Origin: Phaeobacter gallaeciensis
GTDB lineage: Bacteria > Pseudomonadota > Alphaproteobacteria > Rhodobacterales > Rhodobacteraceae
Direction: 5' to 3'
DNA length: 64,000 nt
Assembly (NCBI RefSeq): GCF_001678945.1
Contig: NZ_CP015124.1
Location: 1,795,501-1,859,500 of the forward strand
Of the stretch, positions 1 to 64,000 are shown in pieces. Position 1 is the first letter of the stretch. Each line of letters begins with the position of its first letter. A model generated the notes under the pieces. That model ran no database searches. It was not told the origin of the DNA and saw only the letters and a list, made by a program, of their open reading frames with translations. The position numbers and the translations under genes were made by a program.

Positions 1-360
1 GCCCAGCGCCAGAAGGTACAGGCTAACCCGGATGAACTGCCGGACCAGCGGTCTCGGATGACCGACGACCGACAGGAAGGACCGATCCTGCAGCAGCCGC
101 GCGCACAGCGCCACGCCCACGGTGATGAACAGGAACCCGCCCAGAAGCACCAGCATCGCCCCCGGCGTGCTGCCATCGCGCAGCCCCTGCAGCCAGACGC
201 CGGGGAACAGCGCCGCCAGCAGCGGCAGCACTATCGAGGACAGGGCAAAGCTGATGAGGTAGATCAGAACCAGCCCAAGCCCCAGCCGCCACAGCTGCGG
301 TTTCCTGCGGGCGCTGCGCACCAGCGCCTCATGGGCGGAATAATTCTGTCTATTCAGCAT
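1..360 (-). CDS. CPBP-family intramembrane protease-like protein, partial (N-terminal 120 residues)
   Basis: The reading frame runs off the left edge, so only 120 residues are visible. They begin with a basic N-terminus followed by hydrophobic segments at about residues 24-48 and 64-85, and a third starts at the edge. This pattern, and motifs such as the N-terminal SAHEALV, resemble the start of CPBP (CAAX protease/bacteriocin-processing) membrane proteins common in Rhodobacterales. The glutamate and histidine catalytic motifs would lie beyond the window, so activity cannot be judged. The ATG sits inside the last codons of the upstream ABC-like gene (11-bp overlap, ATGCTGAATAG), which implies translational coupling. 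Family assignment is by recall of N-terminal similarity and is moderate. Confidence 0.6.
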   Translation of the reverse strand, partial: MLNRQNYSAHEALVRSARRKPQLWRLGLGLVLIYLISFALSSIVLPLLAALFPGVWLQGLRDGSTPGAMLVLLGGFLFITVGVALCARLLQDRSFLSVVGHPRPLVRQFIRVSLYLLALG

Positions 361-3300
361 TCGGATCCGCATCCTTCAGAGGTCTGTCTTCACTGATCGT
401 ACCGCCCGTTTGGTGGGCAATGGACACCATTTTGTCCCGGGCAGTCGCCAGATTACCCGCCACCGTCTCTAACAAGCGCAGCGCGACGTTGATATCGCTT
501 TCGATCACCGCGCGGTATTCCGCAGCACCGATGCGCAGGAAACGGCAATTCTCGGTAGCGCGCAGGTTCATGGTCCGCGGCTGATCCAGAATCACCGCTA
601 GGTCCCCGATCAGCCGCCCCGGTTCGATCACCGTCACCGGCGGCGCCCCGGCGTGCGCATCGGGGAAGGTCAGATCGGCTCGGCCCGACAGGCACAGGTA
701 CACTGCATCACCGCTGTCGCCGTGGGAAAAAACCATCTCCCCGGCCGGAACCTCGTGCCAGCCAGCCGAAAATGCCAGAAGACGCTGGTTGCGCGCATCT
801 AACTGCGAGAACAGCTCGGTTGCGGCAATGATATCGAACTTGGCAGAGAAATCGGCCGCGGCGGCGCCTTCCGGGCTGCCCAGTGGGCGCCGCTCGACCC
901 CGTCGATCCGGCCATCGCGGATTTCGACATAAAGATCGTAGCGCTCCGGATGCTGGATGGTGTCTTCCATGAAGATCATCGTGGTCTGGGGCATCAGATC
1001 GCGCAGCTTTTCGCGTGTACGCAGCCGGTTTTCCGCCGTGTGGCTGGCCAGCACCTTGTCCAGGATCAGAATGTCCGGCCGTTTGATCGCGGCCCGGGTA
1101 AAGGCGGCCCGTTCCTGAAACACCGGCTCCAGCAGCGATCCGCCCAGTCCGGTCGGCAGATCGTAAAGGATCAACGCCAGCCGTTTGCGCAGCCCGTGGG
1201 TATCCAGCACCTCGGCCACCAGCGATTCAACCTGCGCTGCCCGCGCCCCAGCCCGCAGCGAGATCTTGCCGAAGAGAGCATTTTCAAGAACCGTCAGCCG
1301 CGGAAAGTAGGATTTCGGATCCAGAGGTCGGAACAAGCCGCCGGTCTGGGCGATCAACTGCGCCGCATGACTCTGGCGGATTTTCAGGATACGCTCCTTG
1401 AACCCGGCCGGTAGCCCGCTGCCGATCTGCTCTTCGGTCAAAAGGAACGGCACCGTCATCAGCAGCGCCTGCTCTGCCTCGGGCAGATCATCAGCCCCCT
1501 GCGCGGCATAGCGTTCGGCAGCGCTGCAAATCCGGCGATAAAGATCTTCTTCAAGGCCAAGCCGCTGGAACAGCGGGTGATCGATATCTTCGCGTCCAAA
1601 GGTCTTGATCAGGGTTTCCACCACGCCAAGACCGATCCCCATGGTTTCCCCGGTCAACCCTTGCTCACGCACCAGTCGCAGCAACAGCCCGTCCGGTGCC
1701 AGCAATTCTTCGACCGGGATGTCGCGCGACGGCGCCGCAAACAAAAGGTTGCCCGCCAGTGGCATGGCAGGGTTGAACCGCTCGGGATCGAAATGGTGGA
1801 CGGCATCATCCAGACCTTCGGCCTCCAACCGTTCACGGATCAGCGGGCGCAGGCGGATGATATGCTGCACCAGCGCTGGGTGGGTGCCATCCTGGAACCG
1901 CGCGTGCAGGGTGCGCTGGAACAACTGCTCGTCGATGCCCATTGCCTCGATCAGTTGGAACCACCAATCGCGCACATCGCCTTCGGATCCCAGCCCTGCC
2001 AATTCGGGATTGACCCAATCCGCCTCCAGAAGATCGCCACTGTTGCCTGCGCGCTTGGATTCGACCTGTTTGCGAAGGGTGGCCTGATCCCGGCTGCTCT
2101 TGCCCGGGCGGCTGCGCAGCGGCATCAGCACGTTGTCGCCAAGTGATCCGGAAAACAGATAGGGATGCGAATAGGCATAGCCGATCCGGGCCGCGATCAC
2201 CCCCTGATGCAGGCTGTCGAGCCGGTGCCCCGCGACCTGAATGCTGCCCTGCGACGGCAAGGTTTCACGGACCAGCAACTGGCCGAACGCCGCGCGCTCT
2301 GCGTCACTGGTGCTTTTGACCGCAACGCGGGCGCCCGCCGGAATGGTCAGCGAAATATCCTGCAGGACCACCGTCCCGTCGGCATCGCGCACCGAGACAT
2401 TGCGCAACTCGATATCGCCGCGCAGATGCGGGATCTCGCTCGGCTCGCCTTCGATCAGCTCGGCATCGATCATGCCGCGCGGCGCGAACCGCTCCAGCAT
2501 GATTTTCCAGCGCAGACTCATGTCCTGCACCTGATTGTAATAGGTCAGCAGTTCCTTCCACGGGGCCGACAGATCCTTGTAAGCGGCCAGCGCCGCCACC
2601 AGCGCGCCCACCGTGATATCGCCCCGGATCGCCAGCACCCCGCCGGCCGAATAAAACACGAAGGGTGTCATATGGCCGATCAGGTTGTTGAGGAACTTCA
2701 TGAAGTATTTTTTGGTGTAGATCCGGCGGCGGATCTCGAACAGACGCCCCAGCCGGTCCGACACTTGCGCCATCCGGTAACGCCAGCCGCCATTGGCGCG
2801 CAGATCGCTCATCCCGGCGGCGGTTTCTCCGATTTCCGAGGCCAGCATCCGCACCTCCTGGATGCGGTCCTTGTTCAACAGGTTGATCTGCCGCTGCAAC
2901 ATCGGGATCAGCCAGGCCTGCAGCGGGATCAGCGCGATCGAGACCAGCCCGAACCAAACACTTTGCATGAACAGAAAGGCCACGATGGTCAGCATCTGCC
3001 CCAGCTGGAACACCGGCTGCGCCACCGCATCCCCCATCAACCCGCCCATGGGTTCGCTTTCGGAAGTGATCATCGACACCAGCTCACCCTGGCTGGTGGT
3101 GCGGAAATAGGGTTTCGGGAACCGCAGCATCCGGTTGATCAGCGTGTAGCGCAGCCGCCGCAGCAGGCGTTCGGCCACGATCCCCTTCAGCGTGTTGAGC
3201 CGCATCTTCATCATGCCGCCGATCACCACCGCTGCAAGGAAGCCAAAGCACAGGATCAGCAGGTATTCCACCTGCGCGATATCTTGGCCCCAGACCATGA

Positions 3301-3514
3301 TGACAGGCGTTTCGGCCCCGATAGCGTCGTTGATGATCCGCTTGGGCAGCTCTAGCGAGGCGTAGAGAAACGGAAAGGTCAGGACCGTCAGCGCCAGCAA
3401 GACCAGCTGCTGACGGCGCGAATACGCCCAAATAAAAGAAAAGAGAGTCGCGGGCAGATCCTGCGGGCGCTTAAGCGGCCCGCTGCCCGCCCTCATGGGC
3501 GTCGGACGTTTCAT
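350..3514 (-). CDS. ABC exporter-like protein with degenerate ATPase, large insertion and cyclic-nucleotide-binding domain
   Basis: 1054 residues. An ABC exporter membrane domain occupies about residues 30-335. The nucleotide-binding domain starts near 365 but its Walker A is degraded: residues 394-410 read GARVAVKSTSDAERAAF, where the family has GxxGxGKST. A Q-loop-like stretch (YSHPYLFSGSLGDN) follows at about 448-461. Roughly 270 residues are then inserted (about 466-737) before the fold resumes at PRLTVLENALFGK. The signature region is LPTGLGG instead of LSGGQ, and Walker B reads ILILDK, with Lys820 in place of the catalytic Glu. The usual switch His is not evident. Residues about 893-1030 form a cyclic-nucleotide-binding (CAP_ED) domain. 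These features suggest a pseudo-ATPase or a strongly diverged one; the substrate is unknown. Its end overlaps the CPBP-like gene. Confidence 0.85.
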   Translation of the reverse strand: MKRPTPMRAGSGPLKRPQDLPATLFSFIWAYSRRQQLVLLALTVLTFPFLYASLELPKRIINDAIGAETPVIMVWGQDIAQVEYLLILCFGFLAAVVIGGMMKMRLNTLKGIVAERLLRRLRYTLINRMLRFPKPYFRTTSQGELVSMITSESEPMGGLMGDAVAQPVFQLGQMLTIVAFLFMQSVWFGLVSIALIPLQAWLIPMLQRQINLLNKDRIQEVRMLASEIGETAAGMSDLRANGGWRYRMAQVSDRLGRLFEIRRRIYTKKYFMKFLNNLIGHMTPFVFYSAGGVLAIRGDITVGALVAALAAYKDLSAPWKELLTYYNQVQDMSLRWKIMLERFAPRGMIDAELIEGEPSEIPHLRGDIELRNVSVRDADGTVVLQDISLTIPAGARVAVKSTSDAERAAFGQLLVRETLPSQGSIQVAGHRLDSLHQGVIAARIGYAYSHPYLFSGSLGDNVLMPLRSRPGKSSRDQATLRKQVESKRAGNSGDLLEADWVNPELAGLGSEGDVRDWWFQLIEAMGIDEQLFQRTLHARFQDGTHPALVQHIIRLRPLIRERLEAEGLDDAVHHFDPERFNPAMPLAGNLLFAAPSRDIPVEELLAPDGLLLRLVREQGLTGETMGIGLGVVETLIKTFGREDIDHPLFQRLGLEEDLYRRICSAAERYAAQGADDLPEAEQALLMTVPFLLTEEQIGSGLPAGFKERILKIRQSHAAQLIAQTGGLFRPLDPKSYFPRLTVLENALFGKISLRAGARAAQVESLVAEVLDTHGLRKRLALILYDLPTGLGGSLLEPVFQERAAFTRAAIKRPDILILDKVLASHTAENRLRTREKLRDLMPQTTMIFMEDTIQHPERYDLYVEIRDGRIDGVERRPLGSPEGAAAADFSAKFDIIAATELFSQLDARNQRLLAFSAGWHEVPAGEMVFSHGDSGDAVYLCLSGRADLTFPDAHAGAPPVTVIEPGRLIGDLAVILDQPRTMNLRATENCRFLRIGAAEYRAVIESDINVALRLLETVAGNLATARDKMVSIAHQTGGTISEDRPLKDADPNAE

Positions 3515-3771
3515 CGTGATACCTGTGCCACGGCCGGGCCTGTGCCGGTCTGAAAGAATCCTGCGTAACTATGCATCTGGCTGCGCCTTGGCAAGGTACC
3601 CCTCGGGCGGGTGTTCACTCTTGTCGTAAGTGTTTCAGGCCTTTATCCCTTTTGTAAACGCAGGATAACGATAATCTGATGCCGGGGGGAGCAGGGGATC
3701 TGCGCGACAAAGCAATCATGACGGCTGTCACGGGCACGATCAGGACAATGTGCTCTGCGCGGCGGGACAGC
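3515..3771. promoter_or_regulatory. Divergent intergenic region
   Basis: This stretch separates the divergent ABC-like gene and the lipoprotein gene and must hold both promoters. I see an AT-richer segment around 3620-3680 but no confident -35/-10 pair or operator. In-frame upstream ATGs for the lipoprotein exist at 3679, 3718 and 3748. Confidence 0.35.
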
Positions 3772-4572
3772 ATGCCCTGCGCGCAGCAGCGCCTACAACC
3801 CCGTCTGGGCATTGCTGCGCTTGGTCTCTGCGCCCTGCTCAGCGCCTGCGGCCAGGTGCCCGGCGGCGGATTTTCTTTTGCGGCGCCCGGTGGCACAGGT
3901 ACGCCTTCCAGGCTGACAGAGGTTCGCATGCAGGGCGCCGAGGTGGTGCTTGCGGCGCCACGAGGTTATTGCTTTGACCCCAAGATGCTGCGGCGCGACG
4001 CGGCAGACGGGTTTGCCCTGCTGCCGCGCTGTGACCTGCTGGGCGGGCCCGGTTTCTTTGGCAGTCGCAACGCGGGCGTTATCACCGCCACTTTTGGAGA
4101 ACTTCCGGCCAAGGGCAGAGTGCCATCGGTCTCCGATCTGGCAGCCAGCACGCCCGGCGCCCATATCGTCGCCCGCCGCGAGAATGGCCCGTTGCCACTG
4201 GTTAAATTGGATATGCCGGGACACAGCGCCGCCGGAGCCAGCCCCGAACATTGGCGCGGCGCCATGGTGCTGGAGGGTCACGTGATCGTGCTGGCGCTTT
4301 ATGCCCCGGCAAAAAGCCCCTTGCTGACCGAGCGCGGCGCCGCGCTGCTGGAGCAGATGGCGGAGCTGACACGGGAAGCATCGCGACCAGAACCCGCCCC
4401 CGAGGAAGTCGCACAACGCGCCCCGGCAGATCGCAGCCCCCGCCGCACCGCCTCAGGCGCATTGCGTCCCCTCGCCCGCCCTGATGCCCGGACCGGTCAT
4501 GCAGGCGCGCCCGAAGGTGACAGTGGCGGAAAACTCTCTCTAAGAAAGCGGATTGCCGGTTTATTTGACTGA
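3772..4572 (+). CDS. Putative lipoprotein of unknown function
   Basis: From the ATG at 3772 the product is 266 residues and begins with a compact lipoprotein signal: a basic stretch, a hydrophobic run (LGIAALGLCALLSAC) and a lipobox LSAC. That is why I prefer this start over in-frame ATGs at 3679, 3718 and 3748, which would add a long unlikely leader. After the Cys comes a Gly/Pro-rich linker, then a soluble domain of about 150 residues with three further Cys residues, and finally a low-complexity Pro/Ala/Arg-rich C-terminus. It is probably envelope-anchored. I do not recognise the family. It is co-directional with the next two genes (76 bp before the next start), so a small operon is likely. 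Confidence 0.7.
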   Translation: MPCAQQRLQPRLGIAALGLCALLSACGQVPGGGFSFAAPGGTGTPSRLTEVRMQGAEVVLAAPRGYCFDPKMLRRDAADGFALLPRCDLLGGPGFFGSRNAGVITATFGELPAKGRVPSVSDLAASTPGAHIVARRENGPLPLVKLDMPGHSAAGASPEHWRGAMVLEGHVIVLALYAPAKSPLLTERGAALLEQMAELTREASRPEPAPEEVAQRAPADRSPRRTASGALRPLARPDARTGHAGAPEGDSGGKLSLRKRIAGLFD

Positions 4573-4648
4573 TGTTGCAGGGCTAGATTGGCGCAGGCAC
4601 CAACCGCAACACCACCACGGCAACGATAAAGGCAGGGCAACCGAAGTC

Positions 4649-5410
4649 ATGAGCAGGATCCTGGACAAACTGCTGCACCGCCGCGCCTTGCGCCGTTGGC
4701 GCCGGATCGTTGCAGGAGCTGGCAGCATTCCCCTGACCGAATTGCGCCGCCAACGCACAGAGGCGCGGCAACTCAAGACCGAGCTGGACCAGCTGATCCA
4801 TGTTGCGGACGGACGTCTCGCCCTGCCCCAGATCGGCTCCTCCTCCTTTGCGCGCCCGCATGGCACCGATTGGTCCTGGCGCCCCGAACCCTGGCGCGGG
4901 CCGCTGCCGGTCGCTGGTCTGTCTTCGGTCCCGTCCAAGGCCAAGCTGGGCGAGGATGTGCAGATGTTCCACGATTGCAGCTATTCCGAGCTGACCCTGC
5001 GCCAGCTGCGTAACACCCGTGAAGAGGACCTCGCGCCCTTTGGCCTGCGTATGGATGTGTTCAGTTTCGATGGTTCCTTCCTGTCACTGGTGATCGCCCT
5101 GCCCAAGGACGCGGGCAGCGGGCTGACCCGGCAGCATCTGATCCGGGTCGACAGCATCATCGAAACCGAGAAGCCGCTGGAGATCTTTGCCCGGCTCAAC
5201 ATCAGCCATGGCCCCAATACCGAACAGATCGTGCGGGAACTGCCGCTGGGCGACCGCAAGGTGACGGTCGAGTACGATCTTGCCTATTCCAACCTCAACG
5301 AAAAGCGCATCGAGAATATCTGGCTGGACCTGATTTTCGAAGCACCGGACATGAACCAGGTGGTCTTGCGCGACCTGACTTTTGCGCGCCACCGCCGCGC
5401 CAACCTGTGA
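4649..5410 (+). CDS. Conserved hypothetical protein (DUF6478-like)
   Basis: 253 residues from the ATG at 4649; the open frame extends to 4553 but that part would overlap the lipoprotein gene and lacks conserved character. The N-terminus is basic (LLHRRALRRWRRIV), followed by a short helical segment (about 35-55) and a Trp-rich stretch (TDWSWRPEPWRGPLP, about 75-90). The rest looks like a beta-rich domain. There is no signal peptide or membrane span. It resembles a Rhodobacterales family I recall as DUF6478; no function is known to me. The next gene follows 11 bp downstream, so the two are probably co-translated. Confidence 0.7.
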   Translation: MSRILDKLLHRRALRRWRRIVAGAGSIPLTELRRQRTEARQLKTELDQLIHVADGRLALPQIGSSSFARPHGTDWSWRPEPWRGPLPVAGLSSVPSKAKLGEDVQMFHDCSYSELTLRQLRNTREEDLAPFGLRMDVFSFDGSFLSLVIALPKDAGSGLTRQHLIRVDSIIETEKPLEIFARLNISHGPNTEQIVRELPLGDRKVTVEYDLAYSNLNEKRIENIWLDLIFEAPDMNQVVLRDLTFARHRRANL

Positions 5411-5421
5411 GGACCCGTGAC

Positions 5422-5799
5422 ATGAGCGACCTGACCGTCACCAAGATCCGCTTTCGCAATGGCAAATGGGAAGGCCGGATCAGCAACGCCCCCGTCACGG
5501 GAACACCGCCGGACATCCGGGTTCTGTATCTGGATCAGCCGGTTGAACAGGTCGCACTTAGCGAAGGCAGCCGCGACAGCGAATGGGAGCTGATCATCAC
5601 CGTACCTACCGAAGCCATCGCCGATGGGGTGCACAGCTTCGTCATCACCGACGCGGCGGCGGACCAGACGCTGGCGCATTTCACCCTGATCGGCGGTGAT
5701 GTGGCAGCCGAGGATATGCGCTGCGAAGTGGAGCTGCTCCGGGCCGAGCTTGATATGCTGAAACGCGCCTTTCGGCGTCACTGCGTGGAAACCGCCTGA
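5422..5799 (+). CDS. Small hypothetical protein: beta-domain plus C-terminal coiled coil
   Basis: 125 residues from the ATG at 5422, which has a GAGGA ribosome binding site 8 bases upstream; a GTG at 5407 in the same frame is less likely. Residues 1-95 alternate in the manner of an Ig-like beta sandwich, and the last 25 form a heptad-like helix (VELLRAELDMLKRAF). No signal peptide. It follows the DUF6478-like gene directly and is probably its functional partner. Its last 22 bases overlap the 3' end of the convergent ada gene. Confidence 0.65.
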   Translation: MSDLTVTKIRFRNGKWEGRISNAPVTGTPPDIRVLYLDQPVEQVALSEGSRDSEWELIITVPTEAIADGVHSFVITDAAADQTLAHFTLIGGDVAAEDMRCEVELLRAELDMLKRAFRRHCVETA

Positions 5800-6860
5800 G
5801 GCCGTGCACGCTTTGCAAGGTCGGCTTCGATTTCAATGAGCCGCTGTTTGCGCCACAATCCGCCGCCATAGCCAGTCAAGTTGCCATCCGCCGAAAGCAC
5901 CCGGTGACAGGGCACCACCAGCGCCAGCTGGTTGCTGCCATTGGCCCGCGCCACCGCGCGGCTGGACGAAGGGCGGCCAAGCTCCTGCGCAATCTGGGAA
6001 TAGCTGCGGGTCTCTCCTGCCGGAATGGCCCTTAGGTAATCCCAGACCTCGCGATGAAAGGCGCTTCCATGCAACGCAATCGGCGTTTCAAACCGGGCGC
6101 TATCACCGCTGAAATAGCGCTGCAGTTCTTCAGCGACCTGCTGGGTGGGCGCAGGCCGTCCAAAGCCGATGCCGCCGGGTTGCGAGGATTGCAAGCGTGC
6201 CATTTCCCGCGGCAGCGCCTTGCGGTCGGCAAATTCCAGCAGATGCAACCGGTGCGGACAGCTGACCGCGATCATCGCGCCCAGCGGCGTGTCGATCCAA
6301 TCCGCCAGCAGCAGCGCGTCCTGCCGGAAGCTGCCCGGCGCCAGCCCGGTCAGCCGGGCAAAGGCCGCGCGAAAGGCTGAAGGGGACTCGAACCCCGCTT
6401 CGATCTGGGCGGCAATCACCGGCTCTCCGGCCTTGAGCGTGGTAAACCCTTCGCGCAGGCGTCGCTGGCGGGCCATTTCCAGGAAGGTCATCCCGAAATG
6501 GCGCCGGAAACTGCGCCGCACGGTAGAGGGATCAAACCCCATGCGCGCCACATCCGCTTCGCGCCAACGATAGGCGGGGCGCTTCTCCAGCGCCGCCAGA
6601 AGCTGCTGCACCATCGGATCCTCCCCGGCGGCCGCCGCCAGCGGCGTGCAGCGTTTGCAGGGACGGAACCCGGCCTCAATACAGGCGCCGGGTGTGGCGT
6701 GGAACTGGCAGTTCTCACGCTTTGGTTTACGCGCCGGGCAGCTGAGGCGGCAGAAGATCCCCGTCGAGGTCACGCCCACATAGGCGCGCCCTTCATAGGT
6801 TTCATCACGCGCCAGCAGCGCCGCATAAAGCGTTTCGGAATCAGGCAGGTCGAACATCAT
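5778..6860 (-). CDS. ada: Bifunctional Ada: DNA methylphosphotriester / O6-methylguanine methyltransferase and regulator
   Basis: 360 residues with the full Ada architecture. The N-terminal zinc domain has Cys37, Cys41, Cys68 and Cys71, matching the methyl-acceptor and zinc ligands of E. coli Ada. An AraC-type helix-turn-helix covers about residues 85-180. The C-terminal methyltransferase carries the acceptor motif PCHRVL near 315. The protein repairs alkylated DNA by irreversible methyl transfer and, once methylated on the N-terminal Cys, activates transcription. It stands alone, convergent with the preceding gene; no alkB or alkA is adjacent. Start is one of two adjacent ATGs (6860 or 6857). 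Confidence 0.95.
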   Translation of the reverse strand: MMFDLPDSETLYAALLARDETYEGRAYVGVTSTGIFCRLSCPARKPKRENCQFHATPGACIEAGFRPCKRCTPLAAAAGEDPMVQQLLAALEKRPAYRWREADVARMGFDPSTVRRSFRRHFGMTFLEMARQRRLREGFTTLKAGEPVIAAQIEAGFESPSAFRAAFARLTGLAPGSFRQDALLLADWIDTPLGAMIAVSCPHRLHLLEFADRKALPREMARLQSSQPGGIGFGRPAPTQQVAEELQRYFSGDSARFETPIALHGSAFHREVWDYLRAIPAGETRSYSQIAQELGRPSSSRAVARANGSNQLALVVPCHRVLSADGNLTGYGGGLWRKQRLIEIEADLAKRARPQAVSTQ

Positions 6861-7156
6861 ACCCTACCCTAACGCAGACCGGTCCCGGCTGCCGCCGGTT
6901 TCCGGGCATCTCTTCTCATCAAGTGCAAGGAAACGGAGGATACCAGCCTCTCTCCTGAATCGCGCACCTCTGGCCTGAGCACACGGAGAATCGGCCCGTG
7001 ATATTGAATAACAGTTGAGCGCACACTTATTTTATAAGGAGTACGGGAATACCGACTGGATCCCCGGCAAAGCCTGTGCCTGGCCAGACGGTGAACGGCT
7101 GATGGTCATAAGATGCAGAGGCAAGACCATGCTGCCTGCATAAGGAGGAAAGTGAC
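6861..7156. other. Intergenic region between divergent ada and the glycine-zipper gene
   Basis: About 300 bases with no convincing gene. It must contain promoters for both flanking genes. A lone AAGGAG near 7038-7043 is not followed by a start codon. The real ribosome binding site (AAGGAGG) lies at 7142-7148 just before the downstream ATG. No clear operator seen. Confidence 0.4.
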
Positions 7157-7768
7157 ATGAAACTTTTGGCGACAGCAGCGACAGCTGTTCTGATGGCATC
7201 TCAGGCATTTGCCGGTTCATACGAAACAAGATGCGAAACCCAGATGGTGCCGTATCAGGAGACCGTCAAAGGCGGCAGTCCCGAAAAGGTCATTGGCGGG
7301 GCGATTGTTGGCGGCGTGATCGGCAAGGTGGTGACCGACAAGAATGCCGGCGCTGCCGTCGGCGCAATTGTTGGCGGCGCCATCGCCAATGAAACCAGCA
7401 AGAACACCGTCACCAGATACAGAGAAGTCGAGACCTGCACCAACGTATTCATTCCGGACCGCATCACCGATGACGCGCAGCTTCAGAAGGTCTTGCTGGA
7501 TCTGAACGACGGCAAACCCGTGAGCAAGGAAATGACCATGGACGCGCAATACACGATTGGCGTGGCCTACGATGGCAAATGGGGGCCGAAGTCTCAGCTG
7601 GCGGCAGAGAAATATCTGGCAAACCTTGCGCCCGACGCGCCGCTCTATTCGCTGGTAGTCAATGACGTGGTCATCGTCAGTTCAGCCGACATCAATGCAA
7701 TCGACGAGATCAGGGCAGCCCTGCTTGAGGCTGGTGTTGCTTCGCAGATCTTCACCGATTTGAAGTGA
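7157..7768 (+). CDS. Periplasmic glycine-zipper protein
   Basis: 203 residues with a strong AAGGAGG site upstream. It starts with a cleavable signal peptide (MKLLATAATAVLMASQAFAG). Residues about 45-80 form a glycine zipper of the 2TM/OmpA-like type, rich in GGAIVGGVIGKV and GAAVGAIVGGAIAN repeats. A pair of Cys (about 24 and 94) flanks it. Residues about 110-150 (YTIGVAYDGKWGPKSQLAAEKYL) resemble a peptidoglycan-binding-like helix bundle. Probably an envelope stress or outer-membrane-associated protein, but the role is inferred only from composition. It is a single gene. Confidence 0.7.
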   Translation: MKLLATAATAVLMASQAFAGSYETRCETQMVPYQETVKGGSPEKVIGGAIVGGVIGKVVTDKNAGAAVGAIVGGAIANETSKNTVTRYREVETCTNVFIPDRITDDAQLQKVLLDLNDGKPVSKEMTMDAQYTIGVAYDGKWGPKSQLAAEKYLANLAPDAPLYSLVVNDVVIVSSADINAIDEIRAALLEAGVASQIFTDLK

Positions 7769-7850
7769 CGCCCTGACAGCGGACGGGTTCAGCCCCCGAT
7801 ACCATACATCCGGTCTCAGGGGCCTACGCCTGCATAACAAAACCATTGAA

Positions 7851-7878
7851 AAAGGCCGCCCCGGATGGAGCGGCCTTT
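7851..7878 (-). terminator. Rho-independent terminator of the gpmI-envC-ctpA operon
   Basis: AAAGGCCGC at 7851-7859 pairs with GCGGCCTTT at 7870-7878. On the minus strand the stem is followed by TTTTTCA, the expected U-tract, 23 bases past the ctpA stop. On the plus strand the tail is poor, so it mainly serves ctpA. Confidence 0.8.
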
Positions 7879-7901
7879 GGACAATCAGGTGGATTTTGGG
7901 A

Positions 7902-9239
7902 TCAGTCGTTCGGACCCAGCGCCGACAGACCTTTTAGGATGTCAATGGCATAGGCCAGCTGATAATCCTGTTCGCGCAGCTCGGCGGCCTTTTCGGCCTT
8001 GGCGCGGTCTTCTTCGATCTGACGGATTTCATCCTCGGTCAGGCTGTCGTTGTTGAGACGCCCGCGCAGGTCCGCTTCGGAGCGGGAGCGGTTTGCAACC
8101 GAGCTTTCCTCTTCTTCCTCGCCAACACGACGGCGAGGCTGCTCGACCACGATGTCGGGGCTGACGCCCAACGCCTGGATCGACCGGCCCGACGGCGTGT
8201 AATAGCGTGCAGTGGTCAGGCGCATGGCGCCATCGCCCCGCAGCGGCATCACGGTCTGAACCGAGCCTTTACCGAAGGATTTGGTACCCACCACAATGGC
8301 GCGGCGGTGATCCTGCAAGGCACCTGCAACGATTTCCGAGGCAGAGGCAGAGCCGCCGTTGATCAGTACCACGATCGGCTTGCCACCCGACAGATCGCCG
8401 GGCGTCGCGTTGAAGCGTTCGCCATCTTCCGGGTTGCGGCCACGGGTCGACACGATCTCTCCGGTTTCAAGGAAGCTGTCGGCCACCTGGATCGCCTCGG
8501 TCAGAAGGCCGCCCGGGTTGTTGCGCAGATCCAGAACGATGCCGTTCACATTGTCGATGCCACCGGCGGCTTCGATCTGCTCTTTCAGACCGGATTCCAA
8601 GTTCGGCGTGGTCTGACGGTTGAAGGTGGTGATCCGCATCACGACAGTGTCGCCTTCGGTGCGGGCACGCACGGCGGTCAGTTTGATGGTGTCGCGGATG
8701 ATCGACACGTCAAAGGGTTCCGCCTCACCTTCGCGCACCACTGTGATGATGATCTCGGAGCCGACCGGGCCGCGCATCATTTCCACCGCTTCGTCCAGCG
8801 ACAGGCCGAGGACGCTTTCGCCATCCACGTGGGTGATGAAATCGCCCGCTTCGATCCCAGCCTCATCGGCGGGGGTGCCATCGATGGGCGAGACAACCTT
8901 GACGAAGCCCTCTTCCTGGGTGACCTCGATGCCGAGACCGCCGAATTCACCGCGCGTCTGCACCTGCATATTGGCGGCGTCGTCGGGCGACAGGTAGCTG
9001 GAGTGCGGATCCAGCGAGGAGAGCATGCCGCCAATGGCAGCTTCGATCAGCTCTTTCTCGTCGACCTCTTCGACATATTGGGAGCGGATCCGTTCAAAGA
9101 TGTCACCGAACAGGTCCAGCTGTTCATAGACCGTTGTCTCGCGGGCGCTTTCCTGCGCCAGCAGCGGGCCTGCGACATAGGTTGTTGCAACGATCCCTGC
9201 CAGCGTGCCGCCAAATGCGGCCATCGCAAATTTTTTCAT
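7902..9239 (-). CDS. ctpA: Carboxyl-terminal processing protease CtpA (S41 family)
   Basis: 445 residues from the ATG at 9239, preceded by a purine-rich site embedded in the end of envC; a GTG five codons upstream is less likely. Order: signal peptide or anchor (residues 1-28), helical cap, PDZ domain (about 95-175), then the S41 protease core. The Ser motif GGSASASE is at about 295-302 and the Lys motif TKSFGKGSVQ at about 319-328, so the Ser/Lys dyad is intact. The acidic, charged tail (EEEEESS and following) is typical of low-complexity C-termini. It cleaves periplasmic substrates, often murein hydrolases, which fits its place 7 bp downstream of envC. Confidence 0.93.
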   Translation of the reverse strand: MKKFAMAAFGGTLAGIVATTYVAGPLLAQESARETTVYEQLDLFGDIFERIRSQYVEEVDEKELIEAAIGGMLSSLDPHSSYLSPDDAANMQVQTRGEFGGLGIEVTQEEGFVKVVSPIDGTPADEAGIEAGDFITHVDGESVLGLSLDEAVEMMRGPVGSEIIITVVREGEAEPFDVSIIRDTIKLTAVRARTEGDTVVMRITTFNRQTTPNLESGLKEQIEAAGGIDNVNGIVLDLRNNPGGLLTEAIQVADSFLETGEIVSTRGRNPEDGERFNATPGDLSGGKPIVVLINGGSASASEIVAGALQDHRRAIVVGTKSFGKGSVQTVMPLRGDGAMRLTTARYYTPSGRSIQALGVSPDIVVEQPRRRVGEEEEESSVANRSRSEADLRGRLNNDSLTEDEIRQIEEDRAKAEKAAELREQDYQLAYAIDILKGLSALGPND

Positions 9240-9246
9240 GAAACCT

Positions 9247-10395
9247 TCATCCACCTTTTCCGGTGCGGAACCACGTTTCCGGGTCCACCGGACTGTTGTC
9301 CATTCTGACTTCTATATAGAGCGTTTCTGTGCGGTCAGTTCCACCCCCTTCACCGCTTAGTGACAAAATCGCACCAGCCTGCGGGGTCTGACCGCCCATC
9401 AAACCCACCGGGGTGCCTTCGGGAATGACCTGACCGGCAGTGCCATAGACCTCTGCCAGCCCTGACAGGATAAACAGCGTGTCCGGCTGCGGTTCCAGAA
9501 TCACCACGTTACCCAGATCCAGCAGTGGCCCGCGATAGCGGATCGTCGCCGCCGTGGGGCTGGTCACCAATGCCCTTGGTCGGGCCGCAACCAGAAGGCC
9601 CGGACGGGCAATCCCGGCGGCATCGCGGTCGCCATAGCCGCGCAGCACCAGCCCTTCGACCGGCAACGGCAGATCGCCGCGCAGATCGCTGATGTCGGCG
9701 CGGCTTTCGATCACCGCACCATCGGCAATTTCCGACAGCCCGCTGGCAAAGCCGGACAGTGTCTCGGTCGAGGAGATCAGCACCGCCGTGCGCATCGGAT
9801 CCTCGGTAAACCGCCGTGGCAGATCGGTGCGGTCGGCAATCGCGGTCGAAAGCGCGGTGCGCGCCTCCTGGATGCCGCTCAGCCCCTCTTCCAGCTTGCC
9901 CGCCGCTGCCTGCTGCAACAGGCGCAGGGTCTGCACCTCTTCCAGATCCGCGCGCAGCGTCTCGGCCCGCGCGTTGAGCCCCGGTGCAACCTCGGCCAGC
10001 ATCATCGCCGAGCGCGCCGCCCCCAAAGGCCCCGACGGATGCAGCATCAGTACCGGCGGTGAGGAGGTTTCAATGGTCTGGATGACCCCCAACAGCTCGG
10101 CAATTTCGCCTTCGCGCGACTGCAATTGCGCGGTGAGCTGGGTTTCCCGCCGTGCCACGCCGCGCAGCCCGTCCCGCATAGCAGCCAGACCGGCTTCATA
10201 GGCGTGGATCGTCTCGCTCAGCGCCTTGACCCGGTCGCGGGCGCCATCGGCCTGTTCCATCCGCAGCGTTGCTGCCTCCAGCTGGGCGGCGGCCTCCCGC
10301 GCGGCGCGGGCAGCTGCCGTCTCGGCGCGCAAAGGTGCGGCCATCAGCAGGCACAGGGCCAGCCCCGGGATCAGGCGAAAGGCACGGTCAATCAT
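9247..10395 (-). CDS. envC: Murein hydrolase activator EnvC (degenerate LytM/M23 protein)
   Basis: 382 residues: signal peptide (MIDRAFRLIPGLALCLLMAAPLRA), long coiled coil (about 25-215), then a LytM-type beta domain (about 265-375). The metal-binding His residues of active M23 peptidases (HxxxD, HxH) are not present in the LytM part, as in EnvC proteins that activate amidases without cutting peptidoglycan. The ATG overlaps the gpmI stop by 4 bp (ATGA). The order gpmI-envC-ctpA is widespread in alphaproteobacteria as I recall it, and links cell-wall splitting with a periplasmic protease. Confidence 0.88.
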   Translation of the reverse strand: MIDRAFRLIPGLALCLLMAAPLRAETAAARAAREAAAQLEAATLRMEQADGARDRVKALSETIHAYEAGLAAMRDGLRGVARRETQLTAQLQSREGEIAELLGVIQTIETSSPPVLMLHPSGPLGAARSAMMLAEVAPGLNARAETLRADLEEVQTLRLLQQAAAGKLEEGLSGIQEARTALSTAIADRTDLPRRFTEDPMRTAVLISSTETLSGFASGLSEIADGAVIESRADISDLRGDLPLPVEGLVLRGYGDRDAAGIARPGLLVAARPRALVTSPTAATIRYRGPLLDLGNVVILEPQPDTLFILSGLAEVYGTAGQVIPEGTPVGLMGGQTPQAGAILSLSGEGGGTDRTETLYIEVRMDNSPVDPETWFRTGKGG

Positions 10396-11924
10396 GCAAG
10401 CAGGCTCTCTCCGGTCATCTCATCCGGTTTCGGCAGGCCCATCAGCTCCAGCAGCGTCGGCGCCAGATCCGCCAGCCGCCCATTGCGCAGCTTGGCGCCT
10501 TCGGGGCCGCCAACCAGCGCCAGCGGCACCAGATTGGTGGTATGAGCAGTGTGGGCGCCGCCGGTTTCCGGGTCAATCATCACTTCGCAATTGCCGTGGT
10601 CCGCAGTCACCAGCATGGCGCCGCCCGCCTTTTCCAGCGCTGCGACGACCTTGGCCAGCCCCTGATCCACCGCCTCGCAGGCCTTGATCGCCGCCGGAAT
10701 ATCGCCAGTGTGGCCGACCATATCCGGGTTGGCGTAATTGGTGACGATCAGGTCATAGCCCTTCTCGATCGCCTCAACGAATTTCTCGGTCACCTCAGGC
10801 GCCGACATTTCGGGTTGAAGGTCATAGGTCGCGACCTTGGGCGATTTCGGCATGTAACGGTCCTCGCCCACCTCCGGCTCTTCCTTGCCGCCATTGAGGA
10901 AGAAGGTCACATGCGGGTATTTCTCGGTCTCGGCCAAGCGGAACTGGGTGAGTCCCTGTTTCGCAACCCATTCCCCCAGCGTATTGACGATGGGCGCCTT
11001 GGGATAGCAGGTGGTCATATAGGCGTTATGTCCTTCGGAGTATTCCACCATTCCCAGCAGCCCGGCCCACTGCGGACGCGGGCCGGTGTCGAAATCGGCA
11101 AAGCCCGGCTCGCCGATAGCGCGCAGGATCTCACGCGCGCGGTCGGCGCGGAAGTTGAGACAGAAGAAGCCATCCCCATCCTGTGCGCCCGTGTAGCCCG
11201 ACACCACGCTGGCGCTAATGAATTCATCAGTTTCCGACTGGTTATAGCCGTGATCCACCGCGTCGTGGGCATCGCGCACCGCACGGCCCTCGCCATTGAT
11301 CATCGCATCATAGGCTTCCTTGACGCGTTCCCAGCGGTTGTCGCGGTCCATGGCATAATAGCGCCCCGTGACCGTGGCCACGCGGGCACCTTCGGGCATC
11401 TTTTCCTTCAGTTCCTCGAAATAACCAAAGGCCGATTTCGGGGCCACGTCACGGCCGTCGGTCACAGCGTGCAGCCAGACCGGAACCCCTGCGTCGCGGA
11501 TCGCTTTGATCGCCGCCAGGATATGGGTGATATGCCCGTGCACACCCCCGTCCGAGACCAGCCCCATCAGATGCGCGGCGCCGCCGGTTTTCTTCAGCTT
11601 GGCGATAAACTCCTGCAAGGCAGCATTGTCAAAGAAAGAACCATCCTCGATGGCAAGGTCGATCTGGCCAAGATCCATTGCCACCACCCGGCCGGCGCCG
11701 ATATTGGTGTGGCCGACCTCGGAGTTGCCCATCTGCCCCGAAGGCAAGCCCACATCCGGCCCATGGGTGATCAGCCGCGCGGTGGGGCCTTTTTCCATGA
11801 TCGCATCAAAAGTCGGCGTCTTGGCCAGATAGGGCGCGTTCGCCACCCCCGGCTCCCCGGCGCCCCAGCCATCAAGAATACAGAGTACGACAGGTTTGGG
11901 GACAACGGGTTTCGGTCTGCTCAT
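10392..11924 (-). CDS. gpmI: 2,3-bisphosphoglycerate-independent phosphoglycerate mutase
   Basis: 510 residues, the usual GpmI length, from the ATG at 11924 with a GGAGAT site upstream; the frame stays open another 53 codons without homology. The start contains VVLCILDGWG with the metal-binding Asp, and the phosphorylated Ser lies in QMGNSEVGH. The C-terminal metal site is seen in TADHGNCE. It interconverts 3- and 2-phosphoglycerate in glycolysis/gluconeogenesis, Mn-dependent. First gene of the operon with envC and ctpA. Confidence 0.96.
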   Translation of the reverse strand: MSRPKPVVPKPVVLCILDGWGAGEPGVANAPYLAKTPTFDAIMEKGPTARLITHGPDVGLPSGQMGNSEVGHTNIGAGRVVAMDLGQIDLAIEDGSFFDNAALQEFIAKLKKTGGAAHLMGLVSDGGVHGHITHILAAIKAIRDAGVPVWLHAVTDGRDVAPKSAFGYFEELKEKMPEGARVATVTGRYYAMDRDNRWERVKEAYDAMINGEGRAVRDAHDAVDHGYNQSETDEFISASVVSGYTGAQDGDGFFCLNFRADRAREILRAIGEPGFADFDTGPRPQWAGLLGMVEYSEGHNAYMTTCYPKAPIVNTLGEWVAKQGLTQFRLAETEKYPHVTFFLNGGKEEPEVGEDRYMPKSPKVATYDLQPEMSAPEVTEKFVEAIEKGYDLIVTNYANPDMVGHTGDIPAAIKACEAVDQGLAKVVAALEKAGGAMLVTADHGNCEVMIDPETGGAHTAHTTNLVPLALVGGPEGAKLRNGRLADLAPTLLELMGLPKPDEMTGESLLA

Positions 11925-12041
11925 CGGTTCATCTCCGCCATGGTCGGGCTGTGTCAGCGTTGAGAGGCCTTCTACAGGCTTGGCGCGAAATGCGAAACCG
12001 CCGTTAGCGCCAGATGTGGCAATGGGCGCAGGTAGACATAA

Positions 12042-12120
12042 GGGCCGCGCCCGACCCTGGGTGGGTGCAAAGCGCCCTCCCACGGGGGAGGGTCGGGCGC
12101 GGCCCGGCGGTGCCGGACCA
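12042..12120. repeat. Palindromic intergenic repeat, family 1, copy 1
   Basis: A perfect 17-bp inverted repeat, GGGCCGCGCCCGACCCT at 12042-12058 and its complement at 12089-12105, encloses a 30-base loop. The loop and right flank match copy 2 at 15739-15820: both share GGGTGGGTGCAA, GCGCCCTCCC and a GGACCAA end. It lies between dnaE2 and gpmI, 9 bases after the dnaE2 stop, and could act as a transcript 3' end or a REP-like element. Confidence 0.75.
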
Positions 12121-12128
12121 AGCTGTCC

Positions 12129-15023
12129 TTACCCCTCTGGCGTCAGCAGATGCCGCAGCAGCGCGACGGGATGGGCACGCAAAGACAGGCGCAGGGCGAC
12201 GTAATCCTCCACCACCTCTTCGCCCAGGGTCATCTGCGGCAGGTGGGCGGTGGGTTCATCAATGGCCTCGCCTTCCAACTCGCGCTCGAACAGCGGCAGG
12301 GGTTTCTTTGCGGTGATCGCCTTGGCCTGCCACAACGCCTCACGGCGCGACAACCCCAGCACGGCAAAGGCATCGGCCTCGGCCAGTCGTTCGATCACCG
12401 GCGGCGGCAGGCCCGCCTTACGCCAGACGTCCTGCACCTCGGTATAGCCATTGCCGCGCGCCGCCGTGAGCCAGCTGACGTCCTCATCGCTCAGCCCCTT
12501 GATCTGCCGGAAGCCAAGGCGCAGCGCCAGCCCGCCCTGTCCGTCCGGCTCCATCACGTTGTCCCAGTAGCTGGCGTTGATGCAGATGGGGCGCACCTCC
12601 ACCCCATGGGCGCGGGCGTCCCGCACGATCTGCGCAGGCGCATAAAACCCCATCGGCTGCGAATTGAGCAGAGCGCAGGCAAAGATCCCCGGATGGTGGC
12701 ATTTGATCCAGGCCGAGGCATAGACCAAGAGCGCGAAACTGGCAGCGTGGCTTTCGGGAAAACCATAGGCACCAAAGCCCTCGATCTGGGAAAAGCAGCG
12801 TTCGGAAAACTCCGCATCATAGCCATTGCGCGCCATGCCGCGCAGGAACAGGCTGCGGAACTCGGACACATTGCCATGCTTGTTGAAGGTCGCCAGCGAA
12901 CGGCGCAACCGGTCGGCTTGTTCAGGGGTGAAGCCCGCCCCCACCATGGCGATCTGCATCGCCTGCTCCTGAAACAGCGGCACGCCCATGGTCTTGCCCA
13001 GCACCTCACCCAACGCATCGGAAGGGAACTCCACCGGCTCCTCGCCATTGCGGCGACGGATATAGGGATGCACCATATCGCCCTGAATGGGGCCGGGGCG
13101 GATGATCGCCACCTCGATCACCAGATCGTAGAAATTGCGCGGCCGCATGCGGGGCAGGAAATTCATCTGTGCCCGGCTTTCGACCTGAAAAACGCCGATA
13201 CTGTCAGCCCGGCACAGCATGTCGTAGACCGCCGGATCCTCGGGCGGCAGCGTCGCCAGCGCGTAGTCCAACCGGTGATGCTGCCGCATCAGGTCAAAGG
13301 CCTTGCGGATGCAGGTCAGCATGCCAAGGCTCAGCACATCGACCTTGAGAATGCCCAGCGCGTCAATATCGTCCTTGTCCCAGCAAATGACCGTGCGCCC
13401 CTCCATGGTAGCGTTCTCGATCGGCACCAGTTCATCCAGTCGGCCCGCGGTGATGATGAATCCGCCGACATGTTGGCTAAGGTGCCGCGGAAAGCCGATG
13501 ATCTGCCCCACCAGATCTAGCGTCTGGCGCAGGCGGGGCGCGTCGGGATCCAGTCCGATCTCGCGCAGGCGGGCATCGCCGCCGCCGCTGCGGTCAAAAC
13601 TGCCCCACAGCTGCGAGGACATGGCAGCAATGGTATCTTCGCTCAGCCCCATGGCGCGGCCCACCTCGCGGATGGCGCGCTTGCCCCGGTAATGGATCAC
13701 CGTCGCGCAGAGCCCCGCCCGGTGGCGACCATAGCGGTCATAGATCCACTGGATCACCTCCTCGCGGCGCTCATGCTCAAAATCCACATCGATATCCGGC
13801 GGCTCATCGCGGGCCTCGGAGACAAAGCGCTCAAACACCATGGTGCCGGTTTCCGGGCTGACCGAGGTGACGCCCAGGCAATAACACACCACCGAATTCG
13901 CCGCCGAGCCACGCCCCTGACACAGGATCCCGCGGGAGCGCGCGAAATCGACGATGTCGCGCACAGTCAGGAAATAAGGCTCGTATTTCAAACGGGCGAT
14001 CAGGGTCAGCTCATGCTCCAGCATGTCGCGCACCTTTGGCGGCGCGCCTGCGGGATAGCGCCAGATCAGCCCCTCTTCTGCCAGACGGCGCAGACGCGCG
14101 GACGGGGTTTCACCCTCCAGCCCCTCATCCGGGTAGTCATAGCGCAGCTCATCCAGCGAGAACGTGAGCCGCGCTGCGAGATCCTGCGCCCGGGTCAGCG
14201 CCCCCTCATGCCCGCGAAAGATCCGCTGCATCTCATGCGGTGCGCGCAGGCGCTGTTCGCCATTGGCAAGAGCAGCGCGGCCCAGATCCTCGACCCGGCA
14301 GCGCAGGCGAATGGCGCTAAGGACATCCGCAAGACGGCGGCGCGCGCCGTGGTGCATACGTGGGGCGGCGCTGGCAATCGTGGGTAGGTTCAGCGCATTT
14401 GCCTGCTCCTCCAGCCTGGCAAAGCGACGCCCGTCCCGCCCATCATAAGCAGGCGCCATCATCAGATGCACCCGCCCGGCAAAGCGGCGCGTCAGCGCCT
14501 CCATATGCGGCGCCCATCCGCCCGCGCCGCCCGGCAGGTGTTCCGCCGGTGGCAGAAGCAGCAGGTGCAACCGCTCGCCCTGCTCCAGAAGATCAGCCAG
14601 TTCCAGATGACAGGCACCTTTCTCGGCCCGCAACCGCCCAGCCGAGATCAGCCGACACAGGCTCCCCCAGCCCATGCGATCCTCTGGCAAGGCGATCAGC
14701 GGCGGCGCATTGGCGAACACCAGCCGCGCGGCCGGGATCAGCCGAGGCACTGCATAGATCGGAAAAGACGGCGCTGGCGGCACATCCGCAGGCCGGGGCG
14801 GTCCGATCAGCGCATTGTCCCGGTCCCAGGCCTGCCGCTCTGCCACACGCCGGGCAATATCGCGGCAGTGACTGTGCGCGCGCACGATCCCGGCCACCGA
14901 GTTCTCGTCCGCAATGGCCAGCGCCTCAATCCCCAACGCCACCGCACGCTCCACGTACTCCTCCGGGTGCGACGCCCCGGTGAGAAAGGTGAAGTTGGAC
15001 AGAATCGCGAATTCAGCAGACAT
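12129..15023 (-). CDS. dnaE2: Error-prone DNA polymerase DnaE2 (ImuC), C-terminally short
   Basis: 964 residues with a TGGAGG site and ATG at 15023. The N-terminal PHP domain (FTFLTGASHPEEYVERA) and the C-family polymerase core are present, including the catalytic PDIDVDF motif and LKVDVLSLGML. The reading frame stops soon after ALRLSLRAHPVALLR, where DnaE2 proteins normally continue with an OB-fold domain of roughly 100-120 residues (usual length about 1050-1090). The missing part is not found in the other frames downstream. DnaE2 performs SOS mutagenic synthesis with ImuA and ImuB; those genes are not adjacent. An SOS box precedes the gene. Confidence 0.9.
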   Translation of the reverse strand: MSAEFAILSNFTFLTGASHPEEYVERAVALGIEALAIADENSVAGIVRAHSHCRDIARRVAERQAWDRDNALIGPPRPADVPPAPSFPIYAVPRLIPAARLVFANAPPLIALPEDRMGWGSLCRLISAGRLRAEKGACHLELADLLEQGERLHLLLLPPAEHLPGGAGGWAPHMEALTRRFAGRVHLMMAPAYDGRDGRRFARLEEQANALNLPTIASAAPRMHHGARRRLADVLSAIRLRCRVEDLGRAALANGEQRLRAPHEMQRIFRGHEGALTRAQDLAARLTFSLDELRYDYPDEGLEGETPSARLRRLAEEGLIWRYPAGAPPKVRDMLEHELTLIARLKYEPYFLTVRDIVDFARSRGILCQGRGSAANSVVCYCLGVTSVSPETGTMVFERFVSEARDEPPDIDVDFEHERREEVIQWIYDRYGRHRAGLCATVIHYRGKRAIREVGRAMGLSEDTIAAMSSQLWGSFDRSGGGDARLREIGLDPDAPRLRQTLDLVGQIIGFPRHLSQHVGGFIITAGRLDELVPIENATMEGRTVICWDKDDIDALGILKVDVLSLGMLTCIRKAFDLMRQHHRLDYALATLPPEDPAVYDMLCRADSIGVFQVESRAQMNFLPRMRPRNFYDLVIEVAIIRPGPIQGDMVHPYIRRRNGEEPVEFPSDALGEVLGKTMGVPLFQEQAMQIAMVGAGFTPEQADRLRRSLATFNKHGNVSEFRSLFLRGMARNGYDAEFSERCFSQIEGFGAYGFPESHAASFALLVYASAWIKCHHPGIFACALLNSQPMGFYAPAQIVRDARAHGVEVRPICINASYWDNVMEPDGQGGLALRLGFRQIKGLSDEDVSWLTAARGNGYTEVQDVWRKAGLPPPVIERLAEADAFAVLGLSRREALWQAKAITAKKPLPLFERELEGEAIDEPTAHLPQMTLGEEVVEDYVALRLSLRAHPVALLRHLLTPEG

Positions 15024-15036
15024 GCCTCCAGTATAT

Positions 15037-15051
15037 ATTCACGTTTTGTTC
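15037..15051 (-). promoter_or_regulatory. LexA/SOS box upstream of dnaE2
   Basis: Reads ATTC-N7-GTTC on the plus strand (GAAC-N7-GAAT on the minus). The alphaproteobacterial LexA consensus is GTTC-N7-GTTC, so there is one mismatch. It begins 14 bases upstream of the dnaE2 ATG, overlapping the likely promoter and leader, as expected for a damage-inducible polymerase. Confidence 0.7.
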
Positions 15052-15264
15052 TTATTTCGAGTCACCCATTCCGCCACAAGGTGCCGCCCCGCGGATCCCG
15101 CCCGAAGGGGGATCCGCGCCACGCCCAACCGGGAAAATCCGGCCCTGCCGGTTTTAAAACGGGCGGGGGCCTCTGCCTGCTTTCCCCATCAGCCGGATGC
15201 GCAGGATCCGGGTCGCCACCGCCCTGACACTGCGGGCAATGTCGCGTCAGAACAGGAGACAGAC

Positions 15265-15729
15265 ATGCTGACAATCACCGCCCTTACAACCGACACCGCC
15301 CGCGCCCTGCAGGCCGGAGGCCTTGATGCAAACGGCCAGACACCGGAACGCAGCACATCAGGCGGAGCCGGAAATCCCTGCCGCCACTGCCTGCGTTACA
15401 TCCCCGAAGGCGCCGATATGCTGATCCTCGCCCACCGCCCCTTTCCAGACCCGCAGCCCTATGCCGAGGTCGGGCCGATCTTTCTTTGCGCAGAGGAATG
15501 CGCACGCCACGAAGGGGACGCGATGCCCGAGGTGCTGCAAGGCTCCCCCGATTATCTGATCAAGGGCTACGGACAGGATGATCGCATCGTCTATGGCACC
15601 GGCGCGGTGGTGGAGGCGGAGCGCATGATGGGACAGGCCGAGGAGATCTTCGCCGATCCCCGCATCGCCTATATCCACATCCGATCGGCCCGCAACAACT
15701 GCTATCAGGCGCGAATTGATCGAGAGTGA
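15265..15729 (+). CDS. DUF1203 domain-containing protein
   Basis: 154 residues from the ATG at 15265 with AGGAG 7 bases upstream; an open frame further upstream is a shadow of dnaE2. It carries the family's core: GNPCRHCLRYIPEGADMLILAHRPFP with paired Cys, then GPIFLCAEECA. The compact Cys/His-rich fold suggests metal binding, but no function is established that I know of. It is divergent from dnaE2 and could share the SOS-controlled region, though the box is 214 bp away from its start. Confidence 0.85.
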   Translation: MLTITALTTDTARALQAGGLDANGQTPERSTSGGAGNPCRHCLRYIPEGADMLILAHRPFPDPQPYAEVGPIFLCAEECARHEGDAMPEVLQGSPDYLIKGYGQDDRIVYGTGAVVEAERMMGQAEEIFADPRIAYIHIRSARNNCYQARIDRE

Positions 15730-15738
15730 ATGCAAGTA

Positions 15739-15820
15739 GGCCAGCGCCCGACCCAGGGTGGGTGCAACGCGCCCTCCCTGGGCGAGGGTTGGGCGCTGCC
15801 CGGCCTGGCGGCCGGACCAA
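15739..15820. repeat. Palindromic intergenic repeat, family 1, copy 2
   Basis: CAGCGCCCGACCC at 15742-15754 pairs with GGGTTGGGCGCTG at 15786-15798, with one G-U pair. The loop keeps GGGTGGGTGCAA and GCGCCCTCCC from copy 1 (12042-12120), and both end in a GGACCAA flank. It fills the gap between the convergent DUF1203 and GNAT genes. Confidence 0.72.
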
Positions 15821-15831
15821 CAGGTTGGCGC

Positions 15832-16299
15832 CTACAGCGCTTTCCCCATGGCATAGTTATGCATGGCCACGCCCCGGCGCAGGAAATCGCGGCGCCCCTC
15901 ATCGGTGAATCCTTGCCGCAGGAAGAACCGGCGGGCGGCCTCGCTGGCCTCGACGTAAAGTCCGGACAGGCCCTGTGCAAAGGCCTCCTCCTCAAGCCGA
16001 GCATAGAGCAACGCGCCTAGGCCTGTGCCCGCATGATCCGGCGCGATGTAGAAACAGTCGATATGGCCATCCGGCTCCAGCTCGATGAACCCCTGCGCCA
16101 CGTCATCCTGATCCGCTGCGACCCAGATCTGTCGCCCATCAGTTGCGCGCTGCTCGATCACATCGGCGGGCGCTTCCTCCGGGCTCCAGGCCACGCATTG
16201 CGCCGGGGTGTAGTCCCGCGCGCCGATCCCGTGCACGGCGGCATGAAAGATGCGGCCCCAATCCGCCGCATCACGCTCCTCGAATGGACGAATGCGCAT
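15832..16299 (-). CDS. GNAT family N-acetyltransferase
   Basis: 155 residues spanning one GNAT domain. The acetyl-CoA-binding loop is at about 88-98 (IAPDHAGTGLGALLY, an R/QxxGxG/A variant), followed by YVEASEAARRFFLRQGF, typical of motif B. It transfers an acetyl group from acetyl-CoA to an unknown small molecule or protein. It starts 11 bp after the stop of the ABC ATPase gene and is likely co-transcribed with it. Confidence 0.85.
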   Translation of the reverse strand: MRIRPFEERDAADWGRIFHAAVHGIGARDYTPAQCVAWSPEEAPADVIEQRATDGRQIWVAADQDDVAQGFIELEPDGHIDCFYIAPDHAGTGLGALLYARLEEEAFAQGLSGLYVEASEAARRFFLRQGFTDEGRRDFLRRGVAMHNYAMGKAL

Positions 16300-16310
16300 C
16301 GGGGTGCCCC

Positions 16311-17240
16311 TCAGGCAGATTTCGTAAGCGCGAGGAAGACATCCTCCAGATCCGCCTCTTCGGTCTTCACATCGCGAATCGAGATCCCGGCGGCGCGCAC
16401 GGCGGCCAGCACATCCTCGGCGCTGGTTTTCTGGCTGTGATAGCGCAACACCACGGCGCCATCACCGCGCAGCTCGGACTCGATGCCTTCGCCTTTTGGC
16501 AGATCGCTCACCGGAGCGGCCGGATGCACCACCATGGCGCGGGCATCGAGACGGCCCAGCAGATTGGCGGTGCTGTCGCGCGCCACCACCTCGCCCTGGT
16601 TGATAATGGCGATCTCGTCGCACATCTCCTCGGCCTCTTCCAGATAATGGGTGGTGAGGATGATGGTCATGCCCTGCTGGTTCAGCTTGCGCACGTTTTC
16701 CCACAGCATCTGACGCAGCTCGATATCCACCCCGGCGGTGGGTTCATCGAGCACAAGGATATTGGGGCGGTGCACCAGCGCCTTGCCTAGCAAAAGCCGC
16801 CGCCGCATGCCGCCCGACAGGGTCCGGGCATAGGCTTCGGCCTTGTCCTCCAGCCCGATCATGCGCAGGATCTCATCGCTGTAGCGTTCGGATTTCGGCA
16901 CGCCATAAAGACCCGCCTGCACCTCCAGCGCTCCACGCGGGGTGAAGAAGGGGTCAAGATTCAGCTCCTGCGGCATCACCCCGATCGAGGCGCGGCTCTG
17001 GCGCGGATTTTCGTCCTGATCAAAGCCCCAGATCGTCACCTTGCCGCTGGTTTTTACCACCAGCCCCGCAAGGATGTTGATCAGGGTGGACTTACCGGCC
17101 CCGTTCGGCCCGAGCAAGCCAAAGACCGATCCGCGCGGCACCGTCAGATCGATGCCCTTCAGCGCGTGTTTCTCGGGCTGGCCCTTGCCGCCCTTGTAGG
17201 TTTTGCGCAAGCTTTCGATCCGGATTGCATCATCAGTCAT
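16311..17240 (-). CDS. ABC-2 type exporter ATP-binding protein (YadG/CcmA-like)
   Basis: 309 residues. Walker [13 protein letters not shown] (about 40-51), Q-loop [12 protein letters not shown], signature [15 protein letters not shown] (about 141-155), Walker [13 protein letters not shown] and the switch His in [12 protein letters not shown] are all intact. A C-terminal regulatory extension of about 90 residues follows, as in drug or lipid ABC-2 exporters. No permease (YadH-like) gene is in the window next to it, so its membrane partner is elsewhere. Confidence 0.9.
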
Positions 17241-17311
17241 CGCGGCTCTTGCTCCCTCGGCTGTCCTGTCACATAAAGCCCCTACCCCATCAGCAAGAGG
17301 ATCGCCAGCCG

Positions 17312-17494
17312 ATGACCATCGAAGCGCCTGAAACCAAGATCGTTGACAGCTACCGTGTCGCCTGCGACGGCGGCGAAGGCGCGCTGGGACATCCGCGGGT
17401 TTACCTGCAGATCCCCGAGGATACCGGCTGGGTCGAATGCCCCTATTGCGATTGCAAGTACATCCACAAGGATTTCGAAGGTAAAGCCAACTGA
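17312..17494 (+). CDS. Small zinc-finger protein (zf-CHCC, NDUFS6-like)
   Basis: 60 residues from the ATG at 17312 with an AAGAGG site. Cys18, His27, Cys43 and Cys46 form the CHCC zinc site; the core is [10 protein letters not shown]...[10 protein letters not shown]. In alphaproteobacteria this family is the equivalent of the mitochondrial complex I subunit NDUFS6, thought to help NADH dehydrogenase. It is a single gene with its own terminator. Confidence 0.88.
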
Positions 17495-17533
17495 TCCCAC
17501 CTTTTCCGGCAGATCAGCATGCCTGAGACGACG

Positions 17534-17566
17534 AAAGGCGCCCACGGGAGACCGGAGGCGCCTTTT
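17534..17566 (+). terminator. Rho-independent terminator
   Basis: AAAGGCGCC at 17534-17542 pairs with GGCGCCTTT at 17557-17565, followed by TTCTAT. It ends the zinc-finger gene transcript; the symmetric A/T flanks mean it could also serve the convergent acidic-protein gene. Confidence 0.8.
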
Positions 17567-17627
17567 CTATATTCTATCGTCATTTGGGCCAGTCAGCTCG
17601 GAATTATCCGCTATCTGGCCCGTGGGC

Positions 17628-18536
17628 TCAGACCATGTCGAGTTCGTCCTCGTCCATAGCCGCCTCTTCGCCCGCACCCGCGTCACTCTCTGCATCCGGC
17701 TCAAGGCTCAGCGCCGCCATGAGGTCTTGACCGGACTCATCACCAGAGGCCGAGAAGCCCTCAAGCGCGTCATCATAGGCCATCAGCACCTCATCAGCAT
17801 CCTGAAAGCCGCCTTCGGGTGCATCGATTCGGAACAGTTCCTCGGGTTCCCCATCCGCGCCATCGCCATAGAAGATGATGGATTCGATTGAGGTTACTTC
17901 GCCATAGACCTCGTCCGTATCGAAGTAGGACAGGTAGTTTTCAAAGGTCGGCTCGGTGCCCTCGGGCAGTGCGATATTGTTATAGGGGTTCGGATCGGGT
18001 TCTTCGTCCAGAATATAAGTACCGCCCAGGGGCGCGCCCGTGTCAGAGAACTCCTCACCAAAGAAGATCTTGCTGTAGGTGGGGTCTTCCGGCTCCTCGG
18101 GCACCTCCGGCTCTTCGGGGTCCGTGGAAACGCCCTTGATCGATCCCGCATCAGTGGTTGTCGAGGTGGCCCGAATACCGAAAATATCAATATCTTCAAG
18201 GCTGTCGACATCCAGAGACACCGTCAGCGTATCGCCATCCGACAGATAGGTTTCCTTGTCTTCCCCCTCCGGACCAAGACCTGGATCGCTCAGCGCTGCA
18301 GCATCGTCCCACTGGATCTTATCGCCTTCAAGCCGGGTCCCGTTCATGTTGAGCGGACCATCCAGCGAGGCGCTGTCACCCGAAAAGTCGTCGTCGCCAA
18401 AATAGACGGCATTCACATCCATCGCCCCTTCGACGACCGAAATATCGGCAAAGAATTCGCCATTTTCCTCATAAAGGGAGACCGTGTAGGACAGCCCTTC
18501 TGCTTCATAATTGAAGACCTTTGCATAATCCGGCAT
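17628..18536 (-). CDS. Very acidic two-domain protein of unknown function
   Basis: 302 residues from the ATG at 18536 with an AAGGAGA site. No signal peptide or membrane span. Residues 1-135 are a beta-rich domain (EGLSYTVSLYEENGEFFADI, then SDGDTLTVSLDVDSLEDIDI) like modules I have seen in RTX-type secreted proteins of this group. A Pro/Glu linker (EEPEVPEEPEDP) leads to a second domain (about 150-270). The tail is Asp/Glu/Ala-rich and ends DEDELDMV: acidic residues then a hydrophobic end, as in type I secretion signals. Asp and Glu dominate throughout. I infer a possible type I secreted protein; no RTX nonapeptides are present, so the function is open. Confidence 0.55.
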   Translation of the reverse strand: MPDYAKVFNYEAEGLSYTVSLYEENGEFFADISVVEGAMDVNAVYFGDDDFSGDSASLDGPLNMNGTRLEGDKIQWDDAAALSDPGLGPEGEDKETYLSDGDTLTVSLDVDSLEDIDIFGIRATSTTTDAGSIKGVSTDPEEPEVPEEPEDPTYSKIFFGEEFSDTGAPLGGTYILDEEPDPNPYNNIALPEGTEPTFENYLSYFDTDEVYGEVTSIESIIFYGDGADGEPEELFRIDAPEGGFQDADEVLMAYDDALEGFSASGDESGQDLMAALSLEPDAESDAGAGEEAAMDEDELDMV

Positions 18537-18930
18537 CCGGTTCTCCTTCACTCAAACGCAAGGTTGGTGGAACAGATTTTTCCAAATTCAGCATCCCCCC
18601 AGGCTCCCACCTCGGGCACGCGCGATTGACGCTTGATACACCAGAAACTTAAAATGCCGGAGAAAAACCGCCGACACGGGGTGGAAACAGACTGTTTACC
18701 GCTAGCCCGATGCCCGATTTTCGTGCCGCCAGTCTTGGCACCTCGTCAGGCCGATAGGCCGGACAGCCCCCGCCCCTCCCCGGCAAAAGGGAAGCGGGCC
18801 GTCCTTACCAATGCCCCGCAATCCTGCTGATTGCCCGGCTTTGCGGAAACTCCAATTGCCCTTGGCCATCGGATCACCGATAACCCGGAAACAGAACACG
18901 AACGGTTTCCCGGGAAGGAGCGCGACAGTC
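18537..18930. other. Long intergenic region upstream of polA
   Basis: About 390 bases between the divergent acidic-protein gene and polA. It contains a plausible plus-strand promoter (18626-18655) and the AAGGAG site of polA at 18915-18920. No convincing gene: a 65-codon plus-strand frame at 18633-18830 lacks a ribosome binding site and coding character. Confidence 0.4.
18626..18655 (+). promoter_or_regulatory. Candidate sigma-70 promoter for polA
   Basis: TTGACG at 18626-18631 and TAAAAT at 18650-18655 with an 18-bp spacer. This would give a leader of about 270 nt before polA. It stands out in GC-rich surroundings but is unproven. Confidence 0.4.
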
Positions 18931-21768
18931 ATGAGCGGTACGCAATTCGGCAAAGGCTGCCATCTTCACCTGATCGACGGCTCGGCCTTCATCTTTCGGG
19001 CCTACCACGCGCTGCCGCCGCTGACGCGCAAGTCCGACGGGCTGCCAATCGGCGCCGTCGCGGGTTTTTGCAACATGTTGGTGAAATATATCGAGACCAA
19101 TACCGGCCCCGATGCGCCCACACATGTGGCAGTCATCTTCGATCACTCGGGCAAGACCTTCCGCAACGATCTTTATGATCTTTACAAGGCCAACCGCCCG
19201 CCTGCGCCCGAAGACCTGCGTCCGCAGTTCCCGCTGACCCGCGACGCCACCCGCGCCTTCAACATCGCTTGCAAGGAGATCGAAGGCTTCGAAGCCGACG
19301 ACATCATCGCCACCCTGGCCCATCAGGCACGCGATGCGGGCGGGCGCTGCACCATCATTTCCTCGGACAAGGACCTGATGCAGCTGGTCGGCGGCGGCGT
19401 CGAAATGCTGGACGCGATGAAGAACAAACGCATCGACAGCGACGGCGTGATGGAAAAATTCGGCGTCGGCCCCGACCGGGTGGTCGATGTGCAGGCACTG
19501 GCAGGTGACAGCGTCGATAACGTCCCCGGCGCGCCGGGCATCGGGATCAAGACCGCCGCGCTGCTAATCAATGAGTTCGGCAGCCTTGATGAGCTGCTGG
19601 ACCGCGCCGAAGAAATCAAACAGCCCAAGCGCCGCCAGACCCTGATCGAGAAACGTGACCAGATCGAACTGTCGAAAAAGCTGGTGCAGCTGGACTGCGA
19701 CATGGTGCTCGACTTTTCGCTTGATGATCTGGAACTGCGCGAACCCGATCCGGATACGGTACTGAATTTCCTGACCGAGATGGAATTCCGCACCCTCAGC
19801 GCCCGGATGGCCAAGCAGATGGGCCGCGAAGCGCCGGTGATCCCCGAGCCCACTGCTACCCCCGCTGCGGCAGCAGAGGACGATCCGGCAGAGGCCGTGC
19901 CTTTCGACGCCGAAAAATACGAATGCGTGCGCGATGCCGAGGCGCTGCAGGTCTGGATCGACCGGATCCGGGGCCGCGGCTGGGTTGCCTTTGACACCGA
20001 GACCACCGGCCTCAATGAAATGACCGCCGATCTGGTAGGTGTATCCCTTTGCGTTGAGCCGGGCGAAGCCTGCTATATCCCCCTCACCCACAAGGCCGAG
20101 GCAGGCAGCGACGATCTTTTTGGATCGGATGCCTTGGCCGAGGGCCAGATGGATTTCGACACGGCACTTTCGATGCTGAAACCGGTGCTTGAGGATCCCG
20201 CGATTCTCAAGATCGGCCAGAATATGAAATACGATGCCAAGATCATGGCCCGCCAACGCGGAGCGGGCTTTGCGGATGGCATCACCGTCGCGCCCTATGA
20301 CGATACCATGCTGCTGTCATACTCCCTCCACGGGGGGGAGCACGGTCACGGCATGGACACGCTTTCGGAACGGTACCTTGATCACACGCCGATCCCGATC
20401 AAGCCTCTCCTGGGCACCGGCAAATCCGCGATCACATTCGACCGGGTGCCGATTGCCGATGCCGTGCCTTACGCAGCCGAGGACGCCGATATCACCCTGC
20501 GCCTGTGGAAGACGTTCAAGCCGCAGCTGCACCGCGAAAAGGTCACCACCGTCTATGAAACGCTGGAACGGCCCCTGTCGCCGGTGCTGGCCCGGATGGA
20601 GCGCCACGGCATCAAGGTGGATCGCGACACGCTGAGCCGCATGTCCAACGCCTTTGCCCAGAAGATGGCGGCGCTGGAGGATGAGATCCACACCCTCGCC
20701 GGTGAAAGCTTCAACGTCGGCAGCCCGAAACAGCTGGGCGAGATCCTGTTCGACAAGATGGGCATCGAAGGCGGCAAGAAAGGCAAGACCGGCGCCTATG
20801 CCACCGGCGCCGATATCCTGGAAGAACTCGCCACCGAACATGAACTGCCCGCGCGGGTGCTGGACTGGCGGCAATTGTCGAAACTGAAATCGACCTACAC
20901 CGATGCGCTGCAGGATCACATCAACCCGGAAACCGGCCGCGTGCATACATCCTACGTGCAGACCGGCGCCAACACCGGACGCCTCGCCTCGGCCGATCCG
21001 AACCTGCAGAACATCCCCGTCCGCTCCGAGGAAGGCCGCCGCATCCGCGAGGCATTCGTGGCGGAGACCGGCAACAAGCTGCTGTCGCTCGACTACAGCC
21101 AGATCGAGTTGCGCATTCTCGCCCATGTGGCCGATATCGGCACGCTGAAACAGGCCTTTGCCGACGGGCTGGACATTCACGCCATGACCGCCTCCGAGGT
21201 CTTTGACGTGCCGCTGGATGAAATGACGCCCGACATCCGCCGCAAGGCCAAGGCGATCAACTTTGGCGTCATCTACGGCATCTCGGGATTTGGCCTGGCG
21301 CGCAATCTGCGCATCCCGCGGGCCGAGGCGCAGGGCTTCATCGACCGCTATTTCGAACGTTTCCCCGGTATCCGCAAATACATGGACAGCACCGTGGAGT
21401 TCGCCAAGGAGCACGGCCACGTGCAGACCCTGTTCGGGCGCAAGATCCACACGCCCGAGATCAACGCCAAGGGACCGCGCGCCGGTTTTGCCAAACGGGC
21501 CGCGATCAACGCGCCCATTCAGGGCACCGCCGCCGACGTGATCCGCCGCGCCATGGTCCGGATGCCGGATGCCATCGCCCACCTGCCCGCCAAGATGCTG
21601 TTGCAGGTGCACGACGAACTGATCTTCGAGGTGCCCGAAGCGGCGGTGGAGGAAACCACCGAGACCGCTCGCCGGGTGATGGAAAGCGCCGCAGATCCGG
21701 CGGTGCATCTGGATGTGAAACTGACCGTCGATGCCGGGACCGGCGACAACTGGGCCGAAGCCCACTAA
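18931..21768 (+). CDS. polA: DNA polymerase I
   Basis: 945 residues from the ATG at 18931 with AAGGAG upstream. Three domains: 5'-3' exonuclease (about 1-290; LIDGSAFIFRAYHALPPL), 3'-5' proofreading exonuclease (about 340-530; VAFDTETTG keeps the catalytic Asp and Glu), and the family A polymerase (about 560-945). Polymerase motifs A (DYSQIELR), B (the O-helix, KAKAINFGVIYG, with Phe for dNTP selection) and C (QVHDELIFE) are all intact. It fills gaps in repair and removes Okazaki primers. It is transcribed alone and ends with a strong terminator. Confidence 0.97.
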   Translation: MSGTQFGKGCHLHLIDGSAFIFRAYHALPPLTRKSDGLPIGAVAGFCNMLVKYIETNTGPDAPTHVAVIFDHSGKTFRNDLYDLYKANRPPAPEDLRPQFPLTRDATRAFNIACKEIEGFEADDIIATLAHQARDAGGRCTIISSDKDLMQLVGGGVEMLDAMKNKRIDSDGVMEKFGVGPDRVVDVQALAGDSVDNVPGAPGIGIKTAALLINEFGSLDELLDRAEEIKQPKRRQTLIEKRDQIELSKKLVQLDCDMVLDFSLDDLELREPDPDTVLNFLTEMEFRTLSARMAKQMGREAPVIPEPTATPAAAAEDDPAEAVPFDAEKYECVRDAEALQVWIDRIRGRGWVAFDTETTGLNEMTADLVGVSLCVEPGEACYIPLTHKAEAGSDDLFGSDALAEGQMDFDTALSMLKPVLEDPAILKIGQNMKYDAKIMARQRGAGFADGITVAPYDDTMLLSYSLHGGEHGHGMDTLSERYLDHTPIPIKPLLGTGKSAITFDRVPIADAVPYAAEDADITLRLWKTFKPQLHREKVTTVYETLERPLSPVLARMERHGIKVDRDTLSRMSNAFAQKMAALEDEIHTLAGESFNVGSPKQLGEILFDKMGIEGGKKGKTGAYATGADILEELATEHELPARVLDWRQLSKLKSTYTDALQDHINPETGRVHTSYVQTGANTGRLASADPNLQNIPVRSEEGRRIREAFVAETGNKLLSLDYSQIELRILAHVADIGTLKQAFADGLDIHAMTASEVFDVPLDEMTPDIRRKAKAINFGVIYGISGFGLARNLRIPRAEAQGFIDRYFERFPGIRKYMDSTVEFAKEHGHVQTLFGRKIHTPEINAKGPRAGFAKRAAINAPIQGTAADVIRRAMVRMPDAIAHLPAKMLLQVHDELIFEVPEAAVEETTETARRVMESAADPAVHLDVKLTVDAGTGDNWAEAH

Positions 21769-21811
21769 GCGCGCCCGCCCTGATCCAACCTGTTCCCAGA
21801 CCTAGAAGTAT

Positions 21812-21845
21812 CCCCCGGCTGCCAAGCAGCCGGGGGTATATCTTT
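21812..21845 (+). terminator. Terminator of polA
   Basis: CCCCCGGCTG at 21812-21821 pairs with CAGCCGGGGG at 21827-21836, a 10-bp GC-rich stem with a 5-base loop, followed by TATATCTTT. Confidence 0.82.
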
Positions 21846-21887
21846 CAGTTACTGGCTTTTTACCTGCAGGCTGGGTTGGCCGCGCGC

Positions 21888-22193
21888 CTACTCACCCCGG
21901 CCGAACAGCGCGTCCATCTTGCGCGCCAGCTTGGCATCCTGCGCGCTGAGCCCGCCCACATCATGGGTGGTCAGAACCACCCAGACCCGATTGTAGATAT
22001 TGCGCCACTCCGGGTGATGGTTCCATTTCTCGGCCCAGATCGCCGCGCGGGTCATCCAGCCAAAGGCCTCATCAAAACCTGCGAACAGATAGACCTTGGT
22101 GATGGCATCGCGCCCTTCCACCATGCTCCAGCCCGCAGCGAACAGCGGATCCAGCAGCGGGCCACGGGTGGCCTCGGAGAGTTTCTCGGTCAT
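21888..22193 (-). CDS. phhB: 4a-hydroxytetrahydrobiopterin dehydratase (PCD/DCoH family)
   Basis: 101 residues, normal for the family. The active-site motif WNHHPEW is at about 57-63, with a further His in TTHDVGGLS. The enzyme dehydrates 4a-carbinolamine pterins; outside phenylalanine hydroxylase pathways it also supports molybdopterin chemistry. No phhA is in the window. Its ATG overlaps the stop of the upstream FemAB-like gene by 4 bp, so it is the last gene of a four-gene operon. Confidence 0.9.
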
Positions 22194-23377
22194 TCCTGTT
22201 CCTCCACTTGTGCCTTTCGGAACGGACCATAATCGGTAAGGATCTCGATCTCTTCCTCGACCGCGGCCCGCTCGGCCTCCAGATAGCGTTGTACCGCATC
22301 TGCGAACCCGGGATCACCAATCCAATGCAGGCTGTGCGTCTGCGTCGGCAAATAACCGCGCGCCAGCTTGTGCTCACCCTGCGCGCCGGCCTCGACCCGC
22401 TTCAGCCCCATCGCGATGGCCTGTTCAATCGCCTGATAATAGCACAGTTCGAAATGCAGGAACGGGTGATGCTCGATGCAGCCCCAGTAGCGGCCATAGA
22501 GCGTCTCACGACCGATGAAGTTCAGCGCCCCTGCAACTGGGTGCCCGTCCCGTTCGGCCAGCACCAGCAGCATGTCATCCGCCATGACCTCATGCGCGAT
22601 ATCGAAGAAGGCGCGGCTGAGGTAGGGAGAGCCCCATTTACGGCTGCCGGTGTCCTGATAGAACTCCCAGAAGGCGTCCCAGTGTTCCGGGCGCAGATCA
22701 GCGCCAGTGTAACAGGTGATCTCACCGCCAAACGCCTGCGCCTGCCGCCGTTCCTTGCGCAGGGTCTTTCGCTTGCGCGACGACAGGGCAGCAAGGAAAT
22801 CGTCGAAATCGGCATAATCGTCGTTCAGCCAGTGATATTGCTGGGTGGCGCGGCTCATCAATCCGATTTCGGAACCGATCTGCGCTTCCTCCTCGGTGCA
22901 GAAGGTCACATGCAGCGAAGAGACGTGATTGTCCGCCGCCAGTTGCACCGCGCCCTGCACCAGCGCCGAATGGCCGATGCCCTCGGCCCCCGGGCGCACC
23001 AGCAGGCGGCGACCGGTTGCTGGGGTAAAGGGCACCGCGATCTGCAGCTTGGGATAATAACGCCCGCCCGCCTGCTCATAGGCATGGGCCCAGTTGTGAT
23101 CGAAGATATATTCGCCCTGGCTGTGCGATTTGGCATAAAGCGGCGCGCAGGCGATCAACTGCCCGTCCTGATAGGCGGTCAGATATTGCGGCTGCCAGCC
23201 GGTGCCGCGCCCAACTGATCCGCTTTGCTCCAGCGCCAGCAGGAACCGATGGGTGGTAAAGGGATCAAGCGGGCGCCCGCCCTCTGCTGCCTCGGGGCAG
23301 GCGCAGGCGTCCCAGTCCTTGGCCGCGATCTGCGACAGGGATTCCAGAACCTGAATTTCGATCCGTGCCTGATCCAT
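22190..23377 (-). CDS. FemAB-like GNAT-fold protein (peptidogalycan biosynthesis family, PF04339)
   Basis: 395 residues from the ATG at 23377, preceded by a near-perfect AAGGAGGT; the in-frame start six codons upstream is unlikely. It matches a family of uncharacterised acyl/aminoacyl transferases with two GNAT-like halves: [20 protein letters not shown] in the first, [15 protein letters not shown] in the middle, and [14 protein letters not shown] near 325, with [14 protein letters not shown] near the end. The substrate is unknown. It lies between a GDPD gene and phhB. Confidence 0.82.
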
Positions 23378-23422
23378 ACGACCTCCTTTGCCCATCAGTA
23401 TCTGGCCCCTGACCGGGGCGGA

Positions 23423-24196
23423 TCAAGACGGCAGCGGGGAAAGATAATTCTCAAAGGTCACATTGTCGGCAAAGCTGCGCGCCTCCGCCTCTTCGGCAGG
23501 CGAGGTTATGGTCCAGCACAGCACCGGAACCCCGGCATCGCGCAGCGCCTGCACCCGGGGACGGGCCAGATCGCTGGCTTCGTGGCTGATGAAACAGGCC
23601 TCTGCCCGGTCAAAATCCGGGATATTGCGCAGATCGTTGCAGACCGCGCGGGGCAGTTCAGGCCATTCTTCGGGCACATAGGCGCTGGTGACGATGCCGC
23701 GTGCGATATGAGGCGCCAGACGCGCCAGTTCCGCCACCGAATGCGGGTTGAAGGACATCAGCGCCACCGGCCCGTCATAGCCCTGCAAGGCCGCCACGGC
23801 GGCCTGTTCCAACGCCCCCACGTTCGCGCCCATCTGACCGTCCTGATCCTTGATCTCGATCAGCAGCGGCGCCTGCCCCGCCACCAGCTGCAGCACTTCG
23901 GCGAAATCCGGTATGCATTCGCCATCGCCGCCGCTCAGCGGGATCTGGCACAGCGCCTCTGCCGTGCGGGCCCGGACCGGGCCGGTCTCTTCGGTCAGGC
24001 GCTCCAGCGTATCGTCGTGAAACACCATCGGCTGGTCGTCGGCAGAGAGTTGCAGATCGATCTCGATCGCATAGCCCGCCGCGATGGCCGCGCGGATCGC
24101 CGCGCGGCTGTTTTCAGGTCGCCCCGCCGCCAGATTGTGCAGCGCGCGATGCGCCACCGGCAGCTTCAGGAACGGGGCCGGTAGTGCGGGCCTCAT
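23423..24196 (-). CDS. Glycerophosphodiester phosphodiesterase
   Basis: 257 residues of a single GDPD barrel. The catalytic and metal residues are visible in AHRALHN (about 15), EIDLQLSADDQPMVFHDD (about 45-62) and LLIEIKD. There is no signal peptide, so it is a cytosolic UgpQ-type enzyme that hydrolyses glycerophosphodiesters to glycerol-3-phosphate and an alcohol. Its ATG overlaps the ridA stop by 4 bp. Confidence 0.9.
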   Translation of the reverse strand: MRPALPAPFLKLPVAHRALHNLAAGRPENSRAAIRAAIAAGYAIEIDLQLSADDQPMVFHDDTLERLTEETGPVRARTAEALCQIPLSGGDGECIPDFAEVLQLVAGQAPLLIEIKDQDGQMGANVGALEQAAVAALQGYDGPVALMSFNPHSVAELARLAPHIARGIVTSAYVPEEWPELPRAVCNDLRNIPDFDRAEACFISHEASDLARPRVQALRDAGVPVLCWTITSPAEEAEARSFADNVTFENYLSPLPS

Positions 24197-24651
24197 TTGA
24201 TCTGGAACACCGCGTCGATTTCAACAGCAACGCCCAGCGGCAGAGAGGGGCTGCTGACGGCGGAGCGCGCGTGCCGACCGGCATCGCCAAGCGCCGCCAC
24301 CAGGAAATCGGAGGCACCGTTCACCACCTGCGGCTGCTGGGTGAAATCGGCGGTGGAATTGACAAAGGCGCCCAGTTTCACGACCCGCACCAGACGCTCC
24401 AGATCACCGCCGCAAGCCGCCTTCAACTGTGCCAGAAGCGCGATGGCGCAGCGTTTTGCCGCCGCCTGACCGGCCTCGACCTCCATGTCATCGCCAAGGG
24501 TGCCGGTAATCAGCCCGCCTTCATCCGCCGAAATCTGACCGGAGACATAAACCATGTCCCCTGCCACGACGTAGGGCACGTAGTTTGCCGCCGGTGCCGG
24601 GGCTTCGGGCAGGGTAACGCCCAGTTCTGCAAGTTTGGCTTCGATGCTCAT
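24193..24651 (-). CDS. RidA family protein
   Basis: 152 residues from the ATG at 24651 (AGGAC upstream). It has the RidA/YjgF fold features: YVVAGDMVYVSGQIS near 30-45, AKRCAIALLAQLKAACGG in the middle and a basic-to-acidic end. It is of the longer subgroup that begins EAKLAELG. RidA proteins deaminate reactive enamine/imine intermediates. It leads the ridA-GDPD-FemAB-phhB operon, so this may be a metabolite-repair unit, although the partners are diverse. Confidence 0.9.
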   Translation of the reverse strand: MSIEAKLAELGVTLPEAPAPAANYVPYVVAGDMVYVSGQISADEGGLITGTLGDDMEVEAGQAAAKRCAIALLAQLKAACGGDLERLVRVVKLGAFVNSTADFTQQPQVVNGASDFLVAALGDAGRHARSAVSSPSLPLGVAVEIDAVFQIK

Positions 24652-24701
24652 GACGGCTGTCCTCCAGATCACTGTTTGGAGGCGACGCTAGCGCCGAAGC
24701 A

Positions 24702-24737
24702 GGCCGCCGAAAAGAGCAAAACGCTCTGTCGGCGGCC
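24702..24737 (-). terminator. Stem-loop downstream of the type I secretion operon
   Basis: GGCCGCCGA at 24702-24710 pairs with TCGGCGGCC at 24729-24737, with an inner AGAGC/GCTCT stem. It lies 8 bases past the adaptor gene stop. A classic U-tract is missing, so it may stop transcription weakly or protect the 3' end. Confidence 0.5.
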
Positions 24738-24744
24738 CGCGTGA

Positions 24745-26049
24745 TCAGGTTTCGCGGAAGGCCTTGACGAAATAATCGCTCAGCGGTTTCAGCAGATAGG
24801 CCATGGGCGAATGATCCTTGGTGCGGATATAGCTTTCCACCGGCATGCCCGGGATAAGGGCGGTATCCGCAGGCAGTCTTTCCAGCTCGCCTTCGTTCAA
24901 CTCGATCTCGGCGCGGTAGTAAGAGACCCGCGTACCTTCGTCCTCAAAAGCGTCAGCAGAGACCTGCGTCACCTTGCCAAAGAGTTCCGGAGTCTGGCGC
25001 TGATCCAGCGCCGAGAAGCGCAGCGTCACCGACTGACCGACAAAGATCTGATCGATATCCGTCGGCACGACCTGCACCGCGATCACCAGCGGCCGGTCTT
25101 GCGGCACCAGATACAGCACCGGTTCTGCCGGGCGGATCACCGAACGCGGCGTGTGGACCTGCATACCATAGACAACGCCCGAGACCGGCGCGGTGATATC
25201 CAGCCGGTTCAGCCGCTCCAGAACCGAGCGGCGGGTTTCGGCCAGCTCCAGCTCCTGATAGCGAAGATCGCGCAGACGGGTGATCGCCTCTTCGCGCTGG
25301 CGCGAGCCAAGCGTCAGGATCTGGATATCGATTTCGGTGATGCGGCCTTCGGCCTGGGCCTGATTGGCCAGGAGCTCCCCCAGAGAGCCGCTGAGGTTCG
25401 CCTCGGTGCGGCGCAGGTTCAGAACCGTGCCAGCCTGCGCCAGCCCGCGCTCCAGCAGGGTCTGCTGGTTCTTCAGCTCTTCGCCGATCAGCTCCAGCTG
25501 CACCCGCATGGAATCCTGCTGCGCCTTGATGCCGACGATCTGATCGTTGATCTGGGCGCGACGTTTCTCCAGTTGCTCGATCTCGCGGGCAGTGGAATCA
25601 CGGCGGGCCAGGAACAGACGCTGCTGCCCTTCCATCAGGTCGCGCACCTCGGGCCGCTCCGGCGCCAGCGCTACAAGTTCGGGATCAAAGGTGATTTTCT
25701 CCGCCTCGTCACGCTCGGCCTCAAGCCGACCACGACGGGCCATCATCTCGAACAGCTGGCCTTCGGTGATCACCAGCCGCGAGTGCAGTTCGGCCGCATC
25801 AAGACGCAGCAGCGTTTCACCGGCGGCAACGGTATCGCCTTCGTCAACCAGGATTTCCGAAACGATGCCTCCATCCAGATGCTGAACCACCTGCCGGTTG
25901 CGATCCACCTCAATCCGGCCGGTCGCCACAACTGCGCCCGCGATCGAGGACATCACCGCCCAGGTTCCAAACCCACCGACCAGAATCAGTAGTCCAAGAA
26001 GCCCGATGGCCAGCGGACGCCGGGCGGACCAGTCTTTTTCGACGCTCAT
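24745..26049 (-). CDS. Type I secretion membrane-fusion protein (HlyD/PrtE family)
   Basis: 434 residues from the ATG at 26049, which overlaps the ABC gene stop by 4 bp (GGAGGTG upstream). One N-terminal transmembrane helix (about 12-35), then a lipoyl-like half ([21 protein letters not shown], about 52-72), a long coiled coil (about 130-290) and a C-terminal beta domain (about 300-430). It bridges the inner-membrane exporter to a TolC-like channel. No outer-membrane channel gene lies nearby. Confidence 0.92.
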
Positions 26050-27779
26050 TGTACACCTCCGGGGGCCCGTGCCTTGCGGATCGTCTGATGGTTCGCGACC
26101 ATTTCCTGCAGTACCTTGTCCTTGGGACCAAAGGCGGTCTGTACACCCTGGTCGATCACCAGCAGCAGATCGCATTCCTGAATGGCCGCTGGACGGTGGG
26201 CCATGATCATCACCGATTTTCCTTCGGCCTTGAGCTGTTTGATCGCCTGATTGAGCGCCACCGATCCGTCATTGTCGAGGTTCGAATTGGGCTCGTCCAG
26301 AATGACGAAAACCGGATCATCATAAAGTGCACGAGCCAGGGCAACCCGCTGCATCTGACCGCCGGACAAACGCCCCCCACCGGAAGAAACCGCGGTGTCA
26401 TAGCCGTCAGGCAGCTTGACGATCATATCATGCGCGGCAGCCTTCTTGGCCGCAGCGACAACCTTTCCGGCATCAGGCTCCTGAGACAGCCGGGCAATGT
26501 TCTGGGCGATGGTGCCGTCAAACAGCTGCACCCGCTGCGGCAGATAACCGATGTGGCGGCCCAGAACGTCCGGCGCATATTGATCGATGGAGGCCCCGTC
26601 CAGCCGCACCGTGCCCGCTGCCGGGCGCCAGGCGCCGGTCAGCGCCTTGGCCAGGGTGGATTTACCCGATCCCGACGGGCCGATCACGCCGATGGCCTGT
26701 CCCGGTTGCACCCGGAACGACACGTTGCGCAGCTGCGCTTTGTTGTCGCCGGGCGGCACCACCGCCAGCCCCTGCACCTCGAGCAGCGCCTTGGGCTGCG
26801 GCAGCGCGGTGCGTTCCTGTTCCGGCGGTACCTTGGCCAGAAGTTCGCCGAGGTTGCTCCAGCCTTTCATGGCGCGCTGCACCATGGGCCACTGACCGAG
26901 ACCCAGCTCGATCGGGGCCAGCGCCCGGCCCATCAGGATCGACCCGGCGATCATCGCCCCGGGGGTCATCTCGCCCTGCAGCACCAGATAGGCGCCCAGC
27001 CCCAGCATCGCCGATTGCAGAAACAATCGCAGCGTCTTGGTGAGGGTGGTGAAGCCGCCGCCAGTGTCATTGGCCGCGATATTGTCCTTCAGCGCCGACG
27101 TGCGCGCCTTCTGCCAGCGCTGGAAGGCGGCGCCGCGCATCCCCATGGACTGGATCATCTCCGCCTCGGTGCGGATTTCCTCGGACATCAGGTTGGCCTT
27201 GTGGCCGGACATATTGGCTTTTTGCAGCGGCGTACGGCTCAGCAACTGGTTGAGAAGGGCAATCCCGATCAGCACCGCCCCGCCACCCAGCGCCAGCAGG
27301 CCGAGCCAGGGGTGGAACAGAGCGATCCCCGCCAGGAACACCGGTGTCCACGGCAGATCGAAAGCAGCGCCCAGCACCGGCGATGAGATCAGCCGCTGGA
27401 TCGATTCCAGATCGCTGAGGCCGGTCTGGGCGACCGGATCCCGCGCCACCGCCGAGCGGCGGATCATGGCATCGAACACCCGCTGGTCCAGCGCCGCCTG
27501 GAACCGGGCCCCGGCCCGGGCCAGGATCCGGCCACGGGCGTAATCCAGAAGACCCATCATGCCGTAAAGGAACACCACCAGGAGCGACAGGGCGACCAGC
27601 GTGGCCTCGGAGCGGCTGCCCAGGACCCGGTCATAGACCTGCATCATATAAAGCGGGCCGGTCAGCATCAGCATGTTCACGAAAAAGCTGAAAACTCCGG
27701 TAGACCAGAAAAGCCCACGGTTGCGGCGACGCACATACCGAAGCTCATCAAATCCCGGTTTTATATTTTTTTCCTTCAT
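26046..27779 (-). CDS. Type I secretion ABC permease/ATPase (PrtD family)
   Basis: 577 residues from the ATG at 27779; a TTG four codons earlier is possible. The N-terminal membrane domain (about 25-310) lacks a C39 peptidase, as in RTX-protease exporters. The ATPase is intact: [51 protein letters not shown] and the switch His in MAHRPA. It powers export of unprocessed proteins carrying C-terminal signals. No cargo gene is adjacent; the acidic protein at 17628-18536 is one candidate in the window. Confidence 0.92.
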
Positions 27780-27967
27780 CGCTGGTTCCAATACCTGTTC
27801 AAGCGCGCCTGTTCATACTAAAGCAGGGCAGCGAGCTGCCCGCAGAAAACCTGTTCCAATTCTGCCACAGTTTCACAATCAAGGCCTTCAAAGGGTGGGA
27901 AGCAGAAGGATTCCCAATAAGTGCGCACGGTGTGCTCCAAATTTGGACCAAGGGAAACCCAGACCCG

Positions 27968-28732
27968 ATGACTTTTTTTACGCGATCATTTGCAACGCTC
28001 TCTGCCCTGCTTGTATCAGCTCTGCTTTTGGCTGGCTGCGCGACACAGGATCCGGCGGCAAAAGCTGCGGGCGAAATCTTCGATCCCTATGAAAATACGA
28101 ACCGGGCAGTGCATCGGTTCAACCTTGGCCTTGACCGAGTGGCCTTCCGTCCGGCCTCCAAAGGCTATGTCGCGATCGTCCCCGACCCCATGGTCACGAG
28201 CTTTTCACATTTTGCTGAGAACCTCTCGATGCCGGGTCAGGCCGTGAATGCGCTACTTCAGGGCAACCTCAAGGAATCCGGGATCGCGCTGGCGCGGTTT
28301 GCCATCAACACCATCGTCGGCGTCGGCGGCCTCGGCGATCCGGCCAGTGCCTTTGACATTCCGCCGGTCGATACCAATTTCGGTGAAACGCTGCACGTCT
28401 GGGGCGTTGGCGAAGGCGCCTATGTGGAACTGCCGGTTTACGGTCCTTCAACAACCCGTGACGCAGTGGGCATCGCCGTTGATTTTTTCACCAATCCCAT
28501 TTCCTTTGCTGAGCATAATCCAGCCGACAACATCGGTGTCTACGCAGAGATCGTGCGTCGGCTTGGAGACCGTGGAAGATATTCTGATACCGTGGATTCG
28601 ATTCTCTACGAAAGCGCCGACAGCTATGCGCAGGCCCGTCTGATCTACCTTCAGAACCGCCGTTTTGAGCTGGGTGAAAGCAGTGAGATCACAGAGATCG
28701 ATCCGTTTGAACTGGATACCGAAGGGTTTTGA
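27968..28732 (+). CDS. mlaA: MlaA/VacJ outer-membrane lipoprotein
   Basis: 254 residues from the ATG at 27968. Lipoprotein signal with LLAGC lipobox, then the VacJ domain: DPYENTNRAVHRFN, then FAINTIVGVGGLGDPAS and a VDTNFGETLHVWGVGEGAYVELPVYGPS core. MlaA removes mislocalised phospholipids from the outer leaflet and passes them to MlaC. The mlaC gene follows after only 3 bp, while mlaFEDB are not here. Confidence 0.93.
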   Translation: MTFFTRSFATLSALLVSALLLAGCATQDPAAKAAGEIFDPYENTNRAVHRFNLGLDRVAFRPASKGYVAIVPDPMVTSFSHFAENLSMPGQAVNALLQGNLKESGIALARFAINTIVGVGGLGDPASAFDIPPVDTNFGETLHVWGVGEGAYVELPVYGPSTTRDAVGIAVDFFTNPISFAEHNPADNIGVYAEIVRRLGDRGRYSDTVDSILYESADSYAQARLIYLQNRRFELGESSEITEIDPFELDTEGF

Positions 28733-28735
28733 ACG

Positions 28736-29323
28736 ATGAACCGCCGTATGTTTCTTGCCGCAGCTGGTGCTGCAACCATCACCGCGCCCAGTGCGCTCTG
28801 GGCTTTGAACGAAAACTCGGCCAGCCGGTTGATCGACAATCTTGTCACTGACATCAATCGCGTCATTGCCTCGGGCAAGTCCGAAAATGCCATGTACCGC
28901 GATTTCGAGCGGATCTTTGGCCAGTACAGCGACACCTCTTATATTGCTGCCTATGCGATGGGCGTCGATGCTCGCCGCGCCTCGGCAGCGCAGAAACGGG
29001 CCTTCTCTGACGCCTTTCAGGGCTACATCTCGCGCAAGTATGGGCAGCGGTTCCGTGAATTCATCGGCGGTCGCCTCGAGGTGACCGGTGTGAAGCGCGT
29101 CAAGAAATGGTTCGAGGTCAGCACCACCGCCTATCTCAAGGGGCAGGCGCCGTTCGAAGTGACCTTCCTGGTTTCCAACCGCTCCGGCAAGGATCTGTTC
29201 TTCAATATGTATATTGAGGGCGTAAACCTTCTGCTGACCGAACGGACCGAGATCGGCGCCATTCTCGACCGCAACCGCGGCGACATCGACAAGATGATCT
29301 CAGAGCTGAAACGCCTCAGCTGA
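28736..29323 (+). CDS. mlaC: MlaC-type phospholipid-binding periplasmic protein
   Basis: 195 residues. The N-terminus MNRRMFLAAAGAATITAP looks like a Tat-type signal (RRxFL). The body matches the MlaC/Ttg2D family: INRVIASGKSENAMYRDFERIFGQY, AFQGYISRKYGQRF, and FFNMYIEGVNLLLTERTEI. It ferries phospholipid between MlaA and the MlaFEDB complex. It is co-transcribed with mlaA. Confidence 0.9.
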   Translation: MNRRMFLAAAGAATITAPSALWALNENSASRLIDNLVTDINRVIASGKSENAMYRDFERIFGQYSDTSYIAAYAMGVDARRASAAQKRAFSDAFQGYISRKYGQRFREFIGGRLEVTGVKRVKKWFEVSTTAYLKGQAPFEVTFLVSNRSGKDLFFNMYIEGVNLLLTERTEIGAILDRNRGDIDKMISELKRLS

Positions 29324-29433
29324 TCCCTGCCACTTTTCGCTATGATCCACTGGTTTGCCTTGCCTGTGGTCGCGGCATCGCGACTACACGGGTCGCCGCG
29401 ACCTCTCCCCGCCAGCCTGCCGGGGGCGCCAGC

Positions 29434-31680
29434 TCAGTTGCCGAAGATATCCCTCAGGATGCCATCCACCGCGCGGCCCAGCTCCTGACCAATCCGGGGG
29501 CCGCGACGCTGATCCCTGTCTGAGGGCTGCGGCGTGGGCAGTGGATCCGGCGCCTGCATCGGCAGCGGTTTCGGCTCCAGGCCCTCGTGCACCCGCACCA
29601 TCGCCTCTTGCCAGATCTCGGCCGGTAGCCCGCCTCCGGTCACACCGGTCAGCGGCGTGTTGTCGTCATAGCCCATCCAGACCCCGGCGACGTAATCCGC
29701 CGTGAAGCCGATGAACCAGGCATCCCGCGCCGCCTGGGTGGTGCCGGACTTACCCGCCGCCTGCCAGCCGGGGATCTGCGCCCGCCGTCCGGTGCCTTCG
29801 GCGATCACCTTTTCCATCATCCAGACCAGTTGCTGCGCCGCCTTGGTGCGGATCACCCGCTCTCCCATACCGCCGCTGGAGCCCATCAGCGGTTCACTGT
29901 CTTCCACAAGGCTCAGCGAGGTCACCCCATAGGGGGTTACCGAAGAGCCGCCGTTGAGGATCCCGGCATAGGCGCCGGTCATGTCCAGAAGCGTGCTTTC
30001 CGAGGCGCCCAGCGCCAGCGCCGGACCTTCAGCCATCTCGTTGTCGATGCCAAAATCGCCAGCCACCCGGCGCACCAGATCGCGGCCCACCGCTTCGGAA
30101 ATTTTCACCGCAGGAATATTCAGCGAATCCCGCAGCGCCTGTGTCAGGGTGATTTCGCCATAGTATTTGCGGGTATAATTCTGCGGGCACCATTCGCCCG
30201 ATCCCGGAATATCCATGCAATAAGGCGCATCCAGCACCCGGTCGAGCGGCGAGTATCCCAGCTCCAGCGCCGTGGCATAGACAAAGGGTTTGAAAGCGGA
30301 GCCCGTCTGCCGTTTCGCCTGGGTGGCGCGGTTGAAGACGCCGGACACCCGCGTCTTGCGCCCGCCCACCATGGCGCGCACGGCGCCATCGGCGCTCATC
30401 ACCACAATGGCGGCCTGAGCCTTTGACCCTTCGCGCACCTTGTTCTCAAAAACATGATCCACCGCGCCTTCCACGGCTTTCTGAAGGCGCTGGTCCAATG
30501 TGGTGCGGATCACCACGTCCTCGGTGGTCTGATCGCCGAAATAGCTGGGGATCGTATCCATTACCCAATCGGCGAAATATCCCCCGGCCCGCGCCTCGGC
30601 AGCTTCACTCAGCTCGGCGGGGTGGCTTTGCGCGTATTGGGTTTCCTTGGCTGTCAGATAGCCCTGTTCGTTCATCAGGCGCAGCACGGTGGCGGCGCGG
30701 TCCTGCGAGCGTTTGAGATTATTGGTCGGCGCCAGCGAAGACGGCGCGGTCAGAAGACCGGCGATCATCGCACCCTCGGCCGCGTTCAGCTGGTTCGCGG
30801 ATTTTCCGAAATAGCGCTGCGCCGCCGCCTCGGCCCCATAGGCGCCGCCGCCCATATAGGCCCGGTTCATATAGATCGAAAGGATCTCGTCCTTGGTGTA
30901 TTTGGCCTCCATCGCCATGGCGTAGACCGCCTCGGTCGCCTTGCGCCAAAGGGAGCCCTGACGGCAATCGGCCTCATAGGCGCGTTCGCTTTCCCAGACC
31001 TCGGGGTCATAGACCTCGCCAAGGCATAGCAGCTTCGCCGTCTGCTGGGTGATGGTCGAGCCGCCATGTCCGGACAGTGGACCGCGCCCTTCGCTCAGGT
31101 TGATGCGCACCGCGCTGGCAATCCCGCGCGGCGAGACGCCGAAATGACGGTAGAACCGCTTGTCCTCGGTGGCGACCACCGCGTTCTTCAGGTGTTTCGA
31201 CACGGTCTGTGTGGTGACGACGCCGCCAAACTGATCCCCGCGCCAGGCAAAGACCTCTCCCTTGGCATCCAGCAGGGTGACCGAGCCACGCGCCCGCCCA
31301 TCCAGCAGCTGCGTCACCTCGGGCAGCTTCATGTATTGATAGCCGACCGCCAGGGCGACGATGCCAGTGCAGATCAGCCCAACGCGCCAGGTAAAGCCCC
31401 AGACCAGACGCAGCAGCCATCGAAACGGTGCCAGCAGGGTCCCGATCAGCCCGCGTTTGCGTTTGGGGGTTGGTTTGCGCGTCGCTGCTGCCTTTTTCCG
31501 CGGCGCAGCCTTCTTGGGCGCTGCGGCAGGTTTTCGGCGCCCGAAGAGAAACCCAAAGATCCCACCACCAGAGCTGCCTTTTCGTGCGCCCCGGCGCGCG
31601 GGCTTTGCCCCTTTGCCGGATCTGCTTTTGGGATAGCGTTTATCCGCCACCAGCGGCTTGCGCCCTGATCCTTGTGCCAT
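29434..31680 (-). CDS. Class A penicillin-binding protein (transglycosylase/transpeptidase)
   Basis: 748 residues from the ATG at 31680. A long, Lys/Arg/Ala-rich cytoplasmic tail (about 1-75) precedes one membrane helix (about 85-110). The GT51 transglycosylase has its catalytic Glu in VVATEDKRFYRHFG and the second motif GGSTITQQTAK. The transpeptidase has the Ser motif TGSAFKPF, the SxN motif DSLNIPA and the KSGTT motif. Four Cys in the LCLGEVYD...YEADCRQ and APYCMD...EWCPQ segments are unusual extras. It polymerises and cross-links peptidoglycan. Transcribed alone, convergent with mlaAC. Confidence 0.93.
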   Translation of the reverse strand: MAQGSGRKPLVADKRYPKSRSGKGAKPARRGARKGSSGGGIFGFLFGRRKPAAAPKKAAPRKKAAATRKPTPKRKRGLIGTLLAPFRWLLRLVWGFTWRVGLICTGIVALAVGYQYMKLPEVTQLLDGRARGSVTLLDAKGEVFAWRGDQFGGVVTTQTVSKHLKNAVVATEDKRFYRHFGVSPRGIASAVRINLSEGRGPLSGHGGSTITQQTAKLLCLGEVYDPEVWESERAYEADCRQGSLWRKATEAVYAMAMEAKYTKDEILSIYMNRAYMGGGAYGAEAAAQRYFGKSANQLNAAEGAMIAGLLTAPSSLAPTNNLKRSQDRAATVLRLMNEQGYLTAKETQYAQSHPAELSEAAEARAGGYFADWVMDTIPSYFGDQTTEDVVIRTTLDQRLQKAVEGAVDHVFENKVREGSKAQAAIVVMSADGAVRAMVGGRKTRVSGVFNRATQAKRQTGSAFKPFVYATALELGYSPLDRVLDAPYCMDIPGSGEWCPQNYTRKYYGEITLTQALRDSLNIPAVKISEAVGRDLVRRVAGDFGIDNEMAEGPALALGASESTLLDMTGAYAGILNGGSSVTPYGVTSLSLVEDSEPLMGSSGGMGERVIRTKAAQQLVWMMEKVIAEGTGRRAQIPGWQAAGKSGTTQAARDAWFIGFTADYVAGVWMGYDDNTPLTGVTGGGLPAEIWQEAMVRVHEGLEPKPLPMQAPDPLPTPQPSDRDQRRGPRIGQELGRAVDGILRDIFGN

Positions 31681-31888
31681 GTCAGTATCCTGCCAGTGTC
31701 CTGCCCGGTTTGCCCGTTTTGGCGACAATAAACCGATCCCACTGCTTTGTAGAGGGGCAGTTTTGCCGGAAACTCCCTCCTCAAAACGCTCAAAATGCAG
31801 GCATTGACCACTTTTTAAGCAAAATAATTAGGCCCGAGGCCGCCATTCCGCCCTGCAAACAGGCTCTTCCGGTTCCCCCGACTCGGGG

Positions 31889-31904
31889 TGGCCGCTTTGC
31901 TGCA
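31889..31904 (+). promoter_or_regulatory. Weak sigma-54-like promoter candidate before glnK
   Basis: TGGC-N8-TGCA with the GG-N10-GC spacing of sigma-54 promoters, 46 bases before the glnK ATG. The inner consensus (ACG, TT) is only partly kept and I see no clear NtrC site, so this is a low-confidence suggestion. Confidence 0.2.
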
Positions 31905-31949
31905 GGTGCGAATGGAGCGGCCTAAGTGGTCCAGAAATAGGGTGTCGAG

Positions 31950-32288
31950 ATGAAAATGATCATAGCAGCCATCAAACCCTTCAAACTCGAGGAGGTCCGC
32001 GAAGCGCTGACCGGAATCGGCGTTTCAGGTCTGATGGTGACGGAAATCAAAGGCTTTGGAGCCCAGGCGGGCCACACGGAAATCTACCGTGGTGCGGAAT
32101 ACGAAGTGAACTTCGTCCCCAAGGTCAAACTGGAAATCGTGGTGCCAGGGGAGCTGGCGGATCAGGTGGTCGACACCATTTCGTCCACCGCCCGCACCGG
32201 CAAGATCGGCGATGGGAAGATCTTTGTCCTGGATGTGGCACAGGCCGTGCGGGTGCGCACCGGCGAAACCAACCTCGAGGCGCTTTAA
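31950..32288 (+). CDS. glnK: PII nitrogen regulatory protein GlnK
   Basis: 112 residues, the standard PII length. The T-loop contains the uridylylation site Tyr51 in EIYRGAEYEVNF, and the C-terminal ATP-binding loop reads ARTGKIGDGKIFV with RTGE. The first residues MKMIIAAIKPFKLEEVREAL are typical. GlnK senses 2-oxoglutarate/ATP/ADP and plugs AmtB when nitrogen is plentiful. amtB follows after 25 bp in the same operon. Confidence 0.96.
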   Translation: MKMIIAAIKPFKLEEVREALTGIGVSGLMVTEIKGFGAQAGHTEIYRGAEYEVNFVPKVKLEIVVPGELADQVVDTISSTARTGKIGDGKIFVLDVAQAVRVRTGETNLEAL

Positions 32289-32313
32289 GCGTCCATTTCG
32301 GAGGAAAATACAG

Positions 32314-33633
32314 ATGCGTAAACTGAAACTCTCTCTTGCCGCCACGGCCTTTGCCGCCCTTCCGGGCCTGGCACTGGCGCAGGACGCGGCAGCAGAAACC
32401 CCCGACATCAACCCCTATATCTTTACCACCCTGCTGTTCCTGATCGGCGGCTTCCTGGTGTTCTGGATGGCTGCAGGCTTTGCCATGCTCGAAGCAGGTC
32501 TGGTGCGTTCCAAGAACGTGACCATGCAGCTGACCAAGAACATCGCGCTGTTCTCGATCGCGGCCATCATGTACTGGCTGATCGGTTTCAACCTGATGTA
32601 CCCCGGCGACTGGGTGATCTCGGGCGTGATGGGCCCCTGGTTCTCCATCACCTCGCTTGAACCGGTTGGTCTGGCGGCAGCGGATGCATCGCTCGACTAT
32701 GCTTCGGTTGGCTCCGACTTCTTCTTCCAGCTGATGTTCTGCGCCACCACTGCCTCGATCGTCTCCGGCACCCTGGCCGAGCGTATCAAGCTGTGGCCCT
32801 TCCTGATCTTCGTCGCGATCCTGACCGGCGTTATCTACCCGATCGAAGCCTCTTGGCAGTGGGGCGGCGGCTTCCTGTCCGAAATGGGCTTCTCCGACTT
32901 CGCCGGCTCGACCCTGGTGCACGCAGCAGGTGGTTTCGCAGCCCTCGCAGGCGCGCTGATCCTCGGCCCGCGTATCGGCAAGTACAAAGACGGCAAAACC
33001 ATCCCGATGCCCGGCTCCAACCTGGCTCTGGCGACCCTGGGTACCTTCATCCTGTGGCTCGGCTGGTTCGGTTTCAACGGCGGCTCGCAGCTGGCGATGG
33101 GCACCGTGGGTGATGTGACCGACGTGTCGCGCATCTTCGCCAACACCAACATGGCTGCCGCCGCTGGTGCTGTCGCTGCCCTGCTGCTGACCCAGGTCAT
33201 GTTCAAGAAGCCCGACCTTACCATGACCCTGAACGGCGCTCTTGCCGGTCTGGTGTCGATCACCGCCGGTCCGCTTGACCCGTCGCTGTTCGGCGCGCTC
33301 TGGATCGGTGCCGTCGGTGGTGTGATCGTGGTCTTCGTTGTGCCGATGCTGGACAAGCTGAAGATCGACGACGTCGTCGGCGCCATCCCGGTGCACCTGG
33401 TCGCAGGCTTCTGGGGCACCTTCGCGGTTCCCTTCTACACCGAAGGTACCTCCTTCGTGACCCAGATCACCGGCTTCGTTGCCATCGGCGCCTTCACCTT
33501 CATCGTCTCCGGCATTGTCTGGCTGATCCTGAAGGCAACCATGGGTATCCGCGTCACCGAAGAAGACGAGATCAACGGTCTCGACATGGCGGAACTGGGC
33601 ATGGAAGCCTATCCGGAGTTCAAGGCAGGCTAA
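32314..33633 (+). CDS. amtB: Ammonium transporter AmtB
   Basis: 439 residues from the ATG at 32314 with GGAGGAAA upstream. It begins with a cleavable signal peptide (LSLAATAFAALPGLALAQ), then eleven membrane segments. Family landmarks are visible: LVHAAGGFAALAGALILGPR, WLGWFGFNGGS, and the twin-His pore residues in STLVHAAGG and IPVHLVAGFWGT. It conducts ammonium into the cell and is regulated by GlnK, encoded just upstream. Confidence 0.96.
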   Translation: MRKLKLSLAATAFAALPGLALAQDAAAETPDINPYIFTTLLFLIGGFLVFWMAAGFAMLEAGLVRSKNVTMQLTKNIALFSIAAIMYWLIGFNLMYPGDWVISGVMGPWFSITSLEPVGLAAADASLDYASVGSDFFFQLMFCATTASIVSGTLAERIKLWPFLIFVAILTGVIYPIEASWQWGGGFLSEMGFSDFAGSTLVHAAGGFAALAGALILGPRIGKYKDGKTIPMPGSNLALATLGTFILWLGWFGFNGGSQLAMGTVGDVTDVSRIFANTNMAAAAGAVAALLLTQVMFKKPDLTMTLNGALAGLVSITAGPLDPSLFGALWIGAVGGVIVVFVVPMLDKLKIDDVVGAIPVHLVAGFWGTFAVPFYTEGTSFVTQITGFVAIGAFTFIVSGIVWLILKATMGIRVTEEDEINGLDMAELGMEAYPEFKAG

Positions 33634-33660
33634 ACCCAGCCTCCTGACACAGATCTAGGA

Positions 33661-33687
33661 ACGCGGCCTCTCGGGGCCGCGTTTTTC
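33661..33687 (+). terminator. Terminator of glnK-amtB
   Basis: ACGCGGCC pairs with GGCCGCGT across a short loop, followed by TTTTCTTT. It lies 27 bases past the amtB stop. Confidence 0.85.
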
Positions 33688-33841
33688 TTTGTCCGCGCCC
33701 CTTTCGCCCAGCATCGGGTGAACCCTCCCGCCCGCTCCGGCACAGTCATAGACTGTCCCTTTGCGGTTGGGCCCGGCGCCGCGATAGCGGCGCCTGCTGC
33801 TCTCCTCTGTCGCCAAGGCCCCGCCCATCAAAGCGTACAGC

Positions 33842-33993
33842 GGGTCAAGGGCCGCACCAGCGGCCTCGCGCAAGGCGCGAGGTTCCCTTGAGGCGCGGTG
33901 CGCTGCAATTCACAATGGTCAAGGCGCGTTTGAGGGCAGACCTGCTCTTAAACCGCTTCTCAGCGAAATCCCTTGCGCCGCGTCAGCGGCGCC
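33842..33993. repeat. Multi-stem intergenic repeat, family 2, copy A
   Basis: Left half: TCAAGGG (33845-33851) pairs with CCCTTGA (33885-33891) around two hairpins, GCCGC/GCGGC and CTCGCG/CGCGAG, forming a three-way junction. Right half: TTTGAG pairs with CTTAAA around GGCAGACCTGCT, then the constant ACCGCTTCTCAGC, then a hairpin GCGCCGC/GCGGCGC at 33975-33992. The same order of elements occurs at 41804-41946, with several paired bases changed in step. Confidence 0.72.
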
Positions 33994-34072
33994 GGGCCCA
34001 AGCCCGCCAAGGGGTCTTGCCAGAGGCAAGGCACCTGCGGGCGCGGGAGCCCCTGCCCCATGACCGTCACAC

Positions 34073-34101
34073 AAAAACGCGCCCCACTCGGGAGCGCGTT
34101 T
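34073..34101 (-). terminator. Terminator of the sulfurtransferase-aminotransferase operon
   Basis: On the minus strand AAACGCGC pairs with GCGCGTTT, followed by TTGTGTG. The hairpin lies about 30 bases past the aminotransferase stop. Confidence 0.75.
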
Positions 34102-34131
34102 CACTCTTCACGTCTTTGTTTATCGCGGCGT

Positions 34132-35316
34132 TCAGACGCCCGCGTCGATGATCGCCTTGGCCAGCAGCGGCACGGTGGTCTTGTTGAGGCCCGCGATGTT
34201 CATGCGGCTGTCGCCCACCATGTAGATGCCATTGTCCACGCGCATCTTCTCGACCAGCTCGGGCGTGGTGCCCAGAAGCGAGAACATGCCGCGGTGCTGC
34301 GCGATAAAGCCGAAGCGGTCCGAGCCGCTCAGGCGCTGCAGCTCATCCGCCAGCTGCTGACGCAGGCCCAGCATGCCCAGACGCACCTCTTCCAGCTCGG
34401 ATGCCCAATCGGCGCGCAGGGCTTCGTCGTTCAGGATCATCGTCACCAGGCGCGCGCCGTGATCCGGCGGGAAAGAGAAGTTCTGCCGGTTGAGGAAGGC
34501 CAGCGTGCCCTGGTTCAGCGCCTGTGCGCTGCCGTCCTGGCTAACCGCCATCAGAAGGCCGGTGCGTTCGCGGTAGATGCCGAAGTTCTTGGAGCAGCTT
34601 GCCGCGATCAGGCATTCGGGCGTCTGGGCAGCCACCATGCGCACACCCGCTGCGTCTTCTTCCAGACCGTCGCCAAAGCCCTGGTAGGCAATGTCGATCA
34701 TCGGGATCAGACCGCGCGCGTTCAGAAGGTCGATCACCTCCTGCCACTGGGTGGTGTTCAGGTTGGCCCCGGTGGGATTGTGGCAGCAGCCGTGCAGCAG
34801 CACCACGTCGCCCTTCTCGGCCCCCTTCAGATCCTCGATCATCCCGTCAAAGTTCACGCCGCGGGTTTCGCGGTCAAAATAGCGGTAGGTGACGGTCTCG
34901 ATGCCAACGTATTTCAGGATCGAGATGTGGTTCGGCCAGGTCGGGTCCGACACAAAAACGCGTGCCTTGGGGTTGGCCATCTTGATCAGCTCGAACGCCT
35001 GGCGCACGGCACCGGTGCCGCCGGGGGTGGCGGCGGCGGCAATGTTTCCACGCGCCACGCTATCACCCAGGATCAGTTTGATCATCACATCGGCATAGCC
35101 GGGATCACCCGCGAGGCCAGTATAGGCCTTGGTGGTTTCTTCTTCCCACAGCTTGTGCTCGGCGGCCTTGATCGCGCGCATCACCGGGGTGACGCCCTCG
35201 GCGTTCTTGTAGACACCGACACCAAGGTCGATCTTATCCGCGCGCGGGTCCTCGCGGTACATCTGCATCAGCGCCAGGATCTTGTCCGCTGGCTGGGGTT
35301 TCAGGGTCTCGAACAT
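34132..35316 (-). CDS. Aromatic/aspartate aminotransferase (class I, PLP)
   Basis: 394 residues from the ATG at 35316, whose A is the last base of the sulfurtransferase stop (TGATG). The class I features are the N-terminal DKIDLGVGVYKN, the cofactor-contacting CCHNPTGANL (Asn) and MIDIAYQGFGDG (Asp/Tyr), the PLP lysine in SCSKNFGIYRERTG and the carboxylate-binding Arg near the end (DSRMNIAGL). This is the E. coli AspC/TyrB type. It moves amino groups between aspartate or aromatic amino acids and 2-oxo acids; which substrate is preferred cannot be read from sequence alone. Confidence 0.9.
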   Translation of the reverse strand: MFETLKPQPADKILALMQMYREDPRADKIDLGVGVYKNAEGVTPVMRAIKAAEHKLWEEETTKAYTGLAGDPGYADVMIKLILGDSVARGNIAAAATPGGTGAVRQAFELIKMANPKARVFVSDPTWPNHISILKYVGIETVTYRYFDRETRGVNFDGMIEDLKGAEKGDVVLLHGCCHNPTGANLNTTQWQEVIDLLNARGLIPMIDIAYQGFGDGLEEDAAGVRMVAAQTPECLIAASCSKNFGIYRERTGLLMAVSQDGSAQALNQGTLAFLNRQNFSFPPDHGARLVTMILNDEALRADWASELEEVRLGMLGLRQQLADELQRLSGSDRFGFIAQHRGMFSLLGTTPELVEKMRVDNGIYMVGDSRMNIAGLNKTTVPLLAKAIIDAGV

Positions 35317-36167
35317 CAGTTCTCTCCGGTTGCAACGGGTAGGGTCGGGAAGGCGCCCCATTCTGCCCAGGATCCATCATAAAGCGCGTGATCGGTCTTG
35401 CCGATGCGCTCCAGTGCCAGGCTGAGAACGGCGGCGGTCACACCCGAGCCGCAGGTGGTGATGGCAGGTTTCGCAAGGTCGACACCGGCCCCTTCAAAGG
35501 TGGCGCGAATGCCGTTTGCGTCTTTCAGGGTGCCATCGGGGTTCAATAGGGTCACATAAGGCACGTTCTTCGAGCCGGGGATATGGCCCGAGCGCAGCCC
35601 TTCGCGCGGTTCCGGGACCTCGCCGCGGAACCGTTCGGCAGCGCGGGCGTCGATGATTTCATGATCGCCCAGCTTGGCGGCCGCAGAGACCTGCGTCACA
35701 TCGCGAACCAGCTGGTTCTGCACCCGCACGGTCATGTGGCGGTCGCGGATCATCGGCGGCAGGTCTTCGACCGGATGCCCCTCAGCCTGCCATTTCGGCA
35801 GACCGCCATCCAGCACCGCGACATTCATCTGCCCCATCAACCGGAACAGCCACCAGACACGGGCCGCCGATTTCAGGCCGGCGCCGTCATAGACCACCAC
35901 CTGATGACCGTCGCCTACGCCCATCGCGCGCAGGCGCGACATGAACTTCTCGACCGGTGGCACCATATGGGGCAGTTCCGACCGGTGGTCCGAAATATCA
36001 TCGATGTCAAAGAAGCGCGCGCCGGGGATATGGGCCGCGTCATATTCCGCCTTGGGATCGCGGTTCTCATTGGGCAGATACCATGACCCGTCCAGAATCC
36101 TGAGATCGGGATCCTTCAGATGGGCTGCCAGCCAGTCGGTTGACACAAGAGTTTTCGGATCATCCAT
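35316..36167 (-). CDS. sseA: 3-mercaptopyruvate sulfurtransferase (two-domain rhodanese)
   Basis: 283 residues from the ATG at 36167, 8 bases after GGGGAGG; a TTG one codon earlier is possible. Two rhodanese domains: an inactive N-terminal one (about 8-135) and a C-terminal one (about 160-278) with the active loop CGSGVTA, the mercaptopyruvate sulfurtransferase signature (thiosulfate rhodaneses carry other loop residues). It transfers sulfur from 3-mercaptopyruvate to thiols or cyanide. Overlap with an aminotransferase gene is meaningful: aminotransferases make 3-mercaptopyruvate from cysteine, so the pair could form a cysteine-degradation unit. Confidence 0.92.
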   Translation of the reverse strand: MDDPKTLVSTDWLAAHLKDPDLRILDGSWYLPNENRDPKAEYDAAHIPGARFFDIDDISDHRSELPHMVPPVEKFMSRLRAMGVGDGHQVVVYDGAGLKSAARVWWLFRLMGQMNVAVLDGGLPKWQAEGHPVEDLPPMIRDRHMTVRVQNQLVRDVTQVSAAAKLGDHEIIDARAAERFRGEVPEPREGLRSGHIPGSKNVPYVTLLNPDGTLKDANGIRATFEGAGVDLAKPAITTCGSGVTAAVLSLALERIGKTDHALYDGSWAEWGAFPTLPVATGEN

Positions 36168-36359
36168 CAAAAACGCCTCCCCTCAGGTTCGCTGGCGCAT
36201 GGGTACAGCCCACCGCGCGGAGTCGCAAGAGAAGCGGCTGTTCCGGTACAATATTTCCCTGATACATGCACCAAACGTGGTGCCGTGGCGACAAACGGCA
36301 CGCCGGGCCTGCCTCGTCCCTGTCCCGAAGGATGGTTCCGGCAGCTCAGGCTATTGGCG

Positions 36360-36836
36360 TCAGCGCGCGTCCTTCAGCAGCCGCTGTTTCTGGCGCGACC
36401 AGTCGCGTTTGGCCTGGGACTCGCGCTTATCGTGGTTCTTCTTACCCTTGGCGATGCCGATCTTCATCTTGGCCATACCCCGGTGGTTGAAGTAGAGCAC
36501 CAGCGGAACCAGGGTCATGCCCTTGCGCTGCGTCGCATTCCACAGGCGTGCCAGCTCCTTGCGCGAGACCAGCAGCTTACGGCGGCGGCGCTCCTCGTGC
36601 TTGAACACCTTGGCCTGCGCATAGGGCGCGATATAGGAGTTCACCAGCCACAGCTCCCCGTCGTCGACGGTCGCATAGGATTCAGCGATATTGGCGCCCC
36701 CGGCGCGCAGGGATTTCACCTCCGACCCCTCAAGAACGATCCCGCATTCGAGATCTTCCTCGATCGCGTAATCGAACCGCGCCCGGCGGTTCTCGGCAAT
36801 CACTTTGTAGTTCGGGTCTGATTTCTGCTTGGCCAT
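36360..36836 (-). CDS. smpB: SsrA-binding protein SmpB
   Basis: 158 residues with the full SmpB fold: [34 protein letters not shown]-like [14 protein letters not shown]-like [13 protein letters not shown], and the basic C-terminal tail ([21 protein letters not shown]) that enters the decoding site. It brings tmRNA to stalled ribosomes. The tmRNA gene itself is not in the window. Transcribed separately from sseA (192 bp gap). Confidence 0.97.
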
Positions 36837-36879
36837 GGCAGGCAGATGTAAGCGCGCCCGGGACCGGACGCAAGATGAC

Positions 36880-37749
36880 TCAGGCTTTGCGGCTGCGGAT
36901 CAGGGTAAAGACACCACTGGCCACGATCACCGCGCTGCCAATCAGCGTCAGCGTATCGGGCCGCTCGCCAAAGACCAGAATGCCCAGCACCATGGCAAAG
37001 ACCAGCCGCGTATAGCGGAAGGGCGCCACGACCGAGATTTCGCCCAGCCGCATGGCGCCGGTCAGCGCCCCATAGGCGATCACGCCGATCACCGTGGCGC
37101 AGGCCACATCCAGCCAGACGCCCGGATCGGTCAGCCCCCCGTCACCCAGCCCATCAAGCCCGGTCCAGCCCAGCGCGATAATGCCCGCTACTGCCAGCAT
37201 GGCAAAACCCAGCATACCGAGCTGGCTGTTGTGCATCGACACATGCGCCGCCCGCGTTGCCAGATCGCGCCCGGCAAAGCCCAGCGTTCCGGCCACCGCG
37301 AACAGCGAGGCCGGTTCAAAGCCGCTGACCCCGGGGCGCAGGATGATCAGCACCCCGGCGAAACCGACCAGAATCGCCAGCCAACGCCGCCAGCCCACCG
37401 TTTCGCCAAAGAACACCACCGCGCCCGCCGCGACCACCAGCGGCGTCGCCTGCAGGATGGCCGAAGCCGAGGACAGCGGCGTCAGCGCAAGGGCCAGGGT
37501 AAAACACAGACGACCAACGACCTCTGACAGAGAACGCAGCAGCATCACGCGCGTGCAAAAGGCCGGGTGCCACAAGGCCTGTCCCTGCGCACGCGCCACC
37601 AGTGCAAACAGCACCATACCGCCAAGACCGAAGAAAACCAGAATCAGCCCGACCGGCAGCGCCTGCGCTGCCGATTTGATGAACATGTCCTCCAGCGCAA
37701 AGGCCCCCATGGCCAGCACCATCAACAGGCTGCCGCGCAGCGTTTCCAT
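36880..37749 (-). CDS. EamA/DMT-family transporter
   Basis: 289 residues from the ATG at 37749, with GGGGAGG 5-6 bases upstream; a start five codons earlier is less likely. Ten predicted membrane helices in two EamA repeats (about 1-135 and 145-289), e.g. [21 protein letters not shown] and [26 protein letters not shown]. The family exports metabolites such as amino acids or purines; the substrate is not predictable here. smpB begins 43 bp downstream. Confidence 0.88.
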
Positions 37750-37870
37750 CGGTGCCTCCCCCAATCGGCTTTTACGTCCCTGCCAAAGCCCTAGTCACAA
37801 GGTGAGACTTCGGCAAGCACTGCCGTGTCCCCTCTTACGGAATTGTGACCTTTGCGGGCGCAGGACCTGA

Positions 37871-38452
37871 TCAGCCAGTCGGATCCGGTCTGCGATAATG
37901 GTGCATGTTGAGAAAGGCCGCCCCGTCCGGCCCGGCACGGTACCCATGGGGCTGATCGGCCGCAAAGCGCAGCCCCTCCCCAACGTCGAGCCGCACCCAC
38001 GCGCCATCGCTCAGCACCTCCACAGGCCCTTCGAGCACAAAGACCTCTTCGGTCACGCCCGCGTCATGCGCCTGAGATTGGTGGCACTGATCCGGACGCA
38101 GGCGCACGTGAAAGGTCTCGGCCCCGAGGTTGGGATCAAAGGGAAAGACGATCTTGACCGCGATACTGCCGGGAAACTGCACCGTGCGGAACACGCTCTC
38201 GCCCAGAACCTTGGGCTGACTGCTATCCTCGATCAAGGCGGTCAGCGGCAGGTGAAACCCCTTGGCGATCTTCCAGAGCGTGGCGATGGTCGGGCTGGAT
38301 TCGCCTCGTTCGATCTGCCCCAGCATCGCCTTGGAGACTCCCGTCACCTCGGCCGCCCGCGACAGGCTGAAACCGGCCTCGGCCCGGATCTGCTTCAGAT
38401 TCTGCGAAATCTTGTCTTCACTTACCGGCGGGGACGCGGGCTGCGTTGGCAT
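37871..38452 (-). CDS. XRE-family regulator with cupin sensor domain
   Basis: 193 residues from the ATG at 38452; the frame extends 24 codons upstream but that part crosses the operator and lacks homology. N-terminal helix-turn-helix at about 15-70 (LKQIRAEAGFSLSRAAEVTGVSKAMLGQIERGESSPTIATLWKIAKG) and a C-terminal cupin (about 115-190; EEVFVLEGPVEVL, GLRFAADQPHGY). Such regulators bind small ligands in the cupin and usually repress an adjacent transporter and themselves. The two 18-bp palindromes between it and benE are its likely operator. Confidence 0.9.
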   Translation of the reverse strand: MPTQPASPPVSEDKISQNLKQIRAEAGFSLSRAAEVTGVSKAMLGQIERGESSPTIATLWKIAKGFHLPLTALIEDSSQPKVLGESVFRTVQFPGSIAVKIVFPFDPNLGAETFHVRLRPDQCHQSQAHDAGVTEEVFVLEGPVEVLSDGAWVRLDVGEGLRFAADQPHGYRAGPDGAAFLNMHHYRRPDPTG

Positions 38453-38481
38453 CGGTCTGTCGATCTCTTCAAAAAAGGGCT

Positions 38482-38499
38482 TGTGCGTTATAACGCACA
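38482..38499. promoter_or_regulatory. Operator palindrome 1 (XRE-cupin/benE)
   Basis: TGTGCGTTATAACGCACA, a perfect 18-bp palindrome located 30 bases upstream of the regulator ATG. With the second site it forms a tandem operator, centres 26 bp apart (about 2.5 helical turns), in the divergent gap. Confidence 0.85.
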
Positions 38500-38507
38500 G
38501 AAGATAA

Positions 38508-38525
38508 TGTGCGCTATAACGCACA
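38508..38525. promoter_or_regulatory. Operator palindrome 2 (XRE-cupin/benE)
   Basis: TGTGCGCTATAACGCACA, differing from the perfect copy at 38482-38499 by one base. It lies 51 bases upstream of the benE ATG. The two sites suggest cooperative binding by one regulator controlling both divergent genes. Confidence 0.83.
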
Positions 38526-38576
38526 AACTGACCCTACAAGAGCCCGACGCCCGGGAAAACCCCATTCAGGATCCCC

Positions 38577-39758
38577 ATGATGCCGCAGCTGAAACTCTCT
38601 CATATCACGGCAGGCGCCGTCGCCGTTCTGGTCGGGTACACCAGTTCGGTGGCGATCATCTTTCAGGCCATCGCGGCGTTGGAGGCAAACCAGGCGCAGG
38701 CCAACAGCTGGCTTCTGGCCCTCGGGCTGGGCATGGGGATCACGAGCCTGATCCTGTCGCTGTGGTTCCGCCTGCCGGTTCTGACCGCCTGGTCCACGCC
38801 CGGTGCCGCTCTTCTGGCGGTGGGCGGTGGCGCGACCACCCTGCCCGAGGCCACGGGCGCCTTTCTGTTCTGCGCCGCCTTGCTGACGCTCACCGGCCTC
38901 ACTGGCTGGTTCGAGCGGCTGGCGCGGCTGATCCCGGATACGCTGGCCAATGCGCTTTTGGCTGGTATCCTGTTCCGCTTTGGGCTGGAGGCGTTCACTT
39001 CGCTTGAAGAAGACGTCTGGCTGGTCGCGGTGATGGGCGCGGTCTTTCTGATCGGCAAGGTCTATGCCCCGCGCTACACGATCCCGCTGGTTCTGCTGGC
39101 GGGTGTCATCTGGGCCGCCGCAGCCGGCAGCTTCGGAGACCTGCAGCAGCTGAACCTGACTCTCGCCACCCCCGAGGCGGTCATGCCCGAGTTCACCCTC
39201 TCGGCGCTGATCGGCCTTGGCCTGCCACTCTATATCGTCACCATGTGTTCCCAGAACATGCCCGGCGTGGTGACCCTGCGCAGCGCAGGTTACGTTCCGC
39301 CGGTTTCGGCTGCGCTGACGGTGACCGGGATCGCTTCGCTGATCCTCGCCCCCTTTGGCGGCTATGCCTTCAACCTGGCCGCCATCACCGCTGCCATCTG
39401 CGCCGGACCCGAAGGGGATGAGGATCCGGACACCCGCTACCTCGCCGTGGTGGCCGCCGGGGTGATCTATTGCGCCGTGGGGCTGGGCGGCGCTGCCGTG
39501 ATTTCCCTGTTCCTGATCGCACCGCACGCGCTGGTCGCCACCATTGCAGGCCTAGCGCTCTTGTCGACCATTGGCAACGGGCTGTCCCATGCGCTGGCCC
39601 CGACCGAAGGACGCGAGGCGGCACTCCTGTGTTTCATGGGCACGGTTTCGGGCATCAGCTTTCTTGGGATCGGAGCCCCCTTCTGGGCCCTGCTGATCGG
39701 CCTGGTCTGTCACCTCACGCTGAGCCGCCCGTCGGTGACATTCAGAAAACCCGCATAA
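38577..39758 (+). CDS. benE: Benzoate/H+ symporter family protein BenE
   Basis: 393 residues with about 11-12 membrane helices and the BenE landmarks: GYTSSVAIIFQA, the conserved TAWSTPGAALL, ITMCSQNMPGV-like IVTMCSQNMPG, and GGYAFNLAAITAAICAGPE. Start is ATG 38577 (AGGA upstream) or the next ATG. BenE family members import aromatic acids, but no catabolic genes lie nearby, so benzoate is a family-level guess. It is divergent from the XRE-cupin regulator and shares its palindromic operator. Confidence 0.9.
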   Translation: MMPQLKLSHITAGAVAVLVGYTSSVAIIFQAIAALEANQAQANSWLLALGLGMGITSLILSLWFRLPVLTAWSTPGAALLAVGGGATTLPEATGAFLFCAALLTLTGLTGWFERLARLIPDTLANALLAGILFRFGLEAFTSLEEDVWLVAVMGAVFLIGKVYAPRYTIPLVLLAGVIWAAAAGSFGDLQQLNLTLATPEAVMPEFTLSALIGLGLPLYIVTMCSQNMPGVVTLRSAGYVPPVSAALTVTGIASLILAPFGGYAFNLAAITAAICAGPEGDEDPDTRYLAVVAAGVIYCAVGLGGAAVISLFLIAPHALVATIAGLALLSTIGNGLSHALAPTEGREAALLCFMGTVSGISFLGIGAPFWALLIGLVCHLTLSRPSVTFRKPA

Positions 39759-39869
39759 CCCATTCCGCAACCGCCCCGGAAATCGGAGCAAAATAACCAA
39801 AATCGCCCCTCAGTTATTGCGTTTGTTTCGCGAATCATGTCCCTGAGGGTAAAAAGGGGAAATAGCCAC

Positions 39870-41714
39870 ATGCCAATGTACCGATCCAGAACCTCCACCC
39901 ATGGACGCAACATGGCCGGCGCGCGTGGCCTTTGGCGCGCAACCGGTATGAAAGACCATGATTTCGGCAAGCCGATCATCGCCATCGTCAACTCCTTCAC
40001 CCAGTTCGTGCCCGGTCACGTCCACCTCAAGGATCTCGGCCAGATGGTCGCCCGCGAGGTCGAGGCCGCAGGCGGTGTTGCCAAGGAATTCAACACCATC
40101 GCGGTGGATGACGGCATCGCCATGGGCCATGATGGCATGCTCTACTCCCTGCCCTCGCGCGAAGTGATCGCGGATAGCGTGGAATATATGGTCAACGCCC
40201 ATTGCGCCGATGCCATGGTCTGCATCTCCAACTGCGACAAGATCACGCCGGGCATGCTGATGGCCGCCATGCGTCTCAATATCCCGGTGATCTTCGTCTC
40301 CGGCGGCCCGATGGAAGCGGGCAAGATCGACATCGCCGATCTGGATGCCAAGAAGATCGACCTCGTCGATGCCATGGTTGCCGCCGCCAGCGACACGCTG
40401 AGCGACGAACAGGTCCAGCATATCGAGGAAAACGCCTGCCCCACCTGCGGCTCCTGCTCGGGCATGTTCACCGCGAACTCGATGAACTGCCTGGCCGAGG
40501 CACTGGGTCTCGCCCTGCCCGGCAACGGCTCGACCCTCGCGACCCACGCCGACCGCAAGAACCTGTTCCTTGAGGCGGGCCGCAAGATCGTCGACATCAC
40601 CAAACGCCACTACGTGGGCGAGGAAAAAGGCCTGCTGCCGCGCGAAATTGCCACCTTCGAGGCCTTTGAAAACGCCATGAGCCTCGACATCGCCATGGGC
40701 GGTTCCACCAACACCGTGCTGCACCTCCTGGCCATTGCCAATGAAGGCAAGGTGGATTTCGACATGTCCGACATGGACCGGCTCAGCCGCAAGGTGCCGT
40801 GTCTCTGCAAGGTGGCCCCCAACATCGAAAACGTCCACATGGAAGACGTGCACCGCGCTGGCGGCATCTTCTCGATCCTCGGCGAACTCAGCCGCGCCGG
40901 TCTGTTGCACGATGACTGTTCCACCGTACACTCCAGCACCATGGGCGAAGCCATCGCCAAATGGGACGTCAAGGTCGCCAACAACCCCGAGGCCGAAGAG
41001 CTGTTCAAGGCGGCGCCGGGCGGCGTGCGTACGACCGAGGCCTTTTCGCAATCCAACCGCTACAAGGAGCTCGACACCGACCGGAAGGGCGGCGTCATCC
41101 GCTCGGTCGAAAACGCGTTTTCCAAGGATGGCGGCCTTGCTGTTTTGTTCGGCAATATCGCGCTCGATGGCTGCATCGTGAAAACCGCGGGCGTCGATGA
41201 AAGCATCCTGAAATTCACCGGCTCGGCCTATGTCTGCGAAAGCCAGGATCAGGCCGTCAGCGACATCCTGACCGGCAAGGTCAAGGAGGGCGATGTGGTG
41301 GTGATCCGCTATGAGGGCCCGCGCGGCGGTCCGGGCATGCAGGAAATGCTCTACCCGACCTCCTACCTTAAATCCAAGGGTCTCGGCAAAGCCTGCGCCC
41401 TCCTGACCGACGGGCGTTTCTCCGGTGGCACCTCGGGTCTCTCCATCGGTCACGTCTCCCCCGAAGCGGCCGAAGGCGGCGCCATCGGCCTGGTGCAGAT
41501 GGGCGACACCATCGAGATCGACATCCCCAACCGCTCGATCCACCTGGCCGTCTCGGACGAGGAACTCGCCAGCCGCCGCGCCGCGCAAGAGGCCGCTGGC
41601 TGGAAACCGGCGAAACCGCGCAAGCGCAAGGTCTCGACCGCGCTCAAGGCCTACGCGATGCTGACCACCAGCGCCGCCAAGGGCGCCGTGCGCGCGCTGC
41701 CAGACGACGAGTGA
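39870..41714 (+). CDS. ilvD: Dihydroxy-acid dehydratase
   Basis: 614 residues from the ATG at 39870 with GGGGA upstream; E. coli IlvD is 616. Iron-sulfur and Mg motifs are intact: [12 protein letters not shown] with SNCDK, and [18 protein letters not shown]; substrate residues in [19 protein letters not shown]. It makes 2-oxoisovalerate and 2-oxo-3-methylvalerate for valine, isoleucine and pantothenate. It is a single gene. The leader 39807-39849 can form a CCCTCAG/CTGAGGG stem, but I see no leader peptide rich in Ile/Val/Leu. Confidence 0.97.
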
Positions 41715-41734
41715 CCGCCTCTGAATGAATGACG

Positions 41735-41769
41735 AAGGCCCCTCGCCAACCCGGCTGAGGGGCCTTTTT
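41735..41769 (+). terminator. Terminator of ilvD
   Basis: AAGGCCCCTC pairs with GAGGGGCCTT across a 12-base loop, followed by TTTCTTA; 20 bases past the stop. Confidence 0.85.
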
Positions 41770-41803
41770 CTTATCCGGCCTTCGACCGCGGCATCTGCGA
41801 CCC

Positions 41804-41946
41804 GGGTCAAGGGCGGCTCCGCCGCCGCGCGGCCCGCGCGGTTCACCCTTGACGCGCCCATCCCAAAGAAAATCGATAGGGTGCGTTGAGGGCAGACCTG
41901 CCCCTCAACCGCTTCTCAGCCCCCTGCGCGCCGCGCCAGCGGCGCC
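41804..41946. repeat. Multi-stem intergenic repeat, family 2, copy B
   Basis: GTCAAGGG (41806-41813) pairs with CCCTTGAC (41846-41853) around two hairpins, GCGGC/GCCGC and CCGCG/CGCGG. Then GTTGAGGG pairs with CCCTCAAC around CAGACCTGC, followed by ACCGCTTCTCAGC and the hairpin GCGCCGC/GCGGCGC at 41928-41945. It has the same element order as copy A (33842-33993) with compensating changes in the stems. Confidence 0.72.
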
Positions 41947-42021
41947 ACGCCCAACCAGCGGATGGGCATTTTCAATGCCCGACGATGGGCGGGAGTACCC
42001 CTGTTTCTGCCAAAGACACGA

Positions 42022-42840
42022 TCAGTCGCCCAGCTTGGCGTGCACCTCGTCCAGATCGATCTCTCCGATGGGCATCTTGTTGGCCGGGTTTTCAAAATCG
42101 TATTTGAACAGATCGAAGTCGCGCTTGTAGATCTCATAGATCAGATGCATCGACAGATCGTCGAAGTAATCCTCGACCGGATGCGCGCGTTTGGGACCGT
42201 GGCCTTCGCTTTCGTTGAAGCGCGGGATTGCCGCCAGATCCACGGGATGCGGCGTCTCGATGGCGTCCAGAACGCCCTGCATCCCATCGTTAAAGGCCTC
42301 GGTCCAGATGATCTTGTTGTAGCGTCCGCCATTCACGATAAAGGTCGACACATGCCCCGAGGCCGCCGACCAGTGGATATCCGGCTCCATCGGACGCCGG
42401 AACCGGATGGTGTCGCGCACGAATAAAAGGAACCGCCGGAAGCTCTTGATCTGGTCGAACTCCTGCTGGCCATCCTCGCCGCCGACCTCGATCCCGTAAT
42501 CATAGACCAGCCGTGGCACCAGATTGCCACGATAGCGCTTGCCGTTGCGCTGGATGCCGCAGATCTTGTCAAAGAAGGAGCTGAGCACCCGGGTATAGGG
42601 GTTGCGCACGCAGGTGAAGGCATAGGTGCGCTGGCCCAGCACATTGCGGCTGATCGGCTCCTGACTGACCTCCTGCGCCCATTTATGCAGGCCTTCCTTT
42701 GAATCGTGAATATCGCCCTCAAAGAACCTGCCGTGATCGGAATAATAGAGTATCTGACCGATGGTCGAACAGGCGCATTTCGGCACCACCCGGTAAATCA
42801 CGCTTTCACTCTCGGTCATCCAGGTTCCTGGGAATCCCAT
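42022..42840 (-). CDS. Sulfotransferase family 2 protein
   Basis: 272 residues from the ATG at 42840 (GGAG upstream). The open frame extends to 42957 but only via a TTG without a ribosome binding site inside an AT-rich divergent promoter region. The PAPS 5'-phosphosulfate loop is VPKCACSTI (about 20-28), and the 3'-phosphate site is TCVRNPYTRVLSSF. Family 2 enzymes sulfate carbohydrates. It is divergent from a GT14 glycosyltransferase, which suggests action on a shared surface glycan. Confidence 0.85.
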   Translation of the reverse strand: MGFPGTWMTESESVIYRVVPKCACSTIGQILYYSDHGRFFEGDIHDSKEGLHKWAQEVSQEPISRNVLGQRTYAFTCVRNPYTRVLSSFFDKICGIQRNGKRYRGNLVPRLVYDYGIEVGGEDGQQEFDQIKSFRRFLLFVRDTIRFRRPMEPDIHWSAASGHVSTFIVNGGRYNKIIWTEAFNDGMQGVLDAIETPHPVDLAAIPRFNESEGHGPKRAHPVEDYFDDLSMHLIYEIYKRDFDLFKYDFENPANKMPIGEIDLDEVHAKLGD

Positions 42841-42980
42841 CCGCAACCAACTCCGTTCCTGTCCACTCGACGCAACAATGACCACATCGCGACCAAAAGA
42901 CAAATAATCTTGTTTCTTCAAACAGCTCCGAGCTTTATCAAGAAGACAATCCAGCAAAACAGGGGCGTACCGTCGTCAGA
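42841..42980. promoter_or_regulatory. AT-rich divergent promoter region (sulfotransferase / GT14)
   Basis: About 140 bases, clearly more AT-rich than the surroundings, between the two divergent genes. No obvious repeat operator is seen. Confidence 0.4.
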
Positions 42981-44558
42981 ATGGCAAAAATTGCATACAT
43001 ACTGCTCTGCCATAAGGACCCCGAGGCGATCATCCAGCAGGCCGAACGGCTGACGGCGGTCGGCGATTACATGGTGATCCATTTCGACGGCCGCGCCAGC
43101 GATCAAGACTATGCCAAGATCCGCGCGGCCCTCGACGACAATCCCAATGTCTGCTTTCCGCGGCGGCGCATCAAATGCGGCTGGGGAGAATGGTCGCTGG
43201 TCCGCGCCACCCTAGCAGCAATGCGCACCGCCGCCGACAACTTCCCCAGGGCCACCCATTTCTACATGCTGTCGGGCGATTGCATGGCGATCAAGACCGC
43301 CCAGTACGCGCATGACTATCTGGATCAGAACGATTTCGACTTCATCGAAAGCTTTGATTTCTTCGAAAGCGACTGGATTAAGACCGGCATGAAGGAAGAC
43401 CGGTTGATCTACCGGCATGTCTTCAACGAACGCAAGAACAAGGCTCTGTTCGAATGGAGTCATAACCTTCAGAAGAAACTCCGCCTGCACCGCGCGGTGC
43501 CTTCGGACATTCAGGTTCAGATTGGCAGCCAGTGGTGGTGCCTGCGCCGCCGCACTGTTGAGGCGATCCTGCAATTCGTGCGGGAGCGGCGCGATGTGGT
43601 CCGCTTCTTCCGCACCACATGGATCCCGGATGAGACCTTTTTCCAGACGCTGGTCCGCCACCTGATCCCGGGCGATGAGATCCAGTGCCGCACGCTCACC
43701 TTTCTGATGTTCACCGATTACGGAATGCCGGTGAATTTCTACAACGATCACTACGATCTGCTGCTGAGCCAGGATTTCCTCTTTGCCCGCAAAATCAGCC
43801 CGGATGCCAAGGATCTGAAACGCCGTCTCGGGCGGCTCTACGCGGCCGAGGGCGTGGAGTTCCAGATCTCGAACGAGGGGCGCAGCCTGTTCCAGTTCCT
43901 TACCCAGCGCGGTCGCAACGGACGCCGCTTTGCACCGCGGTTCTGGGAAACCGAAAGCAGCCTGGGGCGAGAACGCGAATTGACCATGGTCGTGTGCAAG
44001 AAATGGCACGTGGCCAAGAGGCTGATCCGGCAAGTCAACGAGCGCACTGAGGTTCCGGCCATCGCCTATCTCTTCCACGAGGAAGACACGCCCTTACCCG
44101 ATCTTGGCGGGATCGAAGCCTCGCTGTGGAAACGCACTCGCCACCGCCGCGCCCTGATGCGCATGCTGTTTGAATATTACGACAGCAACCGGCTGATCGT
44201 CTGCATAGATCCCTCGGGGCTGGAGCTGATGAATGACTTCGCCTCTGACCGCTCAGTGACGCAGGTGCTTCACCTCGATTGTGATTTCACCGATGAATAT
44301 CTGATCGCCCATGCCCAGCGATCTGGCCTTGTCGGAGTGCAGACACCGAAACAGACCCTCGACCGGATCCTGCCGACCATCCGCAATGATATCCTGCATG
44401 AAACCGACCGGATCCGGGATGCCGGGTTTGATCCCTTCGTTACCCTGCACGAGGCGGACACTGCAGAAGACAAGGTCGCCAAACTGGCCAGGGTGTTTGG
44501 CATTACGGCGGAGCAGGCCAAAGACATCAGCCAGAACCCAGATCTGTTCAGCGATTAA
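42981..44558 (+). CDS. GT14 (core-2/I-branching) beta-1,6-N-acetylglucosaminyltransferase-like protein with C-terminal extension
   Basis: 525 residues. The N-terminal 250 or so match GT14: IAYILLCHKDPE at the start, MVIHFDGRAS, GEWSLVRATLAAMRTA, YMLSGDCMAIKT and the QWWCLRRRTVEAIL motif with IPDETFFQTL. No signal peptide or membrane span, so it is cytoplasmic. Residues about 300-525 form an extra domain of unknown function, one I recall in Rhodobacterales under DUF5927/5928; parts of it (LTMVVCKKWHVAKRLI...VPAIAYLFH) look like a P-loop-free alpha/beta fold. Probably builds or branches an exopolysaccharide or glycan, with the divergent sulfotransferase as partner. Confidence 0.82.
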   Translation: MAKIAYILLCHKDPEAIIQQAERLTAVGDYMVIHFDGRASDQDYAKIRAALDDNPNVCFPRRRIKCGWGEWSLVRATLAAMRTAADNFPRATHFYMLSGDCMAIKTAQYAHDYLDQNDFDFIESFDFFESDWIKTGMKEDRLIYRHVFNERKNKALFEWSHNLQKKLRLHRAVPSDIQVQIGSQWWCLRRRTVEAILQFVRERRDVVRFFRTTWIPDETFFQTLVRHLIPGDEIQCRTLTFLMFTDYGMPVNFYNDHYDLLLSQDFLFARKISPDAKDLKRRLGRLYAAEGVEFQISNEGRSLFQFLTQRGRNGRRFAPRFWETESSLGRERELTMVVCKKWHVAKRLIRQVNERTEVPAIAYLFHEEDTPLPDLGGIEASLWKRTRHRRALMRMLFEYYDSNRLIVCIDPSGLELMNDFASDRSVTQVLHLDCDFTDEYLIAHAQRSGLVGVQTPKQTLDRILPTIRNDILHETDRIRDAGFDPFVTLHEADTAEDKVAKLARVFGITAEQAKDISQNPDLFSD

Positions 44559-44608
44559 TCGACCTCAACCGTAAGGGCCACCCCGCACCCCCGGCGCGGC
44601 GAACAGGA

Positions 44609-45250
44609 TCACTTGTTGCCGCCACCAAGCCAGCGGCGCAGCCTGCTGCGGCGCTCTGATATGGCGTCGCCAGCGGCATAAAGGCTGTCTTCCACATCAT
44701 CGATCATCGGGTCGAGCCGGTTGCGGCGGAAGCGGCGCCAGCGCACGTAGATGGCCCAGAACAGCGCCGCAATCAGCACTAGGATCAGAATGCTGACCCA
44801 GTTCAGAGGTTTGTCATCCGGCCCGGCAACGGGTTTGATCCCAACCGCATTGGGAAAGGCCGACAGGAATTCGTTGCGCCAACCATAGTGCAGCACCGCC
44901 ACCCATTCCGGCGCGGCCTTGTTCGAGATCGCGTCATTGGCCTCGGTATACAGATTGGCGGTGTCGAATTTGAAATAGGGCGGCCAGTTCCAACCGGTGT
45001 CCTCGTTCCGGTAAACGATCGCGCTGCCATCGGGACGCACCGCCTGAATGAACTGCACATCCCGGTTGCTCTGCTCGGTCGACTGGGTGTCGGGCGTCGA
45101 CCAGAACATCCGCGTCCAGTCATTCAGTTCCTGACGCTCCTCGTAGGTGTTGACGATCCGCACCACGTCATACTGCGGCAACGTATAGTGCAGGAAGGCC
45201 CCGAACAGCAGCCAGACGGTGATCAGAAATCCCCATTTGATGTAGCCCAT
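44609..45250 (-). CDS. DUF1523 family membrane protein
   Basis: 213 residues with an AGGAGG site upstream. One N-terminal membrane helix (about 4-24), a periplasmic domain (YDVVRIVNTYEERQELNDWTRMFW...GSAIVYRNEDTGWNWPPYFKFDTANL) matching DUF1523, a second helix (about 150-168) and a basic cytoplasmic tail. Function unknown. It follows a smaller membrane-protein gene by 9 bp and is probably co-expressed with it. Confidence 0.8.
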   Translation of the reverse strand: MGYIKWGFLITVWLLFGAFLHYTLPQYDVVRIVNTYEERQELNDWTRMFWSTPDTQSTEQSNRDVQFIQAVRPDGSAIVYRNEDTGWNWPPYFKFDTANLYTEANDAISNKAAPEWVAVLHYGWRNEFLSAFPNAVGIKPVAGPDDKPLNWVSILILVLIAALFWAIYVRWRRFRRNRLDPMIDDVEDSLYAAGDAISERRSRLRRWLGGGNK

Positions 45251-45259
45251 AAAGGCCTC

Positions 45260-45526
45260 CTATCTGAAATTTACCATATAGATCAGCGTCGCAATCAACC
45301 CCAGCGGCACCACATAGACAAGCAGGATCAGCCGACGCCGGAACGAATGGTCATACCGCCGCAACCCCCGCTGGATGAAGGCCGCGCGATCTCCGGTCAA
45401 GCCCTTCTCAGCCCAGCGGCGTTTCAACTTGGCCCGGCGCATTTCCCGCGAATAAAGCGACACGGCGCCGTAAACCACCGTGAGCCCAATCATCAGAAAG
45501 AAAAACAGCCGAAAAAAGCCTAACAT
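45260..45526 (-). CDS. Small membrane protein of unknown function
   Basis: 88 residues from the ATG at 45526; the frame extends to 45589 but the upstream part is Ala/Arg-rich and unlikely. Two membrane helices (about 2-20 and 67-85) flank a strongly basic middle (SREMRRAKLKRRWAEKGLTGDRAAFIQRGLRRYDHSFRRR). Probably an inner-membrane partner of the DUF1523 protein encoded 9 bp downstream. Confidence 0.6.
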   Translation of the reverse strand: MLGFFRLFFFLMIGLTVVYGAVSLYSREMRRAKLKRRWAEKGLTGDRAAFIQRGLRRYDHSFRRRLILLVYVVPLGLIATLIYMVNFR

Positions 45527-45705
45527 CACCGCCCCCAGCCCCAACGCGGCCCAAGCCTGCGGCGCTGCCCTGCGGCAGAGCCCGGCCAAGGCGCTGGCTT
45601 ACCCCTTCGAACATAAGCGTTTTTGCCGCGATGCCAATCCCGCCGACCGCACAAGGGTGCGGGGGCGCCCGCCGCCCATCCGAAGCGGGCAGTTCGGGCA
45701 CGGGC

Positions 45706-46329
45706 TTAGTTTTGGCGGGCTTTCTTCAGCACCAGAAAGGTCATCATCCCAAAGGGGGGCAGACTTTCCTGCTCCTTGAGGCTGAGCGTCTCTTCGCCAA
45801 GGATGGTCCCGATCTCGAAATCGGAATGCCAGCCCAGCACATTGGCAAAGGGGGCCGATATCTTCTCAAGCGAGGCCAGAACGCCCTGGGTGCTTTTGAA
45901 ATGGTTGCTGATCACCACCTCGCCGCCGGGTTTCAGCACCCGGGCGATTTCCGCCATCACCTTTTGCGGCTCGGGCACCACCGACAGCACATGCATTGCC
46001 GCCACCGTGTCAAAGGAGGCATCGGGAAAATCCAGATCACGCGCATCCATCTGCCGCAGCCCCGCGACATTGGCCAGATCCATCTCGGCCACGCGGGTTT
46101 CTGCCTTGGCCAGCATTTCGGTGCTGAAATCGATACCGGTGACGCGCAGATCCGCGCCGTAATGTGGCAGCGACAGCCCGGTGCCAACGCCAACCTCCAG
46201 CACGCTGCCGCCACGCCGGGTGATATAGTTCACGACCCGGCGCCGCCCGGCATTGGTAACCGCCCCGAATGTCCTGTCATAAATTGGCGCCCAGCGCGCG
46301 TAGGATGATTGAACCGCCTTCAGTTCCAA
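45706..46329 (-). CDS. pmtA: Phosphatidylethanolamine N-methyltransferase (Rhodobacter type)
   Basis: 207 residues, close to the about 200-residue R. sphaeroides PmtA. It uses a TTG start at 46329, supported by GGGGAGG 7 bases upstream; no in-frame ATG precedes the SAM site. SAM motif VLEVGVGTGLSLPHY (about 44-58), then VTGIDFSTEML and LRQMDARDLDFPDASFD. It makes phosphatidylcholine by three methylations of PE. The gene 31 bp upstream is pssA, which supplies the PE precursor phosphatidylserine, so both steps are encoded together. Confidence 0.88.
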   Translation of the reverse strand: MELKAVQSSYARWAPIYDRTFGAVTNAGRRRVVNYITRRGGSVLEVGVGTGLSLPHYGADLRVTGIDFSTEMLAKAETRVAEMDLANVAGLRQMDARDLDFPDASFDTVAAMHVLSVVPEPQKVMAEIARVLKPGGEVVISNHFKSTQGVLASLEKISAPFANVLGWHSDFEIGTILGEETLSLKEQESLPPFGMMTFLVLKKARQN

Positions 46330-46360
46330 TCCCGTGCCTCCCCGTTTTCTTGTTACCCGC

Positions 46361-47104
46361 TCAATCCGGTACCTTTCGGATCAGCCCCCAGACCACCAAA
46401 ACCACGTAAACAAGGCACAACACAACCAGCGTCGTCCAAGCATAGGTCAGAACCGCCGCCCCGGCAAAGGCACAGCCCACCAGGAAGTATTTCACATTCT
46501 CCCGGCTGATCTTCACCGCCTTGGGCGACCAGGTCGGGATGCGACTGATCATAAGGAAACCTATGACAACCATGTGAAAGCAGATCAGCAGATCCGGAAC
46601 GACCAGCCCGCCGGAGAAGGAGAAGGAGACGAACATCGGCAGCATCGCCAGTAGTGCCCCGGCAGGCGAAGGGATGCCGGTGAAGTAGCCAAGGCGTTCG
46701 CCCACGACCGGCTCATCCGATTTCGCTGCCACGTTGAACCGCGCCAGCCGCACCACGCAACAGACCGAGAACACCAGCACCGAAATCCACCCGGCGCTGC
46801 GCATGTCCTGCAAGGCCCAGAAATAGATCACCAGCGGCGCCGCGACGCCGAAGTTCAGGAAATCCGCGAGCGAATCCAGCTCGGCTCCCATCTTGCTGTC
46901 GCTGCCCAGGGCCCGCGCCAACCGCCCGTCAAGACCATCCAGCAGCGCCGCCAGCAGGATCAGCTGCACCGCCAGCACGTAATTGCCCTGCACCCCGAAC
47001 CGGATCGCCGACAACCCCGCACAGATCGCCCCCACCGTCATGATGTTGGGGAGAAGCTGGATCAGAGCGAATTCATTCTTGGTCTTCTTGGGCAGATCGT
47101 CCAT
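46361..47104 (-). CDS. pssA: CDP-diacylglycerol-serine O-phosphatidyltransferase
   Basis: 247 residues with about 7 membrane helices. The CDP-alcohol phosphotransferase motif DGLDGRLARALGSDSKMGAELDSLAD (DG-x2-AR-x8-G-x3-D-x3-D) is at about 57-82. The N-terminus (LIQLLPNIMTVGAICAGLSAIRF) is typical of type II PssA. It condenses serine with CDP-diacylglycerol to phosphatidylserine, the first step toward PE and, through pmtA just downstream, phosphatidylcholine. Confidence 0.94.
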   Translation of the reverse strand: MDDLPKKTKNEFALIQLLPNIMTVGAICAGLSAIRFGVQGNYVLAVQLILLAALLDGLDGRLARALGSDSKMGAELDSLADFLNFGVAAPLVIYFWALQDMRSAGWISVLVFSVCCVVRLARFNVAAKSDEPVVGERLGYFTGIPSPAGALLAMLPMFVSFSFSGGLVVPDLLICFHMVVIGFLMISRIPTWSPKAVKISRENVKYFLVGCAFAGAAVLTYAWTTLVVLCLVYVVLVVWGLIRKVPD

Positions 47105-47419
47105 GGGGCGGAGGTCAGTCTATAAGGCTCGGTTAGGGATCCTTGGGGCGGCACAGGACTGCATAGCCCCCTGCCCGCCCCAGCCTGCACAATACAGGAG
47201 GGTTCCCCCTCCTATGCCCGATTGCGAGGGAGCGTGCAATGGGAGGGGTCGGAGAGCCGTTTCCACCATAGCCCGCCAAGGCAGGATGGCGGATGATCAC
47301 TTTTTAAATATTACAATGATACTCATGTTATCTCTGGGGCGAGCTGAATCACGGTTGTTTTGTTAACCGTTCAACGGGACAAGAGACTGAATCTCATATA
47401 CGACCCGAGGACTTGGTTC
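47105..47419. other. Divergent intergenic region (pssA / c-di-GMP gene)
   Basis: About 315 bases without a gene. An AGGAGGG/CCCTCCT stem-loop lies at 47196-47213 and an AT-rich block at about 47295-47335 may hold the plus-strand promoter. No clear operator or -35/-10 pair is seen. Confidence 0.4.
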
Positions 47420-49477
47420 ATGTATCGTCTGTTGGACTGTATCACCCAGGAGCATATTTATGGCCTGGTTGCCGTGGCTGCTTTTATTTGCGTCATCGGT
47501 TCGGTCCTCTCCACACATATGTCCACCCGTTTGACCCAGTGGACGGGCATGCGCCGCCTGGTTCAGCTGCCCCTTGCCGGTTTGATCACCGGGGCCACGA
47601 TCTGGTCGACCCACTTTATCGCGATGCTGTCCTATGACCCGGGCTATGCGCATGGGTATGAACCGGTGCTGACTGGCGTATCGCTTCTGGTCGGCGTCAT
47701 CGGTTCACTGGCTGCAAACACCGGGCTGGCCTATGCCCGCAGCCGGATTGCGGCCTGTGCAGCGGGGGCGGTGTTCGGGCTGACCGTGACGGCGATGCAT
47801 TACACTGGCATGAACGCCTATTTGCTCCCCGGAACGATTGTCTGGAGCCTTCCGCATCTGGTGGCCTCTGTCCTTCTGGGCGCGGGTTTTGGCGCACTCA
47901 GCTATGGTTTGATTGTCCAACGCCTGGGCGGGGTGGCCGGGCGGCTATGGCCAGCGGGGGCCATGGTCCTGGCGATCTGTCTTATGCATTTCACCGGGAT
48001 GAGCGCCATCGAGATCCGGCTGGATTCCTCAATTGAGGTGCCGACCGAGACAATTTCGGATACCGCCATGGCCATGCTGATCTTCGGAGTGACAGGGATC
48101 ATTCTGCTGATTGCCATCGCTTCTGCGAGTATTGAGGTCAATCTCGAAGGGGAATCCCGTTCCCAACTCACCCACGCGGCCCTGCATGATCCGCTGACCG
48201 GCATGCCCAACCGGATGTGGCTGACCCGCAAACTGGATGCCCTGCAGACGCAGCTGACCGAAAATGAGACAGCAAAGGCGGCGGTGCTGACGATCGACCT
48301 CAATCTGTTCAAGGAGGTGAACGATCTGCATGGCCATGCGATAGGAGATGCAGTATTGCGCCGGGTTTCGCAGAGCTTGAATGAGCAAAAGAGTGAAGGC
48401 GAATACATCGCGCGGGTTGGCGGTGACGAATTTGTCGCCATCAAACTGGGGTTCCGCCGCATCGAAGAGGTGCAGAGCTTTGCAGAGCGTCTACATGCCG
48501 CCATAGTAGAGCCCATCGACCTGGAGGAAGTCTCGTTGCGGGTCGGGGCGTCGATCGGGATTGCATCGACGCTGGAAGACGGGCGTGATCCGAACCAGTT
48601 GCTGCATAAATCGGATGTGGCGATGTATCGGGCCAAGTCAGAAGCAGACACGCCGATCTGCCAATTCGACGAGGAAATGGACCGCCGTAGCCGGGACAAG
48701 ACGCAGCTGGTGCATGACCTGCGTCTGGCGCTGCAGAACAATGAATTCGAACTGGTGTATCAACTCCAGAACACATTGGAAACGCTGGCGCCGGTGGGGT
48801 TCGAAGTGCTCTTGCGCTGGAACCATCCGACGCGTGGTCGGGTGTCCCCGGATGAATTCATCCCGGTGGCCGAAGAAACCGGTCTGGTGCGCGATATCGG
48901 CGCCTGGGTGCTGCGGGAGGCCTGCCGCGAGGCGGCGCAATGGGATCACCCCTACAGCATTGCCGTCAACGTGGCGCCGCAACAGCTGGTGCAGCCCTCG
49001 TTTGTCGAAGACGTGATGGACAACCTGTTCGAGACCGGCCTCGACCCGCAGCGCCTTGAACTGGAAATCACCGAAGCCAGCATCATCGACGATCAGGCGC
49101 ATACGCTGAAGGTGATGCACAAGCTGAAAGAGCTGAGTATTCGCATCGCCATGGATGATTTCGGCACCGGGTATTCGTCGCTGTCGATGTTGCAGACCTT
49201 CCCATTCGACAAGATCAAGATCGACCGCAGTTTCGTTCAGGACGTGCATAAAGACGCACAGCGTGCCGCCATCGTGCGCTCCACGCTGCTGCTCGGGGCT
49301 GCCCTCGACATTCCGGTTCTTGCCGAAGGGGTCGAGGTCGAAGACGAACTCAGCTTCCTGCGCGCAGAAAGCTGCACCTCGGTTCAGGGCTTTTACTTCG
49401 GTCAGCCAATGACCCGGGACGACATGCGCCGGATTGCCTGCAATGCGGCAGTGGACGGCGAGAAAAACGCCGCATAA
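47420..49477 (+). CDS. MHYT-GGDEF-EAL membrane protein (c-di-GMP turnover)
   Basis: 685 residues from the ATG at 47420 (GAGGA upstream). An N-terminal MHYT sensor with about 7 helices (about 10-245) carries the repeated motif as STHFIAML, AMHYTGM and LMHFTGM, which in other proteins may bind copper or gases. The GGDEF domain (about 270-420) has the intact RVGGDEF, but the four residues at the inhibitory RxxD position read SEGE, so feedback by c-di-GMP is unlikely. The EAL domain (about 445-680) keeps all catalytic residues: EVLLRW (EVL for EAL), NVAPQQL, ELEITE, DDFGTGYSS, KIDRSF, EGVE. Probably bifunctional or mainly phosphodiesterase. Confidence 0.92.
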   Translation: MYRLLDCITQEHIYGLVAVAAFICVIGSVLSTHMSTRLTQWTGMRRLVQLPLAGLITGATIWSTHFIAMLSYDPGYAHGYEPVLTGVSLLVGVIGSLAANTGLAYARSRIAACAAGAVFGLTVTAMHYTGMNAYLLPGTIVWSLPHLVASVLLGAGFGALSYGLIVQRLGGVAGRLWPAGAMVLAICLMHFTGMSAIEIRLDSSIEVPTETISDTAMAMLIFGVTGIILLIAIASASIEVNLEGESRSQLTHAALHDPLTGMPNRMWLTRKLDALQTQLTENETAKAAVLTIDLNLFKEVNDLHGHAIGDAVLRRVSQSLNEQKSEGEYIARVGGDEFVAIKLGFRRIEEVQSFAERLHAAIVEPIDLEEVSLRVGASIGIASTLEDGRDPNQLLHKSDVAMYRAKSEADTPICQFDEEMDRRSRDKTQLVHDLRLALQNNEFELVYQLQNTLETLAPVGFEVLLRWNHPTRGRVSPDEFIPVAEETGLVRDIGAWVLREACREAAQWDHPYSIAVNVAPQQLVQPSFVEDVMDNLFETGLDPQRLELEITEASIIDDQAHTLKVMHKLKELSIRIAMDDFGTGYSSLSMLQTFPFDKIKIDRSFVQDVHKDAQRAAIVRSTLLLGAALDIPVLAEGVEVEDELSFLRAESCTSVQGFYFGQPMTRDDMRRIACNAAVDGEKNAA

Positions 49478-49526
49478 CCCCTGGACTGCGGCCTGCCTGC
49501 CGAACAGAGGCTGCACAGCCTGTGTA

Positions 49527-49553
49527 CGGGGGGTGTCCGGATGTCACCCCCCG
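49527..49553. terminator. Strong stem-loop in a convergent gap
   Basis: CGGGGGGTG at 49527-49535 pairs perfectly with CACCCCCCG at 49545-49553, 9-base loop, between the stops of the c-di-GMP gene and the creatinase gene. Neither side has a U-tract, so it is a candidate bidirectional transcript end. Confidence 0.5.
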
Positions 49554-49576
49554 ACTCTTGAGCCTTTCGGCCCCCG

Positions 49577-50785
49577 TTACCCGACCACGTTGAACTCCGG
49601 CCCGTAGGGGTAGCCGGTGATGTTCTCGTTGCCATCCTCGGTGATCACCAGGATGTCATGTTCGCGGTAGCCGCCCGCGCCGGGGTTGTCTTCCGCGATG
49701 GTCAGCATGGGCTCCATCGAAATGACCATTCCCGGCTCCAGCACCGTGTCGATATCCTCGCGCAGCTCCAGCCCGGCCTCGCGCCCGTAGTAGTGGGACA
49801 GGACGCCAAAGGAGTGCCCGTAGCCAAAGGTGCGGTATTGCAGGAGATCGCGTTCTTCGAAGAAGGCGTTGATCTTATGGGTGATTTCGGCGCAACTGGC
49901 GCCGGATTTCAGCAGCGAGATGCCGTATTCATGGGCGGCGACATTGGCCTCCCAGACTTTCAGGCTGTCGGGATCGACCTCTCCGACGAACAGGGTCCGC
50001 TCCAGCGCGGTGTAATAGCCCGAGATCATCGGAAAGGTGTTCAGCGACAGGATATCGCCGCGCTGCAGCTTGCGCGCAGTCACCGGGTTATGGGCGCCAT
50101 CAGTGTTGATGCCCGACTGGAACCAGACCCAGGTGTCGCGGTATTCGGCATCGGGAAAGCGTTTGGCGATCTCCAGCTCCATCGCATCGCGTCCCGCCAT
50201 GGCCACGTCGATCTCCCGCACCCCTTCGCGGATCGCATCGCGGATGGCATAGCCGCCCACATCGGCCACTGCGGCACCGGCGCGGATCATCTCGATCTCG
50301 GCAGCGGATTTATGCATGCGCTGGCGCATGGTCGGCTCGTAAAGATCCACCATCTCAGCCGGTTGCAGAAAGGCTTCGAGCTTGCCCTTTTGCAGCAGGG
50401 TCAGGTGATCGCTCTCGTAGCCCACCGTTGCGCAGGGGCCAGAAACCGACAGGATCGCACGCCAGAAATTGTCGCGCTGCCAGTCGGTATAGGTGATGTT
50501 ATCGCAGAAAGAGCGGCGCCAGGGCTGGCCCGCGTCGATGCCTGCGCTGATGGTGACGGCGGCATCGGCGGTCACCACAAGACCGTAGGGACGGCCAAAG
50601 GCGCAGTAGGTAAACCCCGAATAATACGAGATATTATGCATCGACGTGAAGACGGCGGCGGTGACGCCTGCCTGCTCCATGATCTTGCGCAGGCCCGCAA
50701 TGCGCGCCTCATACTCGGCCACGGGGAATTGCAACGGCGCCTTTTCGCCATTGTGAAAACGGTACATGTCAGGACGTGCAGTCAT
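49577..50785 (-). CDS. Creatinase (creatine amidinohydrolase)
   Basis: 402 residues, matching the pseudomonad creatinase in length and nearly throughout. Shared stretches include SMHNISYYSGFTYCAFGRPY, GIDAGQPWRR, NITYTDWQRDN, WFQSGINTDGAHNPVTARK (with the catalytic His), ISGYYTALERTLF, LLQYRTFGYGHSFGVLSHYY and EPGMVISMEPM. It is a pita-bread (M24) fold enzyme that needs no metal and cleaves creatine into sarcosine and urea. The AAGGATCC site precedes ATG 50785. No sarcosine oxidase or urease gene is in the window. Confidence 0.93.
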   Translation of the reverse strand: MTARPDMYRFHNGEKAPLQFPVAEYEARIAGLRKIMEQAGVTAAVFTSMHNISYYSGFTYCAFGRPYGLVVTADAAVTISAGIDAGQPWRRSFCDNITYTDWQRDNFWRAILSVSGPCATVGYESDHLTLLQKGKLEAFLQPAEMVDLYEPTMRQRMHKSAAEIEMIRAGAAVADVGGYAIRDAIREGVREIDVAMAGRDAMELEIAKRFPDAEYRDTWVWFQSGINTDGAHNPVTARKLQRGDILSLNTFPMISGYYTALERTLFVGEVDPDSLKVWEANVAAHEYGISLLKSGASCAEITHKINAFFEERDLLQYRTFGYGHSFGVLSHYYGREAGLELREDIDTVLEPGMVISMEPMLTIAEDNPGAGGYREHDILVITEDGNENITGYPYGPEFNVVG

Positions 50786-50856
50786 GCTGGATCCTTCCTT
50801 TGCTTACAAGAAAGGTCCCGGCGTACAGGACAGATTGTGTGTCTAAGTCAGGGTCC

Positions 50857-50874
50857 CGTGAGAACTCCCTCACG
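50857..50874. promoter_or_regulatory. Inverted repeat upstream of creatinase
   Basis: CGTGAG-N6-CTCACG, a perfect 6+6 repeat 71 bases before the creatinase ATG. Position suits an operator, but the regulator is unknown. Confidence 0.3.
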
Positions 50875-50994
50875 CGGCGACGCCATCGCCCGGCCCTGAT
50901 CCCAGACATGCTGCGGAATCGCAGCGCTGGCAAGTGTTTTCTGCGCCGCCCTGCCCGGGTCGTGCCTTGGTGCGGCGCAGATCGGCAGGGCTAC

Positions 50995-51780
50995 CTAATT
51001 GACGATCAGCGCCACCAAGTCGCTGTCGGGATCCGCCAATGGGTCGATGACATTGAAATGATGCTTGCCAAAGGCGATGACGTGATCCGTCGCCCAGGCA
51101 TCGGTCAGCCATTGCGCCTGATCCAGAAAGGCCGGGCGTTCCTCGGCGCCGACCCAGACGGTGACCGGTACGTCATAGCGGTCCTGCATCTCCACCGGGC
51201 TTTCGGCCTTGGCGGCCTCGGCATCCATCTTGAATTGCTTGTTCATTGAGGTTCGCAACAGCGGCAGCAGATCCGACAGCGGCGAAATTGGGATCACTGT
51301 TTTCAGGCGCGCGCCTACATCCTCGGGCAGCAGCGCCCGGTCCAGCATGCGGGCGACCAGATGCCCCCCGGCAGAATGCCCGGCCAGGGCGATGGGGCCG
51401 TCCACTTCTTCGGCGATATGTACCACCGCCGAGGCCACCTGCCGGGTGATATCGGCAATGGAGACATCGGGGCACAGGTCGTAGGACGGCATTGCCACGG
51501 CCCAGCCATGCGCCAGCGGACCTACCGCCAGATGCGACCAAGTGCTTTTGTCGAACCGCAGCCAGTAGCCGCCGTGCACGAAGATGAAGACACCCTTGGG
51601 CGTACCTTCGGGCAGGAAGAGGTCGAACTTGTTTCGATCGCCTGGACCGTATGGAATGTCGAGCTGGGCGCGCTCGTGCAGGCTGTTGCGGAAATCCTCG
51701 GCCGAGGCATCCCAGCGCGGCGGATAATCATCGGCCCCCGCGATATAGGCTCCGTTGGCATAGGCGTCGTCCAGTTCCAT
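50995..51780 (-). CDS. Alpha/beta hydrolase (kynurenine formamidase-like)
   Basis: 261 residues. Oxyanion motif FVHGGYW at about 67-73 and nucleophile motif AGHSAGG at about 133-139 are the landmarks of HSL/arylformamidase-type hydrolases; an Asp and the late His (FGKHHFNVID) complete the triad. No signal peptide. It is divergent from the aldehyde dehydrogenase gene and upstream of creatinase on the same strand (209 bp gap), so co-regulation is possible but not clear. Substrate unknown; arylformamidase is the closest family. Confidence 0.8.
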   Translation of the reverse strand: MELDDAYANGAYIAGADDYPPRWDASAEDFRNSLHERAQLDIPYGPGDRNKFDLFLPEGTPKGVFIFVHGGYWLRFDKSTWSHLAVGPLAHGWAVAMPSYDLCPDVSIADITRQVASAVVHIAEEVDGPIALAGHSAGGHLVARMLDRALLPEDVGARLKTVIPISPLSDLLPLLRTSMNKQFKMDAEAAKAESPVEMQDRYDVPVTVWVGAEERPAFLDQAQWLTDAWATDHVIAFGKHHFNVIDPLADPDSDLVALIVN

Positions 51781-51991
51781 GGCAGTCTCCCCGGTTTGTT
51801 GTTTTTGCCAAAGTGACGGGCTGCGCGGGACAATGTCAAACAGCTAACTGAAGCGGCGGCATCCGGCCCTTCTGCTTTGCCTATGACCAGCGTCCGGCAG
51901 ATTTATGATCAAATTCTGGACTCATCGAAGGTTCTGGACATATGAATGACCAGCTGATTTGCATGCCTGCAAATAATCCGGGGAGACACCA

Positions 51992-53467
51992 ATGCTGACC
52001 AAGAACACCGAGCTGAAGTCCCTTTTGAAGGACCCGACCCTGCTGGAAACCCGCGCCTATGTGGGCGGCCAGTTTGTTGACGGAGACAAGGGCACCTTTG
52101 TTGTCACCAACCCCGCGCGTGGCGATGTGGTGGCTGAAGTTGCCGATCTCAGCCGCGCGCAGGTTGCAGGTGCCATCGCCCAGGCCGAAGCCGCACAGAA
52201 AGACTGGGCCAAATGGACCGGCAAGGAACGCGCGAATGTCTTGCGCAAGTGGTTTGACCTGATGATGGAAAACCAGGACGACTTGGGCATCATCCTGACC
52301 GCGGAAATGGGCAAACCCCTAGCCGAAGCCAAGGGCGAGATTGCCTATGGTGCATCTTTCATCGAGTTCTTTGCTGAAGAGGCCAAGCGGATCTATGGAG
52401 AGACCATTCCCGGCCATCAGCGGGACAAGCGGATCACCGTTCTGAAACAACCCATCGGGGTTGCCGCCTCGATCACGCCGTGGAACTTTCCCAACGCGAT
52501 GATTACCCGCAAGGCCGGTCCGGCGCTGGCCGCAGGCTGTGCCTTTGTCGCCCGCCCGGCCGAGCTGACGCCCCTGTCGGCCACCGCGCTGGCGGTTCTA
52601 GCGGAACGCGCAGGCATTCCGGCGGGTGTGTTCAACGTGGTCACCACCTCGGACGCGCCAGAAACCGGGCTGGAATTCTGTGAGAACCCGGCGGTGCGCA
52701 AGCTGACCTTCACCGGCTCGACCCCGGTTGGCCGTCTGCTGCTGCGCCAAGCGGCGGATCAGGTGATGAAATGCTCGATGGAACTGGGTGGCAATGCGCC
52801 TTTCATCGTCTTTGACGATGCCGATCTCGACGCTGCTGTCGAAGGCGCGATCATGTGCAAGTTCCGCAACAACGGCCAAACCTGCGTCTGCGCCAACCGG
52901 ATCTACGTGCAGGCCGGTGTCTATGATGCTTTCGCCGCCAAGCTGAAAGAGGCGGTTGCCAAGATGAAAGTCGGCGACGGTCTTGAGGACGGCGTTCAGT
53001 TCGGCCCGCTGATCAACGACAAGGCCGTTGAAAAGGTCGAGGCCCATCTGGCCGACGCGCAGGCCAAGGGCGCCGAGATCATTCTGGGCGGCACCCCGTC
53101 CGAGCTGGGCGGCTCCTTCTTCCAGCCGACCATCGTGACCGGCGCCACCACGGATATGCAGTTCTCGACCGAGGAAACATTCGGCCCGCTGGCGCCGCTG
53201 TTCAAATTCGAGGACGAGGACGAGGTCATCGCCATGGCCAATGACACCATCTTTGGCCTCGCATCCTATTTCTACGCCAAGGATCTGAGCCGGGTCTACA
53301 AAGTGGCCGAGGCGCTGGAATACGGCATCGTCGGCGTCAACACCGGGATCATCTCGACCGAGGTCGCGCCCTTTGGCGGCGTCAAGCAGTCGGGCCTCGG
53401 GCGCGAAGGCAGCCATCACGGCATCGAAGATTATCTGGAGATGAAGTACATCTGCATGTCGGTCTGA
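51992..53467 (+). CDS. gabD: Aldehyde dehydrogenase, probably succinate-semialdehyde dehydrogenase
   Basis: 491 residues. Family motifs: ITPWNFPNAMITRKAGPALAAGC, FTGSTPVG, catalytic Glu in ELGGNAPF and catalytic Cys in NNGQTCVCANR (the extra Cys two residues on is typical of GabD, which is redox-sensitive). The cofactor Lys of the KPAExTPLSA motif is Arg here (FVARPAELTPLSA). It oxidises succinate semialdehyde to succinate with NAD(P)+. GGGGAGAC precedes the ATG at 51992. Followed by a terminator lying inside the convergent tetR gene. Confidence 0.88.
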   Translation: MLTKNTELKSLLKDPTLLETRAYVGGQFVDGDKGTFVVTNPARGDVVAEVADLSRAQVAGAIAQAEAAQKDWAKWTGKERANVLRKWFDLMMENQDDLGIILTAEMGKPLAEAKGEIAYGASFIEFFAEEAKRIYGETIPGHQRDKRITVLKQPIGVAASITPWNFPNAMITRKAGPALAAGCAFVARPAELTPLSATALAVLAERAGIPAGVFNVVTTSDAPETGLEFCENPAVRKLTFTGSTPVGRLLLRQAADQVMKCSMELGGNAPFIVFDDADLDAAVEGAIMCKFRNNGQTCVCANRIYVQAGVYDAFAAKLKEAVAKMKVGDGLEDGVQFGPLINDKAVEKVEAHLADAQAKGAEIILGGTPSELGGSFFQPTIVTGATTDMQFSTEETFGPLAPLFKFEDEDEVIAMANDTIFGLASYFYAKDLSRVYKVAEALEYGIVGVNTGIISTEVAPFGGVKQSGLGREGSHHGIEDYLEMKYICMSV

Positions 53468-53491
53468 TCCGGCACGCAAAGGATCAGAGCA

Positions 53492-54127
53492 TCAGGACTG
53501 GGGTCCGTGACCGGCAAGGTCGCGGACCCTTTTTCGTATCTGCGCACGAAAAGCCTCGACCGCCCCTGCCTGCCCCGGAAGGCGAGGCAGAACCGGTTGC
53601 GACATGGCGAAATAGCTAATCGCCCCCAGCAGATCGCAAACCGCTGCCAATGCGGCCGCGGGCGGCGCGGCGCGCCAGGCCGGTGCATCCTGCACCATGG
53701 CCACCAGTTCCTGCAAAAAGGGCCGCAGGAACCAGCGTTCAGCGGGCTGGTCTTCCTGTCGGTCATCCAGCAGCTCCCGCAGGATCAGGCGGCTGTCGAC
53801 AGGATTGAGCAGCCCCTCGCTCAGATAGGTTTCGAAAAACGTCTCAAGCCGCTGCTCCGGCGCGGCATCGGGGTTCTGCGCCTCCATCAGCATCAGCATC
53901 ATGCGATCCGCTACCCCTTCCAGCACCCGCTCATACAGCGCGTCCTTGCTGCCGAAATGGTGCAAGAGAGCCTGTTTGGTCAGCCCCAGCTCATCCGCGA
54001 TATTGGCGATCGAGGCGCCGTGATAGCCCCGGTTCGCAAAAAGCTGCGTTGCGGCCAGAACGAATTCGTCCGGACGATTTGCGGATCGTGACGCAGGGCG
54101 GTCAGCGGGGCGAGAGGCAGGGGGCAT
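53492..54127 (-). CDS. TetR family transcriptional regulator
   Basis: 211 residues with AAGGAG before the ATG at 54127. The N-terminal helix-turn-helix (about 20-65: VLAATQLFANRGYHGASIANIADELGLTKQALLHHFGSKDALYERVLEG) is a classic TetR DNA-binding domain. The C-terminal part (about 70-205) is a helical ligand domain. It is convergent with the aldehyde dehydrogenase, so target genes are not clear; autoregulation is possible from the repeat at 54172-54185. Confidence 0.92.
   Translation of the reverse strand: MPPASRPADRPASRSANRPDEFVLAATQLFANRGYHGASIANIADELGLTKQALLHHFGSKDALYERVLEGVADRMMLMLMEAQNPDAAPEQRLETFFETYLSEGLLNPVDSRLILRELLDDRQEDQPAERWFLRPFLQELVAMVQDAPAWRAAPPAAALAAVCDLLGAISYFAMSQPVLPRLPGQAGAVEAFRAQIRKRVRDLAGHGPQS
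53501..53535 (+). terminator. Terminator of the aldehyde dehydrogenase gene, inside the tetR 3' end
   Basis: GGGTCCG-T-GACC pairs with GGTC-G-CGGACCC, followed by TTTTTCG. It begins 34 bases after the gabD stop and overlaps the last codons of the convergent tetR gene (stop at 53492). Confidence 0.75.
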
Positions 54128-54171
54128 GGCGGCTCCTTTCCAGCTTCTGATAGCAGAAAAGGACGGTCCCT

Positions 54172-54185
54172 ACCATCCGGTCAGT
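54172..54185. promoter_or_regulatory. Possible TetR autoregulatory site
   Basis: ACCATCCGGTCAGT is an imperfect palindrome around CCGG, 45 bases upstream of the tetR ATG; TetR operators often have this shape. The symmetry is partial (8 of 14), so the call is weak. Confidence 0.25.
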
Positions 54186-54210
54186 TTCGACCGTGAGATG
54201 CGCCAAACGC

Positions 54211-54244
54211 AAAAGCCCCCGCGCCCGGCATCCGGACACGGGGG
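54211..54244 (-). terminator. Terminator of hsp20
   Basis: On the minus strand CCCCCG and CCGG pair with CCGG and CGGGGG, followed by CTTTTGC. It lies about 75 bases past the hsp20 stop. Confidence 0.7.
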
Positions 54245-54317
54245 AAGGAAGGCCGCCACGGGTAGGACGGCGACCTCGGGGAGTTTCAAAGCAGGCAGAA
54301 CCCTGTGCGGGGAAGGA

Positions 54318-54782
54318 TCAGTTGACCTTCTGCGCTTCCAGTTCGGCGCGCTGCGGTGTGGCAGAGCTGATCTCGATCCGGCGCGGTTTCAGGGCCTCGG
54401 GCACTTCGCGCTGCAGGTCGATATGCAGCATGCCATCCGCATGGCTGGCGCCGGTGACGCGCACATGGTCGGCCAGTGTGAAACGGCGCTCGAACGCGCG
54501 GGTGGCGATGCCGCGGTGCAGGAAGGTCCGGTCCTCATCCGCTTCGGCCTTGCGGGCCGACACGACCAGGGCGTGCTCCTTCACCTCGACGCTGAGGTCG
54601 GCTTCGGAGAAACCGGCGACCGCAATCGAAATGCGATAGCTGTCGGCATCGGTCTTTTCAATATTGTAAGGGGGATAGCTGGGCTGGCTTACATCGTTGC
54701 TGAGAACCCGGTCCATCAGGTCCGCGATCTGGTCAAATCCCACGGTCGCACGGTGCAGCGGTGCAAAATCAAAGGTACGCAT
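54318..54782 (-). CDS. Small heat-shock protein Hsp20 (IbpA-like)
   Basis: 154 residues from the ATG at 54782 (GAGGA 8 bases upstream); another ATG at 54791 is too close to its site. The N-terminus is IbpA-like (MRTFDFAPLHRATVGFDQIADLMD), then the alpha-crystallin domain (about 38-130: YPPYNIEKTDADSYRISIAVAGFSEADLSVEVKEHALVVSARK) and a short tail with an IEI motif. It holds unfolded proteins as large oligomers until refolded. A heat-shock promoter and a thermosensor-like leader precede it. Confidence 0.93.
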   Translation of the reverse strand: MRTFDFAPLHRATVGFDQIADLMDRVLSNDVSQPSYPPYNIEKTDADSYRISIAVAGFSEADLSVEVKEHALVVSARKAEADEDRTFLHRGIATRAFERRFTLADHVRVTGASHADGMLHIDLQREVPEALKPRRIEISSATPQRAELEAQKVN

Positions 54783-54789
54783 ATGTGTC

Positions 54790-54841
54790 ATCCTCATCAT
54801 TGAGCGATATGTACATTGCCCTCCCACGTCTGGGGCAGGGC
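54790..54841 (-). ncRNA. ROSE-like RNA thermometer in the hsp20 leader
   Basis: The leader is about 100 nt. Its last hairpin (54790-54808) pairs UCGCUCA with UGAGGA, leaving one bulged G; UGAGGA contains the ribosome binding site. UYGCU facing AGGA with a bulged G is the hallmark of ROSE elements of small heat-shock genes. A second, stable hairpin lies upstream at 54818-54841 (GCCCU/AGGGC and CCC/GGG). Melting on heating would free the ribosome binding site. Confidence 0.7.
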
Positions 54842-54886
54842 GTTCATTTCCATCGGGCCCCGCTTGGCGGCGACCCGACACAATCG

Positions 54887-54914
54887 AGATAAGGACTGCA
54901 TCGTGGGTTTCAAG
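54887..54914 (-). promoter_or_regulatory. Sigma-32 (RpoH)-type promoter of hsp20
   Basis: On the minus strand CTTG (54911-54914), a 17-base spacer, then CTTATCT (54887-54893). This matches the alphaproteobacterial heat-shock consensus CTTG-N17/18-CYTATNT. It would start the transcript about 100 nt before the hsp20 ATG. Confidence 0.7.
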
Positions 54915-54951
54915 AGGTTGGCAGGGCGCGGAAATATGCCCCGTCTGAGGC

Positions 54952-55761
54952 CTACTGACGGATGAATTTGGCGCCGCTGGTACGGCGGCCATCGCCGACC
55001 TGAACCCGGCCCACACCGGGCGGCATGCGGCTGCCGATATGGGTGCCGGTCAGCTGCGCCTGCAACAGATCCAGCCCCTCGCCCAGCGCCGCGCCAAGCG
55101 ACACCCGCTGGCCGTTCACCTCTGCCTTGGCCGAGACCACCGAGACGATGCGTGGTGTTTTCCCGTCAAAGGAAAACACCGGCGCTCCGGAGGAGCCGAA
55201 ATCCACATCGCAGGACATCACAAGAACCCCCTGCTGCTGTGCGGTGACGGCGCAGACCTCCTGCAGCGAGGGCGCTTCGGAGCGATCATGCGCATAAGAC
55301 ACCACGCCAATCCGGCTCCCCCTGCGCGGGCGCCGGTCGGTTTCGAACGGGATAACGGTGGTGTTGCGGATGGGGCGCTGCAGCTGCAACAGCGCGATAT
55401 CCTTGCGCACCCGCCCGGTCGATACCTCGCCATCATAGACATAGTCGGGGTGGATCACCGCCCGGCGCACCGAGCGATAGGCCGAGGCGCGGCCATTGCG
55501 CCAGCCGGCCAGAAACTCGATCGTCTCTGGGGCGATCCGCTGACCGGTCCGCCCATCAAACAGACAATGTGCTGCTGTCAGGACCAGATCCGGCGCGATG
55601 AGCGAGCCTGTGCAGAAGCCTTCACCATTGACATCGAGACGGCCAACCGCCTCCCAGGCGCGGCCCGCATCCGTGGTGTCGAGCCGCTGAAGTCGGCTGT
55701 CACCAGCCGCCACAAACGCGGGCAGCAGCGCCGCCAAAATCCCGAAAACCCAATGCCGCAC
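54952..55761 (-). CDS. Secreted trypsin-like serine protease
   Basis: 269 residues if translation starts at GTG 55761, which has AGGGAG 6 bases upstream and yields a good signal peptide (RHWVFGILAALLPAFVAAG); GTG 55779 is the longer alternative. The chymotrypsin triad is intact: His in VLTAAHC, Asp in RKDIALLQL, Ser in DFGSSGAPV. A Cys pair (FCTGS...HC) fits the fold. It is an exported S1-family protease; no propeptide-processing partner is visible. It is upstream of hsp20 but that gene has its own promoter. Confidence 0.87.
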   Translation of the reverse strand: MRHWVFGILAALLPAFVAAGDSRLQRLDTTDAGRAWEAVGRLDVNGEGFCTGSLIAPDLVLTAAHCLFDGRTGQRIAPETIEFLAGWRNGRASAYRSVRRAVIHPDYVYDGEVSTGRVRKDIALLQLQRPIRNTTVIPFETDRRPRRGSRIGVVSYAHDRSEAPSLQEVCAVTAQQQGVLVMSCDVDFGSSGAPVFSFDGKTPRIVSVVSAKAEVNGQRVSLGAALGEGLDLLQAQLTGTHIGSRMPPGVGRVQVGDGRRTSGAKFIRQ

Positions 55762-55871
55762 GCATGTCTCCCTGCTCACCCTGCTTTCAGGATAGGTATC
55801 TGTTGGGGCGAAAATACGGCAAGGGCCGCGCTGAAACAGCCCGGCCCCGCAAAAAATTTACCACTGTGGGA

Positions 55872-57206
55872 TCAGCGCAGGATCGGCACCTGATCCTCAG
55901 CCGTGGCGGCATGCCCGTTCCCATCGGTCATCGCCGGCGGTTTCGGACCACCCGTGGCCCAGTCCAATAACTCAACCGTATGTACGATGGGCAACTTGGT
56001 GCCTGACCCAATCTGCATCATGCAGCCGATATTGCCAGCAGCGATCAGGTCGGGGTTCTTTGCCTCCAGCGTTTTCACCTTCCGCTCTTTCAACTGCCCC
56101 GAGATCTCGGGCTGCATCAGGTTGTAGGTCCCGGCCGACCCGCAGCACAGATGACTGTCGGCAGGCTCCACAACCTTGAAACCGGCGCGTTTCAGCAGCG
56201 TCTTGGGATGCGTCTTGATCTGCTGGCCGTGCTGCAGTGAGCAGGCCGCGTGATAGGCAACGGTCAGCCCCTTGTCGCCACCTTCGGGCAGGTCGAGTTG
56301 CATCAGCAGCTCGGAAATATCCATCGCCCGTTCCGATACCCGCGCCGCATCCGCCGCCAGCGCATCATTGCGGAACATATGGCCGTAGTCCTTCACCGTG
56401 GTGCCACATCCCGAGGTGTTGATGACGATGGCATCCAGCCCCTGTCCGTCGATCTCGGCACACCAGGCGCGGATGTTCTTGGCCGCGGTGGCGTGGCTTT
56501 CGTCCTCACGGCCCATGTGATGGGTCAGCGCCCCGCAGCAGCCCGCACCCTTTGCCACGACCACTTCGCAGCCCAGCCGGGTCAGCAGGCGAATGGTGGC
56601 ATCGTTGATATCGGTATTGAGCGCCTTTTGCGCGCAGCCGGTCATCAGCGCCACGCGCTTCTTGCGCGGCTCTGCGGGGGTGAAGCTTTGCGGATCATCG
56701 TTGCGGCTGACCGGCGGGATGTCCTTTGGCGCCATGTCCAGCATCGCCCGAAGCCGCGCATCGGGCACCAGCCCTTTGAAGGGACGCGCCAGTTTCGCAC
56801 CGAACAGCGCGAGGCGGAATCGGCCCGGATAGGGCAGAATCTGCGCCAGAACCCAGCGCAGGGCCCGGTCGGTAAAGGGGCGTTTGTAATTCTTGTCGAT
56901 ATAAGCGCGCGCGTGGTCAATCAGGTGCATGTAATGCACGCCCGACGGGCAGGTGGTCATGCAAGCCAGGCAGGAAAGGCAGCGGTCGATATGCTTGACC
57001 GTCTTTTCATCCGGCACGCGGTTGTTTTCCAGCATGTCCTTGATCAGGTAGATCCGCCCGCGCGGGCTGTCGAGCTCATCCCCCAGAACCTGATAGGTCG
57101 GACAGGTCGCGGTGCAAAATCCGCAATGCACGCAGGAACGCAGGATCTCGTTCGAGCGCTGAATGCCGGGATCCTTCAGTTGGTCTTCGGTAAATTCAGT
57201 CTGCAT
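55872..57206 (-). CDS. glcF: Glycolate oxidase iron-sulfur subunit GlcF
   Basis: 444 residues. Two 4Fe-4S motifs at the N-terminus, CVHCGFCTATCP and CLSCLACMTTCP, are followed by the two CCG repeats of the heterodisulfide reductase-like domain (GAGCCGALTHH and LCCGSAGTYN). It passes electrons from the GlcD/GlcE flavin to the membrane quinone pool. It is the last gene of glcDEF, 3 bp after glcE. Confidence 0.95.
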   Translation of the reverse strand: MQTEFTEDQLKDPGIQRSNEILRSCVHCGFCTATCPTYQVLGDELDSPRGRIYLIKDMLENNRVPDEKTVKHIDRCLSCLACMTTCPSGVHYMHLIDHARAYIDKNYKRPFTDRALRWVLAQILPYPGRFRLALFGAKLARPFKGLVPDARLRAMLDMAPKDIPPVSRNDDPQSFTPAEPRKKRVALMTGCAQKALNTDINDATIRLLTRLGCEVVVAKGAGCCGALTHHMGREDESHATAAKNIRAWCAEIDGQGLDAIVINTSGCGTTVKDYGHMFRNDALAADAARVSERAMDISELLMQLDLPEGGDKGLTVAYHAACSLQHGQQIKTHPKTLLKRAGFKVVEPADSHLCCGSAGTYNLMQPEISGQLKERKVKTLEAKNPDLIAAGNIGCMMQIGSGTKLPIVHTVELLDWATGGPKPPAMTDGNGHAATAEDQVPILR

Positions 57207-57209
57207 GTC

Positions 57210-58379
57210 TTATCCCATCAGGCCAGGGTTCAGGATCCCGCGCGGATCGAACTGGTCGCGCAGCCCCTTGGACAGGGCCGCAAGAGGCGCCGGTTGCGGT
57301 TCGAACCGGCCAAGACGCGCAGCGATTTCGGCACTGGCGCGAACCAAGGTGGCATGGCCTGGAACTGGCTCCATTCCGGTGCCTGCGCCCGACATCTTTT
57401 TGCGCAGGTCGCTACCCTCGGGCATCAGCGCCCAGATCAGCCCGCCGCCCCAGTCGAGTTGCAAAGCCGTCGCGCCAAGGCGCGGCGCCAGCTCCACCGC
57501 ATCCGAGGGCTTCACGCTGATCCGCCAGACATCGCCATCGTGGCCGTGGAACGCTGCCACATCGCGGATGCTACGCCACAGATCCTCGTCCGCCTCGGCG
57601 CGGTGAGCAATGCCGTGCTCAGCCAGCCGCTTCACCAACGCATCACAGCGGTAGTCCACCGATTCCTCGAAGCCTTCGACGCGGATATGGGCGGTCATCG
57701 TGTCGGGATCATATGCGGCCCCGGTCACATCAAAGGGCGAGCCAAGCGCCGCGGACATCGCCCGCACCGCGCCCGGCAGATCCAGACCGCCGACCGAAAC
57801 GGTGGCCATCTGCGCCGCACGCGGCAGCACCTTGAAGGACACCTCGCTCAGCACTCCCAGCGTCCCTTGCGCGCCGGACATCAGCTTCACCAGATCATAG
57901 CCGGTGACGTTCTTCATCACCCGGCCGCCATTCTTGACGATCTGGCCGGTGCCATCGACGAAACGCACGCCCAGCAGGAAATCCCGCGCCGCGCCCGACT
58001 GAATGCGGCGCGGCCCCGAGATATTGGCAGCAAAGAGCGATCCGATTGTTGGCGTGCCGTCGGTGCCCAGAAGGGCGCGGTAGTCCGCCGGTTCAAAGGC
58101 AAGGCGCTGGTTCTCTGCCGCCAACAATTCCTTGATCTCGGCAACCGGGGTTCCGGCCTTGGCCACAAGGGTCAGCGCGCCGGGTTCATAAAGCTCAATC
58201 CCGCTGAGGGCAGAAAGGCTCAGGGTCTCCCCTTCCACCGCCATGCCACGGGTACCGCCGCCCTGGATGTTGAGGGGGCCCTTGGCCGCAGCGATCATCC
58301 CGGCCAGTTCGGCCTCGCTTTCGGGTCGCATCATGGTCTTTTCCAAACGTTCTGGAGAATCATTGAAGGCGGGGATCAT
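57210..58379 (-). CDS. glcE: Glycolate oxidase FAD-binding subunit GlcE
   Basis: 389 residues from the ATG at 58379, which overlaps the glcD stop by 4 bp. ATG 58334, nearer the family's usual N-terminus (MRPESEAELAGMI), is an alternative with weaker coupling. The PCMH-type FAD domain shows LNIQGGGTRG, LGTDGTPTIGSLFAANISGPRR and GRVMKNVTGYDLVKLMSGAQGTLG. It acts with GlcD in oxidising glycolate to glyoxylate. Confidence 0.93.
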   Translation of the reverse strand: MIPAFNDSPERLEKTMMRPESEAELAGMIAAAKGPLNIQGGGTRGMAVEGETLSLSALSGIELYEPGALTLVAKAGTPVAEIKELLAAENQRLAFEPADYRALLGTDGTPTIGSLFAANISGPRRIQSGAARDFLLGVRFVDGTGQIVKNGGRVMKNVTGYDLVKLMSGAQGTLGVLSEVSFKVLPRAAQMATVSVGGLDLPGAVRAMSAALGSPFDVTGAAYDPDTMTAHIRVEGFEESVDYRCDALVKRLAEHGIAHRAEADEDLWRSIRDVAAFHGHDGDVWRISVKPSDAVELAPRLGATALQLDWGGGLIWALMPEGSDLRKKMSGAGTGMEPVPGHATLVRASAEIAARLGRFEPQPAPLAALSKGLRDQFDPRGILNPGLMG

Positions 58380-59824
58380 TCCGCCGCCAGCGCCGGAGTG
58401 CGGCGGCTTTCGGTTACCGACAGCGGGAAGACCTTGGCCGGGTTCAGCAGCCACTGCGGATCGAAGACATCCTTGACCTTCAGCTGGGCCTCCAGATCAT
58501 CGCCCGAGTACTGGTGCAGCATCAGATCGCGTTTTTCGATCCCGACGCCATGTTCGCCGGTCAGGCAGCCGCCGACTTCGACGCAGAGTTTCAGTACCTC
58601 GGCGCCGAATTCCTCGCAGAGTTCAAGGTCTCCGGGTTTATTGGCGTCGAACAGGATCAGCGGGTGCATGTTGCCATCGCCGGCGTGGAACACATTGGCC
58701 ACCGCCAGACCGAATTCCTTGCTCATCTCGCCGATGCGACGCAGCACGTAGGGCAAAGAGGACACCGGAATAGTCCCATCAAGGCACATGTAGTCGTTGA
58801 TCTGCCCCATGGCGCCAAAGGCGGATTTGCGGCCCAGCCAGATCCGCGCGGCCTCATCCGCATCAGTGGCTTCGCGCAGCTCGACCGGGTTGTGGGATTG
58901 GGCGATGTCTTTGATCACCTTCAGCTGCGCATCAATCTCGGCATCGCTGCCTTCGACCTCGATGATCAGCAGCGCCTCGCACATGGGGTAGCCCGCCTTG
59001 GCAAAGGCCTCGCAGGCCTCAATGCAGGGACGGTCCATGAACTCGATAGCAACGGGCAGCACGCCCGCCTTGATAATATCGCTGACGCAGGCGCCTGCCA
59101 CTTCGTTGCTGTCATAGCCGATCAGCACGGGACGGGCGCCTTCGGGCTTGTGCAGAATCCGCAGGGTCGCCTCGGTCACGACGCCAAGCTGCCCCTCGCT
59201 GCCGCAGATGACACCCAGCAGATCCAAGCCGCCCGCATCCAGATGCGCGCCGCCGATTTCGACCACGGTGCCATCCATCATCACCATGGTAACGCCCATC
59301 AGGTTGTTGGTTGTAACGCCATACTTCAGGCAATGCGCCCCGCCCGAGTTCATCGCGATATTGCCGGCAATGGCGCAGGCCAGCTGGCTCGACGGGTCGG
59401 GCGCGTAGAAGAAATCCTCCTCCTCCACCGCGCCGGATACGGAGAGGTTGGTGCGCCCGGTCTGCACCCGGATGATGCGGTTCTCGTAATCGGTCTCCAG
59501 CACGTCATTCATCCGTGCAACGCCCAGGATCACGCAATCCGCGGTTGGCAGGGCGCCCCCGGCCAGCGAGGTGCCCGACCCGCGCGGCACCACGGGCACG
59601 CCCTCTTCGTGGCAGATACGCAGGACCTCGGACACTTCAGCCGTGCTGCGCGGCAGCACCGCCAGCAGCGGCGGACATTTGTAAGCCGTCAGCGCATCAC
59701 ATTCGTAGGCTCGGGTCTCAGCCTCCTCCGTGATCAGGGCGTCTGCGGGCAAAACCTTTGCCAGACGCGCGGCCAGGTGGGCTTTGCGCGACAGGACTTT
59801 GGGATCCGGGGCTGGCATTTCCAT
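58376..59824 (-). CDS. glcD: Glycolate oxidase subunit GlcD
   Basis: 482 residues from the ATG at 59824 (GAGGAG, 8-base spacing); a GTG three codons earlier overlaps that site. FAD domain with VVPRGSGTSLAGGA and CAIAGNIAMNSGGAHCLKYGVTTNNLMG, then the C-terminal cap with NVFHAGDGNMHPLI and GEHGVGIEKRD. It is the catalytic flavoprotein that oxidises glycolate (and D-lactate in some). First gene of the operon, preceded by a perfect inverted repeat. Confidence 0.95.
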   Translation of the reverse strand: MEMPAPDPKVLSRKAHLAARLAKVLPADALITEEAETRAYECDALTAYKCPPLLAVLPRSTAEVSEVLRICHEEGVPVVPRGSGTSLAGGALPTADCVILGVARMNDVLETDYENRIIRVQTGRTNLSVSGAVEEEDFFYAPDPSSQLACAIAGNIAMNSGGAHCLKYGVTTNNLMGVTMVMMDGTVVEIGGAHLDAGGLDLLGVICGSEGQLGVVTEATLRILHKPEGARPVLIGYDSNEVAGACVSDIIKAGVLPVAIEFMDRPCIEACEAFAKAGYPMCEALLIIEVEGSDAEIDAQLKVIKDIAQSHNPVELREATDADEAARIWLGRKSAFGAMGQINDYMCLDGTIPVSSLPYVLRRIGEMSKEFGLAVANVFHAGDGNMHPLILFDANKPGDLELCEEFGAEVLKLCVEVGGCLTGEHGVGIEKRDLMLHQYSGDDLEAQLKVKDVFDPQWLLNPAKVFPLSVTESRRTPALAAE

Positions 59825-59839
59825 GGCGGGCACTCCTCT

Positions 59840-59860
59840 TTGGTAAACTTATATTACCAA
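59840..59860. promoter_or_regulatory. Operator-like inverted repeat before glcD
   Basis: TTGGTAA, 7 bases, TTACCAA: a perfect 7+7 repeat that begins 16 bases upstream of the glcD ATG. It has the TGGT...ACCA form bound by FadR-type GntR regulators such as GlcC, PdhR or LldR. No such regulator gene is in the window. Confidence 0.65.
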
Positions 59861-59906
59861 TTCATGCCATCTGGCAAGGGACCAGTTGCTGGGCTAGGGT
59901 GGCGGC

Positions 59907-60641
59907 ATGATCTGGATTGACCGTATCGCCCTGTTTTCGACCCTGGATTTTGCCGCGCTAACGCTGATTGTCGCGGGCTGGATCTGGATCGGCTGGCGGA
60001 TCGAGAACCCGGCGGCTGGCAAGCCTTCGGTGTCCTACCTGATGGCGGATTTCCGGCGCGACTGGATGGTGCAGATGGTGACCCGCCAGCCGCGCATGTT
60101 CGACGCGCAGCTGATCAGCGGCCTGCGGCAAGGCACGACGTTCTTTGCCTCGGCCTCGATGATCGCAATGGGCGGCGGGTTGGCGCTGATCGGCAATACC
60201 GAACAGCTGGCCGGCGTTGCCGAGGATCTGATTCAGGACAGCGCGCCCGCCTTTGTCTGGGAGGTCAAGATCCTGACGGTTCTGCTGTTTCTGGCCAATG
60301 CCTTTTTGAAATATGTCTGGGCGCACCGGTTGTTCGGCTATTGTTCGGTACTGATGGCGGCGGTGCCCAATGATCCCGCTGAGCCACTGGCCCTGCCCCG
60401 CGCGGCGCAGGCGGCGGATCTGTCGATCACCGCAGCGCGCAGTTTCAACCGAGGCATGCGCTGCACCTATTTCGCGCTGGCCTCGGCTGCGTGGCTGGCG
60501 GGGGCGATCCCGCTGATCCTGGCCACGCTGATTACTTTGGCAGTGCTTTACCGGCGCGAATTCGCATCGCAGTCCCGCAGCGTGCTGTTGCGCATTCCGC
60601 CCGAGACGCGGAGACAGGATGCGGACGACACATCTTCGTGA
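59907..60641 (+). CDS. DUF599 family membrane protein
   Basis: 244 residues with four membrane helices (about 10-30, 72-95, 112-135 and 188-215). It matches DUF599: N-terminal DFAALTLIVAGWIWIGWRIE, MVTRQPRMFDAQLISGLRQGTTFFASAS, then a charged cytoplasmic tail. Function unknown. It is divergent from glcD and shares the promoter region that holds the inverted repeat. Confidence 0.85.
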   Translation: MIWIDRIALFSTLDFAALTLIVAGWIWIGWRIENPAAGKPSVSYLMADFRRDWMVQMVTRQPRMFDAQLISGLRQGTTFFASASMIAMGGGLALIGNTEQLAGVAEDLIQDSAPAFVWEVKILTVLLFLANAFLKYVWAHRLFGYCSVLMAAVPNDPAEPLALPRAAQAADLSITAARSFNRGMRCTYFALASAAWLAGAIPLILATLITLAVLYRREFASQSRSVLLRIPPETRRQDADDTSS

Positions 60642-60666
60642 TTCCGCACATCACCGCGACCGGACT

Positions 60667-61038
60667 ATGATGCACTTCATGAAACCTGCTCTGATCACCC
60701 TGCTTTGCGCGCTGAGCGCGGCCTCTCCCGCCCTCGCCGAGGCGCCCCGAATCGAAGGTGCAACCGCCCACCAGAACGGCAGCAGCTGGACGATCAGCGT
60801 GACGCTGTCCCATGCCGATACGGGATGGGAGCACTATGCCGATGGCTGGCGCGTGCTGGATGAGAATGGCCGCGAACTGGGCCTGCGGGTGTTGGCGCAT
60901 CCGCATGTGAACGAACAGCCCTTCACCCGCAGCCTGAGCGGCATCGCAATCCCGGAGGGCACCCGGCATATCAGCCTTCAGGCGCGCTGCATCGTGGATG
61001 GCTGGAGCGACGAAAGCTTTCGCCTGACCCTGCCCTGA
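60667..61038 (+). CDS. Small exported protein of unknown function
   Basis: 123 residues from the ATG at 60667; ATGs at 60670 and 60679 are equally possible since no good ribosome binding site is visible. Signal peptide (KPALITLLCALSAASPALA) followed by a compact beta-rich domain: EGATAHQNGSSWTISVTLSHADTGWEHYADGWRVLDENGRELG...RHISLQARCIVDGWSDESF. The periplasmic domain resembles small Rhodobacterales proteins I cannot name. It follows the DUF599 gene by 25 bases. Confidence 0.65.
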   Translation: MMHFMKPALITLLCALSAASPALAEAPRIEGATAHQNGSSWTISVTLSHADTGWEHYADGWRVLDENGRELGLRVLAHPHVNEQPFTRSLSGIAIPEGTRHISLQARCIVDGWSDESFRLTLP

Positions 61039-61047
61039 CCAACCCCA

Positions 61048-61518
61048 TCAGGTTCTGTGGTAAGGACTGCCGGACAGGATGGTTGCGGCGCGGTAGATCT
61101 GCTCGGCCAGCATCACCCTGACCAGCATATGCGGCCAGACCATCTTGCCAAATGAGATCGAAAAATCCGCCTCTGCGCGCAGGCTGGAATCGATGCCATC
61201 GGCGCCGCCAATGATCAGCGCCAGATCCTGCCGCCCACTGTCGCGCCAGTCTGCCATCTTGCCCGCAAAATCGGGCGAGGACAGCAGCTTGCCCCGTTCA
61301 TCCAGGGTGCAGATCAGCGCGCCCTTGGGCAAGGCCTTGCGCAGCAGATCCGCCTCGGCGGACATGCCAAGGTTCTTCTTGTCCTCGACCTCAACCACCC
61401 GCGCAGGGCCAAGGCCAAGGGCGCGGCCGGTGCGGTCGAACCGTGTCAGATAGTCATCGATCAGGGATTTTTCCGGGCCGGAGCGGAGCCGCCCGACCGC
61501 ACAGATATGTACACGCAT
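61048..61518 (-). CDS. rlmH: 23S rRNA pseudouridine1915 N3-methyltransferase
   Basis: 156 residues, the normal RlmH size. SPOUT-fold marks: LIDDYLTRF early, LDERGKLLSSPDFA, LIIGGADGI (the SAM knot) and the C-terminal SFGKMVWPHMLVRVMLAEQIYRA...SPYHR. It methylates pseudouridine 1915 in 23S rRNA helix 69. It follows rsfS on the same strand after 107 bp, the usual neighbourhood. Confidence 0.97.
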   Translation of the reverse strand: MRVHICAVGRLRSGPEKSLIDDYLTRFDRTGRALGLGPARVVEVEDKKNLGMSAEADLLRKALPKGALICTLDERGKLLSSPDFAGKMADWRDSGRQDLALIIGGADGIDSSLRAEADFSISFGKMVWPHMLVRVMLAEQIYRAATILSGSPYHRT

Positions 61519-61575
61519 AAGAGGGATCCCGCCCGCCTGTCGATCTCAGCCAAGGAAATCACAGGTAGGTCTTTT

Positions 61576-61614
61576 GGGGCGCCGCCGACCTTGCAGGTCG
61601 CGGGCAGCCGCCCC
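61576..61614. terminator. Stem-loop between rsfS and rlmH
   Basis: GGGGCG and CGCCCC flank an inner GACCT/AGGTC stem. It lies between the rsfS stop and the rlmH start; it could be an attenuator or processing site, but there is no U-tract. Confidence 0.35.
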
Positions 61615-61625
61615 CGTTTCCGAAA

Positions 61626-61985
61626 TCAGCTGCCGGTCGCGCCCGCGCCGGGCACCCACATCTTTTCCAGCTGATAGAACTCGCGCACTTCGGGGCGAAA
61701 GATATGGACGATCACGTCGCCGGTATCGATCAGCACCCAGTCGCCAGCGTCCTTGCCCTCGACCTTGCTGATGATGCCATAGTCCTGCTTCAGCCGGTCG
61801 GTCAGCTTTTCGGCCATGGCCGCAACCTGCCGGGTTGAGCGACCGGACGCGATGACCATGAAGTCGCCAATGGCCGTTTTGCCGCGCAGATCGATCTGCA
61901 CAACATCTTCGGCCTTGTCATCATCCAGAGAGGTCAGGATCCGCTCCAGCAGCACCTCGCTGGTGGGTCGAGTCTTGGCAGGCAT
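61626..61985 (-). CDS. rsfS: Ribosomal silencing factor RsfS
   Basis: 119 residues with the RsfS core: LDDDKAEDVVQIDLRGKTAIGDFMVIASGRSTRQVAAMAEKL, GDWVLIDTGDVIVHIFRPEVREFYQLEKMW. It binds L14 of the large subunit and blocks subunit joining in stationary phase. It precedes rlmH on the same strand. Confidence 0.96.
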   Translation of the reverse strand: MPAKTRPTSEVLLERILTSLDDDKAEDVVQIDLRGKTAIGDFMVIASGRSTRQVAAMAEKLTDRLKQDYGIISKVEGKDAGDWVLIDTGDVIVHIFRPEVREFYQLEKMWVPGAGATGS

Positions 61986-62163
61986 AGGGGCTGCCTCATT
62001 AACAGCGGCAACTGCCGCTTGGGGTTCGGGTGACAGGACAGTGTCCTCCTTGCTGCGCGCCGAAACACCCCCGGCGCCGGGGCTGCGTTAAATGTAGCAA
62101 GACAGGGGCCTTTTTTCAATGAAGCTTCGCTGCATTGCCGCGATGGCATATGCGCACTCTTTT

Positions 62164-63528
62164 TCAACCCTTTGGCGCCTCTGGCGCGGGCTCTTCTACC
62201 GGCTCTGAGATTTCCAGCGGAGTATTCAAAACCCGAACTTCGCGCTGCGGGAAGGGAATCGATATGCCTTCAGCCTGAAAGGCGTCCCAGAGGGCAAGAA
62301 ACACATTGCCCCGGATATTGGTCAGCCCCGCCGTGGGATCGCTGATCCAGAACCGCAGCACATAATCGACGCTGCTGTCGCCAAAGCCGATGATGTGACA
62401 GACCGGCGCCTTGCCGGGGGTGGACAGCACCCGGTTCACCGAACGCGCAGCGGCAATGGCCACCCGGCGCACCTGATGCGGATCATCGCCATAGCCGGTA
62501 CCGAAATTGATATCGAGCCGCACGTAGCGGTCAGAATGGGACCAGTTCACCACCTGCGAGGTGATCAGATCCTCGTTCGGGATCAGGTATTCGCGCCCGT
62601 CCCGCGTCACAACAGAGACATAGCGCGCACCCAGCGCATTGATCCAGCCGAAGGTCTCCCCGAGCGAGATCACATCCCCCGGCTTGATCGAGCGATCCAT
62701 CAGGATGATGATGCCCGACACAAGATTGGACACCACCTTCTGCAGACCGAAACCGATGCCAACACCAACCGCACCGGACAGGACGGCCAGCCCGGTCAGG
62801 TCGAAGCCGATGGCGCGGATGCTGATAATGATTGCCAGCCCATAGAGGGCCAGCTGGATGGCCTTGCCGATCAGCACCTGCATCGAAGGAGAGATATCGC
62901 TGTTGCCCTTCAGCCCCTTGCCCGCCGCGTTAGAGCCGAAACGTGCCAGTGTCAGCAGCACCGCCGCAAGCATCAGCGCCTTCAGAACCGCTAGCATCGA
63001 CAGGTGCATGGCGCCAAATGTGATCGCAACGCTGTCCAGAAACTCTGCCACGTCATCGACAAGGTTCAGCGCCACCAGCGTCGCGTAGATCCACAGGGAC
63101 CATGTGAACAGCCGCCGCAGCGTGTGATTGCGCACCAGCCGAGCGATGATCCCGATCACCAGCCAGGCCGTGGCCAGGGTCGCTGCGATCCCGATCAGGT
63201 AGCTGCGCGACGGCCAGGTCACATTCTGCATCAGCAGGTAAGCCGCCCAGGACAAGACAATGAAGTAAATCAGCGTCAGCCGCCGGATCATGTGAATCAG
63301 CGCCCGCAGCCGCCACTTTGGCCAGCCGGTGCGGCGATGCCCCCAATTGTCCCACTGTGTTTTGGTCAAAAGACGCAGCAGATAAGCCAGAATCACCAGC
63401 CCGCCAACGATCAGCATCTGATACTGTCGCCAGCCCGGGGTCAGGAACTGCTCCGACAGCATCCAGACTTTGTTCCACAGCGACACCAGAAATTCGATCA
63501 ATGTCTCGGGCAACTGCTCTTGATTCAT
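62164..63528 (-). CDS. MscS-family mechanosensitive channel
   Basis: 454 residues from the ATG at 63528 with GGAGGTC upstream; the frame is open another 58 codons with no membrane segments. Several helices (about 38-60, 80-100, 108-130, 165-190), then the MscS pore helix TM3 (GLAVLSGAVGVGIGFGLQKVVSNLVSGIIIL, about 248-280) with the Gly/Ala packing pattern, the beta domain (MDRSIKPGDVISLGETFGWINALGARYVSVVTRDGREYLIPNEDLITSQVVNWS) and a C-terminal alpha/beta domain. It releases solutes on hypo-osmotic shock. Longer than E. coli MscS because of extra N-terminal helices. Confidence 0.93.
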   Translation of the reverse strand: MNQEQLPETLIEFLVSLWNKVWMLSEQFLTPGWRQYQMLIVGGLVILAYLLRLLTKTQWDNWGHRRTGWPKWRLRALIHMIRRLTLIYFIVLSWAAYLLMQNVTWPSRSYLIGIAATLATAWLVIGIIARLVRNHTLRRLFTWSLWIYATLVALNLVDDVAEFLDSVAITFGAMHLSMLAVLKALMLAAVLLTLARFGSNAAGKGLKGNSDISPSMQVLIGKAIQLALYGLAIIISIRAIGFDLTGLAVLSGAVGVGIGFGLQKVVSNLVSGIIILMDRSIKPGDVISLGETFGWINALGARYVSVVTRDGREYLIPNEDLITSQVVNWSHSDRYVRLDINFGTGYGDDPHQVRRVAIAAARSVNRVLSTPGKAPVCHIIGFGDSSVDYVLRFWISDPTAGLTNIRGNVFLALWDAFQAEGISIPFPQREVRVLNTPLEISEPVEEPAPEAPKG

Positions 63529-63666
63529 GGGGACCTCCACCGCCCAGCATGGCGTCGGCCGCAATGAGGTTGCAAGGAAAACCGCGCAGCCGGGATTGGG
63601 CGGCGCCCTTTCGAACCGCACTGCTCGAACCTTGATTGTCAGGCGGGGCGGATGTATCTGACAGGC

Positions 63667-63765
63667 ATGACCTTCGTATTGGCCCAGAAAATCGAACTGC
63701 AAGACCGCGCACGCCTGCGCGAACGGTTCTATGGCGCCGCCCGCACGGTCCTGGCGCGCCTATAA
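63667..63765 (+). CDS. Possible 32-residue peptide upstream of leuC
   Basis: A short frame ([20 protein letters not shown], then a further 12 residues ending LARL) begins 23 bases after AAGGTTGC-type sequence without a clear ribosome binding site and stops 53 bases before leuC. Five Leu codons in 32 are not enough for a typical leu attenuator. It may be non-coding. Confidence 0.25.
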
Positions 63766-63818
63766 GGCTGCAGCCCAGCCCAAAGCCAGCTATTCCAATA
63801 CAGAACGGGAGAGGACCC

Positions 63819-64000
63819 ATGTCCCCCAAGACACTCTATGACAAAATCTGGGATGCGCATCTCGCGCATGAAGCAGAGGACGGCACCTGCCTGCTTTATA
63901 TCGACCGCCACCTGGTTCACGAAGTAACCAGCCCGCAGGCCTTTGAGGGGCTGCGCATGGCGGGCCGCACCGTGCATTCCCCGGATAAAACCATCGCCGT
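63819..64000 (+). CDS. leuC: 3-isopropylmalate dehydratase large subunit, partial
   Basis: The first 60 codons are visible, cut by the window edge. GGGAGAGG precedes the ATG. The start [18 protein letters not shown] and [21 protein letters not shown] are typical of LeuC. With LeuD it isomerises 2- to 3-isopropylmalate in leucine synthesis, using a 4Fe-4S cluster whose ligands are beyond the edge. Confidence 0.93.

Follow-up and report, generated by a model that had tools for sequence, protein, structure and literature searches.

The gene hsp20 of the marine Rhodobacterales bacterium studied here encodes an IbpA-like small heat-shock chaperone, and the DNA in front of it raises the question of how heat controls its expression. 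An RpoH promoter combined with a ROSE element is the textbook arrangement of Escherichia coli ibpAB. The multilevel control of ibpAB has been reviewed (PMC8155344), and the ROSE motif is described in PMC11342760. As set out below, an RpoH-type promoter and a ROSE-type RNA thermometer very probably control hsp20.

The hsp20 locus, its promoter and its leader

The window, i.e. the whole stretch of 64,000 nucleotides that was analysed, carries hsp20 on the minus strand. The features discussed in the text are as follows, the last one being located outside the window.

54318..54782, minus strand: hsp20, IbpA-like (MRTFDFAPLHRATVGFDQ...), start codon ATG at 54782-54780, Pfam HSP20
54783..54884, minus strand: 5′ leader with three hairpins, a ROSE-type element, judging from the fold, the match of the covariance model R1 and a putative transcription start
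about 54851..54880, minus strand: hairpin H1 (GGGUC-G-CC...GGGGCCC), bulged G at 54871, with double changes on the Hsp20 tree and the G in 83/83 leaders
about 54818..54841, minus strand: hairpin H2 (GCCCU-G-CCC...GGGAGGGC), bulged G at 54836, from the alignment pairing and the ROSE_2 consensus
54789..54809, minus strand: hairpin H3, the presumed thermosensor, in which UAUC-G-CUC pairs with GAGGAUG, G54805 is bulged and the Shine-Dalgarno sequence is covered
54791..54794, minus strand: Shine-Dalgarno sequence AGGA inside H3, ending 8 nt before the ATG
54887..54893, minus strand: −10 element CTTATCT, from the sequence, with a CCCCA..T block in relatives
54911..54914, minus strand: −35 element CTTG of an RpoH (sigma-32)-type promoter, from the sequence, with CTTGA in relatives
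L003 1300-1791 (G000:C1 about 3366170-3366668): two-hairpin ROSE-type leader and CTTG promoter of an hspD-type paralogue

The Hsp20 product matches Pfam HSP20 with an E-value of 3.3e-19 and can be aligned with E. coli IbpA over the full length, beginning with the first residues (MR.FD). The start at ATG 54782-54780, which falls just beyond the interval 54790-54914 of the preliminary description, is backed by 79 of 80 relatives matching from there. The product of the gene directly upstream on the same strand (54952-55779) looks like a secreted serine protease of the trypsin type (Pfam Trypsin). Three ORFs at 55872-59833, also on the minus strand, resemble the glycolate oxidase subunits GlcF, GlcE, and GlcD, as judged by eye from the translations.

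The CTTG and CTTATCT elements are separated by exactly 17 nt, and the promoter lies approximately 100 nt upstream of hsp20. The preliminary description had read these elements as a sigma-32-type promoter, and this reading is supported: the match is exact in the sequence, 73 of the 83 leaders compared (see the next section) have CTTGA 120-147 nt upstream of the start codon (3.7 are expected from shuffles), and the genome encodes two RpoH-like sigma factors, one above the curated cut-off and the other below it. A C-rich −10 block, CCCCA..T, is conserved 3′ of CTTGA at the matching distance in relatives, so that both hallmarks of an RpoH promoter, a −35 CTTG and a C-rich −10 element at the right spacing, are found. 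Neither a sigma-70-like promoter nor a terminator was found in the region. RSP_1572, which is named Hsp20 of Rhodobacter sphaeroides in PMC3413700, is listed in the table of the RpoHI regulon (PMC3441632), and a C at −37 is a preference of RpoHI. RpoHI is therefore likely to be the sigma factor that transcribes hsp20.

The leader is approximately 100 nt long, and its minimum free energy is −43.3 kcal/mol (z of −2.0 against dinucleotide shuffles). The last hairpin, H3, can be read directly in the sequence in the form previously proposed: UCGCUC (54807-54802) is opposite to GAGGA (54795-54791) with one bulged G (54805), and the Shine-Dalgarno sequence is covered. The core consists of the pairs C54802-G54795, U54803-A54794, C54804-G54793, C54806-G54792, and U54807-A54791, and the stem is extended by A54808-U54790 and U54809-G54789. 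The stable hairpin that had been placed upstream of H3 is also present, but the number has to be corrected, since two hairpins (H1 and H2) lie there and the leader contains three in total. The H2 sequence of the window is a variant of GCCY-G-UCC...GGARGGC, the form found in most relatives; in the minimum-energy fold of the window's own H2, two bases (GC at 54836-54835) are bulged. In the order-wide consensus, a single bulged G is located in the 5′ arm of each of the three hairpins (window positions 54871, 54836, and 54805).

Conservation and covariation of the hairpins

One scan of genome contigs gave 80 hsp20 loci, nearly all from Rhodobacterales by record title. Together with the window and three congeners they provide 84 leaders, of which 83 are distinct and constitute the alignment. 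One locus (L006), titled Nocardioides marinus DP1N28-1, is of the Rhodobacterales type (81% identity), and the record is probably mislabelled or contaminated. All 84 leaders contain U(U/C)GCU and, between it and the ATG, A(A/G)GA. Since the aligned leaders share a mean column identity of only 52%, recent ancestry alone does not account for the conserved motif.

Covariation was evaluated on a plain MAFFT alignment of the 83 leaders that was not fitted to any structure. In this alignment, 93.0% of the cells are paired, and both partners have changed in 12 of the 23 pairs. The score for covariation is 0.287, whereas 500 shuffles gave 0.154 and sliding the partner gave no more than 0.110. RNAalifold recovers all three hairpins unprompted. 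Pairing through the bulged G fails almost completely, being found in 0/83 leaders for H1 and H3 and 6/83 for H2. The bulged G itself is retained in 83/83 (H1), 80/83 (H2), and 83/83 (H3) leaders. In H2, 97.2% of the cells are paired and five pairs have changed on both sides, while 99.8% of the cells are paired in the H3 core. A conserved helix extending H3 below the core was considered but is not supported, because no covariation is observed there in the alignment register.

Double changes were counted on a tree built from Hsp20 protein sequences, which is independent of the leader. The minimum numbers of Watson-Crick double changes are 16 at one pair and 11 at another in H1, and 12 at one pair in H2. 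At the apical pair of H3, at least four changes from C-G to U-A have occurred (UCGCUC/GAGGA to UCGCUU/AAGGA). The absence of covariation in relatives had been named beforehand as an observation that would contradict a ROSE-like thermometer; covariation is found in all three hairpins. The thermometer reading is thus supported by comparison, through the motif in 84/84 leaders, through the covariation, and through covariance models that, applied in either direction, point to the same sites, as described in the next section.

The genome encodes an hspD-type Hsp20 paralogue outside the window (G000:C1:3366261), the leader of which has H1 and a bulged-G hairpin at the Shine-Dalgarno sequence and lacks H2. 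Since RNAalifold gave no structure on the alignment of the hspD-type leaders, their pairs were counted sequence by sequence. GUCGCU...AGG(A/G)C is found in 30/30 fetched leaders of this family, and H1 with its bulged G in 28/30, against 3.7% in shuffles. Most of these leaders are located behind a CTTG...CCCATATT promoter. A third Hsp20 encoded in the genome (L001) showed no ROSE motif at its start.

Kinship with the Rfam ROSE families

The leader has the sequence and structural features of ROSE elements. It belongs to a small heat-shock gene, a hairpin is located just before the start codon, stable hairpins lie upstream, and U(U/C)GCU pairs with the Shine-Dalgarno sequence with one bulged G (UCGCU at 54807-54803 and AGGA at 54794-54791). 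A FourU thermometer was also considered and rejected, because the partner of AGGA is UCGCU and there is no run of four U. The Rfam gathering thresholds are 45 bits for RF00435 (ROSE) and 65 bits for RF01832 (ROSE_2). The search with the Rfam ROSE models, which the preliminary description had suggested as a check, remained below threshold: RF00435 gives only 14.3 bits on a narrowed stretch of the window, in the right register and on the right strand, so that a plain Rfam search misses the leader. No match of RF00435 was found in a scan of the whole genome, and none of RF01832 in the window region up to an E-value of 10. Matches obtained at relaxed thresholds in a wider region were only unrelated chance matches. 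On the basis of this low score in the correct register and of the kinship described below, the leader is filed as a ROSE-type thermometer and a homologue that is not callable with Rfam.

The covariance model R1 was built only from leaders of the Rhodobacterales type, and its E-values are rough. The window element is its top match in the genome by a wide margin (66.3 bits, E 2.8e-16). The second match, at G000:C1:1861354 (26 bits, E 3e-4), appears to adjoin a leuD-like gene and is regarded as a false positive, having no UYGCU opposite to a Shine-Dalgarno sequence. R1 matches 145 of the 149 Rhodobacterales genomes, while RF00435 reaches its threshold in one of them and in none of a class-level sample of 240. 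The two kinds of model nevertheless agree in position. Thirteen of the 14 Rfam ROSE matches in the order coincide with R1 matches, and R1 recovers five of the six curated rhizobial ROSE elements fetched at the same place, missing L163; the five are plasmid hsp20 leaders that pass the Rfam ROSE threshold. These results indicate homology with curated members of RF00435. R1 also locates the E. coli ibpA element correctly, with 30.9 bits; Rfam ROSE_2 scores this element at 100.4 bits.

At the class level, R1 matches 77 of the 240 genomes in a strict-filter scan, and most of the loci fetched read straight into IbpA-like proteins. Weak matches outside the order are probably undercounted, since the strict-filter scan of W02 missed the known ROSE element of L162. 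Among the class-level loci L131-L157, RF00435 and RF01832 miss most of the alphaproteobacterial hsp20 leaders that R1 matches. Several of these leaders have UUGCU in place of UCGCU and a GC-richer H2.

The likenesses of the leader are divided between the two Rfam families. Like the rhizobial hsp leaders of RF00435, it has several stable upstream hairpins, an H1 with a bulged G (cCgGcc-G-CC...GG), and a final hairpin in which U(U/C)GCU is opposite to AGGA with a bulged G and which ends at the Hsp20 start codon. However, the RF00435 consensus contains a long perfect stem, whereas H2 of the leader is short, sequence-conserved, and interrupted by a bulged G, and its final hairpin lacks a conserved lower stem. 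H2 instead resembles RF01832. Its order-wide form, GCCU-G-UCC...GGA-AGGC, is nearly identical to CCU-G-UCC...GGA-AGG, and both the 83-leader consensus and the alignment with E. coli place this hairpin before the UCGCU hairpin, as in the ROSE_2 family. The UCGCU core and the small heat-shock gene downstream are also shared with E. coli ibpA, while H1 is outside the RF01832 model, which begins at H2. Since H1 matches the RF00435 consensus and H2 the RF01832 consensus, the Rhodobacterales leader bridges both models.

These mixed features speak for a shared origin of ROSE and ROSE_2, and a merger of the two Rfam families is possible. A more tentative idea, which we regard as conceivable but rather doubtful, is that both derive from one ancient leader family, of which the Rhodobacterales would have kept the alphaproteobacterial H1 together with the enterobacterial H2. 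In this view, the bulged-G motif that recurs in all three hairpins could be a recognition unit of a second control, e.g. autorepression by the small heat-shock protein, in addition to forming the thermosensor core.

Mechanism, alternatives and meaning

By analogy with known ROSE elements, a temperature upshift would lead RpoH, probably RpoHI, to transcribe hsp20. At normal temperature the short stem of H3, weakened by one bulged G, would hold the Shine-Dalgarno sequence, and heat would open H3 so that ribosomes can load. The stable hairpins H1 and H2 probably direct the folding and shield the 5′ end; the role of upstream ROSE hairpins is not fully understood (PMC3669281). The calculated stability of H3 is −5.1 kcal/mol and falls in the range of the known elements, with −4.6 kcal/mol for E. 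coli ibpA and −5.7 to −7.5 kcal/mol for rhizobial ROSE elements. The calculated mean unpaired probability of the Shine-Dalgarno sequence within the leader is about 0.007 at 20 °C and 0.054 at 45 °C, and known thermometers give no clearly stronger response in the same melting calculation. This small opening, which is not clearly larger in known thermometers, means that the calculation neither proves nor disproves switching.

The rival explanation that deserves most attention, though we consider it unlikely, is that the leader is mainly a protein-binding site, through which the small heat-shock protein represses its own translation or triggers decay via H2 and H1, the thermometer being secondary. 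Binding of IbpA to ibpAB mRNA and self-repression have been reported in E. coli (PMC8155344), and H2 (GCCYGUCC...GGARGGC), the hairpin that E. coli ibpA has as well, is conserved in sequence beyond the needs of pairing. However, H2 is missing from the hspD-type paralogue, in which H1, the thermosensor with its bulged G, and the promoter are all retained, and the ROSE core is present in H3 in 84/84 leaders; binding data for a Rhodobacterales Hsp20 were not found. Autorepression by the chaperone would in any case be compatible with thermometer action. It is quite improbable that the RpoH-type promoter performs all heat regulation, with the hairpins only stabilising the mRNA or setting a constant low translation. 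The promoter is indeed conserved (73/83) and the calculated melting change is small, but an invariant G bulge opposite to the Shine-Dalgarno sequence, adjacent to a compensated C-G to U-A change, is not expected for mere stability. Removal of the bulged G is calculated to stabilise H3 by about 3.8 kcal/mol, and yet the bulge is kept in 83/83 leaders.

The remaining two explanations concern whether the leader is an RNA element at all. The frame is open upstream of the hsp20 ATG in the window, and hsp20 might start upstream in frame as a 232-aa ORF (54318-55016), with no untranslated thermometer. This possibility is scarcely credible, since an in-frame stop lies within the 34 codons before the ATG in 59/83 relatives, the distance from H1 to the ATG is spread evenly over the three frames (29/28/26), and the alignment of Hsp20 with E. 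coli IbpA begins at the first residues of Hsp20; a coding N-terminal extension is rejected on the basis of the stops and the frame spread. The fold taken alone is only mildly unusual (z of −2.0), as chance hairpins in a GC-rich leader would be, but the order-wide conservation and covariation contradict such an origin, the probability of which we regard as negligible. Control by promoter and ROSE-type thermometer together is thus preferred.

With respect to earlier work, the preliminary description had doubted that ROSE elements were known in this group, but a paper from 2011 (PMC3230580) had already noted ROSE-like motifs upstream of ibpA and hspD in Nautella sp. R11, a Roseobacter, without experiments. 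That report concerns the same clade and the same two gene types, and makes the same motif claim. It consists of one main-text sentence and gives no sequence, alignment, covariation, or range. No paper was found in a literature search on ROSE by the order name Rhodobacterales. New relative to PMC3230580 are the order-wide conservation and covariation, the two-hairpin ROSE element on the hspD-type paralogue, and the leader combining features of both Rfam families. The short ROSE-like thermometers of Pseudomonas ibpA (PMC3669281), in which hairpin I is stable and GC-rich and hairpin II senses temperature, resemble in their two-hairpin plan the leader of the hspD-type paralogue, whereas the window element has three hairpins.

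No new regulatory principle is involved, the arrangement being the known plan of E. coli ibpA. The leader alignment supplies hairpins that can be tested, and the gap in annotation, with Rfam ROSE above its cut-off in 1/149 genomes against 145/149 for R1, is easy to close. Nearly the whole order Rhodobacterales, including the abundant marine roseobacters, carries a predicted ROSE-type thermometer before an IbpA-like chaperone gene.
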